From assembly GCF_004343305.1 (NCBI RefSeq), contig NZ_SMAF01000018.1, positions 1 through 58,610 on the forward strand: a stretch of 58,610 bases of DNA. Direction: 5' to 3'. The notes below the pieces were generated by a model. That model did not search any database. It had not been told where the DNA came from and was given only the letters and a program-made list of their open reading frames with translations. This document shows positions 1 through 58,610 of this stretch, piece after piece. A program made the position numbers and the translations under genes. The stretch is from Pseudofulvimonas gallinarii (GTDB lineage: Bacteria; Pseudomonadota; Gammaproteobacteria; Xanthomonadales; UBA2363). How positions within the stretch are numbered: position 1 is the first letter of the stretch; each line of letters begins with the position of its first letter.

Positions 1-188
1 GTGGCCTTCAGCGCCTCATCCAGTGGCCGCGGTGCCGGCCCTGGACGCTTCGGCTCGGCGGCCGGGGAGTGGTACCAGCTCGACGCCGCCACCCCGATCG
101 CGCCCAGCAGAGCCTTCAGCCGCGCCGACCCCTTATCTGCTTCGATCATGGCCCGCAGCTCCGCAGTCAGAGCGACGGGCCCGAGAGT
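1..188 (-). CDS. IS3 transposase OrfB, N-terminal part (partial)
   Basis: This is the beginning of the DDE-type integrase subunit of an IS3-like element. In the -1 frame relative to orfA, translation runs from the slippery site as TLGPVALTAELRAMIEADKG and continues with LLGAIGVAASSWYHSP, typical of the region just before the OrfB catalytic core. The rve/DDE core itself lies beyond the window edge. An in-frame ATG at 147-149 could start OrfB alone, but in this family the active transposase is normally the OrfAB fusion made by programmed frameshifting. The gene is incomplete only because the window ends. Confidence 0.7.
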
Positions 189-469
189 TTTTTTAGGATG
201 CGGTTCGCTATCGTCAGCTCCCCGATCACCTGCTCCCGCGACTCGATCTCGCGTTGCAGCTTTGCCAGTTCCTTGGAGGCAACTGCATCGCTACTCTTGC
301 CGGCAAGCTGCGCCTTGCCACCCGAGATGAACTCGTCTCGCCATCGATAGACCGTCTGCTCGCTGACCCCGGCCCGCCGGGCGATCTGCGCCGCAGGCTC
401 CTCCTTCCTCAACAGCGCCAGGACCAGCTCTACGCGCTTGTCCGCAGGTACCTCGCTCTTGCGTCCCAT
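167..469 (-). CDS. IS3 transposase OrfA (helix-turn-helix subunit)
   Basis: This 100-residue protein is the DNA-binding subunit of an IS3-like transposase. Residues about 12-50 form a helix-turn-helix (LLRKEEPAAQIARRAGVSEQ, then TVYRWRDEF). A charged heptad-like helix follows (KELAKLQREIESREQVIGEL), the usual leucine-zipper-like dimerisation segment. It ends shortly after ILKK, where the A7 run at 188-194 would allow slippage into the orfB frame. It is about the usual OrfA length. The start at 467-469 is chosen because the protein begins with the conserved basic MGRK segment. Confidence 0.85.
   Translation of the reverse strand: MGRKSEVPADKRVELVLALLRKEEPAAQIARRAGVSEQTVYRWRDEFISGGKAQLAGKSSDAVASKELAKLQREIESREQVIGELTIANRILKKLSGPSL
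188..194 (-). promoter_or_regulatory. Programmed -1 ribosomal frameshift site (A7)
   Basis: Seven consecutive A residues on the coding (minus) strand fall in phase as A AAA AAA near the end of orfA. A -1 slip joins ...NRILKK to TLGPVALTAEL, giving one continuous OrfAB frame to the window edge. This is the standard IS3-family arrangement. I did not establish a downstream stimulatory stem-loop. Confidence 0.7.
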
Positions 470-975
470 GCCTCGCTCCTCGATGGTTGGCTAACATTCC
501 ATCGGGTCCAGGGACCTGGGGGCAAGACAATGAGACCGAATCGGCGCAGGTAGCTGCCGATCGAACGCACGCCTTCGCGATGGTCGGTGGCCGGTCGCGG
601 TTTCGGCGTCGCGCGCCGGCGCAGCGAATTGATCCAGCTGGTGCGCGGATTGATCGCCGTGTCGCTGTGGCCGAGCCGGTCGCTGGTCATGTTCAGCGCC
701 CTGACCAGCGACGCTTCCGTCAACGGCCAGTCCACTTCGACCAGCACGGTCGAGCCGTCAGCCGGGCTGCTGAATTCGATGTGTCCTTCGCGACAGCCAT
801 TTTCCGGCACGACGAAACGGCAGTGCGATTCACTGTCGATGTCGCTGATCCGCCAGGCGGCGGAGAGTTTGGACTTGGCGAGCAGCGTGGTGCAACGCAG
901 GTTCGCGCGCTCACGCTCGGTCAATGCGGATACCGAAATGACAAGTGTCGAGACTCTGCTTCCGTCACCTGACAT
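430..975 (-). pseudogene. Unidentified gene interrupted by the IS3-like element
   Basis: The frame starts at 973-975 with a strong AGGAGG ribosome binding site 8-9 bases upstream, so it is probably a real gene. Native sequence covers about the first 148 codons; from about position 529 the frame runs into the IS end and stops at 430, so the C-terminus is foreign. The native part is soluble-looking with no signal peptide (LVISVSALTERERANLRCTT, later FVVPENGCREGHIEF and VLVEVDWPLTEASLVRALNM). I recognise no family. The original 3' end would lie beyond the element, outside the window. Confidence 0.55.
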
Positions 976-1279
976 TTACCTGCCTCCTTGCAGATAGGTT
1001 GGTCTAAAGGACACACAACGCCGGGTCTTGTCTCATTCTTTCTTGCGTCTGTCCAGTCGGATTTTGTTGTGAGTGAATCTCATTGCTTTTCTCTTCGCGG
1101 CGAGAAAAGGAATGCACCGGATGGACGGGATTGCGCAATGCGGAACGGTCGCCCATTTATGGACGGAGCTGTCTGAAAGTGTCCGGGAACGGCGATGCCG
1201 AAGATGACATCGCTCACGCTTTAACGAGGGCGTCAAATTTCCGCCACGCGTCCGGTCTGGACGACCCTGGCGGGTTCCG
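976..1279. other. Gene-free interval between interrupted gene and ppk1
   Basis: No convincing gene is present. It holds the upstream region of the interrupted gene and the downstream region of ppk1. One perfect 8-bp hairpin (CTTTTCTC / GAGAAAAG, 8-base loop) lies at 1086-1109. On the minus strand it could help end ppk1 transcription, but it lacks a clear T-run. Confidence 0.4.
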
Positions 1280-3370
1280 TCAACTGTAAAGATTTGTAAG
1301 AAGTTGCTGCTGTGCGCCGTGCGGCGGGTCGTTTCCGCGCTCGGCGCGCGAATATCGACCGTCGGCGTGCAGCTCCCATGCCTGGACATTGTCGGCCAGG
1401 TAGTTGTCCAGGCACTCGGCGATGACCCGGTCGGCGACCGCCCCGTCGAGGATCGGGAAGGCGACCTCGATGCGGCGCAGGAGGTTGCGTTCCATCCAGT
1501 CGGCGCTGGCACAGAACAGTTCGGGGGCTCCGTCGTTGGCGAACCAGTACACGCGCGAGTGCTCCAGGAAGCGCCCGATGATGGAGCGCACGCGGATGTT
1601 CCCGGAAATGCCGGGCAGGCCCGGTCGCAGTGCGCAGGCGCCGCGGACGATGAGGTCGATCGGGACGCCCGCCTGGGAGGCCTTGTACAGCGCTTCGATG
1701 ATGCCCGGCTCGGTCAGGGCGTTGAGCTTGGCGCGGATGCCCGCGGGCCGCCCGGCGCGGGCGTTGGCGGCTTCCCGCTCGATGCGTTCGACCAGGCCGC
1801 TGTGCAGCGTGAAGGGTGCCTGCAGCAGGCGCCTGAGCTGGATGCCGGAGCCCAGGCCGGAGAGCTGCTGGAAAAGTTTGCTGGCGTCTTCGCCAAGGTC
1901 GGGATGGCCGGTCAACAGCCCCAGGTCGGTGTAGCCCTTGGCCGTGCCGGGGTGGTAGTTGCCGGTGCCGAAGTGGACATAGCGGCGCAGGCCGCCGGGT
2001 TCGTGCCGGACGATAAGCATCAGCTTCGCATGCGTCTTGAATCCGACCACGCCGTATACGACCTGCACGCCGGCTTCCTGCAGGCGGTTGGCGAGCTGGA
2101 TGTTGGCTTCCTCGTCGAACCGGGCGCGCAGTTCGACGACGACGGTGACGTCCTTGCCGTTGCGTGCCGCCTCCACCAGGTGCTGCACGATCGGCGAGTC
2201 GATGCCGGCGCGGTACAGGGTCTGCTTGATGGCGAGCACGGCCGGATCGTGCGCGGCCTCACGGAGCAGCTCCACCACGGTGGCGAAACTGTCGAAGGGA
2301 TGGTGCAGCAGGATGTCACGGCGTGCGATGACGTCGAACACGCTGTCGCCGTCGGCGAGCGTCGGGGCCATGCGTGGCTGGAACTTGGCGAACTTGAGGT
2401 CGGGCCGGGCGACCAGGTCGTAGATTGCCGCGACACGGTTGAGGTTGACCGGCCCGTCGCAGCGATAGACGGCCGACTCGTCCAGCTCGAAGTGGACGGT
2501 GAGGAAATCGATGATGCCGTCCGGGCAGTTGTCGACGACTTCCAGGCGGACGGCGCGCGCGAAACCGCGCTCGCGCAGTTCGTCCTTCAGCGCCAGGGCG
2601 AGGTTCTCGGCATCGGCCTCGTCGACCAGCAGCTCACCGTTGCGGGTGACGCGGAACTGGTAGGAACCGGTCACCTGCATGCCGGGGAACAGCTCGTCCA
2701 TGAAGGCGGCCAGCATCGCCGACAGGAAGACGAAGCCGTATTCGGCGTCGGCAATCGGGGACGGCACCCGGATCAGGCGCGGCAGAGAGCGCGGCGCGCG
2801 CACCAGCGCCATGTCGGCGTCGCGACCGAATGCGTCACGGCCGTTGAGCGAAACCGCGAAGTTGAGGCTCTTGTTGAGGATGCGCGGGAACGGGTGCGCC
2901 GGGTCCAGGCCCAGTGGCGACAGTACCGGCAGGATCTCGCGGCGGAAATGGTCGCGCAGCCAATCGCGCTGCTCCGGCGTCCAGCGGTCGCGGGCCAGGA
3001 AGCGGATGCCCTGTTCGGCCAGCGCGGGCTGCAGCACCGTGTTCCACAGCGCGTACTGCGTTTCCACGAGTTCCAGCACGCGCTGGCGAAGGCGGGCCAG
3101 GGTTTCCTCGGGCGCCAGGCCGTCCGGTCCGGTGCTGCCCACCCCCAGCGTCTTCTGTTCGAGGACGGTGGCGGCACGGATTTCGAAGAACTCGTCGAGG
3201 TTGGTGCAGGTGATGCAGAGGTAGCGCAGCCGTTCCAGCAGCGGCACCGAGGGATCCTCGGCCTGCGCCAGGACACGGGCGTTGAACTCCAGCGATGACA
3301 GCTCGCGGCTGATGTAGAGCGCGGGATCGCGCAGGTCGGGTTCAACGGCGTGGCTGCTGGTGTGGTTCAT
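1280..3370 (-). CDS. ppk1: Polyphosphate kinase 1
   Basis: This enzyme reversibly polymerises the gamma-phosphate of ATP into inorganic polyphosphate. With the start at 3368-3370 it is 696 residues, the normal PPK1 length; an upstream in-frame start would add 27 residues of unlikely sequence. Domain order is as expected. The N-terminal helical domain begins YISRELSSLEFNARVL and contains CITCTNLDEFFEIRAAT. The core contains ADGDSVFDVIARRDILLHHP and KTHAKLMLIVR. The catalytic histidine motif is VHFGTGNYHPGTAKGYTDLG, and the second conserved histidine is in IGRFLEHSRVYWF. No ppx gene lies next to it here. Identification is secure; the exact start is less so. Confidence 0.95.
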   Translation of the reverse strand: MNHTSSHAVEPDLRDPALYISRELSSLEFNARVLAQAEDPSVPLLERLRYLCITCTNLDEFFEIRAATVLEQKTLGVGSTGPDGLAPEETLARLRQRVLELVETQYALWNTVLQPALAEQGIRFLARDRWTPEQRDWLRDHFRREILPVLSPLGLDPAHPFPRILNKSLNFAVSLNGRDAFGRDADMALVRAPRSLPRLIRVPSPIADAEYGFVFLSAMLAAFMDELFPGMQVTGSYQFRVTRNGELLVDEADAENLALALKDELRERGFARAVRLEVVDNCPDGIIDFLTVHFELDESAVYRCDGPVNLNRVAAIYDLVARPDLKFAKFQPRMAPTLADGDSVFDVIARRDILLHHPFDSFATVVELLREAAHDPAVLAIKQTLYRAGIDSPIVQHLVEAARNGKDVTVVVELRARFDEEANIQLANRLQEAGVQVVYGVVGFKTHAKLMLIVRHEPGGLRRYVHFGTGNYHPGTAKGYTDLGLLTGHPDLGEDASKLFQQLSGLGSGIQLRRLLQAPFTLHSGLVERIEREAANARAGRPAGIRAKLNALTEPGIIEALYKASQAGVPIDLIVRGACALRPGLPGISGNIRVRSIIGRFLEHSRVYWFANDGAPELFCASADWMERNLLRRIEVAFPILDGAVADRVIAECLDNYLADNVQAWELHADGRYSRAERGNDPPHGAQQQLLTNLYS

Positions 3371-3644
3371 CGCGATCCGGGAAACAGGCTGCCCTGGCTG
3401 GATTGTTCCATGATTGCCGCCGCCGTTGCGGCGGGCAGGCGCGGGTGGCATGGACCGCTTTGTTGCCGGCGCCCGCCGCGGCCGGCCCCTGGCTGGCGGC
3501 GACGCGGATGGCGGCCCGCGCGATCGGGGAGCGCAAGCGCAGGGGTGCCGTGGCGTGGCGCCGCCGCCAACGCCGAGGCCGGTATCGCGACCGGCGTGCG
3601 CCAGGCCGGTGACGATGGGGCGGCTCCGGTCACCGGGCGGCGCA

Positions 3645-5144
3645 TCAACCGCGGCTTGCGCTGGACGGCCGCCGGCGGATCTCCAGGACGATCGGCATCA
3701 GCTCGGTGATGCGGGCCTGGACGCGCGCACGCTGGTAGTAGTCGAGATCGGAGCGGCGCTGCAGGCGCTCGAACTGTACCAGTGAATCCTCGAAGCGGCC
3801 GTTGTAGGCGGCCGACAGTGCATGTGCCTCGGCGGCGCGGTTTTCGTCGCCACTGATCTCGTAGGCGCGGCCGATCAGCGCGTAGAGCTTGGCGTGGTCG
3901 GTGTCGCGGTCGATCAGCGGACGCAGCAGGTTCGCCGCCAGCGTCGCGTCATCGACGTCGCCGTGCTTGAGCAGCAGCTCGGCATACGGCGCCAGGATGG
4001 CAGCGCGATCGGGATGGCGGGTGTTGAGCTCGCGGTAGCGGGCCAGGGCCTGCGCTTCCCGGCCATTGCGCCCGTCGATGTCTGCCAGCAGCAGTGCGAA
4101 GGCGAGCGTATCCGGGTGCGCTTCGACCAGTCCGGTGGCGAGGCGGGTCGCCTCGTTGAAACTGTCGCGCTGCGACAGCGCCAACGCCAGCCCGTAGCGG
4201 TCGTAGATGCTGTCCGGGTCGGCATCCAGGCGGTCGCGGTAATAGCCGACCAGGTCGCGGCTGCTGCCGTTGGTCAGGATGCGCAGGCGTTCCCGGAACA
4301 GTTCGTAGCGCCCGTCATGGCCGGACCCGACCGTGTCCTGCCGCGGGACCACGGTCATACCCTCTGCGCGCGCCTTGGCCTCGACGATGCGCGTGCTTTC
4401 GAACGGGTGGGTGCGCAGGATTTCCGGCGGCGAGACGCCGTAGTTGCGCGCGAAGCGGCTCATGCGCACCCAGACGTCGGCCTGTGCGAATGGATCGAAG
4501 CCGGCGCCGGCCAGCGTCTGGATGCCGATGCGGTCGGCCTCGTATTCGTTGGCGCGGGTGTAGTTGATCTGTGCCTGCTGCATCAGGCCCATGCCACCCA
4601 TGATCGCGGCCTGAGCCGCATCGCCACTGCTGGAACTGCTGCTCTGGCTGGCGGCGACCATCGCCGCCAGCATGCCAAGCATGATCGGAAGCGAGGCCTT
4701 GCTGGCCGATTCGGCGCCGCGCAGGGTGTGGTTCTGGGTGATGTGCGCGACTTCGTGCGCCAGGACCGCGGCCAGCTCGTCCTCGCGCTCGGTCAGCAGC
4801 ACCATGCCGGCATAGGTGCCGATATAGCCGCCCGGCGCGGCGAAGGCGTTGACGGTGCGGTCGCGGATCAAAAAAAACTTGAAGTGCTGGTCGGGCCGGC
4901 GGCCATGCGCCACCAGGCGATAGCCCAGCGTCTCGATGTATTCGTCGAGCAGCGGATCGTCGAAGAGCAGGCCGGCCTGCCGGAACGAGCCGAGCAGCTG
5001 GCGACCGTAGCGGCGCAGCTCCTCCGGCGTCGCCAGCGATTCCGCCGACGAGCCAAGGTCGGGCAGGGTGAAGTCCTGGGCCGGGAGCGATGGCGCGGCC
5101 AGCCAGGCCACGCTGCCTATAATGAGCGATAGAAGGGTGCGCAC
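3645..5144 (-). CDS. bepA: BepA/YfgC-like periplasmic M48 metalloprotease with TPR domain
   Basis: This is a periplasmic zinc protease and chaperone that helps assemble or degrade outer-membrane barrel proteins such as LptD. The GTG at 5142-5144 gives 499 residues with a clean signal peptide (VRTLLSLIIGSVAWLAAPSL then PAQD). The M48 motif HEVAH is at residues 130-134 and the third zinc ligand is in NEYEADRIG near residue 200. The C-terminal 200 residues are helical repeats typical of the TPR half (for example RYGLALALSQRDSFNEATRL). Length and architecture match BepA. It diverges from tusE across about 80 bases. A longer in-frame start at 5207 would bury the signal peptide and is rejected. Confidence 0.9.
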   Translation of the reverse strand: MRTLLSLIIGSVAWLAAPSLPAQDFTLPDLGSSAESLATPEELRRYGRQLLGSFRQAGLLFDDPLLDEYIETLGYRLVAHGRRPDQHFKFFLIRDRTVNAFAAPGGYIGTYAGMVLLTEREDELAAVLAHEVAHITQNHTLRGAESASKASLPIMLGMLAAMVAASQSSSSSSGDAAQAAIMGGMGLMQQAQINYTRANEYEADRIGIQTLAGAGFDPFAQADVWVRMSRFARNYGVSPPEILRTHPFESTRIVEAKARAEGMTVVPRQDTVGSGHDGRYELFRERLRILTNGSSRDLVGYYRDRLDADPDSIYDRYGLALALSQRDSFNEATRLATGLVEAHPDTLAFALLLADIDGRNGREAQALARYRELNTRHPDRAAILAPYAELLLKHGDVDDATLAANLLRPLIDRDTDHAKLYALIGRAYEISGDENRAAEAHALSAAYNGRFEDSLVQFERLQRRSDLDYYQRARVQARITELMPIVLEIRRRPSSASRG

Positions 5145-5226
5145 CGGGCGATCATAGCGGCTGTCCAAGTCCCCTCGGACCCGGCCGGCGGGATCGGGTT
5201 CCCTCATTGTTCATTCAGTTCCGCAG

Positions 5227-5595
5227 ATGACTTCCAAGGCGCCAGAACAGTCGCAGCAGGCACGGATGCTGACCTTCGGGGACCGCATCGTTGCCGTCGA
5301 CGCGCGTGGTTACCTGCTCGATCCGGCGGACTGGGATCGCACGCTGGCCGAGGCGATGGCTGCGGCCGACGGCATCCGGCTGGAGGCCGCGCACTGGCAG
5401 GTGCTGGACCTGCTGCGCGACTACCACGGTGAGCATGGGCAGGCGCCGGCGATGCGGCTGCTGGTCAGGGAAGTCGCTCGCGTCCTGGGCAGCGAGCGGG
5501 CGGACAGCCGCGCGCTGTACCGGCTGTTTCCGCAGGGTCCGGCGAAGCAGGCGGCGCGTTACGCGGGACTGCCGCGGCCGACCAGCTGTATCTGA
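5227..5595 (+). CDS. tusE: TusE/DsrC-family sulfurtransferase subunit
   Basis: This small protein accepts persulfide sulfur from TusBCD and passes it on for 2-thiouridine synthesis in tRNA by MnmA. Family signs are the N-terminal FGDRIVAVDARGYLLDPADW block, the central HWQVLDLLRDYH segment and the C-terminal GLPRPTSCI, whose penultimate cysteine carries the persulfide. The 122-residue start at 5227 lacks an obvious ribosome binding site. The family usually starts just before LTF, so the ATG at 5266 (109 residues) is a good alternative. No tusBCD or dsr genes are seen nearby, and only one conserved C-terminal cysteine is apparent, which favours TusE over dissimilatory DsrC. Confidence 0.88.
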   Translation: MTSKAPEQSQQARMLTFGDRIVAVDARGYLLDPADWDRTLAEAMAAADGIRLEAAHWQVLDLLRDYHGEHGQAPAMRLLVREVARVLGSERADSRALYRLFPQGPAKQAARYAGLPRPTSCI

Positions 5596-5666
5596 ATGGA
5601 CGCCTCGGGCCGTTCGCCGAATGCCGGTATGCTGATTCACCTGCATACCAGACCATTGGCGAAGGC

Positions 5667-5921
5667 ATGAGCAAGGCGACCCTGTATTCCACGGCGATCT
5701 GCCCGTACTGCGTGGCGGCCAAGAACTTCCTGCGCAGCAAGGGCATCGACTACGAGGAAGTCCGCATCGACCTGGATCCGGCGCGGCGCGAGGAAATGCT
5801 GTCGCGTGCCAAGCGTACCAGCGTGCCGCAGATCTTCTTCGGCGATACCCATGTCGGCGGCTTCGACGACCTGGTCGCCGCGGACCGCAGCGGTCGGCTC
5901 GCCGAGATCCTCGCCGCCTGA
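5667..5921 (+). CDS. grxC: Glutaredoxin 3
   Basis: This 84-residue glutathione-dependent disulfide oxidoreductase has a dithiol active site CPYC at residues 12-15. The cis-proline loop TSVPQIFFGDTHVGG and the GG-D glutathione-binding end (VGGFDDLVAAD) are both present. Length and sequence match bacterial Grx3. It follows tusE on the same strand after about 70 bases, preceded by a weak GAAGGC ribosome binding site. Confidence 0.95.
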   Translation: MSKATLYSTAICPYCVAAKNFLRSKGIDYEEVRIDLDPARREEMLSRAKRTSVPQIFFGDTHVGGFDDLVAADRSGRLAEILAA

Positions 5922-6072
5922 TCCGGGCTCGCGCCTGCACCGGACCTGACTCGCTGCTGCGTCGGCCTGACGCGGCCGCGGACTGTCGTCTTACATCGGC
6001 ATGCATGGATCGCCGATAATTCCGTATTGAACGGGGCGGCGCTGGATCCGCCCCGAATTTCCGGAGAACTTC

Positions 6073-7080
6073 ATGAAGAACACGATTGCCGTCATCAAGG
6101 GTGACGGTATTGGCCCCGAGATCATGGACGCCACCCTGCATGTGCTGGATGCGCTGGGCTGCGGGCTGGAATACGAATTCGTCGATGCCGGCCTGTGCGC
6201 GCTGGAAGCACAGGGCAGCCTGCTGCCGCCGGAGACGTTGGATGCGATCAGCCGCCACAAGGTGGCGCTGAAGGGGCCGCTGACCACGCCGGTGGGCGAG
6301 GGCTTCAGTTCGATCAACGTCGAATTGCGCAAGCGCTTCGACCTGTATGCGAACGTCCGCCCCGCGATCACGTTCCCGGGCACGAAGGCGCGCTACGAGG
6401 ACATCGACATCATCACCGTGCGCGAGAACACCGAAGGTGCCTACGGCGCCGAGGGCCAGGTGCTGTCGCCGGACGGCCAGACCGCGCAGTCGCTGATCCG
6501 CGTAACCCGCCGCGGTTCCGAGCGCATCGTCCGCTATGCCTTCGACCTGGCCAGGTCCACCGGCCGAAAGAAGGTCACGGTGGTGCACAAGGCCAACATC
6601 ATGAAGACCACGTCGGGGCTGTTCCTCAACGTGGCGCGCGAGATCGCCGCGGATTACCCGGAGATCACCTGCAACGAGATGATCGTCGACAACACCTGCA
6701 TGCAGCTGGTGATGAACCCGCACCAGTTCGATGTCATCGTCACCACCAACCTGTTCGGCGACATCATCTCCGACCTGTGTGCCGGCCTTGTCGGCGGCCT
6801 CGGCCTGGCGCCGGGCGCGAACATCGGCAGCGACGCGGCGATCTTCGAGGCCGTCCACGGCTCGGCGCCGGACATTGCCGGCAAGGGCATCGCCAACCCC
6901 TGCGCGCTGCTGCTGGGCGCCGGACAGATGCTCGACCACCTCGGGCTGTCCGGGCAGGCACAGCGCCTTCGTGGCGCGATCCGTTCGGTGGTGGAGGCCA
7001 AGGATCGCGTCACGCCCGACCTGGGCGGCACCGGTTCGACGCGCAGCTTCGCCGAGGCGCTGGCCGAACGCGTGCGCTGA
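6073..7080 (+). CDS. NAD-dependent isocitrate dehydrogenase
   Basis: This TCA-cycle enzyme converts isocitrate to 2-oxoglutarate and CO2. The 335-residue protein has the beta-decarboxylating dehydrogenase fold. GDGIGPE comes near the N-terminus, and the substrate loop GFSSINVELRKRFDLYANVR carries the S..N pattern of isocitrate enzymes rather than isopropylmalate ones. The YGAEG tyrosine, HKANIMK lysine and metal-binding DN/D residues are present. The nucleotide site reads HGSAPDIAGKGIANP, with the aspartate expected for NAD rather than NADP preference. GGAG stands 8 bases before the ATG. A strong terminator follows at 7138. 3-Isopropylmalate or homoisocitrate dehydrogenase is less likely because no leu or lys neighbours are present. 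Confidence 0.85.
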   Translation: MKNTIAVIKGDGIGPEIMDATLHVLDALGCGLEYEFVDAGLCALEAQGSLLPPETLDAISRHKVALKGPLTTPVGEGFSSINVELRKRFDLYANVRPAITFPGTKARYEDIDIITVRENTEGAYGAEGQVLSPDGQTAQSLIRVTRRGSERIVRYAFDLARSTGRKKVTVVHKANIMKTTSGLFLNVAREIAADYPEITCNEMIVDNTCMQLVMNPHQFDVIVTTNLFGDIISDLCAGLVGGLGLAPGANIGSDAAIFEAVHGSAPDIAGKGIANPCALLLGAGQMLDHLGLSGQAQRLRGAIRSVVEAKDRVTPDLGGTGSTRSFAEALAERVR

Positions 7081-7137
7081 GCGTGCCCGGGTTGCGCCCG
7101 GACAGACGGCCAGCCCACCCCGGACAGGAATGAAGAA

Positions 7138-7171
7138 GGGCCGGCGGTTTCCACCGCCGGCCCTTTTCGTT
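7138..7171. terminator. Rho-independent terminator between convergent genes
   Basis: A perfect 10-bp stem (GGGCCGGCGG at 7138-7147 and CCGCCGGCCC at 7154-7163) with a 6-base loop is followed by TTTTCGTTTT. It ends the isocitrate dehydrogenase transcript. It may also serve the minus-strand metalloprotease gene that stops at 7189, although the A-run on its far side is poor. Confidence 0.9.
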
Positions 7172-7188
7172 TTCCGGGACGTCCGTGC

Positions 7189-9489
7189 TCAGTCGTCGTC
7201 GCCGGCATCCGCCAGCAGCCGCAGCACCGAGCCGCTACGGGTGAAGCGGCCACCGGCCCCGCCGTTGAACTGCACGTCGATGTCGGCGCCGCCGTTGGCG
7301 CTGGCCGGATCGGCCAGGTCGAGGGTGATCGTGCCGATCTGCGTTGCCGGGTTGCTGTCCGGTTTCGGGCAGGTGCGGCAATAACCCTGGATCTGGTAAA
7401 CGGGCTGCGGCACGCCGGTCTCGAAGTCGTCGACCTGCGCCGCCGCCCAGCGCGGGTTGCCCGCGCCATCCGGGAAATACAGGATCGAGAACAGGCCATC
7501 GCCCTGGGCCGTGTTGAAGCCCATGGTGGTGAGCCCCCAACCGACATCGCCTTCGCCGTAGCGGTGGCCGGTGAAGTCCGTCGCCGGACGATTGCCACGC
7601 GGGGTGATCTGGCTCAGGCACCACTTCATGTTGCGCTCCTCGCCCAGCGAGAAGGTCATCAGCGCGACCGGACCATTGCGGCTGGTGCCGTCGCGGCAGG
7701 CGGCGGCCTTGGCCGCATCGGCGCCGAAGTCGATACGCACCTGCCCGGGGACGGAATCATCCAGCGCGCGTTCCATCGGAATGGTGTCGATGTTCGTATA
7801 GCGCACGCGCTGCAGGCTGTGTCCGTTGACGGCGTTGCCGGGCAGGAAGATGCCGTCGATGATCCGGCCGGAGGCGGTGTACCACTCCGGCTGGCCCTGG
7901 GCATCGAAGGTATAGAGAACCATGACATAGATGTCCTCGCTGCCGGCGAGACGATGCAGGTCCAGGCCATGGCCGCTGCGCGCCGGGTCGAACCACTGTC
8001 CACCGTAGGGCAGCGGCACCGCCGGGATGTCCGTGTTCGCCTGCGTCCGCCAGCCGACTGCGGACAGCATGGGGGCTGCCAGACCCAGCGTGCGCAGCGC
8101 ACCGGTGTTGAAGGGCTGCATCAGCGACTGCGGCATCAGGTCACTGATATGCGACATCGTCGAGCCGGCGGACATCTCCGGCGGCGCATAGAGCGCCGGC
8201 AGGTTGGCCGGGAACGCGCGATCGCGCCACGGGTTCAAGGGCGACGCCGCCGCCGCGGCATCCGCCCAGCGCAGGCCCAGATTGGAGGTCAGCGCTTCAC
8301 GGATTTCGGCCGGGCCGAGGGTGTTGATCGGAACCGGTACGTTGTCGCGCATGGCGACCACCGAGTCGGAGAAGACGTCGTCGTAACCCCTGAATCGGGT
8401 GCCTGCGGGCGTCTCGTTGTCATCGCTGTTGCTGTACAGGCTGACAAAGCCGAGTCCGTGCCCGATCTCATGCATCGCGGTGCTGACGAAGTCGAGGTTG
8501 TTGCCCTCCGGCGCATTGAAGCCGTAGTGGAAGCGGCGATTTCCAAGTGCCGTGGCGCCGTCGATATCGGTATTGAACTGGATGAAGATGTCCGCCTCTC
8601 CGCAGTGGTTGCTGGCGTAGCGGCAGAACTCGGTACCGGCGCGCTGGGCCGCGCCCGCGACGGTGTACCAGCTGTAGCGGCTGTCCAGGAACGGCATCGA
8701 CCAGACCGTGTTCGTGGGCGCATTGTTGTCGTACCACCATGCGCCGTCATCGCGGACGACATAGGTGGGACTGGCGCTTGCGAGGGTGGCACGGTTGGAT
8801 TCACCGCCGAGATTGGCCCAGCAGGCGCGGATGCGCAGGTCGGCGACGCCGGTCAGGTCCTCGCGCAGTTTCGACACGGCATGCAGGAACGCGTTGCGGC
8901 GCTGGGCGCCCAGTGTGGTTCCATTGTTGCCCTGGATCGGCGTGGCGGATGTGCTGTCGAACCACGGCGTGGTGGTGGCGCCGCGGTCGGCACAGCCTTC
9001 TTCGTCGTCGAAGACCGCTTCGATGTTGACCGGGCCCGGCTCCTGGGTGCTCAAGCTGGCGCGCACGTCGATCTGCGCGGCGCCACCGCTGTAGTTGATA
9101 ACCGAGAGGTACCAGCGGCCGGCGCGCAGCGGCTGCTTCTGGCTGCGGGTGACGGTGAGCCTTTCCGAAGATCCCGGGCTCATGGACACGTAATGCGCAT
9201 GTTCGTACAGCCACTCCGGCCCACCCAGGTTCGCGGTGCCGTCGGGAAAGGCGCCGCCATAGCGCAGGAGCAGGTCGATATCGCCGTTCTCCGGACCTTC
9301 GGCGGTGATGTGCAGCTGTCGCGCGTTGGCCGGGACATCCACCGCCAGTTCGTTGGTGACGTGGCCGCTGGGCAGCGTGAAGCGGTGGGTGGTGTCCGGC
9401 GCGAGCAGCGTCTGGGCCGACAGGCCGGCGCTGCTGCCGGCCAGCAGCAGCGAGCCGGCGCACAGGCGGAGGAGGGAGCGGGCGGTCAT
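7189..9489 (-). CDS. Exported HExxH metalloprotease with PPC-like and repeat domains
   Basis: This 766-residue protein has a signal peptide (LLRLCAGSLLLAGSSAGLSA). Residues about 30-145 resemble a bacterial pre-peptidase C-terminal (PPC) domain. The catalytic domain contains HEIGHGLGF at residues 340-348. The metzincin position for the third ligand (residue 350) is serine, so the third zinc ligand must lie elsewhere. A possible Met-turn is SAGSTMSHIS. The C-terminal 250 residues contain two related modules (QWFDPARSGHGLDLHRLAGS and GEGDVGWGLTTMGFNTAQGD), a type I associate with exported Lysobacterales proteins. Six or more cysteines suggest disulfides. Its start overlaps the small exported gene upstream by 4 bases, so the two are co-translated. 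Substrate is unknown. Confidence 0.8.
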   Translation of the reverse strand: MTARSLLRLCAGSLLLAGSSAGLSAQTLLAPDTTHRFTLPSGHVTNELAVDVPANARQLHITAEGPENGDIDLLLRYGGAFPDGTANLGGPEWLYEHAHYVSMSPGSSERLTVTRSQKQPLRAGRWYLSVINYSGGAAQIDVRASLSTQEPGPVNIEAVFDDEEGCADRGATTTPWFDSTSATPIQGNNGTTLGAQRRNAFLHAVSKLREDLTGVADLRIRACWANLGGESNRATLASASPTYVVRDDGAWWYDNNAPTNTVWSMPFLDSRYSWYTVAGAAQRAGTEFCRYASNHCGEADIFIQFNTDIDGATALGNRRFHYGFNAPEGNNLDFVSTAMHEIGHGLGFVSLYSNSDDNETPAGTRFRGYDDVFSDSVVAMRDNVPVPINTLGPAEIREALTSNLGLRWADAAAAASPLNPWRDRAFPANLPALYAPPEMSAGSTMSHISDLMPQSLMQPFNTGALRTLGLAAPMLSAVGWRTQANTDIPAVPLPYGGQWFDPARSGHGLDLHRLAGSEDIYVMVLYTFDAQGQPEWYTASGRIIDGIFLPGNAVNGHSLQRVRYTNIDTIPMERALDDSVPGQVRIDFGADAAKAAACRDGTSRNGPVALMTFSLGEERNMKWCLSQITPRGNRPATDFTGHRYGEGDVGWGLTTMGFNTAQGDGLFSILYFPDGAGNPRWAAAQVDDFETGVPQPVYQIQGYCRTCPKPDSNPATQIGTITLDLADPASANGGADIDVQFNGGAGGRFTRSGSVLRLLADAGDDD

Positions 9490-9776
9490 TGCGTGCCTCC
9501 GGCGTCGGCCTTCAGGTTGCGGAAATCACGTAGGGCCCGGTTGTCACAGCCGGTCTCCAGGGATCCGTCCGCGGTGATCGTGGCGACATGATCGATCAGG
9601 ACCGGCGATGGCGTTGCACGGTTGCCACGCTTTTCCGGTGCGCGTTTTGCGACTTCCGCCGGACCGCCCTGGATCAGCGGCTGGCTGCGCGGCTGGATGT
9701 GCCGGATTTCCGTGGCCATGGCGCTGGCGCTTGCGAGCACCAGCGCAGCTGAAGCGATTGTCGACCATCGGGTCAT
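9486..9776 (-). CDS. Small exported protein of unknown function, coupled to the metalloprotease
   Basis: This is a 96-residue protein with a clear signal peptide (MTRWSTIASAALVLASASAMA). The mature part is basic and low in structure signals (EIRHIQPRSQPLIQGGPAEV) with a single cysteine near the end (LETGCDNRALRDF). I do not recognise the family. The start at 9774-9776 is chosen for its AGGAGG ribosome binding site and signal peptide; a frame extension upstream lacks both. Its stop overlaps the metalloprotease start as ATGA, so the two products are probably made together. A propeptide, chaperone or inhibitor role is possible but is only inference from context. Confidence 0.65.
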   Translation of the reverse strand: MTRWSTIASAALVLASASAMATEIRHIQPRSQPLIQGGPAEVAKRAPEKRGNRATPSPVLIDHVATITADGSLETGCDNRALRDFRNLKADAGGTQ

Positions 9777-9926
9777 CGCCGATCCCTCCTGTTTCGTGTG
9801 AATGTGACCGGCAGTGTATTGTGAAAAACACCCGCCCACCAACGCGTGCAATACGCATGGCCTGGCTGGCTTGCCGGTAGTGTGTGCAGCACTGACAATG
9901 CCTCACCGTTATTCGCGAGCCGCAGC

Positions 9927-10727
9927 ATGAACCCGACATTTCCCGCATCAGACGTGCTGCCGCTGGTGGTCGCCGGCGCAAGCGGGCGCATGGGGCGCCA
10001 GCTGCTCGATGTCGTCGCCACGCATGCCGATCTGGAACTGGTCGGCGCCTGGGTTCGTGAAGATTCCGTTTCGTTCGGTCTGCCGGTGCCGGGGTCGAGG
10101 CGCCGTTTCGCTGCAACCGGTGATGTGGCGGCGCCGCCGCGTGTGGTTGTCGATTTCAGCCACGCCAGTGCCTTCGATGCCGTGCTGGAGTGGTGCGTCG
10201 GCCACCGGGTCGCACTGGTGTCCGGCACGACGGGGCTGGACGATCAGCAACATGCGCGGCTGTCTTCAGCCGCCGTCGAGATCCCGCTGCTGTGGGCGGC
10301 GAATTTCTCTCTGGGCGTGGCGGTGCTGTCGCGCCTGGTCGCGGACGCGGCCCGCAGCCTGCCCGGCTGGGACGCGGAAATCCTTGAAGCCCACCACGCC
10401 GGCAAGCGCGATGCACCTTCCGGGACCGCGCTGGCGCTGGGCCGGGTGCTGGCAGCGGCCCGCGGCCGTACGCTCGACGAGCTTGCCGTCCACGACCGCC
10501 ACGACCGCGACCGGGCCCGCCAGGCCGGTGAGATCGGCTTTGCCAGCCTGCGTGCCGGCGACATCGTCGGCGAACACACCGTCTTGCTGGCCGTTGCCGG
10601 CGAGCGGCTTGAACTCGGCCATCGCGCGACGGACCGTGCGATTTTCGCCCGCGGAGCCGTGCATGCGGCGCGCTGGCTGGCGGCACAGGCGCCGGGCCTG
10701 TACGCGATCGACGACACGCTGGACTGA
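9927..10727 (+). CDS. dapB: 4-Hydroxy-tetrahydrodipicolinate reductase
   Basis: DapB reduces 4-hydroxy-tetrahydrodipicolinate with NAD(P)H in lysine and diaminopimelate synthesis. The 266-residue protein shows the nucleotide-binding VVAGASGRMGRQLL at the N-terminus, VSGTTGL, AANFSLGVAVL and the substrate-site block EILEAHHAGKRDAPSGTAL. The ATG at 9927 is chosen to place the Rossmann motif at the usual distance from the start. It heads the cluster dapB-carA-four-helix protein-carB-greA, with 162 bases before carA, and diverges from the exported protein pair. Confidence 0.95.
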   Translation: MNPTFPASDVLPLVVAGASGRMGRQLLDVVATHADLELVGAWVREDSVSFGLPVPGSRRRFAATGDVAAPPRVVVDFSHASAFDAVLEWCVGHRVALVSGTTGLDDQQHARLSSAAVEIPLLWAANFSLGVAVLSRLVADAARSLPGWDAEILEAHHAGKRDAPSGTALALGRVLAAARGRTLDELAVHDRHDRDRARQAGEIGFASLRAGDIVGEHTVLLAVAGERLELGHRATDRAIFARGAVHAARWLAAQAPGLYAIDDTLD

Positions 10728-10889
10728 ACCGCGGCGCCATACGGCGCATAGGCAAGACGAAACGACGCTGTTTCCAGCGTGACAGTCGGGGTCTTGCACC
10801 GTATCATTCCGCTTCGCCCGAACCACCTGCCCACGGACGGCCTCATCGGCAGCCCGCGGGTCTTGTCGCACCTACGCCAAGGCGAACAT

Positions 10890-12038
10890 GTGAGCGAATC
10901 AGCCATTCTGGTCCTGGAAGACGGCAGTGTCTTCCGCGGCCAATCGATCGGCGCCGCCGGTCGCAGTTCCGGCGAGGTGGTGTTCAACACCGCCATCACC
11001 GGTTATCAGGAAATCCTGACCGATCCGTCCTACAGCCGGCAGATCGTCACCCTGACCTTTCCCCAGATCGGCAACACCGGCGTCAATGCCGCCGACGCCG
11101 AATCCACGGCGGTGCATGCCGCCGGGCTGGTCATCCGCGATGCCTCGCGCATCGCCAGCAACTGGCGCAGCGAGCGCAGCCTGCAGGATTACCTGCGCGA
11201 CAACGGCATCGTCGGCATCGCCGGTGTCGACACGCGCCGCCTGACGCGGCTGCTGCGCGAGAAGGGTGCCCAGAACGGCTGCATCGTAGCCGGCAGCGAA
11301 GCGGAAGAGGTCGAGTCCGCGCTCGCCGCGGCGCGCGGCTTCCCCGGCCTGTCCGGCATGGACCTGGCGAAGGTCGTCAGCGCCCGCGCCCGCTATCCGT
11401 GGGCCGAAGGCAGCTATGACCTTGACCGCCGCGCTTTCCGCAGCAGTGACGGGCGCTTCCACGTCGTCGCCTACGACTTCGGGGTCAAGCAGAACATCCT
11501 GCGCCTGCTCGCCGACCGCGGCTGCCGCCTGACGGTGGTGCCGGCACAGACGCCGGCTGAAGACGTGCTGGCGCTGCAGCCGGATGGCGTCTTCCTGTCG
11601 AACGGCCCCGGTGATCCGGCGCCCTGCGACTACGCCATCAACGCCATCCGCGCGTTCCTCGCGCGCAGGCTGCCGGTGTTCGGCATCTGCCTGGGCCACC
11701 AGCTGCTGGGCCTGGCCGCCGGCGCGAAGACGGCGAAGATGAAGTTCGGCCACCACGGCGCCAACCATCCGGTCGTCGACCTCGATACCGGCAAGGTGAT
11801 GATCTCCAGCCAGAACCATGGCTTCGCCATCGACGAGGCGACGCTGCCGAGCAACGTGCGCGTGACGCACCGTTCGCTGTTCGACGGCTCCAACCAGGGC
11901 ATCGCCCTGACCGATACGCCGGCATTCTCGTTCCAGGGCCATCCCGAGGCGAGCCCCGGTCCGACCGACGTCGCCGGGCTGTTCCAGCGCTTCGTCGACC
12001 TGATGCAGGCGCACAGGGACACGGGGGCGGCTCGGTGA
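10890..12038 (+). CDS. carA: Carbamoyl-phosphate synthase small (glutaminase) subunit
   Basis: CarA hydrolyses glutamine and passes ammonia to CarB for carbamoyl phosphate, used for arginine and pyrimidines. It is 382 residues from a GTG at 10890, preceded by AAGGCGA. It has the N-terminal CPSase small-chain domain ([38 protein letters not shown]) and a class I amidotransferase domain with the nucleophile in [13 protein letters not shown] and HPEAS near the end. Its stop overlaps the next gene as GTGA, so the small four-helix protein is translationally coupled to it. The 10779 in-frame ATG adds unlikely sequence. Confidence 0.96.
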
Positions 12039-12433
12039 GCGTCCATTTCCGCGAACTGGAGGTCTGGCAGGTCGCCATGCGCATGGCCAGCACCGTCCAC
12101 CTCGTCGCGACCGCCTTCGATAAGGGCGAACACGAGGACACGGCAGCGACGCTGCGCACCGCCGCCGCCTCGGTGCCCGATGCGGTGGCGCAGGGCCATT
12201 CCAGCGGCTGCCTGCAGGAATTCGCCACCCGGCTGGCCGGCGCGCAGGACGCCTGCACAACGGTGAAGGCCGAGCTGCTTCGCGTTCGCGAGCGGGTGAC
12301 CGGCGACCCCGCAATGATCGACGAGTCCCTGGCGCTGGCCGACAGGGTAGGCCGGATGCTGCTCAGGCTCCATCAGGCGTTGAGCCGGAAACTCGAGGCC
12401 GACAGGGCCGTTTCCGGTTCGCAATCGCGGTAA
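12035..12433 (+). CDS. Four-helix-bundle protein between carA and carB
   Basis: This is a 132-residue helical protein from a GTG start, resembling the four-helix-bundle family (TIGR02436, related to 23S rRNA intervening-sequence proteins). [20 protein letters not shown] is the family's first helix, and [20 protein letters not shown] the last. It overlaps carA by 4 bases and ends 5 bases before carB, so it sits inside the carbamoyl-phosphate synthase transcription unit. From memory, Lysobacterales genomes often have a gene of this type here. No enzymatic residues are evident. A role in CarAB assembly or regulation is speculation from position only. Confidence 0.8.
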
Positions 12434-12438
12434 CTCCC

Positions 12439-15659
<3,221 letters not shown>

Positions 15660-15663
<4 letters not shown>

Positions 15664-16139
15664 GTCGAGTACCCATGACCGTGCGCGGCGTCCAGCGCCT
15701 GCGCGAAGAGCTGGAAGAGCTCAAGTCGGTGAAGCGGCCGGCGGTCATCAACGCCATCGCGGAAGCGCGTGCGCACGGTGACCTCAAGGAGAACGCCGAA
15801 TACCACGCCGCCCGCGAGCAGCAGGGATTCATCGAGGGCCGGATCAAGGAACTCGAGGCCTCGTTGTCGCATGCCGAAGTCATCGATCCGGCCAAGCTCT
15901 CGGCTGGTTCGCGGATCGTCTTCGGTGCGACCATCGATCTGGTCGATCTCGACAACGACGATACCGAGATCACCTACCAGATCGTCGGCGAGCTCGAAGC
16001 CGACATCAAGCAGGGCTGGATCTCGGTGACGTCGCCGGTGGCGCGGGCCCTGATCGGCAAGCACGAGGGCGACACGGTGGAGATCGTCGTGCCGGGCGGG
16101 ACGCGCAGCTACGAGATCGTCGGAGTGCGTTACCTCTGA
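15660..16139 (+). CDS. greA: Transcription elongation factor GreA
   Basis: GreA stimulates transcript cleavage by backtracked RNA polymerase. The 159-residue protein has the N-terminal coiled coil ([20 protein letters not shown]) with the acidic tip equivalent ([20 protein letters not shown]) and the C-terminal FKBP-like domain ([20 protein letters not shown], ending YEIVGVRYL). The start overlaps the carB stop by 4 bases. An internal ATG at 15675 (MTVRGVQRL) is an alternative. The pairing of greA after carB is common in gammaproteobacteria. Confidence 0.96.
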
Positions 16140-16873
16140 GGTTTTCGGGGGCGCTGTCGCGCCCTCCGGACCGGTTTTGCCGGCGGCCTTTGCCGTCGGG
16201 AAGCTGTTCCTGCGCCCGCCCTGGCGCCCGGCTCCCCGATTGCTGCTTGCGCCGGAGCAGGCAGCGAAAGAATGGGGGCACAATCGCCGCGGATGTAGTC
16301 CCGTACCCGCGGCGTGCCGAGGCGCATTTCCATGGCAACGCCGCGGCTCCCGGGCGGCCCGCCACGCGGGCATCCCTACCCCCGCTGCGCAGACCCCGAC
16401 AAGCCCGCTTACGCGAGGAAGGTGAGGTCGCCAGTGGAGAAGTCGCCGCGCACCGGGCGCCAGGCGAGGAAGCCGTAGGCGAAGTTGCAACCGGCCGTTC
16501 CCGCCACCGCCCCGAAGCCAAGGGTGCCTTCGGCGCGAGTTTACGCCCTGCACACCAGGGCCCGATGGCGACGCTGGTGCGCGGGGCGTCCGGCCCGCCC
16601 ACAGCCGGTGCGTCGGACTGCCCGGGAAGTTGAAGCGGGAGGCCGTGGGCCGGCCGCTTTCCGGTGGTTTGGCTGCTGCCGCATGGCTTGCGGTTTCCAC
16701 GCGTCGCACCCGCGGAGGCGGGAGCCCAGTGTTCTTCGGCCCGACGTGCATGGCCGCACATAGGGCTTGCAGGTGCATTCTGGATCGCCGACCTGGCCAG
16801 GCGCGACCAACTTGAGCGCTTCGATGAACCCCGGGGCGGGCAAACCAGCTATCCGGCGATTTGCGGGATGGCA
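16140..16873. other. Gene-free 0.7-kb interval with decayed sequence
   Basis: No intact gene is supported in either direction. Just after greA a 6-bp GC hairpin (16149-16164) lacks a T-run. At 16416-16504 lies a decayed fragment of an ABC transporter gene, listed separately. Around 16697-16725 is a degenerate copy of the REP-like motif found at 24.6-25.4 kb (CCCGCGGAGGCGGG, then AGCCCAGTG). The interval looks like accumulated relic DNA. Confidence 0.6.
16411..16505 (-). pseudogene. Fragment of an ABC transporter gene, homologous to 29908-29996
   Basis: About 89 bases are close to 90% identical by eye to the transmembrane part of the intact ABC transporter at 28992-30881. On the minus strand it reads GTAGCNFAYGFLAWRPVRGD then FSTGDLTFLA and a TAA. 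The intact gene reads GTVGYYFAYAFIAWRTVRGD then FSIGDLTFLAGS. Several changes are non-silent and a stop ends the frame, so it is not functional. Nothing similar was seen on either side. It is either the last remnant of a lost paralogue or a small copied segment. Confidence 0.75.
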
Positions 16874-17560
16874 TCAGAAGTCGAGGTCGAGGGCGGCGCA
16901 GAGGTAGTCGACGAGCGGGGCCAGGCGTTTGACGCGGCTCATCAGGAAGCGGTCGAAGGCCGGGGCGAGCACTTCGCTGTCGGCGAACTCGTGCACGGCG
17001 ATGAAGTCCTTGCGCTTGAGGTCGTCGATCAGCGGATGGTCGGCCGGATAGCCCCTGGGCGGACGGGTGAGGCTTTCGCCGCCGAGGTGGAAGTCGCGGC
17101 GGAAGGCGGGCCCATGCGCGGCCTTGCGCCAGGCTTCCGGGTTGTCGGCGATGAATTCGCGGACCTGCTTGAGCACGGGTGGTTCCGGCCGCCACAGGCC
17201 GGCAGCGATGAAGCAGGCGCCGGGCTGGATGTGGATGTAGAACGAGGGTGCGTGCACGTCGCGCCGGCGCTCGTGGTACAGGCGGATGCCCAGCCAGGGC
17301 TTGTACGGTTCACCGCCGCGATGGAAACGGGTGTCGCGCTGGATGCGGAAGAGCGAGCCGCCGACCTTCGCGGGGTTGGCGACGAAGTGTGGACTGACAT
17401 CCAGCAACGGCCCGGACAGGGCGCCGACCAGCCGCAACGCCGGCTCACGCGCGGACTGCTCATAGCGTTCCTTGTGGGCAAGGAACCACTCGCGGTTGTT
17501 GTTGCGCGCCAGTTCGCGCAGGAAGCGGAATACGGACGGGTCGAGCCAGGCCTTGGACAT
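16874..17560 (-). CDS. DUF2461 family protein
   Basis: This 228-residue soluble protein matches the DUF2461 (TIGR02453) family of unknown function. Typical segments are FRFLRELARNNNREWFLAHK at the N-terminus, then LFRIQRDTRFHRGGEPYKPW, APSFYIHIQPGACFIAAGLW, and LKRKDFIAVHEFADSEVLAP towards the end. The start at 17558-17560 has TAGGA before it and puts the conserved NNNREWF at the usual distance. It diverges from a DUF2007 gene across about 80 bases. No catalytic role is established for this family. Confidence 0.88.
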   Translation of the reverse strand: MSKAWLDPSVFRFLRELARNNNREWFLAHKERYEQSAREPALRLVGALSGPLLDVSPHFVANPAKVGGSLFRIQRDTRFHRGGEPYKPWLGIRLYHERRRDVHAPSFYIHIQPGACFIAAGLWRPEPPVLKQVREFIADNPEAWRKAAHGPAFRRDFHLGGESLTRPPRGYPADHPLIDDLKRKDFIAVHEFADSEVLAPAFDRFLMSRVKRLAPLVDYLCAALDLDF

Positions 17561-17642
17561 GCATCCTACGGTGCGAGACGTCCGACGGCCTGTCAAACGG
17601 TTCCGCGCACACGGCCGGCCTCTGCGGCTGTAGGCTGTCCGC

Positions 17643-17879
17643 ATGCAGGTGATCTGGCGACCGGGCAGTCTCATCGAAGGGCAACTGGCGCGGCAGCTGC
17701 TGGAGGCGCACGGCATCGCCTGCCATCTGGCCGGCGAACATCTTGCCGGCGGCATCGGCGAGCTGCCGGTGTACGGGCTTTACGCGTTGATGGTTGATCC
17801 GGCGCGCGCGGACGATGCCTGGCGCCTGCTGGCCGAGCAGGGCATGTTCGACGGTTCGGAAGCGGAATTCGAAGCCTGA
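17643..17879 (+). CDS. DUF2007 small protein
   Basis: This 78-residue protein resembles DUF2007, sometimes called putative signal-transducing protein. It has a predicted alpha/beta fold with the pattern LIEGQLARQLLEAHGIACHL then LYALMVDPARADDAWRLLAE, as in the ligand-binding-like small domains of that family. It has no signal peptide or membrane segment. It stands alone between DUF2461 (divergent) and the amidohydrolase pair 166 bases downstream. The function is unknown. Confidence 0.8.
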   Translation: MQVIWRPGSLIEGQLARQLLEAHGIACHLAGEHLAGGIGELPVYGLYALMVDPARADDAWRLLAEQGMFDGSEAEFEA

Positions 17880-18045
17880 GGCCGGCGCGGCCGCGCCCGG
17901 GCGGGACGGGGTCGTGTGACTGGACGATCCCTGCGCGGTCGCCTTGCCGATTTCCGGCCTCGCCTCGGCCGGCACCCGTGCGCGCAGCTATCCGTCCGGC
18001 GGCCATTCCGGTTAGCGTTGGCGACCTGATACGGGAGAGATCGGC

Positions 18046-19443
18046 ATGCAGCGGATTTTCGTTGGCGCGGTGCTGCTCGGGCTGGTCGCAGCCACGGCAG
18101 CGCAGGCGTCGGAACGCAAGGCGTGGGACAGCACCTACGAACCCTTGCCCTCGTCGACCACGGTACTGCGCAACGCGACGGTGCTGGTCGGCAATGGCGA
18201 GCGCATCGAAGGCGGCGACGTCCTCATCGTCAACGGGCGCATCGAGCGCGTCGGCAAGGGCGTGCGTGCGCCGGCCGGCGCGGTCGAAGTCGATGCCACG
18301 GGCCGCTGGATCACGCCGGGCATCATCGACGTGCATTCGCACCTGGGCGTGTACCCCTCGCCGGGCATGCGCGCGCATTCCGACGGCAACGAGATGGTCA
18401 ATCCGGTGACGGCGCATGTCTGGGCCGAGCACGCCGTATGGCCACAGGATCCCGGCTTCGGCGCGGCGCTCGCCGGCGGCGTGACGGCGATGCAGATCCT
18501 GCCGGGCTCCGGCAACCTGATCGGTGGTCGCGGCGTGACGCTGAAGAACGTCGCGGCGGAAAGCTACCAGGCGATGAAGTTCCCCGATGCACCGCAGGGA
18601 CTGAAGATGGCCTGCGGCGAGAATCCCAAGCGCTTCTACGGCGGCAAGGGCCAGGCGCCGATGACGCGCATGGGCAACGTCGCCGCCTACCGCGCGCAGT
18701 TCCAGGAGGCGCAGGAATACCGTCGCAACTGGCAGGCCTGGGAGCGGCGCCAGCGCGAGGGCACGGGCAACCGCCGTGGCGCTGAGAGCGGTGGCGCGCC
18801 GGCGACGCCGCCGAAGCGCGATCTGCGACTGGAAACGCTGGCGGGCGTGCTCGACGGCGACATCCTCGTGCACATCCACTGCTATCGCGCCGACGAGATG
18901 GCCGTGATGCTGGACCTGGCGCGCGAATTCGAATTCCGCATTTCCGCCTTCCACCATGGCGTCGAGGCCTACAAGCTCGCCGACCGCCTGGCCGAGGAAG
19001 GCGTCTGCGGCGCGCTGTGGGCCGACTGGTGGGGCTTCAAGATGGAAGCCTACGACGCCATCAACGAGAACCTGCTGCTGGTGGACCGGCCGGCGAACGG
19101 CTGCGCCATCGTGCATTCGGATTCGTCCGAGGGCATCCAGCGCCTCAACCAGGAAGCCGGCAAGGTCATGGGCCACGCCCGCCAGGTCGGTCTCGAGATC
19201 GCACCGGAGCGGGCGATCCGCTGGCTGACGCAGAACGCGGCGAAGGCGCTCGGCATCGATGCACACACCGGCACGCTGGAGGCCGGCAAGATGGCCGACG
19301 TCGTGATCTGGAACCGCGATCCATTCAGCGTCTATGCGCAGGCCGACCAGGTCTTCATCGACGGTGCGCTGGTGTACGACCGCAGCGATGCGACGCGTCG
19401 ACCGGTCAGCGATTTCATGCTCGGCCAGGAGGTGCAGCCGTGA
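18046..19443 (+). CDS. Exported amidohydrolase (catalytically complete)
   Basis: This 465-residue amidohydrolase-superfamily protein begins with a signal peptide (IFVGAVLLGLVAATAAQASE), so it acts in the periplasm or outside. The metal-binding set is intact: HSH in PGIIDVHSHLGVYP, later histidines in ILVHIHCYRADEM and SAFHHGVEAYK, and the aspartate in IVHSDSSEG. The C-terminal composite beta domain closes with TGTLEAGKMADVVIWNRDPF. It resembles imidazolonepropionase/prolidase-like exported hydrolases, but the substrate cannot be named. It overlaps the next, related gene by 4 bases (GTGA). Confidence 0.88.
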   Translation: MQRIFVGAVLLGLVAATAAQASERKAWDSTYEPLPSSTTVLRNATVLVGNGERIEGGDVLIVNGRIERVGKGVRAPAGAVEVDATGRWITPGIIDVHSHLGVYPSPGMRAHSDGNEMVNPVTAHVWAEHAVWPQDPGFGAALAGGVTAMQILPGSGNLIGGRGVTLKNVAAESYQAMKFPDAPQGLKMACGENPKRFYGGKGQAPMTRMGNVAAYRAQFQEAQEYRRNWQAWERRQREGTGNRRGAESGGAPATPPKRDLRLETLAGVLDGDILVHIHCYRADEMAVMLDLAREFEFRISAFHHGVEAYKLADRLAEEGVCGALWADWWGFKMEAYDAINENLLLVDRPANGCAIVHSDSSEGIQRLNQEAGKVMGHARQVGLEIAPERAIRWLTQNAAKALGIDAHTGTLEAGKMADVVIWNRDPFSVYAQADQVFIDGALVYDRSDATRRPVSDFMLGQEVQP

Positions 19444-20762
19444 TCCGTTCGACCGCAACGCTGGCCGCGCTGGCCTTCGGCATCGCAACCGCCTTCACCG
19501 CCGGCACGCTGCGCGCGCAGGACGTGCTGATCAAGGGCGCGCGCGTGCATACCGCCTCCGAGGCCGGCACCCTTGAACGCGCCGACGTGCTGGTGCGCGG
19601 CGGTGTGATCCGCGCCGTGGCTGCCGATGTCGCCGCGCCCGCAGGCGTGCCGGTGTTCGATGCCGCCGGACTGGAACTGACGCCGACGCTGTTTGGCGGC
19701 CTCAGTGGCCTCGGCGTCGAGGAAGTGTCGGGCGAGGCGGAAACGGTCGACCACAGCGTCGCGCTCAACGGGCCCGGCACCGTGCCGGCGATCGAACCGG
19801 ACTGGCGTCCGGAGTTCGACCTGTTGCCGGCCTTCAATCCGCGTTCGGCGGCGATCGGCGTCAATCGCGTCGCCGGCATCGGCTGGACCGTGCTGGCACC
19901 GAACGCGATGCCGGGCGGCAGTTTCGTCGCCGGGCAGGGCGCGGCGGTGCGCCTTGATGGCAGCTTCGACGCGGCGCTGGAAGCGGGACGCAGCCTGTTC
20001 ATCGACCTCGGCAGCGATTCCAAGGCGCTTGCCGGGGGCAGCCGCGCAGCGCAGTACATGCTGCTGGAACAGGCCTTGCGCGAGGCTCGGCCGGCGCCCG
20101 CCGCCGGCATGGTGTCGATGGTGCCGGGCCACGGCCTGCTGACGCCGCTGGGTCGCGAAACGCTGATGCGTTACGCGCGCGGTGGCCGCGTCGTCTTCCA
20201 CGTCGATCGCGCCGCCGACATCCGCCAGGCGATCGCACTGGCGCAGCGCAGCGGCTTCGAGCCGGTAATCGCCGGCGGCGTCGAAGCCTGGGTGGTGGCC
20301 GACGAGCTGGCGCGCGCGAAGGTGCCGGTGCTGCTCGATGCGCTGGAAAACCTGCCGGGCAGTTTCGACCGCCTCGGCGCGCGCCTGGACAACGCGGCGC
20401 GACTGCATGCCGCCGGCGTGCCGGTGGCTTTCACGCAGAGCGGCGACGCCACCCACAACGCCCGCAAGATCCGCCAGGTGGCCGGCAACGCCGTCGCCAA
20501 CGGCCTGCCCTGGGAGGCGGCGCTGGCCGGCCTCACGCGCGTGCCGGCGGAGACCTTCGGTGTCGCCGACCAGGTCGGTCGCATCACCGTGGGCCAGCGC
20601 GCCGACCTGGTGCTATGGTCGGGCGACCCGCTGGAAGTGACGACCTTCGCCCGGCAGGTCTGGTTCGACGGCAAGCCCGCTTCCATGCGTTCGCGGCAGA
20701 CCGAGCTGCGCGACCGTTACCTGAAGCCGGCCGGTCCGCTGCCGCGCGCCTACACGCATTGA
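19440..20762 (+). CDS. Exported amidohydrolase-like protein lacking metal ligands
   Basis: This 440-residue paralogue of the upstream gene starts at a GTG that overlaps its stop, with AGGAGG 6 bases before. It has a signal peptide (LAALAFGIATAFTAGTLRA). The amidohydrolase frame is preserved (DVLIKGARVHTASEAGTLER at the start, VGRITVGQRADLVLWSGDPL at the end). However, the HxH metal site is LTPTLFGGLSGLG, the FHHGVEAYK position is IAGGVEAWV, and VHSDSSEG is TQSGDATH. Three metal positions are thus lost, so it is probably a pseudoenzyme. Strict coupling suggests it works with the upstream enzyme, perhaps as a subunit. Confidence 0.82.
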   Translation: MIRSTATLAALAFGIATAFTAGTLRAQDVLIKGARVHTASEAGTLERADVLVRGGVIRAVAADVAAPAGVPVFDAAGLELTPTLFGGLSGLGVEEVSGEAETVDHSVALNGPGTVPAIEPDWRPEFDLLPAFNPRSAAIGVNRVAGIGWTVLAPNAMPGGSFVAGQGAAVRLDGSFDAALEAGRSLFIDLGSDSKALAGGSRAAQYMLLEQALREARPAPAAGMVSMVPGHGLLTPLGRETLMRYARGGRVVFHVDRAADIRQAIALAQRSGFEPVIAGGVEAWVVADELARAKVPVLLDALENLPGSFDRLGARLDNAARLHAAGVPVAFTQSGDATHNARKIRQVAGNAVANGLPWEAALAGLTRVPAETFGVADQVGRITVGQRADLVLWSGDPLEVTTFARQVWFDGKPASMRSRQTELRDRYLKPAGPLPRAYTH

Positions 20763-20868
20763 CGGATCGCGTGGCCTGTGGGCCGCGCAGACTGCGCACG
20801 CCACTTCGGGTGGCGTGATCGCGCCGGATTTTGCGCTGGCGTCCCCGATAACCGTCAGGGAGAAGGGG

Positions 20869-22458
20869 ATGACGCAGCGCTGGATCCGTTCGATGCTGGT
20901 CGTGTCGCTGGCCTGTAGTGGCCAGCACGCCACGGCCGCCACCTGGTACATCTCGGAAAGCCTGGGCAACGACGCCTGGAGCGGCCTGCTCGCCGAGCCC
21001 AATGGCGCCGGCACCGATGGTCCCAAACGCAGCCTTGCGGCCGCACAGACGTTGCTTGCCGCCGCCGGCCCCGGCGACGACGTGCGCCTGCGCCGCGGTG
21101 ATGTCTGGACCGGTGGCAGCGGCCTGATGATCCATCGCACGCAGGGCACGGCGGCGCAGCCGGTCCGGCTGCATGCCTACGGCACCGGCGCCGCGCCGAG
21201 CCTGGTGATCACCGGCGCCAGTCCGGCGCTGGTCGTCCGCGGCGATGCCGACCGCGCCAGCCGCCACGTCGAGATCGCCGACCTGCAATTCCAGTCGACG
21301 GCGCCGGCCGGCTCGCGCGGCGACGGCGTCCTGGTGCTGGAAGGTTTCCATCCGCACCGGCCTTCGGACATCGTCCTGCGAGCGATCGACGTCCGCGGCT
21401 TCCTCTCCGGCATCAACATCCAGGCCGACCGGGTGACGCTGGAAGAATCGATCGTGTTCAACAACTTCGCGCTGGCCGGGGAGGCCGACGGCGGCCCCGG
21501 CGTCTACGTGCTCGGCTCGTCGGCCACCATCCGCAACAACCTGATCGACCACAACGCAGGCGACCGTTCCTTCTTCGCCTGGAACCTCTACGTCCACGGC
21601 GGCAGCGGCCATGTCATCGCCGGCAACACGCTCAGTCGCTCGGTCGGCGGACTCAAGCTGCGCGCCAATGCCGACACCGTGGTGATGCACAACCGCTTCC
21701 GCGAGATCTGGCTGACGCCGATCAATGTCGGCGGCGACGATGCCGGCGGCTGCTTCGACCTGCGCATCGAAGGCAACGAGATCACCCAGTCGGTCGGCGG
21801 CATCACCATCCAGGACCAGTCCGGTGGCGGCACGATCGGCACCCATCGCCTTCGCGTCGTCAACAACGTCATCGGCGAGGACAGCCCGCCGGTGCCGTCC
21901 GCGCCCTTCGGCGCCGGCGCCGATGGCCTGATCGCCGTGTCGCCGGATCCGCTGGACGACGTGCTGATCGCACACAACACCGTCTGGGCGACGGCCGGCA
22001 AGCACGCGCTCAGCGTGTACGGCCCGGCACGTCCCGGCCTGCGCGTCACCGGGAACCTCTGGGGCCAGGCCGACGCCGGCGTTGCCCATGTCCGACTGGG
22101 TTCGGCGGCAGTGGCTGGCAGCATCGGGCTGGACCACAACCTCTATGCCGGCGTCGGCGCCGTCGCCAGCGTCGGCGGCAGCACGCACGCCACGCTGCCG
22201 GCGTTCCGCGCCGCATGGCCGACCCTGGAATCCGCGGGGCTGGCCGGAGCCGCGAACCTCGTCGGACCACCGGCGGACCTGAGACCGACCGAGGACAGCC
22301 ACCTCGTCATCGACACCGGACCGGTGCTGGCGGAAGTCGGCGATGACATCGACGGCACGCCGCGTCCGCTGGATGGCGATGGCGACGGTACCGCACGCAG
22401 CGACATCGGTGCCTGGGAGTTCGGTTCCGACGTGATCTTCGCCGACAGCTTCGAATGA
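20869..22458 (+). CDS. Exported right-handed parallel beta-helix protein
   Basis: This 529-residue protein starts at 20869 after AGGGAGAAGGGG and has a signal peptide (MLVVSLACSGQHATAATWYI). The body is made of short beta-helix turns rich in N and G (ATIRNNLIDHNAGDR, GHVIAGNTLSRSVGGLKLRA, VVMHNRFREIWLTPINVGGD), as in pectate-lyase-like or NosD-like proteins. No specific catalytic residues can be assigned. It ends in DVIFADSFE, close to the DRIFASGFE end of the unrelated exported protein at 27036. A strong terminator follows. It may bind or cleave polysaccharide, but this is inference from fold only. Confidence 0.82.
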   Translation: MTQRWIRSMLVVSLACSGQHATAATWYISESLGNDAWSGLLAEPNGAGTDGPKRSLAAAQTLLAAAGPGDDVRLRRGDVWTGGSGLMIHRTQGTAAQPVRLHAYGTGAAPSLVITGASPALVVRGDADRASRHVEIADLQFQSTAPAGSRGDGVLVLEGFHPHRPSDIVLRAIDVRGFLSGINIQADRVTLEESIVFNNFALAGEADGGPGVYVLGSSATIRNNLIDHNAGDRSFFAWNLYVHGGSGHVIAGNTLSRSVGGLKLRANADTVVMHNRFREIWLTPINVGGDDAGGCFDLRIEGNEITQSVGGITIQDQSGGGTIGTHRLRVVNNVIGEDSPPVPSAPFGAGADGLIAVSPDPLDDVLIAHNTVWATAGKHALSVYGPARPGLRVTGNLWGQADAGVAHVRLGSAAVAGSIGLDHNLYAGVGAVASVGGSTHATLPAFRAAWPTLESAGLAGAANLVGPPADLRPTEDSHLVIDTGPVLAEVGDDIDGTPRPLDGDGDGTARSDIGAWEFGSDVIFADSFE

Positions 22459-22465
22459 TCGTTTT

Positions 22466-22503
22466 GCGGCGGACCCAAGCGGACGGGCCGCCGCCTTTTT
22501 TTT
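22466..22503 (+). terminator. Rho-independent terminator after beta-helix gene
   Basis: GCGGCGG at 22466-22472 pairs with CCGCCGC at 22488-22494 around a 15-base loop, followed by eight T residues at 22496-22503. It is placed 8 bases after the stop codon. Confidence 0.88.
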
Positions 22504-22507
22504 CCGG

Positions 22508-23227
22508 TCAGCCGGCGCGGCTGGCGATCTGCGCCACCGCCTGCGGCAGCTGCGACGGATTCTCGACCGTGAGCAGGCGCGGTGATGCTTCGTCCAGGCC
22601 GTGCTCGGCCTCGTGTGCCCAGGTGACGTGGTAGGGCATGTGCACGCCCCAGCCGCCGAGCCGGATCACCGGCTCGATGTCCGAGCGCAGCGAGTTGCCG
22701 ATCATCAGGAAGCCGTCCGGCTGGGTGCCCAGTTCCTCGAGCACGCGCGTGTAGGTCCGGGTGTCCTTTTCCGAAACGACCTCGATGCGGTGGAACAGGT
22801 CGGCCAGGCCGGACTGTTCGATCTTCGCTTCCTGGTGGAACAGGTCGCCCTTGGTGATCAGGACGATCTCGTGGCGCCCTGCGATGGCTTCGACCGCTTC
22901 GCGGATGCCCGGCAGCAGTTCGACGGGGTGCTCCAGGGTGGCGCGACCGATCTCGAGGATCTCGCGCAGGTGTGCGGCGCTGATGCGCTCGCCGCTCAGC
23001 TCGATGGCCGTTTCCAGCATCGACAGTGTCATGCCCTTGGCGCCGTAGCCGAACACCTTCAGGTTGCGCCGCTCGACGGTCAGCAGGTGGTCGACGTTGC
23101 GGCTTTCGTCGAGATCGACGTAGCGGCCGAGGATGTCGTGGAATCCCGCTTCGGCCTTGCGGTAGTAGTCCTCGCTGCGCCAGAGCGTGTCGTCGCCGTC
23201 GAAGCCGACCCAGTTGATCGCGCCCAT
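22508..23227 (-). CDS. HAD-family hydrolase
   Basis: This 239-residue cytoplasmic haloacid-dehalogenase phosphatase shows motif I at WVGFDGDDTLW with the nucleophilic aspartates, motif II in IVLITKGD, the lysine in VVSEKDTRTY and motif IV in GFLMIGNSLRSDIEPV. A helical cap domain sits between motifs I and II (RYVDLDESRNVDHLLTVERR). It resembles YjjG-like or phosphoglycolate-type phosphatases, but the substrate is not determinable. CAGGA precedes the start. It is convergent with the beta-helix gene and divergent from ychF. Confidence 0.85.
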   Translation of the reverse strand: MGAINWVGFDGDDTLWRSEDYYRKAEAGFHDILGRYVDLDESRNVDHLLTVERRNLKVFGYGAKGMTLSMLETAIELSGERISAAHLREILEIGRATLEHPVELLPGIREAVEAIAGRHEIVLITKGDLFHQEAKIEQSGLADLFHRIEVVSEKDTRTYTRVLEELGTQPDGFLMIGNSLRSDIEPVIRLGGWGVHMPYHVTWAHEAEHGLDEASPRLLTVENPSQLPQAVAQIASRAG

Positions 23228-23413
23228 CGTGGTGTTCCTGTTGCGGCGGCGCAGGATACCAGCGGCCGCCGGCCATCATCGGACCTGGGCGTCGAACTGA
23301 ATCCCGGATGCGCCCGGGTATGCCGCGAACTTGCCCAGCCGGCCCCGACCCGCGATCATGTGCGGTTTCGCGCCGGCTCCCGGCGCCGTTGATCTCCTTC
23401 CGGACACACGCTC

Positions 23414-24505
23414 ATGGGCATCCAATGCGGCATCGTCGGCCTGCCGAACGTCGGCAAGTCGACCCTGTTCAACGCACTCACCAAGGCCGGCATCGCCGCC
23501 GCCAACTTCCCGTTCTGCACCATCGAGCCGAACGTGGGCGTGGTGCCGGTGCCCGATCCCCGCCTGGATGCGCTGGCGGAGATCGTGAAGCCGCAGAAGA
23601 CGATCCCGACCGCGGTCGAGTTCGTCGATATCGCCGGCCTGGTGGCAGGCGCGTCGAAGGGTGAAGGCCTGGGCAACAAGTTCCTGGCCAACATCCGCGA
23701 AACCGACGCCATTGCGCACGTCGTGCGCTGCTTCGAGCATTCCGACATCGTCCACGTCTCCGGCAAGGTCGATCCGATCGCCGACATCGAGACCATTGAT
23801 ACCGAACTGGCGCTGGCCGACCTGGAGTCGGTGGAAAAGGCGCTGAACCGCGTCGAGCGTGCCGCCAAGGCGCAGGACAAGGAAGCGTTGGCCAAGCGCC
23901 CGGTGCTGCAGAAGCTGCAGGCCGTGCTCAACGAAGGGGGCTCCGCACGTTCGGCTGGCCTCGACGAAGACGAGAAGGCGCTGGTCCGCGACCTGTTCCT
24001 GCTGACGCTGAAGCCGCTGATGTACATCGCCAACGTGCGCGAGGACGGCTTCGAGAACAACCCGCACCTCGACGCCGTGCGCGCGCGTGCCGAGCGCGAG
24101 GGCGCCGAAGTCGTGCCGGTCTGCGCCGCCATCGAGGAAGAGCTGGCGCAGCTGGAACCCGAAGACCAGCAGGCCTTCCTGGAAGACCTCGGACTGGAAG
24201 AGCCGGGCCTGAACCGCGTCATCCGTGCCGGCTACCGCCTGCTCGGCCTGCAGACGTACTTCACCGCAGGCGTGAAGGAAGTGCGCGCCTGGACGGTGAA
24301 GAAGGGCTCGACCGCGCCGCAGGCCGCCGGCGTGATCCACACCGATTTCGAGAAGGGCTTCATCCGCGCCGAGACCATGGCCTACGACGACTTCATCAAG
24401 TACAAGGGCGAGGCTGGCTGCAAGGAAGCGGGGCGCCTGCGTCTGGAAGGCAAGGACTACATCGTCCAGGAAGGCGACATCCTGCACTTCCGCTTCAACG
24501 TCTGA
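23414..24505 (+). CDS. ychF: Redox-regulated ATPase YchF (OLA1-type)
   Basis: YchF is a ribosome-associated Obg-family P-loop NTPase that prefers ATP. The 363-residue protein shows [18 protein letters not shown] (G1), [20 protein letters not shown] (G3), a helical insertion and the NVRED segment replacing the usual NKxD. A C-terminal TGS-like domain contains [20 protein letters not shown]. The usual upstream partner pth is not present here; a HAD gene diverges instead. It is followed by a kilobase of repeats. Confidence 0.96.
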
Positions 24506-24741
24506 GGCCGCCGCGCGGCAGTTGCCGCCCGCCGTCACAGCAGCGCCACGCGCAAGCGGTCCACGGCCCGCCCGCATCCCGCGCCGCCTCCAAAGCCCGT
24601 CATGCGCGCGGGGTCACCATCCGGCGACGCCTCCAGCCCGTCATGCCCGCGAGCTCCGCATCCCGCGACGCCTCCCGGCCCGTCATTCCCGCGAAGGCGG
24701 CCATCCAGCGAACGGGGACCTCTTCACACGGAATTCTGGAT

Positions 24742-24757
24742 ACCCGCGTGCGCGGGT
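24742..24757 (-). repeat. REP-like hairpin, inverted orientation, first copy
   Basis: ACCCGCG TG CGCGGGT forms a 7-bp stem within GGATACCCGCGTGCGCGGGT followed by GTGACGG. It corresponds to the hairpin at 25046-25065 one repeat period later. Confidence 0.7.
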
Positions 24758-24987
24758 GTGACGGAATTGGGGTCACAGAGAGTCCTCTACGGGGCGACGA
24801 AGCGAGGAATCACCGCCATTTTTCGTGCTCAGAGGAAGTCGCAGCTCAATGCGCCTTCCGGCTGTATGGCTGAAGTCCGCGCATGTCGAAATTGGCGGCG
24901 ACAGGGATCGCGCGCAGGTCGAAGATGCGGACGCTGATGCGGTCGGGCTGTGGGTCTTGGGCCAGGCGCGGCGATGCGCATTCTGCC

Positions 24988-25012
24988 GTCATGCCCGCGC
25001 AGGCGGGCATCC
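24988..25012 (+). repeat. REP-like element, forward orientation
   Basis: GTCATGCCCGCGCAGGCGGG followed by CATCC. It is identical to the copy at 25337-25361 and is the inverse complement, with small changes, of the hairpins at 24742 and 25046. This one and the inverted copy at 25046 form a BIME-like pair. Confidence 0.75.
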
Positions 25013-25045
25013 CCGCGAACGGGGCGTCTTCGCAAGGAATTCTGG

Positions 25046-25065
25046 ATACCCGCCTGCGCGGGTAT
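25046..25065 (-). repeat. REP-like hairpin, inverted orientation, second copy
   Basis: ATACCCGC at 25046-25053 pairs perfectly with GCGGGTAT at 25058-25065 around a CTGC loop, followed by GACGG. This is the second-unit counterpart of the hairpin at 24742. Confidence 0.75.
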
Positions 25066-25336
25066 GACGGCATCGGGGGAGCGGCTATACGTCAACGGCA
25101 CGACGACGCGACGAATCACCGCCACTTTTCGTGCGCAGCGGAAGTCGCAGCTCAACGCGCATTCCGGCTGTATGGCTGAAGCCTGCGCATGACGAAACTG
25201 GCGGCGACAGGGATTCGCGCGCAGGTCGAAGGTGCGGACGCTGATGCGGTCGGGCTGTGGGTCTTGGGCCAAGCGCGGTGGTGCGCATTCCGCCGTCAAC
25301 CCGCGCAGGCGGGTGCCCAGCGACGTCTCCCAGCCT

Positions 25337-25361
25337 GTCATGCCCGCGCAGGCGGGCATCC
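25337..25361 (+). repeat. REP-like element, forward orientation, outside the tandem units
   Basis: This copy is identical over 25 bases to 24988-25012 and is followed by AGCGTCATG. It lies just after the second tandem unit. Confidence 0.75.
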
Positions 25362-25548
25362 AGCGTCATGCGCGTGCTGTCGGGATGTGGGTTTGTCACC
25401 GGCATGCCGAGCCAAGGCATGCGCCCAGGGCCGCCACGCACTGATCGCGTCCGCGCCGAATTTCACCGCGCCATGCGGACATGGACCGGCTGTGCCGCAC
25501 TCGCGCACCGGATCGACGCCCGGGAGGCGCATGCCGCACAATGCCGGC

Positions 25549-26166
25549 ATGGATATTTCCCTGACGCTGATCCTCATCATCGCCACCGCCGGCGTTTCGC
25601 TGGTGGCGTTCCGCGACCACGCCCTGCTTGACCGCCTCATCCTCTGGCCGCCGGCGGTATCGCGCGGCGGCCAGTATTACCGCTTGCTGAGCTACGGCCT
25701 GGTGCACGGCGATGGCATGCACCTGCTGTTCAACATGGTCACGCTGTATTTCTTCGGCAGCGTGATGGAGCCGGTGTTCGCCAGCCGGATCGGCGACGTC
25801 GGCTACGTGCTGTTCTATGCCGGCGGCCTGCTGGTGTCGATCCTGCCCAGCTACCTGGCGAACCGGAACAATCCCGGTTACCGCAGCCTTGGCGCATCCG
25901 GCGCGGTATCGGCGGTGCTGTTCGCCTTCATCCTGCTGCAGCCCTGGGCGATGCTCTACGTGTTCTTCATCCCGGCGCCGGCGATCGTGTTCGCGGTCGT
26001 CTATGTCGGCTGGTCGGTGTGGGCGGAGCGTCAGGCGCGCGACAACATCAACCACAGCGCGCACCTCTGGGGTGCCGCCTACGGCATCGTCTTCATGCTG
26101 GTGATGGAACCGCGCGTGCTGCTCATCTTCTGGGAGCAGCTGACCCATCCGCGCTGGGCCGGCTGA
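25549..26166 (+). CDS. Rhomboid-family intramembrane serine protease
   Basis: This 205-residue membrane protein has about six hydrophobic helices. The rhomboid catalytic serine is in SLGASGAVSAVL (GxSG) and the catalytic histidine in NHSAHLWGAAYG. The helix 2 motif is LLSYGLVHGDGMHLLFNMVT, with the usual H...HLLFN pattern, so it looks active. The ATG at 25549 (MDISLTLILI) is preferred; an in-frame ATG at 25531 would add six residues. The frame remains open upstream through the repeats, but that part is not coding. nfi begins 13 bases after its stop. Confidence 0.88.
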   Translation: MDISLTLILIIATAGVSLVAFRDHALLDRLILWPPAVSRGGQYYRLLSYGLVHGDGMHLLFNMVTLYFFGSVMEPVFASRIGDVGYVLFYAGGLLVSILPSYLANRNNPGYRSLGASGAVSAVLFAFILLQPWAMLYVFFIPAPAIVFAVVYVGWSVWAERQARDNINHSAHLWGAAYGIVFMLVMEPRVLLIFWEQLTHPRWAG

Positions 26167-26179
26167 GAAGGGCGCGGCG

Positions 26180-26896
26180 ATGGCGCGGGTGCTGAAACAG
26201 TTCACGCTGCCGCCCTCACTGCTGTTTCCGCAGGGCTGGTCCGGCACGGTGCCGGACCTGCGACGCATCCAGGAGGCACTGGCCGGCCGCGTCAGCCTGC
26301 GCAATGCCTTCCGCAGCTTGCCGCGCTGGATCGCCGGCGTCGATGTCGGCCTGGGCCGTTTCGCGAAAATCGCACGCGCGGCCGCCGTGCTCGTCGACTC
26401 GCGCACGCTGTTGCCGGTGGCCGAAGCGGTGGTCGAGCAGCCGGTTGCATTGCCCTACATTCCGGGCCTGCTTTCCTTCCGTGAATTGCCGGTGGTCCTG
26501 CAAGCCCTCGCGCAACTGCCGCGCCGGCCCGACCTGCTTATGTGCGACGGCCAGGGCATCGCGCATCCACGCCGCTTCGGCATTGCCGCGCACCTGGGCG
26601 TGGCGACCGGACTGCCCAGCATCGGCGTCGCCAAGTCGATCCTGGTTGGCACGCATGACAGTTTGCCCGGGCGGCAAGGTGCGCAGCGGCCCTTGCTCAT
26701 CGACGGCGAAGGGGTCGGCACGGTGCTGCGTTCGCGTGCCGGCTGCGCACCGTTGATCGTTTCACCCGGACACCGCATCGGCATCGAGCGCGCGGCGGAT
26801 TTCGTCATGGCGATGCTGACGCGTTACCGCCTGCCGGAGCCGACACGGCTCGCCGACCGCCTGAGCAAGCCGCCGCGGGACACGGAGCACCGCTGA
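26180..26896 (+). CDS. nfi: Endonuclease V (deoxyinosine 3'-endonuclease)
   Basis: This DNA repair nuclease cuts one base 3' of deoxyinosine. The 238-residue protein has the family motifs in order: WIAGVDVGLGR with the first catalytic aspartate, LPYIPGLLSFRELPVVLQAL, LLMCDGQGIAHPRRFGIAAH with the second acidic residue and wedge region, GLPSIGVAKSILVG and ISPGH-like VSPGHRIGIERA. It is the usual length. A GAAGGG precedes the ATG, and it follows the rhomboid gene at 13 bases, so the two may be cotranscribed. Confidence 0.93.
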   Translation: MARVLKQFTLPPSLLFPQGWSGTVPDLRRIQEALAGRVSLRNAFRSLPRWIAGVDVGLGRFAKIARAAAVLVDSRTLLPVAEAVVEQPVALPYIPGLLSFRELPVVLQALAQLPRRPDLLMCDGQGIAHPRRFGIAAHLGVATGLPSIGVAKSILVGTHDSLPGRQGAQRPLLIDGEGVGTVLRSRAGCAPLIVSPGHRIGIERAADFVMAMLTRYRLPEPTRLADRLSKPPRDTEHR

Positions 26897-27035
26897 GATT
26901 TCACGCTTCGAAGCGCGGATGCCCGGGTCCTGGATGCCATTTCATCCGGACGGCTGCGGGCGTCACGCCCGACAGCCACCGACGCTGCCAGAGGCCGGCC
27001 GGAGTCGTCCAGGTGCCCGCTGTTTCAGCCGGCGG

Positions 27036-28610
27036 TCATTCGAATCCGGAAGCGAAGATCCGGTCCATGACCTTGTTGGCGCATTGGACCTGGACGTCGA
27101 GGACGTCGCCGCCTGCGATCACGCCGCTGCCGCCGCCGACCTGGCAGGTCTGCAGCGGGCTGGCGGGTTGCTGTCGGACGGTCACCGAGTAGGCGTCGCC
27201 GTCCAGCAGCGTCGTGCTGAACTCGAACGCACCGTTGGCGCTGACGGGCAGGACTTCAATGCCATTGAGGTCCAGCGCCAGCCCGGCGCCGGCCAGGCCG
27301 ACGACGGCACCGCCGACGCGATATCGGACAGGCGGCTTGCAGTCGATGTGTACGTCGCCGACGTCATCCCCGTTGACCGTGCCGCTGCCATTGTGGACGT
27401 GGCAGACCTGTTCGGGCGCCGCAGGAGCCTGGAGGACTACCACCGTGTACGTGCCACCATCAATGATCCGGCTGTCGAAGGCGAAGATGCCATTGCTGTC
27501 GAGGGCCAAGGTCTCGCCGGCGTTCAATCGAAGGGCCAGGCCAAGTCCCAGCAGCCCGGACACGTTGCCGCCGATCCGGAACTGCAACGGTGCGCCGATC
27601 GTCCCGGCGGCGCCGAAGGCGGCATGGTCCATGTAGGTCGAGCCGGTTCCGCTGTTCATCAGCAGGACCCTGGCCGACCGGGTTCCGGCGGGCGGCGTGA
27701 AGTCGAGAAGATGGTGCAGCGTCCAGGCGCCCGGCGAGGGCGATTTCTGCGCCGTGGCCGTGAAGGAAGGCGTGCCCGAGCAGTTGCCCGTGCCGTAGAA
27801 CCAGACGGCCAGCTCGGCCGGGTCACCGGCCGCACCCTCCGACAGCGCGTACGCGTCGATATCGCCGCCGGGCAGCGCCACGCATTGCGATGCATGCTGC
27901 GCGGCCCCGTATGAGCGCTGCAGCAGGACCGCGCCCGGAGCGGGCTCGCCGGCGTCGCCACGCCAGACCACGTATCCACCCTCGTGGAGGGTGGCCTCCC
28001 ATTGGAACAGGCTCTAGGCGAAGTCGGGATTCAACAGCAGGTTCGCCGGTCGCGGCGGCACGCCGGTCGTGCCCGCCGGTCCCAGCGCCGCGTCATCCCA
28101 GTGCAGCGTGACGGTGCCGTGGTCGCCGGTGGCGCCGGCGATGAACATCACGCTCTGTGTGGCAGCTGGCGTCTGCATGCCGTCGATGCGGTACAGCACC
28201 CAGCCGTCGTCGAGCAGGTGCGGTGTCGCGACCGCGTTGCCGGCATAGCCGCCGCCACAGTTCGCCTGGGTGAATGCCGATACGCTGGCTTCGCCGTAGT
28301 AGCGGAAGTTGGAAGTCGCATGCAGCTTCCCGTAGATGTGCGCGTCGAGCACGCTCGCTGATGTGTTGACGCACTGGCGTACGAATGACGAGTCGCCGGT
28401 GAAGTTGGCGAACAGGCTGATGCCATCCGTCCCTCCACGGCCGATGCCTGCCACCCAGCCTGCGCCTGCACCGGCACCTGCGGTCTGGAATGTCCAGCCC
28501 GTGCTGTTCGAGTCGAAGCCCGGATTGACCAGGAGATTCGCCGCAGCCAGCGGCAACGCGACACATGCGCCCAGGCCCGTGGCGAGTGCGGACCAGAATC
28601 TGTTCGTCAT
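27036..28610 (-). pseudogene. Exported multidomain protein gene interrupted by one in-frame TAG
   Basis: One 525-codon frame encodes a signal peptide (FWSALATGLGACVALPLAAA), two related beta-sandwich domains beginning LLVNPGFDSN and LLLNPDFA, two roughly 80-residue immunoglobulin-like repeats (RIGGNVSGLLGLGLALRLNA and YRVGGAVVGLAGAGLALDLN), and a C-terminal DRIFASGFE. A TAG at 28014-28016 interrupts the start of the second domain without any frame change, so only the first 198 residues would be made unless it is read through. A CAG to TAG change is the simplest cause. The downstream half keeps its open frame and ordered repeats, so the lesion is recent or a sequencing error. Probably a surface or secreted adhesion-type protein. 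Confidence 0.8.
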
Positions 28611-28991
28611 CGATGTCCTCTCCGATTGCGCGCGTAAGCCGCGGCAATCCCTCCCTTCGGTGTGTGCGAGCCTAGCAAACGATCACGACCGCATGCGATG
28701 CGGATCACACCCTGATTGACCTCGACTCGTCGATTCCGGGTGAAGGTTGACGGGCGGTCTGATGCCGTCCAGTTTCCGGCGTCCGATGAGGCCGTTTGCG
28801 GCAGGGCGCCGGGGCAGGGGTCGGGTCGGGCTGGATTGACCGGCCCGGTGGAACCGACCGCGGGCATGACGTCCGGTGCGCGTGGAACATGCCCCTGCCA
28901 ACCTTGCGTGTTACCCGGTCCACGACCACGCTGCGTCGACACCGAATGACGACGATGGCATCGTCGTCGACGCAGTGACTGGCCCCGGCGC
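28611..28991. other. Gene-free interval between ABC transporter and exported gene
   Basis: No gene is supported. It carries the upstream region of the broken exported gene and, near the ABC transporter end, a strong inverted repeat listed separately. I saw no clear promoter motif or riboswitch. Confidence 0.5.
28932..28974 (-). terminator. Nested inverted repeat downstream of the ABC transporter
   Basis: TGCGTCGAC (28932-28940) can pair with GTCGACGCA (28966-28974). An alternative 9-bp stem GACGACGAT / ATCGTCGTC (28948-28968, GGC loop) shares bases 28966-28968 with it. It stands 18 bases after the transporter stop and could end its transcript, though there is no T-run on either strand. Confidence 0.45.
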
Positions 28992-30881
<1,890 letters not shown>

Positions 30882-31031
30882 GGTGTACTCGCGTGGCATG
30901 TGTCGGGAAGTCTGCAGCGGTGACGGCGGCAAGCATCGCACATCGGCGACCCGCGGCAGTAGCGCCGGCGGACTGCCCGACAGCTGGCGCTTGGGATACA
31001 GTGGCCGTCCTGTCCGTGATCAGGTGCCGCG

Positions 31032-32633
31032 ATGGTGCAGAACCAGGCCAAGCCCGACATCCCCGGTTACCGCATCCTCCGTCGCCTCGGCCACGGCGGG
31101 ATGTCGGAGATCTGGCTGGCGGAACAGCTTGCCCTGGCGCGTCCGGTTGCCGTCAAGGTGGTATCGCCGGGTCTCGAGGCCGAGCAGCGGCTGGCGCGCT
31201 TCCGCCAGGAAGCCGCCATCGTCGCGCGCTTCGATCATCCCAATGTCGTCGGCATCATCGAGTTCGGCGAAACCGCCGACGGCCGCCTGTATTTCTCGAT
31301 GCCCTACGTGCCCAACGGCACGCTGGCGCAGGCCGGCCTCGGCGGCGACAGTCCGCGCGTGCGCGAGGTGCTGGGACAGGTGCTCGACGCGCTCGCCTAC
31401 GTGCACGAGCTGGGCGTCGTGCACCGCGACGTCAAGCCGGAGAACGTGCTGTTCGACCAGGTCGGTCGGGCGCGACTGGCGGATTTCGGCGTGTCACGTT
31501 CGATCGAATCGGTGAGCCGGCACACCAAGGCCGGCGAGACCTTCGGTTCCAGCCTGTACATGAGTCCCGAGCAGGCCAGGGGCGAACTGCCCGACGGTCG
31601 CAGCGACCTCTACAGCGTCGGCGCCATCGCCTACGAGCTGTTGACCGGCGAGCCGCCGTTCACCGGTCCCGACCACCTCAGCGTCGTCGTCGCGCACATG
31701 CAGCAGCCGGTGCCGCGCTTGCCGGACGAACTGGCCCAGTGGCAGTCGTGGATCGACACGGCGATGGCGAAGCGCCCCGAGCAGCGCTTCCCGAACGCGG
31801 CGGCGATGGCCGCGGCGCTGCAGCGCATTCCCGGCCGGCCGTCGCCGCGCCGGCCTTCGCTGGCCGTGCGGCTGGGCATGCCGCTGCTGATCCTGTGCCT
31901 GCTCGCCATTGCCATCTGGCGCTTCGGCGAAGTGCTGTGGTCGGGCGAGGGCGCCGACGATGACATCGCCGCCGTGGCCGGCGGGACGCCCGCGGGTACC
32001 GATGCCGGCGGGTCCGAAGCGGATCCGTTCGACGACTTCGACGAGGGTGAGGCAGGCAGCGGCACGAACGCACCCGTGGCGGCGCGGTCTTCTTCGGACG
32101 GGCAGCCCGGCGATGCCATCGGCGACGGCAGGAACGGCGACAATGCCTTCGGCGATGAAGCCGCCGCTTCTTCGCAACCCGTTGCGACGCCCCCGGCGGA
32201 AGCGACGCCTCCCATCGTCGCGAAATCGGCAGAGACGGCCGAGCCGGGCGCAACGGCGGCAGCGTCAGCGCCGGGGCCGGCTGCCACCACGCCGGCCCGC
32301 GGCAGCGCCCCCAAGACCACGCCACAGGCCACGCGCACGACACCCGCCGTGCCGCCGCGATTCCCGATCGACTTCGAGACGGTGCCGCCGGTGCCACTGT
32401 TCCTGCTCGCCGGCAATCGCGAGCAGCGCCTGCAGCGCATCGATACGCACATGGACCTGGGACGGCGCACGATCGAAGCGGATCGCCAGCGTACGGAGCG
32501 CTTGCGTTCGGAAACCCAGGATGCGGCGCAGCGCAATGCGCTGCGCGACGGTTATGACCGGCGCAAGGCCAATTACGAGACCTGGCGGAAGCAGCTGCTG
32601 GCGTTACGACGCCGCGCGGCGCGCGGCGACTGA
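31032..32633 (+). CDS. Membrane-anchored serine/threonine protein kinase
   Basis: The 533-residue protein has a Hanks-type kinase domain at residues about 13-265. Its motifs are the glycine loop LGHGGMSEIW (19-28), VAVKVV with the ATP-binding lysine (42), HRDVKPENV with the catalytic aspartate (133), DFG (151-153) and MSPEQ. All catalytic residues are intact. A membrane helix lies at about 281-297. The outside part (300-533) starts with a low-complexity Ala/Pro/acidic stretch and ends with a charged helical region (EQRLQRIDTHMDLGRRTIEA). It faces a convergent gene for a membrane protein with two FHA domains, a plausible phosphothreonine-reading partner. Substrates are unknown. Confidence 0.9.
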   Translation: MVQNQAKPDIPGYRILRRLGHGGMSEIWLAEQLALARPVAVKVVSPGLEAEQRLARFRQEAAIVARFDHPNVVGIIEFGETADGRLYFSMPYVPNGTLAQAGLGGDSPRVREVLGQVLDALAYVHELGVVHRDVKPENVLFDQVGRARLADFGVSRSIESVSRHTKAGETFGSSLYMSPEQARGELPDGRSDLYSVGAIAYELLTGEPPFTGPDHLSVVVAHMQQPVPRLPDELAQWQSWIDTAMAKRPEQRFPNAAAMAAALQRIPGRPSPRRPSLAVRLGMPLLILCLLAIAIWRFGEVLWSGEGADDDIAAVAGGTPAGTDAGGSEADPFDDFDEGEAGSGTNAPVAARSSSDGQPGDAIGDGRNGDNAFGDEAAASSQPVATPPAEATPPIVAKSAETAEPGATAAASAPGPAATTPARGSAPKTTPQATRTTPAVPPRFPIDFETVPPVPLFLLAGNREQRLQRIDTHMDLGRRTIEADRQRTERLRSETQDAAQRNALRDGYDRRKANYETWRKQLLALRRRAARGD

Positions 32634-32671
32634 CCGGACCCTGCGATGGAACCGGCGGCGTCTGCCGCCGG

Positions 32672-33526
32672 TCAGCTCCCCTGCAACATGAACGCCGCGG
32701 CGGCGGCGATCGCCAGCACCACGACGGCGGCGGCCCACCACACCAGCATGCCGCGACCTTCGCCGCGACCGGCAGCCGGGAGGCCCGCGGCATCGCCACT
32801 GCCCAGCGGCGCATCGATCTGGTCGATGGCCTGCACCAGGAATCGAACGCCCTCGACCACGATCTGGTCGCCGTGCTTGAGCGGGGCGCTGTTGTTCACA
32901 TTGCTGCCATTGAGCTGCACGCCATTCGCGGAGTCAAGGTCGCGAAGCACCAGTCCGCTGGTGTGGCTCTCAATCGCGGCGTGGCGGCGCGACATGCCCG
33001 GTTCGTCGAGGACGAGATCGCAACTGGCATCACGACCGATCAGCAGGCGTCCATAGATCGGGATCAGGCGGCCGAACTGCGAACCGGTGACGCCACGCAG
33101 GACATAGCGCGGCGGAACGCGGCGCACGCGGGTGGCCATGGTTTCCGGATTGCCACTGCCTTCGCGCCCCGGATAGGCGATCTCGACCCGGATGGCGACC
33201 TTGCCGAATTCAATCAGGTCGCCATCGTGGAGGAAAGCGAGCGACTGCACCGGGCGACGGCTGACGAACGCTCCGGCGTCGGCCTGCACCAGTCGCAGCA
33301 GCGCGCCGTCCTGGTTGACACTGATGCGCGCATGCACCGGACGCAGCTCGCTGCCCGGAACGGCCAGCTCGTTTTCCGGATGGCTGCCGACGCGGATTTC
33401 GCCGCGGTCCAGCAACAGCGGCGGCTGGTCGCCGTCGACCAGGGTCAGGGTCACCCTGACCTTGCCGGGCGGACGCGGCACGGGAGTGTGGACGATGCGA
33501 GGGGCGTGAGGCTGCTGTTCGATCAT
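32672..33526 (-). CDS. Double FHA-domain protein with C-terminal membrane anchor
   Basis: This 284-residue protein contains two forkhead-associated domains. The first is at about 35-115 (EIRVGSHPENELAVPGSELR, PVHARISV) and the second at about 150-230 (LLIGRDASCDLVLDEPGMSR, RHAAIESHTSGLVLRDLDSA, NGVQLNG). Both keep the R and S/H positions that bind phosphothreonine, most clearly the second (GRD, SRRH, NG). A single hydrophobic helix near the C-terminus (MLVWWAAAVVVLAIAAAAAF) should anchor it with the FHA domains in the cytoplasm. It converges on the Ser/Thr kinase gene with 38 bases between stops, so shared signalling is likely but transcription is separate. Confidence 0.88.
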   Translation of the reverse strand: MIEQQPHAPRIVHTPVPRPPGKVRVTLTLVDGDQPPLLLDRGEIRVGSHPENELAVPGSELRPVHARISVNQDGALLRLVQADAGAFVSRRPVQSLAFLHDGDLIEFGKVAIRVEIAYPGREGSGNPETMATRVRRVPPRYVLRGVTGSQFGRLIPIYGRLLIGRDASCDLVLDEPGMSRRHAAIESHTSGLVLRDLDSANGVQLNGSNVNNSAPLKHGDQIVVEGVRFLVQAIDQIDAPLGSGDAAGLPAAGRGEGRGMLVWWAAAVVVLAIAAAAAFMLQGS

Positions 33527-33747
33527 GGCCGGGATGTTAGCTCAGGCACCCCTTGATACGGACAGATTGCCGAAACCAGGCCAGTTCGACGGGCGGCCTC
33601 GACGGCATGCGATTCGTCGGCACTATCCTGACCGTGAGCTTGCTGCTGCCTTTACCGGCGCTGTCACGCCGGAGCGGCCGGTGGGAACTGTCCCGCTGCG
33701 GGGCAGCGGACGGGGCCTGTCGGCTGGCGTGGCCCACGCAGGCGCGC

Positions 33748-33793
33748 GGCCTGACCGGCCCCATCGCCGCGATGCGATGGGGCCGGCCGGTCC
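33748..33793 (-). terminator. Strong inverted repeat downstream of the M16 protease gene
   Basis: GACCGGCCCCATCGC can pair with GCGATGGGGCCGG and the following GGTC around a short loop, immediately after the M16 stop codon. Such a stem could end transcription on the minus strand, but no T-run follows, so this is a weaker call than the other terminators. The rest of the interval 33527-33747 shows no supported gene. Confidence 0.45.
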
Positions 33794-36637
33794 TTACTCG
33801 AAGATGCTGTCGGCCGGAACGATCTCGATGCGGTCGGCGGAAAGCTTGAGCGGCAGCTTCTCGATGATCGCGTCCTCGGCCAGCAGCTCGGCCGGCTTCT
33901 CGCTGTTGTAGGTCACGGACGACGGCGCATCCTCGGCCAGCGCCCGAGCCAGTCCTTCGGCGTCCTTGGCGACGAACACGAACTGCGCTGCCTCCGGCTT
34001 GATGTGGCGGCGGATCGCGGCATTCACGTCGCGAAGGGTCAGGCGGTCCAGACCGCCGCGGACCTGGTCGAGGAACGCCGGCGTGCCGAACCAGTCCGCG
34101 TCGACTGCATAGCCGAGGCGGTCATGCGGCGACGCGGTGAGGATCGCCGCGTACTTGCGCAGGAAGGCGCGCGTGGCTTCGAACTGCGCCTGGGTCAGGC
34201 CATTCCGGACCAGGTTGTCGAGTTCGAACAGCGCCGTGCGCGTCGCGAACAGGGCGTCGTTGTTGTCGCGAAGCGGTCGCAGCCAGACCTGGAACAGGTC
34301 GTTCTGGCGGGCGAAGTTCGCTTCCGGCTTCATGCGCATGCCGCCCATCGGGAAGTACTCGATGTAGGCGTAGTTGCCGTAGTTCATGCCGCGCTCTTCG
34401 CGGATGCGCTTGTACAGCTGCGCCGACGAGGTCCGGTGCTCGCCCAGCCAGCTGCGCACGAGCCACAGCGCCAGCCAGTCCTGATGGCTGCGGTTGACGG
34501 CGATCGGCCAGCCGAAGGACACGGCGACGGCGGTGGTTTCCTTCTGCAGGATGCGCGCGTTGCGCACACCCGACAGCGCTGGCGCCGCCGCCTTCACGGC
34601 ATTGCCATCACCTTCCGGCAGCGTCGCCAGGTCGCGCAGCAGGCGCTCGCGGAAGCGGTCGTCGAAGTGGCCGGACAGGCCGACCCGAAGGCCGGAGCGG
34701 GTCAGGCGTTCGTTGTAGAACTTGCGCACGTCATCCAGCGTGATCGACTCGAGGTCGGCGACATGGCCATAGTTGAGGCGGCCATAGGGATGCTCCGGGC
34801 CGTACACCATCTCGTACAGCGCTTCCTTGCCGAGTTCCTCGTCGTTGTTGCCGCGCAGCGAGACGCGGATGAAATTGATCTGCTGCTGCTTCAGGCGCTG
34901 GAAGTCCTCTTCGCGGAAGCCGGGCTCGAGCAGCATCTCACGGACCAGCGCGTACCAGGCGTCGAGGTTGTCGCGGTGCGCGACGCCGGACAGGCGCAGC
35001 ATGTGCTTGTCCACCTGGGCGCTGAAGCCGCTGGCCATCGGATAGAAGGCGTGCTGCAGCTCGGCGAAACCGCGGCGGGCGCTGCCACCCTCGGTCAGCA
35101 TGGCGGCGGTCAGGTCGGCCAGGCCGGCCTTGCCCGGCGGGTCGTAGGCGGCGCCGGCTTCGAACACCAGCGAGACCTCGACCAGCGGCGAATTGGAGGG
35201 CAGGGCGATGACGTCGATGTCCGGCAGGCTGGCATTGCGAGCCGCGGCCACCGCGGCTTCGATGTCGGCGAAGTCGCCGGCGCCTTCCATGTCGGCGGTG
35301 GTGCTGATCGACAGGCTGGCTCGGTTGCCGTCGACGAACACGCGGTCGGCGGCGGCGATGATGTCGGCCGGCGTCACGGCGTCCACCTGTGCGTACAGCG
35401 CGTTCAGCGTTTCCGGCGTGCGCTCGTACTGCACGAACTGCGCCAGTACGGCGGCGAGGCTGTCGGCGGAGGCCAGCGTGCCGGCGAAGCCGTACTTCAT
35501 GCGCGAGCGCGTCGCATCCAGGCGCTGCTGGTCGACCGGCTGGCTGCGGATCTGCGTCAGCGTGGCGGCGATCGCCTCGTTGACCTTGCCGGCGTGGGCG
35601 GCGTCGGTGAGGCGGACGATCAGTGCGTAGTTGGCCGGATCGATGCTGCTCGGCGCGCGCGCGAACAGCTGGTCGGCCCAGCGCTCGCGCACCACGACCT
35701 GCTGGTACAGCTCGGAACTGGCGCCGAAGTACAGCTCGTTGACCAGCATCAGCGCCGCGGTGTCGCGCTCGCCGGTGGTGAACGCCGGACCGCGCCACGC
35801 GTGCAGCAGGTACGGCAGCGTCGGGCCGTTCCATTTCATGTGCTCGTACTTCGGTCCCTGCATCGGCGGCTCGACGGGGATGTCGACCGTGTAGCTGCCG
35901 CGCTGCCAGCCGCCCCAGTACTTGCGCACCAGTTCGAAGGTCGCTTCCGGATCGACGTCGCCGACGACGATCACGCTGGTGTACTCGGGGCGGTACCAGC
36001 GGTCGAAGAACGTATGCGCGTATTCCATCTGGTTGGGCATGTCCTCGATGTCTTCGAGGTAACCCATCGTGGTGTGGCCGTAGGTGTGCACGCCGAACGA
36101 CATTTCCGCCAGCTTCTCGAAGCCCTTGAGCATCGGGTTCGAGTAGTTCTTCAGGTACTCGCCCTTGACGGCCAGCGCTTCGGTGCGGAACTGCGCTTCG
36201 GTGAACTTGAGGTTCTGGAAGCGGTCGGCTTCGATCTCGAGGATCTTCTCGAGGTCGGCGGTAGTGAAGTTGATGTGGTAGTTGGTGTAGTCGGCCGTCG
36301 TGTACGCGTTCTGGTCGGCACCGGCGTTGGTGAGGATGGCCTGGTAGGCCTCCGGCGGGTACGCCTCGGTGCCGCGGAACATCATGTGTTCGAAGAAGTG
36401 CGCGAAGCCGGACTTGCCCTTCTCGACCTCGTTGCGCGAGCCGGTCTGCACCGGGATCTGCAGCGAAACGACGCCCGGCGTGTCGGTGCGCACGACGATC
36501 ACCCGCAGGTCGTTGTCCAGGGTCCGCATCAGGTAGGGCTGGTCGAACAGCTTGTCGGCCGCAGCCACGGGTGCGGCGGGCGCCACGGCAGCGGCGGCCG
36601 TGACCAGGCCGGCCAGCAGGGTGGGGATGAAGCGCAT
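33794..36637 (-). CDS. Exported M16 (pitrilysin-family) zinc peptidase
   Basis: The 947-residue protein has a signal peptide (IPTLLAGLVTAAAAVAPAAP) and four-lobed M16 architecture. The inverted zinc motif HFFEH is at residues 80-84 in GFAHFFEHMMFRGTEAYPPE. The downstream glutamate lies in ILEIEADRFQNLKFTEAQFR followed by TEALAVKGEYLKN. The second half (from about residue 480) is the inactive partner lobe, with no HxxEH. It probably degrades peptides in the periplasm or outside the cell. GGAG precedes the start. It stands alone between the FHA gene and the BAAT-type hydrolase on the same strand. Confidence 0.93.
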   Translation of the reverse strand: MRFIPTLLAGLVTAAAAVAPAAPVAAADKLFDQPYLMRTLDNDLRVIVVRTDTPGVVSLQIPVQTGSRNEVEKGKSGFAHFFEHMMFRGTEAYPPEAYQAILTNAGADQNAYTTADYTNYHINFTTADLEKILEIEADRFQNLKFTEAQFRTEALAVKGEYLKNYSNPMLKGFEKLAEMSFGVHTYGHTTMGYLEDIEDMPNQMEYAHTFFDRWYRPEYTSVIVVGDVDPEATFELVRKYWGGWQRGSYTVDIPVEPPMQGPKYEHMKWNGPTLPYLLHAWRGPAFTTGERDTAALMLVNELYFGASSELYQQVVVRERWADQLFARAPSSIDPANYALIVRLTDAAHAGKVNEAIAATLTQIRSQPVDQQRLDATRSRMKYGFAGTLASADSLAAVLAQFVQYERTPETLNALYAQVDAVTPADIIAAADRVFVDGNRASLSISTTADMEGAGDFADIEAAVAAARNASLPDIDVIALPSNSPLVEVSLVFEAGAAYDPPGKAGLADLTAAMLTEGGSARRGFAELQHAFYPMASGFSAQVDKHMLRLSGVAHRDNLDAWYALVREMLLEPGFREEDFQRLKQQQINFIRVSLRGNNDEELGKEALYEMVYGPEHPYGRLNYGHVADLESITLDDVRKFYNERLTRSGLRVGLSGHFDDRFRERLLRDLATLPEGDGNAVKAAAPALSGVRNARILQKETTAVAVSFGWPIAVNRSHQDWLALWLVRSWLGEHRTSSAQLYKRIREERGMNYGNYAYIEYFPMGGMRMKPEANFARQNDLFQVWLRPLRDNNDALFATRTALFELDNLVRNGLTQAQFEATRAFLRKYAAILTASPHDRLGYAVDADWFGTPAFLDQVRGGLDRLTLRDVNAAIRRHIKPEAAQFVFVAKDAEGLARALAEDAPSSVTYNSEKPAELLAEDAIIEKLPLKLSADRIEIVPADSIFE

Positions 36638-36794
36638 CGGCGACTCCAGTCAGTGGGGAGCCCGAAAGGATACAGGCCGGCCCGCCCGGGCGATCCTGCC
36701 GATGGTTGGGCCGGGCGGTGAAACAGCGGTGATCAGCGCCAGACCGGGCGGCATTCGCTGGCGCGGGGGATGTCCAGGCGCAGGATGCACGGCG

Positions 36795-36814
36795 GGCGCC
36801 CGTTGCCGGGCGCC
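36795..36814 (-). terminator. Hairpin downstream of the BAAT-type hydrolase
   Basis: GGCGCCCG (36795-36802) and CGGGCGCC (36807-36814) form a perfect 8-bp stem around a 4-base loop, 77 bases after the hydrolase stop. There is no T-run, so terminator function is uncertain. Confidence 0.4.
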
Positions 36815-36890
36815 GTGTGGCCGGAACGCGGGCGGGCGACGGGACCGGCGGCAGTCCGGGCGATGCGCCGGCGCCACCGGACCGGTCGGG

Positions 36891-38282
36891 TCAGGGCTTG
36901 GCGACCACCGGCTGCGGTGCGGGCGGCGCCAGGTGGGCCTTGAAGAATTCCAGCGTCGCCCGCCAGGTCGCCGCCTGGGCCTGGGCGGTATCGGCAGGCA
37001 GGCCGCCCATCGACATCGGGCCGGCATCGAGCTGTGTGGTCGGCGACCAGCCGTCGCCGGTCAGTGCATGGCCGGCACCCCAGAACACCAGCGTGGTGGT
37101 CTCCAGGCCGGCTTCGGCGCGGCGTTCGGCGATCGACTGCGCCATCGGACCGGAGGCCCAGACGGCGTCGAGCATGCCGCCGGCAACGAGCAGCGCGCCG
37201 CGATACGTCTCGACCGGAATACGCGCGGCAATGGCGCGCTGCGTATTTGCCGCGCGGCCATGGTCATGCGGGCGGCGCAGGACGGCGCCGCTGCCGCTGC
37301 CCATTGCCGAGAACTCGGCCTGGATGTTGTCGTAGGGCACGAATGGCAGCGGCTCGCCGTGCCAGGAGAAGGAGCTGCGCGTACCGGGCGCCACGCCCAT
37401 GGCGCCGAAACCTTCCCAGACCACGTCACTGGGCACGATGGCGGCCACCGCGTCGATCCAGTCCATGCGCGTGGCGGCGATCAGGGAAAACTCCGCGCCC
37501 TTGGACACGCCATAGAGGCCGATGCGGTCGGCATCGACATCGTCGCGCCGGCGCAGCCATTCGTAGGCGGACTGCAGGCGATCGACGGGAATGTCGGTGA
37601 AGGACTTCGGCAGCATGTCCAGGTCGCGGCGCTGGATGAATGCCGGCGCGTGGTAGGGCAGGCCGAGGACGGCGAAGCCATGCGAGGCCAGTTGCGGCGA
37701 CATGCCGCGCGCCACCCAGTCATAGCCTTCCGAGCCTCCGAGCACGATGATCGCCGGGCGCCGCGCCTTGCCCGGCACGTGCGCGAACACCGCGCCAGGG
37801 AAGGCGTCGCCGATCTCCTCGACGACGACATCGTCCCGCGCGCTGTGGATGGTCAGGCTCGCCTCGGCGACGACTTCGCCCTCGACCAGCGCCTTGAAGT
37901 GCAGGCGATTGGTCGGCCAGTCCCCGGGCGCCTGTTCGCCGGTCGGCTGCATCGACCAGGCCAGGCCACGGACGTCGGCAACGGCATAGCTGCCCTCGAC
38001 CGGCGTGGCAGTGGACAGGTCGAGGCTGCCGGCGGCCGAGGTCTGGAACTGCGCCTGCGAACGGTAGAGGGCCGCCTTCGCGCCGGGTTGCCACGGGCTC
38101 AACGCGCGTTCGGCGCGCACTTCGATGCGCGCGTCGCGGGGAAACTGCTTGAGGACGATCTGCACCTCGTCGCCGGAAAGGATGGTCTCCGGGCGGACCT
38201 CGATGCGTTGCGCGTGCAGGTTGGCGCAGGCCAGCAGCGCGATGGGCAGCACACTGCAGCGGATGGGAAAACGGACAGCCAT
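36891..38282 (-). CDS. Exported BAAT-type acyl-CoA thioesterase/acyltransferase-like hydrolase
   Basis: This 463-residue alpha/beta hydrolase has a signal peptide (CSVLPIALLACANLHA). Residues about 25-150 look like the acyl-CoA thioester hydrolase N-terminal beta domain (IEVRPETILSGDEVQIVLKQ). The rest is the BAAT C-terminal catalytic domain, with the oxyanion region IIVLGGSEGY, the nucleophile in GLYGVSKGAEFSLIAA (serine, where animal BAAT has cysteine) and a late histidine in WGAGHALTGDGW. An export signal is unusual for an acyl-CoA enzyme, so the real substrate may be an extracytoplasmic ester or thioester. GGAG precedes the start. Confidence 0.85.
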   Translation of the reverse strand: MAVRFPIRCSVLPIALLACANLHAQRIEVRPETILSGDEVQIVLKQFPRDARIEVRAERALSPWQPGAKAALYRSQAQFQTSAAGSLDLSTATPVEGSYAVADVRGLAWSMQPTGEQAPGDWPTNRLHFKALVEGEVVAEASLTIHSARDDVVVEEIGDAFPGAVFAHVPGKARRPAIIVLGGSEGYDWVARGMSPQLASHGFAVLGLPYHAPAFIQRRDLDMLPKSFTDIPVDRLQSAYEWLRRRDDVDADRIGLYGVSKGAEFSLIAATRMDWIDAVAAIVPSDVVWEGFGAMGVAPGTRSSFSWHGEPLPFVPYDNIQAEFSAMGSGSGAVLRRPHDHGRAANTQRAIAARIPVETYRGALLVAGGMLDAVWASGPMAQSIAERRAEAGLETTTLVFWGAGHALTGDGWSPTTQLDAGPMSMGGLPADTAQAQAATWRATLEFFKAHLAPPAPQPVVAKP

Positions 38283-38348
38283 GGACGATCTCCGCGTTGG
38301 ATGGTGCGCAGTGTCGACGACGGCGCAGGCTGCCGGTACTGACGCCTG

Positions 38349-39044
38349 TCAGCCGCTGTTGCCGGCATCCGTCATGCGTGCGGCCAGCGCATCGAAGCGC
38401 GCGCGCAGCTCGGCCAGTTCCGCTTCCAGGCGATCGACGCGCTCGCGCAGCTCGCCGGCGCCGGCTTCGGCGGCGACCGCTGCGCGTGCCTGGCCGGCAT
38501 CGGCGGCGCGGCCCTGCGCCTGGGCCGCTTCGCGACCGCACAGCAGGTGGGCGTATCGGTCTTCGCGTTGGCCGGGGCCCCGCGGCAGCTTCACGACCAG
38601 CGCCGGGTGCCGCGTTTCCAGGCGTTCCAGGATGCCCCGCACCTGGTCGAGGCCCTGGAAGCGGAAAAGGCGTTCGCTGCGCGTGAACAGCTCGCCGGCC
38701 GTCTGCGCGCCGCGAAGCACCAGCAGTGCGAGCAGGGCGCGCTGCTCGGGACTGATGGCGTAGATCTCGTCGGTGCGATGGTCGTAGCGCTGCGCCCGCG
38801 CGCCATGGATGGAACGCACCAGCCGCTTGTCTTCCAGCGTGCGCAGTGCATGGCCGACGGCGCCGGCTTCCAGGTCCATGACGGGATCACGGCCGGTCTT
38901 CTGGTTGCAGGCCACCTGCACGGCGTTGGCGGTGAGCGGGTACTGCTCCGGCGTCGTCGATTCCTTTTCGATCAGGCAGGCGAGCACGCGGGCTTCATGG
39001 GCATCCAGCTGCGGTTCGGGCAGCGTGTCTTCGGTTCCGGTCAT
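38349..39044 (-). CDS. YceH-family (DUF480) protein
   Basis: This 231-residue protein with two winged-helix-like domains matches DUF480. Characteristic segments are LDAHEARVLACLIEKESTTP then EQYPLTANAVQVACNQKTGR near the N-terminus, and LALLVLRGAQTAGELFTRSE in the second domain. The C-terminal 30 residues form a coiled coil (ELRERVDRLEAELAELRARF). The start at 39042-39044 is chosen since the frame upstream has no family sequence and AGGA precedes this ATG. It diverges from the ECF sigma gene. The function of the family is not well established. Confidence 0.88.
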   Translation of the reverse strand: MTGTEDTLPEPQLDAHEARVLACLIEKESTTPEQYPLTANAVQVACNQKTGRDPVMDLEAGAVGHALRTLEDKRLVRSIHGARAQRYDHRTDEIYAISPEQRALLALLVLRGAQTAGELFTRSERLFRFQGLDQVRGILERLETRHPALVVKLPRGPGQREDRYAHLLCGREAAQAQGRAADAGQARAAVAAEAGAGELRERVDRLEAELAELRARFDALAARMTDAGNSG

Positions 39045-39177
39045 GGTTCCTGGCAGGCAGTACGGGTCGCCCGCCAGTTTAACCCGCCGCCCACCCATGA
39101 CTGCCGGCATTTGCCTCGCCGGTCTCGACATTTCACCATGGGCGAAACCCGGCGGCGGGGACCGCAGGAACAGGTCG

Positions 39178-39750
39178 ATGAATCCAGAACAGGGCGGACA
39201 AGGCGAAGTGACCCAGCTGCTGGGCGCGTGGCGCGACGGCGACACCGGCGCGCGCGACCGGATGATCGCGCTGGTCTACGACCAGGTGCGGCAGCTGGCG
39301 GCGCGACACCTGCGCCGGCAGTACGGCAGCCAGGCGGTGACGCTGCAGCCCACCGAGCTGGCCAACGAGCTGTTCATCAAGCTGCTCAACACCGATGCCG
39401 CCTGGGATGACCGCCGGCATTTCTACAACGCCGCCGCGGTCGCGCTGCGGCGCATCCTGATCGACGCGGCGCGTGCGCGCGGCAGCGACAAGCGCGGCGG
39501 TGGCCGCGCACACCTGACCCTGTCGGCGGCCGAGCACGAGGCCATTGAAAGCAACGATGCCGACGTGCTCGACGATGCGCTCAACGCGCTGCGCCAGCTT
39601 GATCCGCGCAAGTGCGAGATCATCGAGATGAGCTACCTGCTCGGGCTGACGCGCGAACAGATCGCCTCCGCGCTGGGCGTGTCGGTGCCGACGGTTGATC
39701 GCGACCTCCGGTTCGCCCGCGCCTGGCTGCAGCAGCGGCTGACCGCCTGA
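39178..39750 (+). CDS. ECF sigma factor, TIGR02999/ECF43-like
   Basis: This 190-residue sigma-70-family factor has region 2 from about 10 to 90 (MIALVYDQVRQLAARHLRRQ, then VTLQPTELANELFIKLLN). It has region 4 from about 130 to 185 (KCEIIEMSYLLGLTREQIAS then ALGVSVPTVDRDLRFARAWL). The TLQPTELANELF signature marks the TIGR02999-type group. Some members (ECF43) are known to be controlled by Hanks-type kinases through threonine phosphorylation rather than by a membrane anti-sigma factor. No anti-sigma gene is adjacent. AGGA lies before the ATG. A kinase gene lies 6.5 kb away in this window, but linkage is not shown. Confidence 0.88.
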   Translation: MNPEQGGQGEVTQLLGAWRDGDTGARDRMIALVYDQVRQLAARHLRRQYGSQAVTLQPTELANELFIKLLNTDAAWDDRRHFYNAAAVALRRILIDAARARGSDKRGGGRAHLTLSAAEHEAIESNDADVLDDALNALRQLDPRKCEIIEMSYLLGLTREQIASALGVSVPTVDRDLRFARAWLQQRLTA

Positions 39751-39770
39751 GCGGCGGGGGAAGGGCGGCC

Positions 39771-41462
39771 TCAGCCGCCGTTCCGGTTCACGTGTTCGTC
39801 ACGCAGTTCGCGGCGCAGGATCTTGCCGACGTTGGACTTCGGCAGCGCGTCGCGGAATTCGATTTCGCGCGGCCGCTTGTAGCCGGTGAGGTTCTCGCGG
39901 CAGTAATCCATCAGGTCCGACTCGACCAGCGCCGGATCCTTGCGGACGACGAACAGCTTGACGATCTCGCCGGAATGCTTGTCGGGAATGCCCACGGCCG
40001 CCACTTCCAGCACGCCCGGGTGCGCCGCGACGACATCCTCGACCTCGTTCGGGTACACGTTGAAGCCGGACACCAGGATCATGTCCTTCTTGCGGTCGAC
40101 GATGTAGAAGTAGCCCTTCGCGTCCATGCGCGACATGTCGCCGGTGCGCAGCCAGCCCGCGGCGTCCAGGACCTTGTCGGTCTCGTCCGGGCGCTGCCAG
40201 TAGCCCTTCATCACCTGCGGCCCGCGGATGCACAGCTCGCCGACTTCGTCGACCGGCACGTCGTTGCCGTTCTCGTCGCGCACGCAGGCATCGGTGGACG
40301 GGATCGGCAGGCCGATGGCGCCGTTGTAGTCGGGCAGGTTCATCGGGTTGATGCAGGCCGCCGGCGCCGTTTCGGTCAGGCCGTAGGCTTCGAGAAGGGT
40401 GCAGCCGGTGACCTTCTTCCAGCGTTCGGCGACGGCGCGCTGCACGGCCATGCCACCACCCAGGCTCAGGTGCAGTTTTGAGAAATCCAGCTTGTCGAAG
40501 CCTTCCGTATTGAGCAGGCCGTTGAACAGCGTGTTGACGCCGGTCAGCACCGTGAATTTCCAGGGCTTCAGTTCCTTGACGAAGCCCTTCATGTCACGCG
40601 GATTGAGGATCAGCAGGTTTCGGCCGCCGACCTGCATGAAGACCAGGCAGTTCGCCGTCAATGCGAAGATGTGGTACAGCGGCAGCGCGGTGACGATGAT
40701 CTCCTGACCCGGCGTGCAGGTGTGGCCAAGCCATGCCCGCACCTGCAGCATGTTGGCGATCATGTTGCGATGGGTGAGCATCGCGCCCTTGGCCAGGCCG
40801 GTGGTGCCGCCGGTGTACTGGAGGAAGGCGATTTCGCCGCTGCGGACGTCCGGATCGCTGTAGCTGGCGGCGGCGCCGAGCCGCAGGGCGCCTTTCATGG
40901 TGATCGTGTCGCGCAGGCCGTGCTTCGGCACCATGCGCTTGATGTGACGGACGACGAAATCGACCGCGCGGCCCTTGACGCCGGGCACCAGTTCGGCGGC
41001 GCTGGTCAGGATCACCTGCTGGATGTCGGTCTCGTCGATGACTCTGGCGACGGTCGCGGCGAAGTTCTCCAGCACCAGGATGGCCTTGGCGCCGGAATCC
41101 TTGAGCTGGTGCTTCAGTTCGCGCGCCGTGTACAGCGGATTGGTGTTGACGACGGTCAGGCCTGCGCGCAGTACGCCGAATATGGCGATCGGGTAGGCAT
41201 GCACGTTCGGCATCATCAGCGCCACCCGGTCGCCGCGCTGCAGCTTGAGGTGCGTCGTCAGGTAGGCGGCGAAGTCACGGCTGAGACGGTCGATCTCGCC
41301 ATAGGTGTAGGTGTGCCCGAACTGCGTGAAGGCGGGCCGGTCGCGGAATTCTCGGCAGGCTTCCTGCATCACGGCACTGACCGAGGTATAGCTGTCCGGG
41401 TCGATGGTCGCCGGAATACCGGGCGGATAGCTGTCCAGCCACGGTCGGGGGATATCGGTCAT
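39771..41462 (-). CDS. fadD: Long-chain acyl-CoA synthetase
   Basis: FadD activates fatty acids to acyl-CoA with ATP for beta-oxidation. It is 563 residues, the family norm, with the AMP-binding signature LQYTGGTTGLAKGAMLTHRN, the A5 motif EAYGLTETAP, the LRTGDMSRMDAKGYFYIVDR block and the C-terminal lysine in LPKSNVGKILRREL. The ATG at 41460-41462 has GGAG at proper spacing. It is the last gene of a minus-strand run that begins with the GNAT gene and minC. Confidence 0.95.
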   Translation of the reverse strand: MTDIPRPWLDSYPPGIPATIDPDSYTSVSAVMQEACREFRDRPAFTQFGHTYTYGEIDRLSRDFAAYLTTHLKLQRGDRVALMMPNVHAYPIAIFGVLRAGLTVVNTNPLYTARELKHQLKDSGAKAILVLENFAATVARVIDETDIQQVILTSAAELVPGVKGRAVDFVVRHIKRMVPKHGLRDTITMKGALRLGAAASYSDPDVRSGEIAFLQYTGGTTGLAKGAMLTHRNMIANMLQVRAWLGHTCTPGQEIIVTALPLYHIFALTANCLVFMQVGGRNLLILNPRDMKGFVKELKPWKFTVLTGVNTLFNGLLNTEGFDKLDFSKLHLSLGGGMAVQRAVAERWKKVTGCTLLEAYGLTETAPAACINPMNLPDYNGAIGLPIPSTDACVRDENGNDVPVDEVGELCIRGPQVMKGYWQRPDETDKVLDAAGWLRTGDMSRMDAKGYFYIVDRKKDMILVSGFNVYPNEVEDVVAAHPGVLEVAAVGIPDKHSGEIVKLFVVRKDPALVESDLMDYCRENLTGYKRPREIEFRDALPKSNVGKILRRELRDEHVNRNGG

Positions 41463-41564
41463 CGTGCTCTCCAAGGCGATTCCATGCGCTACCGGATGGC
41501 CCGGGATTGCAGCACAGCCGTTGCTTCACCGGCAAGACGCGGTGCGCAAGGGAGGGTTCCGCCG

Positions 41565-42086
41565 CTACGCGGCTGTCGCCCTGCGGTGCATGTCACCGGC
41601 GGGAAGCAGGCCGCGTTCCTGCAGCCAGGCGCGGGCGTTGCCGGCATCCTGTTCGAACCAGGCGCGTGCACTGCCGAGCCGGAAGGTGTAGCCCCAGGTG
41701 TCCATGTCACGCATCAGGCGATGACGGCCGACGCCTTCCAGTCCCTCCGCCAGCACGATCTGCAGGTAGCAGGTCGCGTCTTCCTCTTCGATCGAATCCG
41801 TGGCGTCGGTGTGCACCCGTTCGCGCCGCTCCGGCGGCAGCACGATCAGGTGACAGGCCTCGTGCAGCACGGAGTGGACCGGCGTGTCGGCACGCGCGAA
41901 TACCTGGTGGCCGATCAGCCCGGCTTCGGGTTCGCCCCAGTAACTGCCCGGAATCGCCGCGCCATCAGGCACGAGCTGCAGGCTCAGGCCATGGCGCGAC
42001 AGCAGCGCCGCCAGCGCGCCGGCATCGATGTCGCCGACGGTCAGGACGCCTTCGTCGCCGGCCCCGGATCCGTCATGCGCCTGCAC
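41565..42086 (-). CDS. HExxH-containing protein overlapping minE, function unknown
   Basis: The 173-residue soluble protein contains [20 protein letters not shown], an HEACH motif in a helix followed by a run of charged residues, consistent with a zinc-dependent peptidase-like or SprT-like fold. Acidic residues downstream ([20 protein letters not shown]) could give a third ligand. There is no signal peptide. Its start overlaps the 3' end of minE by 14 bases, so it belongs to the min transcription unit. I do not recognise a named family. Either a hydrolase or a degenerate metal-binding protein is possible. Confidence 0.7.
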
Positions 42087-42345
42087 TGCCGTTCGAACGT
42101 TCGGGCAGTACGACGTTCATCTCGAGCACTTCGTGGTCGCCTTCGGTGCCGAGGTTGACCTCGACCGCATCCGGATCGACGTGGACGTACTTGCGGATGA
42201 CCTCCAGCAGCTCGCGCTTCAGCATCGGCAGGTAGTCCGGCCCGCCGCGCTCGACGCGGCCCTGGGCGATGATGATCTGCAGGCGCTGCTTGGCGAGATT
42301 GGCGGTGTTCTTCTGCTTGCTCCGGAACAGGTCGAGCAGTCCCAT
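42073..42345 (-). CDS. minE: Cell division topological specificity factor MinE
   Basis: MinE drives pole-to-pole oscillation of MinCD by stimulating MinD ATPase. The 90-residue protein has the N-terminal membrane-targeting [20 protein letters not shown], the MinD-binding helix region [10 protein letters not shown] and the topological-specificity domain ([20 protein letters not shown]). GAGGAGG precedes the ATG. It follows minD after 4 bases. Confidence 0.97.
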
Positions 42346-42349
42346 GGTG

Positions 42350-43162
42350 TCAACCTCCTCCGAACAGGCGCTTGAGCAGCCCCTTCTTCTCCGGCTCCAT
42401 GAAACGCAGCGGCCGGTTTTCGCCGAGCAGGCGTGCGACGGCATCGTCGTAGGCCTGTCCGGCATTGGAATCGGCATCCAGGATCACCGGATTGCCGGAA
42501 TTGGACGACTGCAGCACTTCCTCGGACTCGGGAATCACGCCGAGCACCTGGATGCCGAGGATTTCCTCGACGTCCTTGAGGCTGAGCATGTCGCCGTCGG
42601 CGACGCGCTTCGCGCTGTAGCGGGTGAGCAGCAGGTGCTCGGCGATCTTGCCGTCCCCGCTTTCGGCCCTGCGCGTCTTGCTGGCGAGCAGGCCGAGGAT
42701 GCGGTCGGAGTCGCGCACCGAGGACACTTCCGGATTCACCACGACGACGGCGCGGTCGGCGAAGTACATGGCCAGGAACGCGCCTTTCTCGATGCCGGCC
42801 GGCGAATCGCAGATGATGTAGTCGAATTCCTCGCGCAGCTCGTTGAGCACGCGCTCGACGCCTTCCTGGGTCAGCGCATCCTTGTCGCGCGTCTGCGACG
42901 CGGCGAGGATGGACAGGTTCTCCTGGCGCTTGTCCTTGATCAGCGCCTGCTTGAGCGTGCAGTCGCCGTTGATCACGTTGACGAAGTCATACACCACGCG
43001 ACGCTCGCAGCCCATGATCAGGTCGAGGTTGCGCAGGCCGACGTCGAAGTCGATGACGACGACCTTGTGGCCGCGACGGGCCAACCCCATGGCGATCGAG
43101 GCGGAGGTGGTGGTTTTGCCGACTCCGCCCTTGCCGGAGGTGACGACGATGACTTCGCTCAA
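42350..43162 (-). CDS. minD: Septum-site determining ATPase MinD
   Basis: MinD is a membrane-associated ParA-type ATPase that recruits MinC. It is 270 residues from a TTG start at 43160-43162, with GGGGAGA 6 bases upstream and the expected [21 protein letters not shown]-terminus including the deviant Walker [37 protein letters not shown] and the C-terminal amphipathic membrane-targeting helix [12 protein letters not shown] are all present. A longer frame reads back into minC but has no MinD-like sequence there. Confidence 0.95.
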
Positions 43163-43211
43163 TGGACTTCTCCCCGGCACGATGGCCGATCTCGATGTGG
43201 TGATGACTGGA

Positions 43212-43967
43212 TCATAGCGGGTCGAACAGCAGTCGCTCGCCGTCCAGCCGGATGGCCAGGGCCTTGCCGTGCAGCTGGGCAGGGGCGTCCTCGAGGACGC
43301 GGTAGTTGCCGGCGACGGCGACCAGTTCGGCGTTGAATTCGCGGCAGAACACGCGCGCGGCGGTATCGCCGCTGGCGCCGGCCAGGGCGCGGCCGCGCAG
43401 GGCGCCATAGATATGGATGTTGCCGTCGGCGATCACCTCGGCGCCGGTACTGACCGTGCCGATGATGGTCAGGTCCTGGCCGCGGGCGTAGATCTGCTGG
43501 CCGGAGCGGACATGGCCTTCATGGACGCGCACGCCGGCGGCGGCCACGGGCGCGGCAGCCGGGGCCGGGGCCGGTGCAGCCGCAGCCGCGGGTGCCGGTG
43601 CCGGTGCAGGTACCGCCGCAGCCGGGTTGTCGGATTCGTAGGCGCTGCGGAAGCGGCTGAACAGCGGCAGGTCCAGCTCGCGCGCCAGCGCATCGACGGC
43701 GGGCGAGCCATAGGTCAGTCCGACCGGGAGCACGCCGCCGGCCCGGACCGCGTCCAGCACCGCGCGCGCCGTGGCGGCATCCGGCAGGTTGGAAAACGCA
43801 TTCAGGTCGACAATCACCGGCGCCCGCGTCAGCAGCTGCGGCGCCGCCGCCAGCTTGCTCGCCAGTTCGTTGCGGATGTCGTCCAGGTCCAGGCGGCGCA
43901 GTTTCAATGTCGCCACGCCGACCTGGCCGACGCGCAGGTCGCAGGCTGCTTCCATCACCGTCGCCAT
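43212..43967 (-). CDS. minC: Septum-site determining protein MinC
   Basis: MinC inhibits FtsZ ring assembly away from mid-cell. The 251-residue protein has the N-terminal FtsZ-inhibiting domain (LRRLDLDDIRNELASKLAAA, APVIVDLNAFSNL) and the C-terminal beta-helix that binds MinD (VRSGQQIYARGQDLTIIGTV then GAEVIADGNIHIYGALRGRA). The linker is an unusually pure Ala/Pro tract of about 35 residues (residues about 115-150). It starts one base after the GNAT stop. Confidence 0.95.
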   Translation of the reverse strand: MATVMEAACDLRVGQVGVATLKLRRLDLDDIRNELASKLAAAPQLLTRAPVIVDLNAFSNLPDAATARAVLDAVRAGGVLPVGLTYGSPAVDALARELDLPLFSRFRSAYESDNPAAAVPAPAPAPAAAAAPAPAPAAAPVAAAGVRVHEGHVRSGQQIYARGQDLTIIGTVSTGAEVIADGNIHIYGALRGRALAGASGDTAARVFCREFNAELVAVAGNYRVLEDAPAQLHGKALAIRLDGERLLFDPL

Positions 43968-43968
43968 G

Positions 43969-44574
43969 TCAGCCGCACCCCACGCGGCGGGTCGGGATTT
44001 CCGCGTCCGGCAGCTCGCGAGCGGCCAGCCAGGGCAGGTCGGGCAGGTGGCCGCCGCCGGCCAGGTAGGTGTCGCGCACGAACGGGAAGCTGCACAGGGT
44101 GCGTTCCATCACGCCGATGCGGCCTTCCGGCACGGCCAGTTGCGCGACTTCCTTGAATCCCATCGAGGCATGGAACATCAGCGAAGCGTTGTCGTGCGGC
44201 TCCAGCGATACCTGGCACGCCAGCACCGGCACGCGCACCTCGGCGAAACTGATGATGTCCGCGTACAGCACGCGACCCAGGCCATGGCCGCGGAACGCCG
44301 GCGCGACGACGATGCGGTCGATGTAGGCGAAAGCGGGCTGGCGCTCGCGCATCCACAGGTAGCCGGCATTGCCGGTGCCCGCCTCGTGGTCGAAACCGAT
44401 GAGGAAACCGGCCAGCCCGCCGTCGCACTCGGCCACGCGGAAATAGGCCGCATTGGCGAAATGGCAGTCCAGCATGTCGCGGTCCATGGCGGCCACGGAA
44501 ACACCGGCCTGCCCGTTCATCGCGAGGATGGTCGGCAGGTCTTCGGGCGCGGCATCACGGAAGATGAAGCTCAT
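43969..44574 (-). CDS. GNAT-family N-acetyltransferase
   Basis: This 201-residue acetyltransferase has the acetyl-CoA binding motif A in IDRIVVAPAFRGHGLGRVLY (V..xRGxGxG) and motif B near NASLMFHASMGFKEVAQ. The ATG at 44572-44574 is chosen for its AGGAG ribosome binding site and its fit to the fold (FIFRDAAPEDLPTILAMNGQ). It ends one base before minC and is probably cotranscribed with the min genes. The substrate is unknown. The C-terminus after about residue 155 is an extra tail. Confidence 0.88.
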   Translation of the reverse strand: MSFIFRDAAPEDLPTILAMNGQAGVSVAAMDRDMLDCHFANAAYFRVAECDGGLAGFLIGFDHEAGTGNAGYLWMRERQPAFAYIDRIVVAPAFRGHGLGRVLYADIISFAEVRVPVLACQVSLEPHDNASLMFHASMGFKEVAQLAVPEGRIGVMERTLCSFPFVRDTYLAGGGHLPDLPWLAARELPDAEIPTRRVGCG

Positions 44575-44738
44575 CCACAGCTCCTGGGAGAGCCCACCGT
44601 CCCGGCGGGCAGGGAAGGGCGCCATTATCCCATCCTTGGCGAGGGAGGCGTTAGCCCGGTGGTCACGGCGGCGCAGGCCGCCCGGGGCATGACCTTTGGC
44701 GGCTGCAGCGGCGATGGCGCGGCCTTACCATTCAGGCA

Positions 44739-45890
44739 ATGTCGAACCTGAGACTCACCGCGACCGACCTGCTGCGCTACGCCGGCCTGTTCACCTGGGC
44801 CTGCGTCGGGCTGCCGCTGTTCTTTCCGGGCGAGCCGGGTCGCGGCACGGCCGACTACTACGCCTGGCTGGCCGCCTACGTGGCCTTCGGTGGCGCCTAC
44901 TGGCTGGTGTCGCGGCAGCTGAACCGGCCGACGCCGGACCTGCTGCGCCTGTTGCTGCTGGCGGTGATGAGCGTGTCGCCGGCGGTGATCAGCCACTACA
45001 GCGGTACCGGTCTGGGCGGCATCCTGCTGCTGGTCAGCGCCGGCGTCCTGCCCTGGCTGCTGCCGCCGGCCTTCGGCCTGGCCTGGCTGATCGCACAGAA
45101 CCTGATCCTGGTGCCGGTCTTCGCCGTGCACGAGGAGTTCACCCTGCTGCAGGCCTTCCTGCAGGTGGGCCTGTACTTCGGCTATTCCAGCTTCACCTTC
45201 GTCACCTCGCTGGTCGCCAAGCGCCAGGCCGAGGCGCATGACGAGCTGCGCCGGCTGAACGCGGAACTGCGGGCGACGCGGGCGCTGCTGGCCGAATCCA
45301 GCCGCGCCAACGAGCGCGTGCGCATATCGCGCGAACTGCACGACCTGCTCGGCCACCACCTGACGGCGCTGTCGCTGAACCTGGAAGTGGCCAGCCACCG
45401 CACCGAAGGCGACGCGCGGGCGCATGTGCGCCAGGCCCAGTCGCTGACCCGCCTGCTGCTCAGCGATGTCCGCGATGTCGTCAGCGAGCTGCGCAAGGAC
45501 GTCAGCATCGACCTGTCCGAGGCGCTGGCGCGCCTGGTGGAAGGCGTGCCGCGGGTCAAGGTGCATGTGCAATTGCCCGAGGACATCCGCGTCGATGGCG
45601 CCGAGCACGCCCAGATCCTGCTGCGCGTGGCGCAGGAGGCTCTGACCAATGCCGTCCGCCACGGCAAGGCCGACAACCTGTGGCTGACCTTCAGCCGCCG
45701 CGACGACGGCGCCATCGAGGTGCGGGCGGAAGACGACGGTGCCGGCTGCGAAGTGGCCGTGGCCGGCAATGGCCTGACCGGCATGGCGGAACGCTTGCGC
45801 CGGTTCGGCGGGGAACTGATGATCGACAGCGCGCCAGGACGGGGCTTCCGCCTGCGTGCCATTCTGCCCGTGGGAGGGGCCGGACCATGA
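44739..45890 (+). CDS. Membrane sensor histidine kinase (HisKA_3, NarL/DesK type)
   Basis: The 383-residue protein has about five or six membrane helices in the first 160 residues with almost no extracytoplasmic loop, so it likely senses a membrane or envelope state. It then has a short coiled coil and the HisKA_3 dimerisation box with the phosphorylated histidine 201 in RISRELHDLLGHHLTAL. The ATPase domain has the N-box ILLRVAQEALTNAVRHGKAD and the G-box AEDDGAGC and GLTGMAERLRRFGG. Its stop overlaps the response regulator start as ATGA. Confidence 0.92.
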   Translation: MSNLRLTATDLLRYAGLFTWACVGLPLFFPGEPGRGTADYYAWLAAYVAFGGAYWLVSRQLNRPTPDLLRLLLLAVMSVSPAVISHYSGTGLGGILLLVSAGVLPWLLPPAFGLAWLIAQNLILVPVFAVHEEFTLLQAFLQVGLYFGYSSFTFVTSLVAKRQAEAHDELRRLNAELRATRALLAESSRANERVRISRELHDLLGHHLTALSLNLEVASHRTEGDARAHVRQAQSLTRLLLSDVRDVVSELRKDVSIDLSEALARLVEGVPRVKVHVQLPEDIRVDGAEHAQILLRVAQEALTNAVRHGKADNLWLTFSRRDDGAIEVRAEDDGAGCEVAVAGNGLTGMAERLRRFGGELMIDSAPGRGFRLRAILPVGGAGP

Positions 45891-46528
45891 TTTCCGTATT
45901 GCTGGTGGACGACCAGACCCTGGTGCGCCAGGGCATCCGCAGCCTGCTCGAGCTTTCCGATGCCGTGCAGGTGGTGGCCGAAGCAGCCGACGGCGAACAG
46001 GCCATCGAGCTGATTCCCAGCGTCGGGCCGGACGTGGTCCTGCTCGACATGCGCATGCCGGGGAAGTCCGGCCTGGACGTGCTGCGCATCCTCGCCGAGC
46101 GCAAGCAGCTGCCGCCGACCATCATCCTGACCACCTTCGACGATGACGAACTGGTGCTTGCCGGCCTGCAGGCCGGGGCCCGCGGCTACCTGCTCAAGGA
46201 CGTGACCCTTGAACAGCTGGTCGAAGCGGTGAAGACGGTGGCCGAAGGCGGCTCACTGGTCCGGCCGGCCGTCTCACAGCGGCTGCTGTCCGGCCTGGAC
46301 AAGATGCAGAACAGCTTCGCCAGCCTCGACCAGCCCGATCCGCTGACCGAGCGGGAAACCGAGATCCTGCGCCTGATGGCCGGGGGATACAGCAACCGGG
46401 AGATCGCCAACTCCTTGAATGTGGCCGAGGGAACGGTAAAAAACCACGTCTCCAACATCCTCTCCAAACTCGGCGTGCGCGACCGCACCCGTGCCGTGCT
46501 GAAGGCATTCGAGCTCGGCCTGGTCTGA
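45887..46528 (+). CDS. NarL/LuxR-type response regulator
   Basis: This 213-residue partner of the histidine kinase has a receiver domain with the phospho-acceptor Asp54 (VVLLDMRMPGKSGLDV), acidic VDDQ at the start and the lysine in GYLLKDV. It also has a LuxR-type DNA-binding domain (LTERETEILRLMAGGYSNRE then IANSLNVAEGTVKNHVSNIL). Translational coupling to the kinase supports a cognate pair. Target genes are unknown; the nearby Gld-like ABC cluster is one candidate. Confidence 0.94.
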   Translation: MISVLLVDDQTLVRQGIRSLLELSDAVQVVAEAADGEQAIELIPSVGPDVVLLDMRMPGKSGLDVLRILAERKQLPPTIILTTFDDDELVLAGLQAGARGYLLKDVTLEQLVEAVKTVAEGGSLVRPAVSQRLLSGLDKMQNSFASLDQPDPLTERETEILRLMAGGYSNREIANSLNVAEGTVKNHVSNILSKLGVRDRTRAVLKAFELGLV

Positions 46529-46653
46529 ACCGCGGGCCGGCAGGTGCCGCTGCACCTGCTCGCTCCGCCGACTTTGTCATTCAGCGCCCGTTGGCAACGG
46601 ACGCCGGCACCAGTACCATTCCGGGTCGCACCGCACCACCGGAGTAGGACTAC

Positions 46654-47703
46654 ATGCGTGTAATCAAGGAACTGTTGCTGGCCGCGATCGTCACGGTCAT
46701 CTTTTTCGCGGTGCTGATGGCCCTGCTGCCCAGCCGCGCGAGCGTGGTGCGCAACCTGGAGATCCATCATCCGATCGCCCAGGTCAGTGACATGATCAGC
46801 TCGTTCAAGCAGTTCCCGCTGTGGTCGCCCTGGGGCATGCGCGATCCGAACGTGAACTACCAGTTCACGCCGGCGCTGTCCGGCCCGGGTGCGCGCGCGA
46901 GCTGGTTCAGTGCCAAGGACCCGTGGATCGGCGACGGCAGCCTGCAGATCGAGGACGTCTCGCCGGGCGAGTGGGTCAGCTATTCTTTGAACGCGCCCTG
47001 GCGCGGCCACACCAAGACCGCCGACCTCACCATCGCGGAAACCGACCGCGGCACTGTGAACGCCACCTTCAAGGTCGACGTCGACTATGGCTGGGACCTG
47101 TTCGGCCGCGTTCGCGGCATGTACCTGGAAGGCCAGATCGGCGACGACCTGATGTACAGCCTCGGCAAGATCAAGGAGAAGATCGAGTCGCTGCCCGATG
47201 TCGACTATTCCGAGGACTTCGCCACCGCGAAGCCGATCGAGGTCGAACTGCAGCCGCTGAACGTGATCTCGATCCACGGCCAGGCCGCCACCAACCAGCC
47301 GTATTCGGTGCAGCCGACGGTTCTGCGCTTCACCGAGACGCTGACCGCGACCATCGACATCAAGCGCCTGACGCGCACCGGTCCGCGCCTGGCGGTGCTG
47401 AACCGCTGGGGCCAGAACTACGACTTCACCGCCGCCGTGCCGATCAAGGAAGTCGAAGCGGACCTGCCGGAAGGCGTGAGCTTCTCGGTCATCGACGGTG
47501 GCAAGCACCTGAAGATCCACTACGCCGGCCCGCGCTGGGACCTGCCGCGCCAGCGCGACATGCTGATCGCCTGGGCCGGTGCCAACGGCTACAAGACGCG
47601 TGGCCCGATCGTCGAGGAATTCCTCAACGACACCGGCGGCAGCGGCGACAACGCCGTCCTCGAAGGTGACCTGCAGACCAACATCTACCTGCCCGTCGAA
47701 TAA
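46654..47703 (+). CDS. SRPBCC-domain membrane-anchored protein with GyrI-like C-terminus
   Basis: This 349-residue protein has an N-terminal membrane helix (LLLAAIVTVIFFAVLMALLP). A SRPBCC/polyketide-cyclase-like domain follows at residues about 30-175 (VVRNLEIHHPIAQVSDMISS, LWSPWGMRDPNVNYQFTPAL). From about residue 190 to the end it resembles a GyrI-like/effector-binding domain (VLRFTETLTATIDIKRLTRT, ending LEGDLQTNIYLPVE). The combination is found in many proteobacteria without a known function. GGAG stands before the ATG. It lies between the two-component genes and the ABC cluster on the same strand. Confidence 0.82.
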   Translation: MRVIKELLLAAIVTVIFFAVLMALLPSRASVVRNLEIHHPIAQVSDMISSFKQFPLWSPWGMRDPNVNYQFTPALSGPGARASWFSAKDPWIGDGSLQIEDVSPGEWVSYSLNAPWRGHTKTADLTIAETDRGTVNATFKVDVDYGWDLFGRVRGMYLEGQIGDDLMYSLGKIKEKIESLPDVDYSEDFATAKPIEVELQPLNVISIHGQAATNQPYSVQPTVLRFTETLTATIDIKRLTRTGPRLAVLNRWGQNYDFTAAVPIKEVEADLPEGVSFSVIDGGKHLKIHYAGPRWDLPRQRDMLIAWAGANGYKTRGPIVEEFLNDTGGSGDNAVLEGDLQTNIYLPVE

Positions 47704-47918
47704 CGGCGGCGGTGGCCGGTCCGTGTCGCGGGCCGGCATGATGCGGTATCCCGACGCGCCCACATGGGCGCGTCGCGTTGTCCGGAACTTTTTTCTTCCG
47801 GTCCGGTCGAAGCGCGCGTCCTGCGCAGCCTGGTGTCACGGCACGCACGCCTCGGCCGGTTGCAAGGCTTCATAAAACCTCAATACCCACTCTGACTGCC
47901 CTCGACAGGGGAGAGCGC

Positions 47919-48860
47919 ATGATCGAGATACGTAACCTGAGCAAGCGCTACGGCAACCTGCTTGCCGTGGACGACATCAGTTTCCGCGTCGAACCCGGAC
48001 AGGTGCTGGGCTTTCTCGGACCGAACGGCGCCGGCAAGTCGACGACGATGAAGATGGTCGCCGGCTTTCTCGCGCCGACGGCCGGCAGCATCAAGGTCGC
48101 CGGCTTCGATGTCATCGAACAGCCGATGGAAGCCAAGCGGCGCATCGGCTACCTGCCGGAAGGCGCGCCCGCCTACGGCGAGATGACACCGCGTGGTTTC
48201 CTGGACTTCGTCGCCGACATCCGCGGCCTGGACGGTGACGTTCGCCGCAAGCGCCTGGATGAAGTGGTCGGACGCCTGAACCTGCAGCGCGTGCTCGACC
48301 AGAGCATCGAAACGCTGTCGAAGGGATTCAAGCGCCGCGTCGGCCTGGCGCAGGCGATCCTGCATGACCCGCAGGTACTGATCCTGGACGAGCCCACCGA
48401 CGGCCTCGACCCGAACCAGAAGCACGAAGTGCGCAGCCTGATCCAGGACATGGCGAAGGACAAGATCATCGTCATCTCCACGCACATCCTCGAAGAAGTG
48501 CATGCGCTGTGCTCGCGCGCCATCGTGATCGCCGGCGGCAAGCTGCTGGCGGACGCCACGCCGGCGGAACTGGAGCGCCGCTCGCGCTACCACGGCGCGG
48601 TGTCGCTGACCACGAAGGACACGCCGCAGGTGGTCGAAGCGCTGCGCGGCCTGTCGGAAGTGGCACAGGTGGAAATCGACGCTCGCGACGGCCGCATCAC
48701 CGCGTTCCCGCGCGCCGGTGTCGCGCTGTTCCCGGTGGTGAGCGAGCTGATCCGCAACCGCAACTTCCCCGTTGACGAACTGGCGTTCGAGTCCGGACGC
48801 CTGGACGAGGTTTTCCGTCAGATCACTGTTTCCGCCCAGGGCGAGAGGGCGCACGCATGA
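47919..48860 (+). CDS. ABC transporter ATP-binding protein (GldA-like)
   Basis: This 313-residue ATPase has Walker A GPNGAGKST, signature TLSKGFKRRVGLAQA, Walker B VLILDEPTDGLD and the switch histidine in VISTHILEEVHALCSR. A C-terminal extension of about 90 residues follows (TKDTPQVVEALRGLSEVAQV), typical of the GldA or YhaQ/Nos type. It heads a cluster with a membrane permease, a GldG-type protein and a DUF4340 protein, overlapping the permease by 4 bases. GGGGAGA precedes the start. Such clusters occur outside gliding bacteria, so gliding motility should not be assumed. Confidence 0.92.
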   Translation: MIEIRNLSKRYGNLLAVDDISFRVEPGQVLGFLGPNGAGKSTTMKMVAGFLAPTAGSIKVAGFDVIEQPMEAKRRIGYLPEGAPAYGEMTPRGFLDFVADIRGLDGDVRRKRLDEVVGRLNLQRVLDQSIETLSKGFKRRVGLAQAILHDPQVLILDEPTDGLDPNQKHEVRSLIQDMAKDKIIVISTHILEEVHALCSRAIVIAGGKLLADATPAELERRSRYHGAVSLTTKDTPQVVEALRGLSEVAQVEIDARDGRITAFPRAGVALFPVVSELIRNRNFPVDELAFESGRLDEVFRQITVSAQGERAHA

Positions 48861-49594
48861 AATCGGCAACCTGGAGCATCTTCCGGCGCGAACTCGCCGG
48901 CTATTTCGCCACCCCCGTGGCTTACGTGTTCATCGCGATCTTCCTGATCCTGGCTTCCGCCATGTGCTTCTACATGGGCGGTTTCTTCGAACGCGGGCAG
49001 GCCGACCTGGCGGCCTTCTTCGCCTTCCATCCCTGGCTCTACCTGTTCCTGGTGCCGGCGGTGGCGATGCGGCTGTGGGCCGAGGAACGCAAGAGCGGCA
49101 CCATCGAGCTGCTGCTGACGCTGCCGGTCACGACCTGGCAGGCGGTGCTCGGCAAGTTCCTCGCCGCCTGGGCCTTCATCGGCATCGCGCTGCTGCTGAC
49201 CTTCCCGGTCTGGATCACCGTCAACTATCTCGGCGATCCCGACAACGGCGCGATCGTCGCCGGCTACATCGGCAGCCTGCTGATGGCCGGTGCCTTCCTG
49301 GCGATCGGCTCCTGCCTGTCGGCGGCGACGCGCAACCAGGTCATCGCCTTCATCCTGACCGTCGTCGTCTGCTTCCTGCTGCTGCTGGCCGGCTATCCGC
49401 TGGTCCTCGACGCCTTCAGCGCCTGGGCGCCGCAGGCGATCGTCGACGGCATCGCGTCGATCAGTTTCCTCACCCACTTCCAGGCCATCAGCAAGGGCGT
49501 CATCGACCTGCGCGACCTGGTGTATTTCGGACTGATGATCGGGGCCTGGCTGTATGCCAGCGCCCTTGTCGTCGAGATGAAGAAGGCCGACTGA
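48857..49594 (+). CDS. ABC-2 type permease (GldF-like)
   Basis: This 245-residue integral membrane protein has six hydrophobic segments (VAYVFIAIFLILASAMCFYM, FLVPAVAMRLWAEERKSGTI, AFIGIALLLTFPVWITVNYL, LLMAGAFLAIGSCLSAATRN, VIAFILTVVVCFLLLLAGYP, ending LYASALVVEMKKAD). EERKSGTIELLLTLPVT is the typical ABC-2 loop that contacts the ATPase. It overlaps the ATPase gene by 4 bases and is followed after 12 bases by the GldG-type gene. Confidence 0.92.
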   Translation: MKSATWSIFRRELAGYFATPVAYVFIAIFLILASAMCFYMGGFFERGQADLAAFFAFHPWLYLFLVPAVAMRLWAEERKSGTIELLLTLPVTTWQAVLGKFLAAWAFIGIALLLTFPVWITVNYLGDPDNGAIVAGYIGSLLMAGAFLAIGSCLSAATRNQVIAFILTVVVCFLLLLAGYPLVLDAFSAWAPQAIVDGIASISFLTHFQAISKGVIDLRDLVYFGLMIGAWLYASALVVEMKKAD

Positions 49595-49606
49595 GGAGAC
49601 ATCGAC

Positions 49607-51487
49607 ATGATCAACTTCAACCGTCGTTCGGCCACGCTCGGCACGCTGGTGCTGCTGGGCATCCTGCTGCTGGCCGTGCTGCTGATCAGCAACCTGCTGC
49701 TGCGCGGGGTCCGGCTGGATCTCACCGAGAACAACCTGTACACGCTGTCGGACGGCACCGTCGAGATCATCCGCGGCCTCGACGAGCCGGTGACGCTGTA
49801 CTACTTCTTCTCCGATCGCGTCAGCGCGGATATCCCGCAGGCGCAGGGCCTGCGCACGTACGCGACGCGCGTGCGTGAACTGCTGGAGGAACTGGTCGCC
49901 AAGTCCGGCGGCAAGCTCCACCTGCGCGTGGTCGATCCGCTGCCCTTTTCCGAGGAGGAGGATCGCGCCACCGGATTCGGCCTGACGCCGGTGCCGGTGG
50001 GGCAGGCGGGCGACAACCTGTTCTTCGGCCTGGCCGGCACCAACTCGACCGATGGCCAGGCGGTGATCCCGTTCTTCCAGCTCGACAAGGAAAACTTCCT
50101 CGAGTACGACCTGGCAAAGGTGATCCATGAACTGGGCCAGGCGAAGAAGCCCGCCATCGGCCTGGTGACGTCGCTGCCGATGTCCGGGCAGTTCGATCCG
50201 CAGGCGCGTTCGATCCCGCAGCCCTGGATGGTGTTGTCGGAAGCCGAGCAGTTCTTCGACGTGCGCAAGCTGGAGCCGGCGACGCTGGCCAGCATCGCCG
50301 AGGACATCGGTGTTCTGGTGCTGGTGCATCCGAAGAACCTCAGCGACGAGGCGCTGTACGGAATCGACCAGTTCGTGCTGCGTGGGGGTCGCCTGATGGT
50401 GTTCGTCGATCCGCTGGCGGAACTCGACAACGAAGGCGCCGATCCGCAGAACCCGACGGCGGCCATGTTCGCCGACAAGAGTTCCGACCTGGCGCGCCTG
50501 TTCAATGCCTGGGGCGTCAACTACGACAAGAGCAAGGTCGTGCTCGATGGCCGTTACGCGGCGCAGATCACCGTGCAGCCGGGTCGTCCGGCGGTGCGCC
50601 ACCTCGGCATCCTCAGCCTGGGCGAGGATGCGCTCAACAAGGACGAGGCCATCACCGGCGTGCTGAGCAGCATCAATGTGTCCAGCGCCGGCTCCATCAG
50701 CCTCGCCGAGGACAGCACGCTGGAGCTGGTGCCGCTGGTGCAGTCCAGCGGTGAATCGGCGCAGGTCGACGCCGAGCGCCTGAAGTTCCTGCCCGACCCG
50801 AGCCAGCTGTTCAATGATTTCCGGCCGCAGTCGGAGCGATTCGTGCTGGCCGGCCGCCTGCATGGCGCTTTCAAGACCGCGTTCCCGGACCGCAGCGGCG
50901 AGAACCACCTTGCCGAATCCTCGCAGCCGGGCAACGTCGTCATTTTCGCCGACACCGACGTGCTGACCGACCGCCTGTGGGTGCAGGTGCAGAACTTCCT
51001 CGGCCAGCGGCTGGCGAACGCGTTCGCCAACAACGGCGACCTGTTCATCAACGGCATCGATATCCTCAGTGGCTCCAGCGCGCTGATCGGCATCCGTGGC
51101 CGAGCCACCTCGAACCGCCCGTTTACCACCGTGCAGGCGCTGCAGCGCAAGGCCGAGGAACGCTTCCGCGAGACCGAGCAGCAGCTGCAGCAGGAGCTGT
51201 CGGACACCGAGCGTCGCCTCAACGAGCTGCAGACCGGCCGCAACGAGTCGGGCGCCCTGGTGCTGTCGGCCGAACAGCGTGCGGAGCTGGAACGCTTCCG
51301 CGCCCGCCAGCTGGAGGTGCGCCGCGAGCTGCGTGACGTGCGGCGCCAGCTCAATGCCGACATCGACAGCCTCGGTTCGTGGCTGAAGTTCATCAACGTG
51401 TGGCTGCTGCCGGTGCTGCTGACGCTGGGCGTGGCCGCTGTGATGTGGTGGCGCCGCCGCCGCGTGGCCGCGGCCGCTGCCGCCTGA
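49607..51487 (+). CDS. GldG-type extracytoplasmic ABC accessory protein
   Basis: The 626-residue protein has an N-terminal membrane helix (LVLLGILLLAVLLISNLLL), a large extracytoplasmic part and a C-terminal helix (FINVWLLPVLLTLGVAAVMW). The outer part starts with the conserved LDLTENNLYTLSDGTVEIIR and matches the ABC_transp_aux/GldG domain (residues about 180-420, with QPWMVLSEAEQFFDVRKLEP). Before the last helix is a coiled coil of about 70 residues (FRETEQQLQQELSDTERRLN). It probably forms a complex with the GldF-like permease. AGGAG precedes the ATG. Confidence 0.9.
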   Translation: MINFNRRSATLGTLVLLGILLLAVLLISNLLLRGVRLDLTENNLYTLSDGTVEIIRGLDEPVTLYYFFSDRVSADIPQAQGLRTYATRVRELLEELVAKSGGKLHLRVVDPLPFSEEEDRATGFGLTPVPVGQAGDNLFFGLAGTNSTDGQAVIPFFQLDKENFLEYDLAKVIHELGQAKKPAIGLVTSLPMSGQFDPQARSIPQPWMVLSEAEQFFDVRKLEPATLASIAEDIGVLVLVHPKNLSDEALYGIDQFVLRGGRLMVFVDPLAELDNEGADPQNPTAAMFADKSSDLARLFNAWGVNYDKSKVVLDGRYAAQITVQPGRPAVRHLGILSLGEDALNKDEAITGVLSSINVSSAGSISLAEDSTLELVPLVQSSGESAQVDAERLKFLPDPSQLFNDFRPQSERFVLAGRLHGAFKTAFPDRSGENHLAESSQPGNVVIFADTDVLTDRLWVQVQNFLGQRLANAFANNGDLFINGIDILSGSSALIGIRGRATSNRPFTTVQALQRKAEERFRETEQQLQQELSDTERRLNELQTGRNESGALVLSAEQRAELERFRARQLEVRRELRDVRRQLNADIDSLGSWLKFINVWLLPVLLTLGVAAVMWWRRRRVAAAAAA

Positions 51488-51502
51488 CGGGGAGGCTCGA
51501 TC

Positions 51503-52702
51503 ATGATCAACAAGCGTTTCATGGTGCTGGTTGCCCTTGTCCTGGCGGCCGTCGTGCTGGCGTTCGTGCTGGTGCTGAAGCGGGCGCCGGAATCGGAGGG
51601 CAGCCTGGCCGGTGCACCGGTGCTGCCCGGTCTCGACGAGAAGATCAATGACGTCGAGACGCTGCGCCTGGTGCAGGCCGGCAACGACACGCTGCTGACC
51701 CTGCAGCGCGACGGCGACGGCTGGACTGTCGTCGAGCGCGACGGCTACCGCGCCGACGGTGGCAAGGTACGCACGGCACTGCTCAACCTGGCGCAGACGC
51801 GCGTCATCGAACCGAAGACCGCGAACCCGGAGCGCTATGCGCAGCTGGGCGTCGAGGACCTGGAAGCCGAGAGTGCGCAGGGCATGCGCGTCGAACTCGC
51901 CGGCAAGGGCATCGACCATTCGCTGATCATCGGCAACAGCGCGCAGAGCACCGGCACCTACGTGCGCCTCGCCGGCCAGGCCCAGAGCCTGCTCGCCGCG
52001 GGCAACCTGATGCCGGTCCGCGACATCGGCGCCTGGCTGGACAAGGCCGTCCTCGACATCGTTTCCAGCCGCATCCGTGAGATCGAGCTGAAGCGCGGCG
52101 ACGAGGCAGCCTTCCGCGTGTTCAAGGAAAACAGCGGTGATGCCAACTTCAAGGTCGCCGAGGTGCCGCGTGGCCGCGAGGTGCAGTCCGAATACGTCGC
52201 CAATGGCCTGGGTTCGATGCTGTCGAACCTGAGCCTCGAGGATGTGCGCAAGGACAGTGCCGACGCGCAGGGCGACAGCACGCTGCACACGGCGCGCTAC
52301 GAGCTGTTCGACGGCGTTGGCATCCGCATCGAGGGCTGGAAGGATCCGGACAGTGCCGATGGGGCCTCGGGCAACGGCTGGATCCGCGTGAGCGCCAGCC
52401 TCGACGAGGAAGCGGCGCGTGCGCGCGTCGCCGCCGACATCGAGCGCGAGCAGGCCGAGGCGGCCAGCGCCGAAGCGGCCAGCGGCGGCGGTGAAGGCGA
52501 AGGCGAGGGCAGTGGCGGCGGCGAAGAGGCGGCCAGGCCGGTCGTCGACGTCGAGGCGCGCACCAGCGAGACGCTGTCGGCGCTGCGCAACGAGGTCGAG
52601 TCGATCAACAAACGCGCCAATGGCTGGCTGTTCCGGATTCCCGGCTACAAGTTCACCAACATCGACAAGTCCATCGAAGACATGCTGAAGCCGCGCGACT
52701 GA
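51503..52702 (+). CDS. DUF4340 membrane-anchored protein of the Gld-like cluster
   Basis: This 399-residue protein has an N-terminal membrane anchor (FMVLVALVLAAVVLAFVLVL) and an extracytoplasmic DUF4340 region (LQRDGDGWTVVERDGYRADG, VRTALLNLAQTRVIEPKTAN, then YAQLGVEDLEAESAQ). A Glu/Ala/Gly-rich low-complexity stretch lies at about 310-350. The end (NKRANGWLFRIPGYKFTNID) is conserved in this family. It is the last gene of the ATPase-permease-GldG-DUF4340 unit, with GGAGG before its start and a terminator after it. Confidence 0.9.
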   Translation: MINKRFMVLVALVLAAVVLAFVLVLKRAPESEGSLAGAPVLPGLDEKINDVETLRLVQAGNDTLLTLQRDGDGWTVVERDGYRADGGKVRTALLNLAQTRVIEPKTANPERYAQLGVEDLEAESAQGMRVELAGKGIDHSLIIGNSAQSTGTYVRLAGQAQSLLAAGNLMPVRDIGAWLDKAVLDIVSSRIREIELKRGDEAAFRVFKENSGDANFKVAEVPRGREVQSEYVANGLGSMLSNLSLEDVRKDSADAQGDSTLHTARYELFDGVGIRIEGWKDPDSADGASGNGWIRVSASLDEEAARARVAADIEREQAEAASAEAASGGGEGEGEGSGGGEEAARPVVDVEARTSETLSALRNEVESINKRANGWLFRIPGYKFTNIDKSIEDMLKPRD

Positions 52703-52728
52703 TCGCCGGCGCCAGGCTGCAGCACGGG

Positions 52729-52757
52729 AAAGCCGGCCTCAGCGCCGGCTTTTTCGT
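52729..52757 (+). terminator. Rho-independent terminator after the DUF4340 gene
   Basis: AGCCGGC at 52731-52737 pairs with GCCGGCT at 52744-52750 around a 6-base loop, followed by TTTTCGTTT. It ends the Gld-like ABC cluster. Confidence 0.88.
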
Positions 52758-53067
52758 TTCGGGCTATGGAGAATCCCGGCGTCACGCGTCCTCGCGGCGC
52801 CAGCCGGCGGATGACGGCGGCCGTGGTGCGCCGGGCCGGCAATGGCCAGGATCACGGAAGGCAGCGAAAAGACGGCGCGCACGGCATCCTGCTGCCGCAG
52901 CCGTCAACGCGTCGAACGAGCACCGCAAGCCGCTGCCGGCGCGCAACTCCGCCGCCCGGCGGGGCCGATGCAGGCGCGATGCCCGGGTTCCGCAGGGTTG
53001 GCGAACGCGCTGTCGGCATGTGATCCGGACGCGCGTTCGGACCATCGTTCTCCGGGCGGATCGCCGA
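52758..53067. other. Gene-free interval
   Basis: This stretch lies between a terminator and the stop of the EEP-family gene. It is GC-rich and has open frames in several phases but no start, ribosome binding site or family sequence that I can support. Confidence 0.5.
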
Positions 53068-54299
53068 TCAGCGCCCCAGGCCGCGTCTGGGCAGCGGATC
53101 GCGCAGTGGCAGGACTTCCGCGGAGACATCCACCCAGACCAGCCGGTGGTCGCTGGCGTCCAGCAGTGCCGCATCCGGTTCGGACGACATCGGCCAGAAC
53201 ACACCGCTGCGCAGCACGTTCAGGCCCTGCGACGGCAGCACGTAGTCCACGCGCATGTTGCCGGAATTGCCGCCGAACACGGCAGTGTCGTGCGCGGGAT
53301 CGCCATTCTGGACCAGGTTGGCACCACCCAGGCGGTGCGCGGATTCCTCGCCGCCGCTGCTGGCCGGCGTCGGCGTCGCCTGGATGCGCGGATGCGACAG
53401 CAGTTGCTGGATCGCACCGGGATGGCTGTCGCCATCGTTCGGATCGGCATTCAGGTCGCCGGCAATGACGAACAGCTCGCCATCGCCCAGTCCGCCGGTG
53501 CCGCCGTCATCGTCATAGATGTAGCCGTTGCGGCCCGGATCCGTGGACACATAGTCGGCCCACAGGCGGATCTCGTCGTGGTTGCGGCGGCCATTGCGGT
53601 CCTCGTCGCCATCGAACACCGGCGGTGTCGGGTGCGAGACCAGGAAGTGGATGTTGCCGGCGCGGGTCCAGATGCGGATGTCCCAGTGCGCCTTCGACGA
53701 CAGCGGAAACGTCCGCAGCGTGCGTTCGTCGTACCAGCTTTCGCCGTCCGCCAGGGTCGGCAGCAGGGCGCCGGGCATGTCCGCCCAGCGGAACTTGCGG
53801 AAGCTGCGCACGCGGGCCGGATCGATCGGATAGCGCGACAGCACCACCATGCCGTACTGGCCGGGGAAGCGTCCGAAACCCCAGGCATCACCCGGGCCGC
53901 CGGTCTGGCCGTCACGGTCCAGGTCGCGGCCGCTGTCGAGTCCGGTATTGACCGGCCCGGTGTACTGGTAGCGGTAGCGGATGGCGTTGTGGCCGTGCTG
54001 CGAACGCATCAGGTAGTTGAACAGGAAATCCTCGACCGCCTTGCCGCTGGGGTCGTAGTCGAACTCGTTGATCAGCAGAACATCCGGGCGCACCGCCTGG
54101 ATGGTGGCCGCGACCAGCTTCAGCTGTTCGTCGGTGCGCGTCTTCAGGCGTTCGGCCAGCGCCTGCGGGCGGTCGCCGAACAGCGAGGCATTGAAGGTGG
54201 CGAAACGCAGTTCCACCGTCTCCACGGCATCGGCGGGTGCGGGCGAGCCGGCGGCGGCCAGGGCCATCGCGGCGGCGAGGGCGAAGCGGGTAGTGCGGT

Positions 54300-54303
<4 letters not shown>
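53068..54303 (-). CDS. Exported endonuclease/exonuclease/phosphatase-family hydrolase
   Basis: The 411-residue protein has a signal peptide (RFALAAAMALAAAGSPAPAD) and the EEP fold. The first strand is ELRFATFNASLFG with the metal-site asparagine, and a glutamate is in LLINEFDYDP. Late motifs are FVIAGDLNADPNDGD and SDHRLVWVDVSAE, giving the GDxN and SDH catalytic signature. Aspartate-rich loops (DSGRDLDRDGQTGGPGD, DGDEDRNGRRNHDE) may bind calcium. It may be a secreted nuclease or phosphoesterase. Its start overlaps the stop of the upstream arginyltransferase-like gene as ATGA, an odd pairing of a cytoplasmic and an exported product. Confidence 0.88.
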
Positions 54304-56602
<2,299 letters not shown>

Positions 56603-56706
56603 CCGGTCCGCGCCGGTACCGGAACCGGGCTCGCGGGGCGCGACAGGCGGCCCGGGCCGGATCCGGGTTCCGGGCGGCCTACAACCTTTCGCCCGGAACC
56701 CGCCGC

Positions 56707-58308
<1,602 letters not shown>

Positions 58309-58355
58309 TTCCACGTCCGGCAGCCAGCGCCAGGATCAGGCATCAGGCGTACCCA

Positions 58356-58380
58356 AGCCCGCGTTACAGCGGGCTTTTTT
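58356..58380 (+). terminator. Rho-independent terminator after guaA
   Basis: AGCCCGC at 58356-58362 pairs with GCGGGCT at 58369-58375 around a 6-base loop, with TTTTTT at 58375-58380. It lies 48 bases after the guaA stop. Confidence 0.9.
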
Positions 58381-58415
58381 ATGCTTCTGGTCTGGCACGG
58401 CCGGATTCGTGTCGG

Positions 58416-58610
58416 TGACCTGCCCCCATTAGCCGTACCAGCCATTACTGGGAGAGTCCGGGGTTGAATGGTACTGCGGTGGGGCTGGTTGGAGTTCGAT
58501 GGTTGGCGGCAAACCGGGCCGGCGGGATGCGTCCGCAACTGCTGTGTGGTCGCACTTGGTTGTAGTCGCGGCGCCACTCGGCGATGACATCGCGGGATTG
58601 AACCAGCGAC
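58416..58610 (-). mobile_element. IS3-family insertion sequence, 3' end, cut by window edge
   Basis: This is the 3' part of an IS3-like element: the transposase C-terminus followed by a probable terminal inverted repeat at 58416-58428 (TGACCTGCCCCCA). The repeat matches the end at 517-529 at 11 of 13 bases, so the two elements are related and may be copies of one IS. The element lies just outside the guaA terminator. The remainder is beyond the window. Confidence 0.8.
58445..58610 (-). CDS. IS3 transposase OrfB, C-terminal part (partial)
   Basis: The last 54 codons of an IS3 OrfB are read off the window edge as SLVQSRDVIAEWRRDYNQVR then PHSSCGRIPPARFAANH, ending FNPGLSQ and TAA at 58445-58447. 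The EWRRDYNxxRPHSS block is the conserved end of the rve integrase core, including the region just past the catalytic glutamate. The DDE residues themselves are outside the window. Confidence 0.85.
   Translation of the reverse strand, partial: SLVQSRDVIAEWRRDYNQVRPHSSCGRIPPARFAANHRTPTSPTAVPFNPGLSQ

Follow-up and report, generated by a model that had tools for sequence, protein, structure and literature searches.

A ligand-less amidohydrolase paralogue linked to its ligand-bearing sister gene in many Gram-negative bacteria: probably one two-part enzyme

Described amidohydrolases and inactive partners

Few enzyme groups have been studied as thoroughly as the amidohydrolase superfamily. We analysed a contig of Pseudofulvimonas gallinarii (NZ_SMAF01000018.1; the whole stretch of 58,610 nucleotides is called the window) that holds two overlapping genes of this superfamily, referred to here as A and B. 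The closest solved structure to both proteins, by sequence and by structural model, is a Thermotoga maritima amidohydrolase (PDB 3OOQ). This protein keeps the same six metal ligands as A but differs in that its aligned part lacks a signal-like N-terminus and its entry holds one polypeptide. The 3OOQ record is a structure deposit whose title gives no function, and a literature search conducted largely outside the subscription journals found no paper naming 3OOQ or TM0814. The best-scoring named enzymes after 3OOQ are the isoaspartyl dipeptidase (IadA), Xaa-Pro dipeptidase and lysine/arginine carboxypeptidase groups, at some 20 Z units below it.

A dead amidohydrolase subunit is, as a general idea, already known. 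The aspartate transcarbamoylase (ATCase) complex of Pseudomonas aeruginosa is reported to contain an inactive pseudo-dihydroorotase that is necessary for the activity of its partner (PMC7053772). This complex is like the proposed A-B complex in being bacterial and in having a ligand-less chain of the amidohydrolase superfamily. In the ATCase complex the partner is an unrelated transcarbamoylase and the location is cytoplasmic, whereas the partner of B is an active paralogue and both proteins are apparently exported. Membership of B in an ATCase-type complex was rejected because its neighbour is this active paralogue and because the genes flanking the pair in the window encode DUF2007 and Beta_helix proteins and no transcarbamoylase. 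Pairing of one competent paralogue with one that is not has been described for the RNase III pairs of trypanosomes (PMC9508840) and for heteromeric tRNA-modifying enzymes (PMC6382703); those systems are eukaryotic or act on RNA and have other folds. No exported amidohydrolase strictly paired with its own dead paralogue was found in the literature searched, again largely outside the subscription journals.

The gene pair and its metal ligands

The features of the pair are as follows; counts refer to the alignment of homologues described below.

18046 to 19443, forward strand: gene A, a predicted exported and catalytic amidohydrolase (ATG at 18046, stop at 19441 to 19443, 465 amino acids)
18334 to 18342, forward strand: H97-S-H99 of A, the first metal-ligand pair, on strand 1 (both H in all 148 A homologues)
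18604 to 18606, forward strand: K187 of A, which may be a carboxylated lysine bridging the metals (K in all 148 A)
18877 to 18879, forward strand: H278 of A (invariant in 148 A; still H in 31 of 147 B, including the window B)
18955 to 18957, forward strand: H304 of A (invariant in 148 A; replaced by G in 133 of 147 B)
19120 to 19122, forward strand: D359 of A (invariant in 148 A; retained as D in 9 of 147 B)
19427 to 19432, forward strand: AGGAGG ribosome-binding motif for B, within the last codons of A and seven bases before the GTG
19440 to 19443, forward strand: GTGA overlap of the A stop and the B start, four bases common to both genes
19440 to 20762, forward strand: gene B, a predicted exported, ligand-less amidohydrolase paralogue (GTG at 19440, stop at 20760 to 20762, 440 amino acids)
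20199 to 20201, forward strand: H254 of B, equivalent to H278 by alignment and the sole ligand place with the original residue

Protein A matches the Pfam families Amidohydro_3 (4.9e-16) and Amidohydro_1 (4.6e-14) above their gathering scores, and its best PDB match in a sequence search is 3OOQ (E 5.5e-62). Protein B also matches Amidohydro_1 (3e-11) and Amidohydro_3 above the gathering scores and also has 3OOQ as its best match (E 9.4e-19). A and B are therefore paralogues. AlphaFold2 models predict the TIM-barrel amidohydrolase fold for both, with Z 45.5 and rmsd 2.1 over 381 residues against 3OOQ for A (pLDDT 89.5), and Z 44.9 and rmsd 2.4 over 363 residues for B (pLDDT 92.5, pTM 0.90).

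A first-pass annotation, made from the sequence by itself, had credited A with an HxH motif, two later histidines and an aspartate, and had described B as having lost the HxH, a later histidine and the aspartate. Both descriptions were borne out by the alignment. All six ligands of the catalytic superfamily are present in A (H97, H99, K187, H278, H304 and D359), K187 being additional to those first listed, while the residues of the window B at these places are L, G, F, H, G and S, so that five of the six ligands are gone. By analogy with the superfamily, K187 would be a carboxylated ligand; its position is K in five of five unpaired relatives, 3OOQ included, and K is absent from the six commonest letters at this position in 147 B. 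A would thus be a metal-dependent amidohydrolase of the 3OOQ kind, probably with a two-metal site bridged by the carboxylated lysine. B would have the same fold without the metal site and would not be an enzyme of A's type.

The same annotation had reported that the genes overlap as GTGA, and this holds. A match to AGGAGGTG-N5-GTGA is present at one place in the window, where 0.01 occurrences would be expected. A longer form of B in the list of open reading frames, starting at a GTG at 19017, was set aside as an artefact of the listing. The position of the AGGAGG motif favours the GTG at 19440. Similar signals recur in 79 pairs from GTDB genomes (drawn from the best 80 of 523 relatives): the genes overlap in 53 of these pairs, by four bases in 43, and of the 52 pairs with a 4- or 1-base overlap, 50 have an SD-like 4-mer ahead of B, as against 10.7% of random windows in A. 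Translational coupling of this kind would lead to A and B chains being made in equal amounts. A scan of positions 17500 to 21100 for promoters and terminators found none (0.3 and 1.6 expected), and nothing was concluded from it.

Conservation, linkage and descent of the pair

Ligand conservation was examined in one alignment of 148 different (deduplicated) A proteins, 147 B proteins, nine G0 proteins (a further ligand-less type, described below) and five unpaired relatives. The rows were taken from loci selected for holding an A-B pair, so that the alignment tests residues and not linkage. The complete set of six ligands is present in all 148 A proteins and in all five unpaired relatives. Among the 147 B proteins, 104 keep none of the ligands, 38 keep one and 5 keep two; a search for close homologues of B that retain the site found none with more than two. 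Eight of the nine G0 proteins keep none and the other keeps one. The former metal site of B has been altered in a conserved manner, 133 of 147 having G where A has H304 and 78 of 147 having F where A has K187, and across 75 B proteins the charged or polar residues N132, R142, R201, R256 and D259 (alignment numbering) are near-invariant. B therefore appears, from its residues, to be a partner that is conserved but catalytically dead. A C-terminal motif is found in 115 of 127 B proteins and in none of 131 A proteins, and is absent from both B2-type proteins tested and from one f9 B; as a docking tail for B it is only a lead.

An unbiased test of linkage was a profile search of 397 Pseudomonadota genomes with a completeness of at least 90% (E <=1e-60 for the A profile and <=1e-40 for the B profile). 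Scoring was limited to the four best candidates in each genome, so that further copies could be missed. Both profiles match the same 70 genomes, about one in six, belonging to 43 of 232 genera, and B lies next downstream on the same strand at 74 of 74 A copies. As the A and B profiles cross-match, the B places were defined as the 74 best rows of the B profile (at least 320.8 bits); the next row (259 bits) belongs to an A. Two complete pairs are present in four of the 70 genomes, including the source genome, and none of the genomes has an unpaired A or B gene. The second pair of the source genome (contig C17) has a four-base overlap and a B that likewise lacks the HxH.

Two further searches agree with this linkage. 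A GTDB scan seeded on A alone provided 80 loci, the best 80 of 523 relatives, from 45 Gammaproteobacteria, 29 Alphaproteobacteria, 5 other Pseudomonadota and 1 Gemmatimonadota MAG. B lies directly after A in 79 of these (two of the B genes are cut by a contig end), and in the 80th (L159) the contig stops 374 bases past A, inside an apparent start of B. When 299 genomes of the order were searched with B, 161 had matches at E <=1e-20. Seventy loci were read from this search, comprising those of the best matches, 40 further picked stretches and the second locus of the source genome; A lies directly before B in 69 of them, and in the 70th (L054) A is cut by the contig. The pair is thus real, ancient and widespread, and in none of the genomes examined are A and B separated. 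This degree of linkage, in 74 of 74 copies of the genome sample and 79 of 80 loci of the scan (best 80 of 523), goes beyond what the first-pass annotation had claimed. That annotation had held that usually unlinked genes would speak against a functional pair, and such a pattern was looked for and not found.

The descent of the two proteins was examined in a careful tree of 72 rows, in which 37 ligand-bearing and 35 ligand-less rows are split by one branch (support 100/98); the split was recovered in 200 of 200 bootstrap trees. The tree is unrooted and the six ligand columns were kept in. The site is likely to have been lost rather than gained, because the unpaired relatives have full sites. 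In quick trees the order of lineages is similar in the A and B halves, and the second pairs of the source genome and of locus L150 lie outside the rest in both halves. A row entered as the G0 of L150 turned out to be an unrelated, ligand-bearing, prolidase-like enzyme and was left out of the rebuilt tree. Judged by these sequences, the tree is consistent with a single duplication and a single loss of the site, after which A and B evolved as a pair. Of 370 candidate pairs, the 30 with the greatest similarity gave dN/dS values of 0.03-0.42 for B and 0.03-0.39 for A; B is under purifying selection. Thus B seems dead as a metal enzyme by its residues and is retained by selection. The earlier proposal of an enzyme and a pseudoenzyme is in line with these data, with six ligands in 148 of 148 A, at most two in 147 of 147 B and selection on B.

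Full-ligand relatives without a partner were found in Nonomuraea, Monoglobus, Acetoanaerobium and Cytobacillus records, and no second homologue was found within 4 kb of any of the four. Since such relatives exist, the amidohydrolase fold has no need of B. N-terminal hydropathy (mean Kyte-Doolittle value of the best 11-mer) was the sole criterion for a signal peptide; it is 2.94 for the window A and 2.07 for the window B. A looser threshold (1.6) is passed by 96 of 131 A, 123 of 127 B and one of the four unpaired relatives (1.63), and a stricter one by 84 of 131 A, 111 of 127 B and none of the four; the count for A is lowered because a script picked its start codons and A is truncated at some loci. 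At the looser threshold the test separates the three groups poorly. Four cysteines are kept in 129-130 of 148 A and are absent from the five unpaired relatives; they would suit disulfides outside the cytoplasm. The first-pass annotation had assigned signal peptides to both proteins and had placed their action outside the cytoplasm, and the hydrophobic N-termini of A and B and the conserved cysteines of A, although a weak test, point in the same direction.

A further ligand-less gene, G0, lies ahead of A and B in six loci of one related family, three of them cut at the locus edge. When the 397 genomes were searched with G0, eight matched, each with a single open frame of 1006-1110 amino acids. 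All eight of these G0-A frames have a single HSH, located in the C-terminal half, and no HxH in the strand-1 motif of the N-terminal half; B follows next after the fusion in eight of eight. The tree places G0 on the ligand-less side. The arrangement on a Hymenobacter plasmid is alike: a single frame spans part of G0 and the beginning of A, and B comes next, in a record in which the G0-A gene is broken. A dead and a live barrel thus occur in one chain, and this is the best indirect evidence for contact between such domains, evidence that concerns G0 and not B.

The role of B and the substrate

Our results suggest that A and B form an exported hetero-oligomeric hydrolase in which A is catalytic and B is an obligate non-catalytic partner, with a small peptide as the probable substrate. 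We would give this reading a probability of about two in three. We infer a heteromer because the genes show signals of coupling, co-occur perfectly and have duplicated jointly, and because a ligand-less, B-like domain is naturally fused to A in some lineages. Under this model, both chains would be exported and then assembled outside the cytoplasm, where B would replace a second catalytic chain in the oligomer. B may stabilise A, complete its substrate pocket or regulate it. Against a heteromer, neighbouring genes could serve different functions even when they are invariably passed on as a set, relatives with full ligands exist that have no partner, and the fusions join A to G0 and not to B.

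Four other explanations for B were weighed. It is possible, but unlikely, that B is a ligand-binding or substrate-delivery protein whose old pocket binds the substrate or product of A unhydrolysed, acting beside A without a stoichiometric complex. The conserved rather than drifting replacement of the former metal site and the near-invariant N, R and D residues listed above would suit such a protein; however, two proteins that did their work without touching would have no need of the 1:1 coupled order seen in 74 of 74 copies, and the ligand-less domains fused to A would be left unexplained. We consider it rather improbable that B is an extracytoplasmic chaperone for the assembly or metal loading of A and is absent from the mature enzyme. 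Three of the four unpaired relatives have neither a signal-like N-terminus nor a B alongside, so that export could have brought about a requirement that B fills, and the four cysteines of about 130 of 148 A are another A-side trait of the exported group. A fused ligand-less domain, as found in eight of eight G0-A frames, nevertheless remains with the mature chain, and B has kept a full fold beyond the obvious need of a chaperone.

An enzyme with a metal-free activity of its own is a very improbable role for B. Purifying selection and near-invariant R, D, N and W residues would be expected of an enzyme, but the six ligand places hold no invariant set of residues and 104 of 147 B proteins keep none of the ligands. 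We know of no metal-free activity on the amidohydrolase fold. The reading that B is a decaying duplicate carried along with A is barely credible. B does evolve faster than A, as seen in its longer end branches and in about 22 of the 30 pairs compared; its fold, however, is intact in the predicted model, and A and B have been duplicated jointly. We reject decay on the grounds of the dN/dS values of B and its retention in all 74 copies.

The substrate of the proposed A-B hydrolase may be a small peptide or a peptide-like amide. This is a best guess of low confidence, made because of the structural neighbours of the two proteins, the peptide transporters beside some pairs and a gene at locus L150. 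After 3OOQ, the best-scoring structural matches of A are isoaspartyl dipeptidases (IadA, Z 24.0-23.7) and those of B are a putative prolidase (Z 25.4) and dipeptidases or carboxypeptidases. For A, the Z of 24.0 for IadA is within about 2 of those for deaminases and dihydroorotase, and owing to this small margin no substrate is claimed from the fold. A gene of one protein cluster, the POT peptide transporters, lies directly upstream of A in 12 of 79 GTDB loci (best 80 of 523), nine of the 12 being Sphingomonadales by name; the one representative tested scores 366 bits against a cut-off of 130 for the oligopeptide:H+ symporter family. An annotated peptide MFS transporter also lies upstream of A on a Qipengyuania plasmid. 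At L150, the start of A is overlapped by a gene near the Xaa-Pro dipeptidases, which scores 400 bits where the cut-off is 500. The presence of the transporter in only 12 of 79 loci (best 80 of 523) counts against a peptide substrate.

Clustering of the neighbourhoods of these 79 loci (best 80 of 523) revealed no other recurrent adjacent gene; the remaining clusters are apparently local gene order within a single family or are not adjacent to the pair. In the window, no peptide transporter lies beside the pair, and the DUF2007 and Beta_helix neighbours give no hint of a substrate. Among NCBIfam families, 71 match A and 32 match B at E <=1, and among the 25 listed for each protein none reaches its curated cut-off. 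Imidazolonepropionase (hutI, TIGR01224; 51.9 bits for A and 21.0 for B, against 298.15) and Xaa-Pro dipeptidase (NF051886; 55.2 and 27.2 bits, against 500) were rejected as identities on these scores.

In summary, a pair found in many Gram-negative bacteria probably makes up a single enzyme of two parts, in which the dead half performs a task of its own. On the Qipengyuania plasmid, A and B are both annotated as amidohydrolase, and for B this enzyme label is contradicted by its sequence. Screens that express A by itself may fail for want of B. The unpaired relatives provide a natural comparison for the change from a single-gene enzyme to an obligate heteromer. Taken together, and tentatively, since we would put it at somewhat short of even odds, the family's move outside the cytoplasm in diderms may have turned a single-gene enzyme into an obligate hetero-oligomer by one duplication and one loss of the site, with the catalytic chain never again found without its dead sister. 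Some lineages would have added a fused G0, giving one live and two dead barrels. Dead subunits would then be required in an exported peptide-processing enzyme.

Additional A-B pairs

Outside the window, the P. gallinarii genome carries a second, diverged pair of the amidohydrolase gene (A) and its ligand-less paralogue (B), and two such pairs share the comparison locus L150.

L006 (contig C17) 5090-7596, minus strand: second A-B pair of the own genome
L150 226-2759, opposite strand: second A-B pair of this locus
L150 3592-4932: Xaa-Pro-dipeptidase-like gene, its end sharing four bases with the beginning of A

The L006 genes overlap by four bases, as in the window pair; their A protein keeps all six metal ligands, and none of the six is left in B.

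Fused and broken G0-A arrangements

At loci L166-L173, proteins of about 1000 aa join a full A to a ligand-less barrel (G0) and a C-terminal extension, for which no Pfam match was found in the one G0 protein tested. On a Hymenobacter plasmid, the recorded G0-A-B region is broken up into several frames, the breaks being due to either mutation or sequencing error.

L160 3290-7711: G0-A-B region, Hymenobacter plasmid

Other genes in the window

12439-15663: an ordinary gene for the large chain of carbamoyl-phosphate synthase
20869-22458, same strand as B and directly 3' of it: right-handed beta-helix protein whose N-terminus is signal-like

A 1090-aa frame opposite the synthase gene was rejected as a high-GC artefact, and no conserved linkage of the beta-helix gene to the A-B pair was seen.

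Conserved features of A and B

Four cysteines of the window A protein (18046-19443; residues 190, 279, 321 and 353), two of which adjoin metal ligands, are retained as a set by 129-130 of the 148 A homologues; they are conserved neither in the G0-linked group nor in the full-ligand relatives without B alongside. The C-terminal end of B (window 20199-20762) is an SRQTELRDRY-like motif, present in 115 of 127 B proteins versus 0 of 131 A proteins, which may serve as a docking tail.
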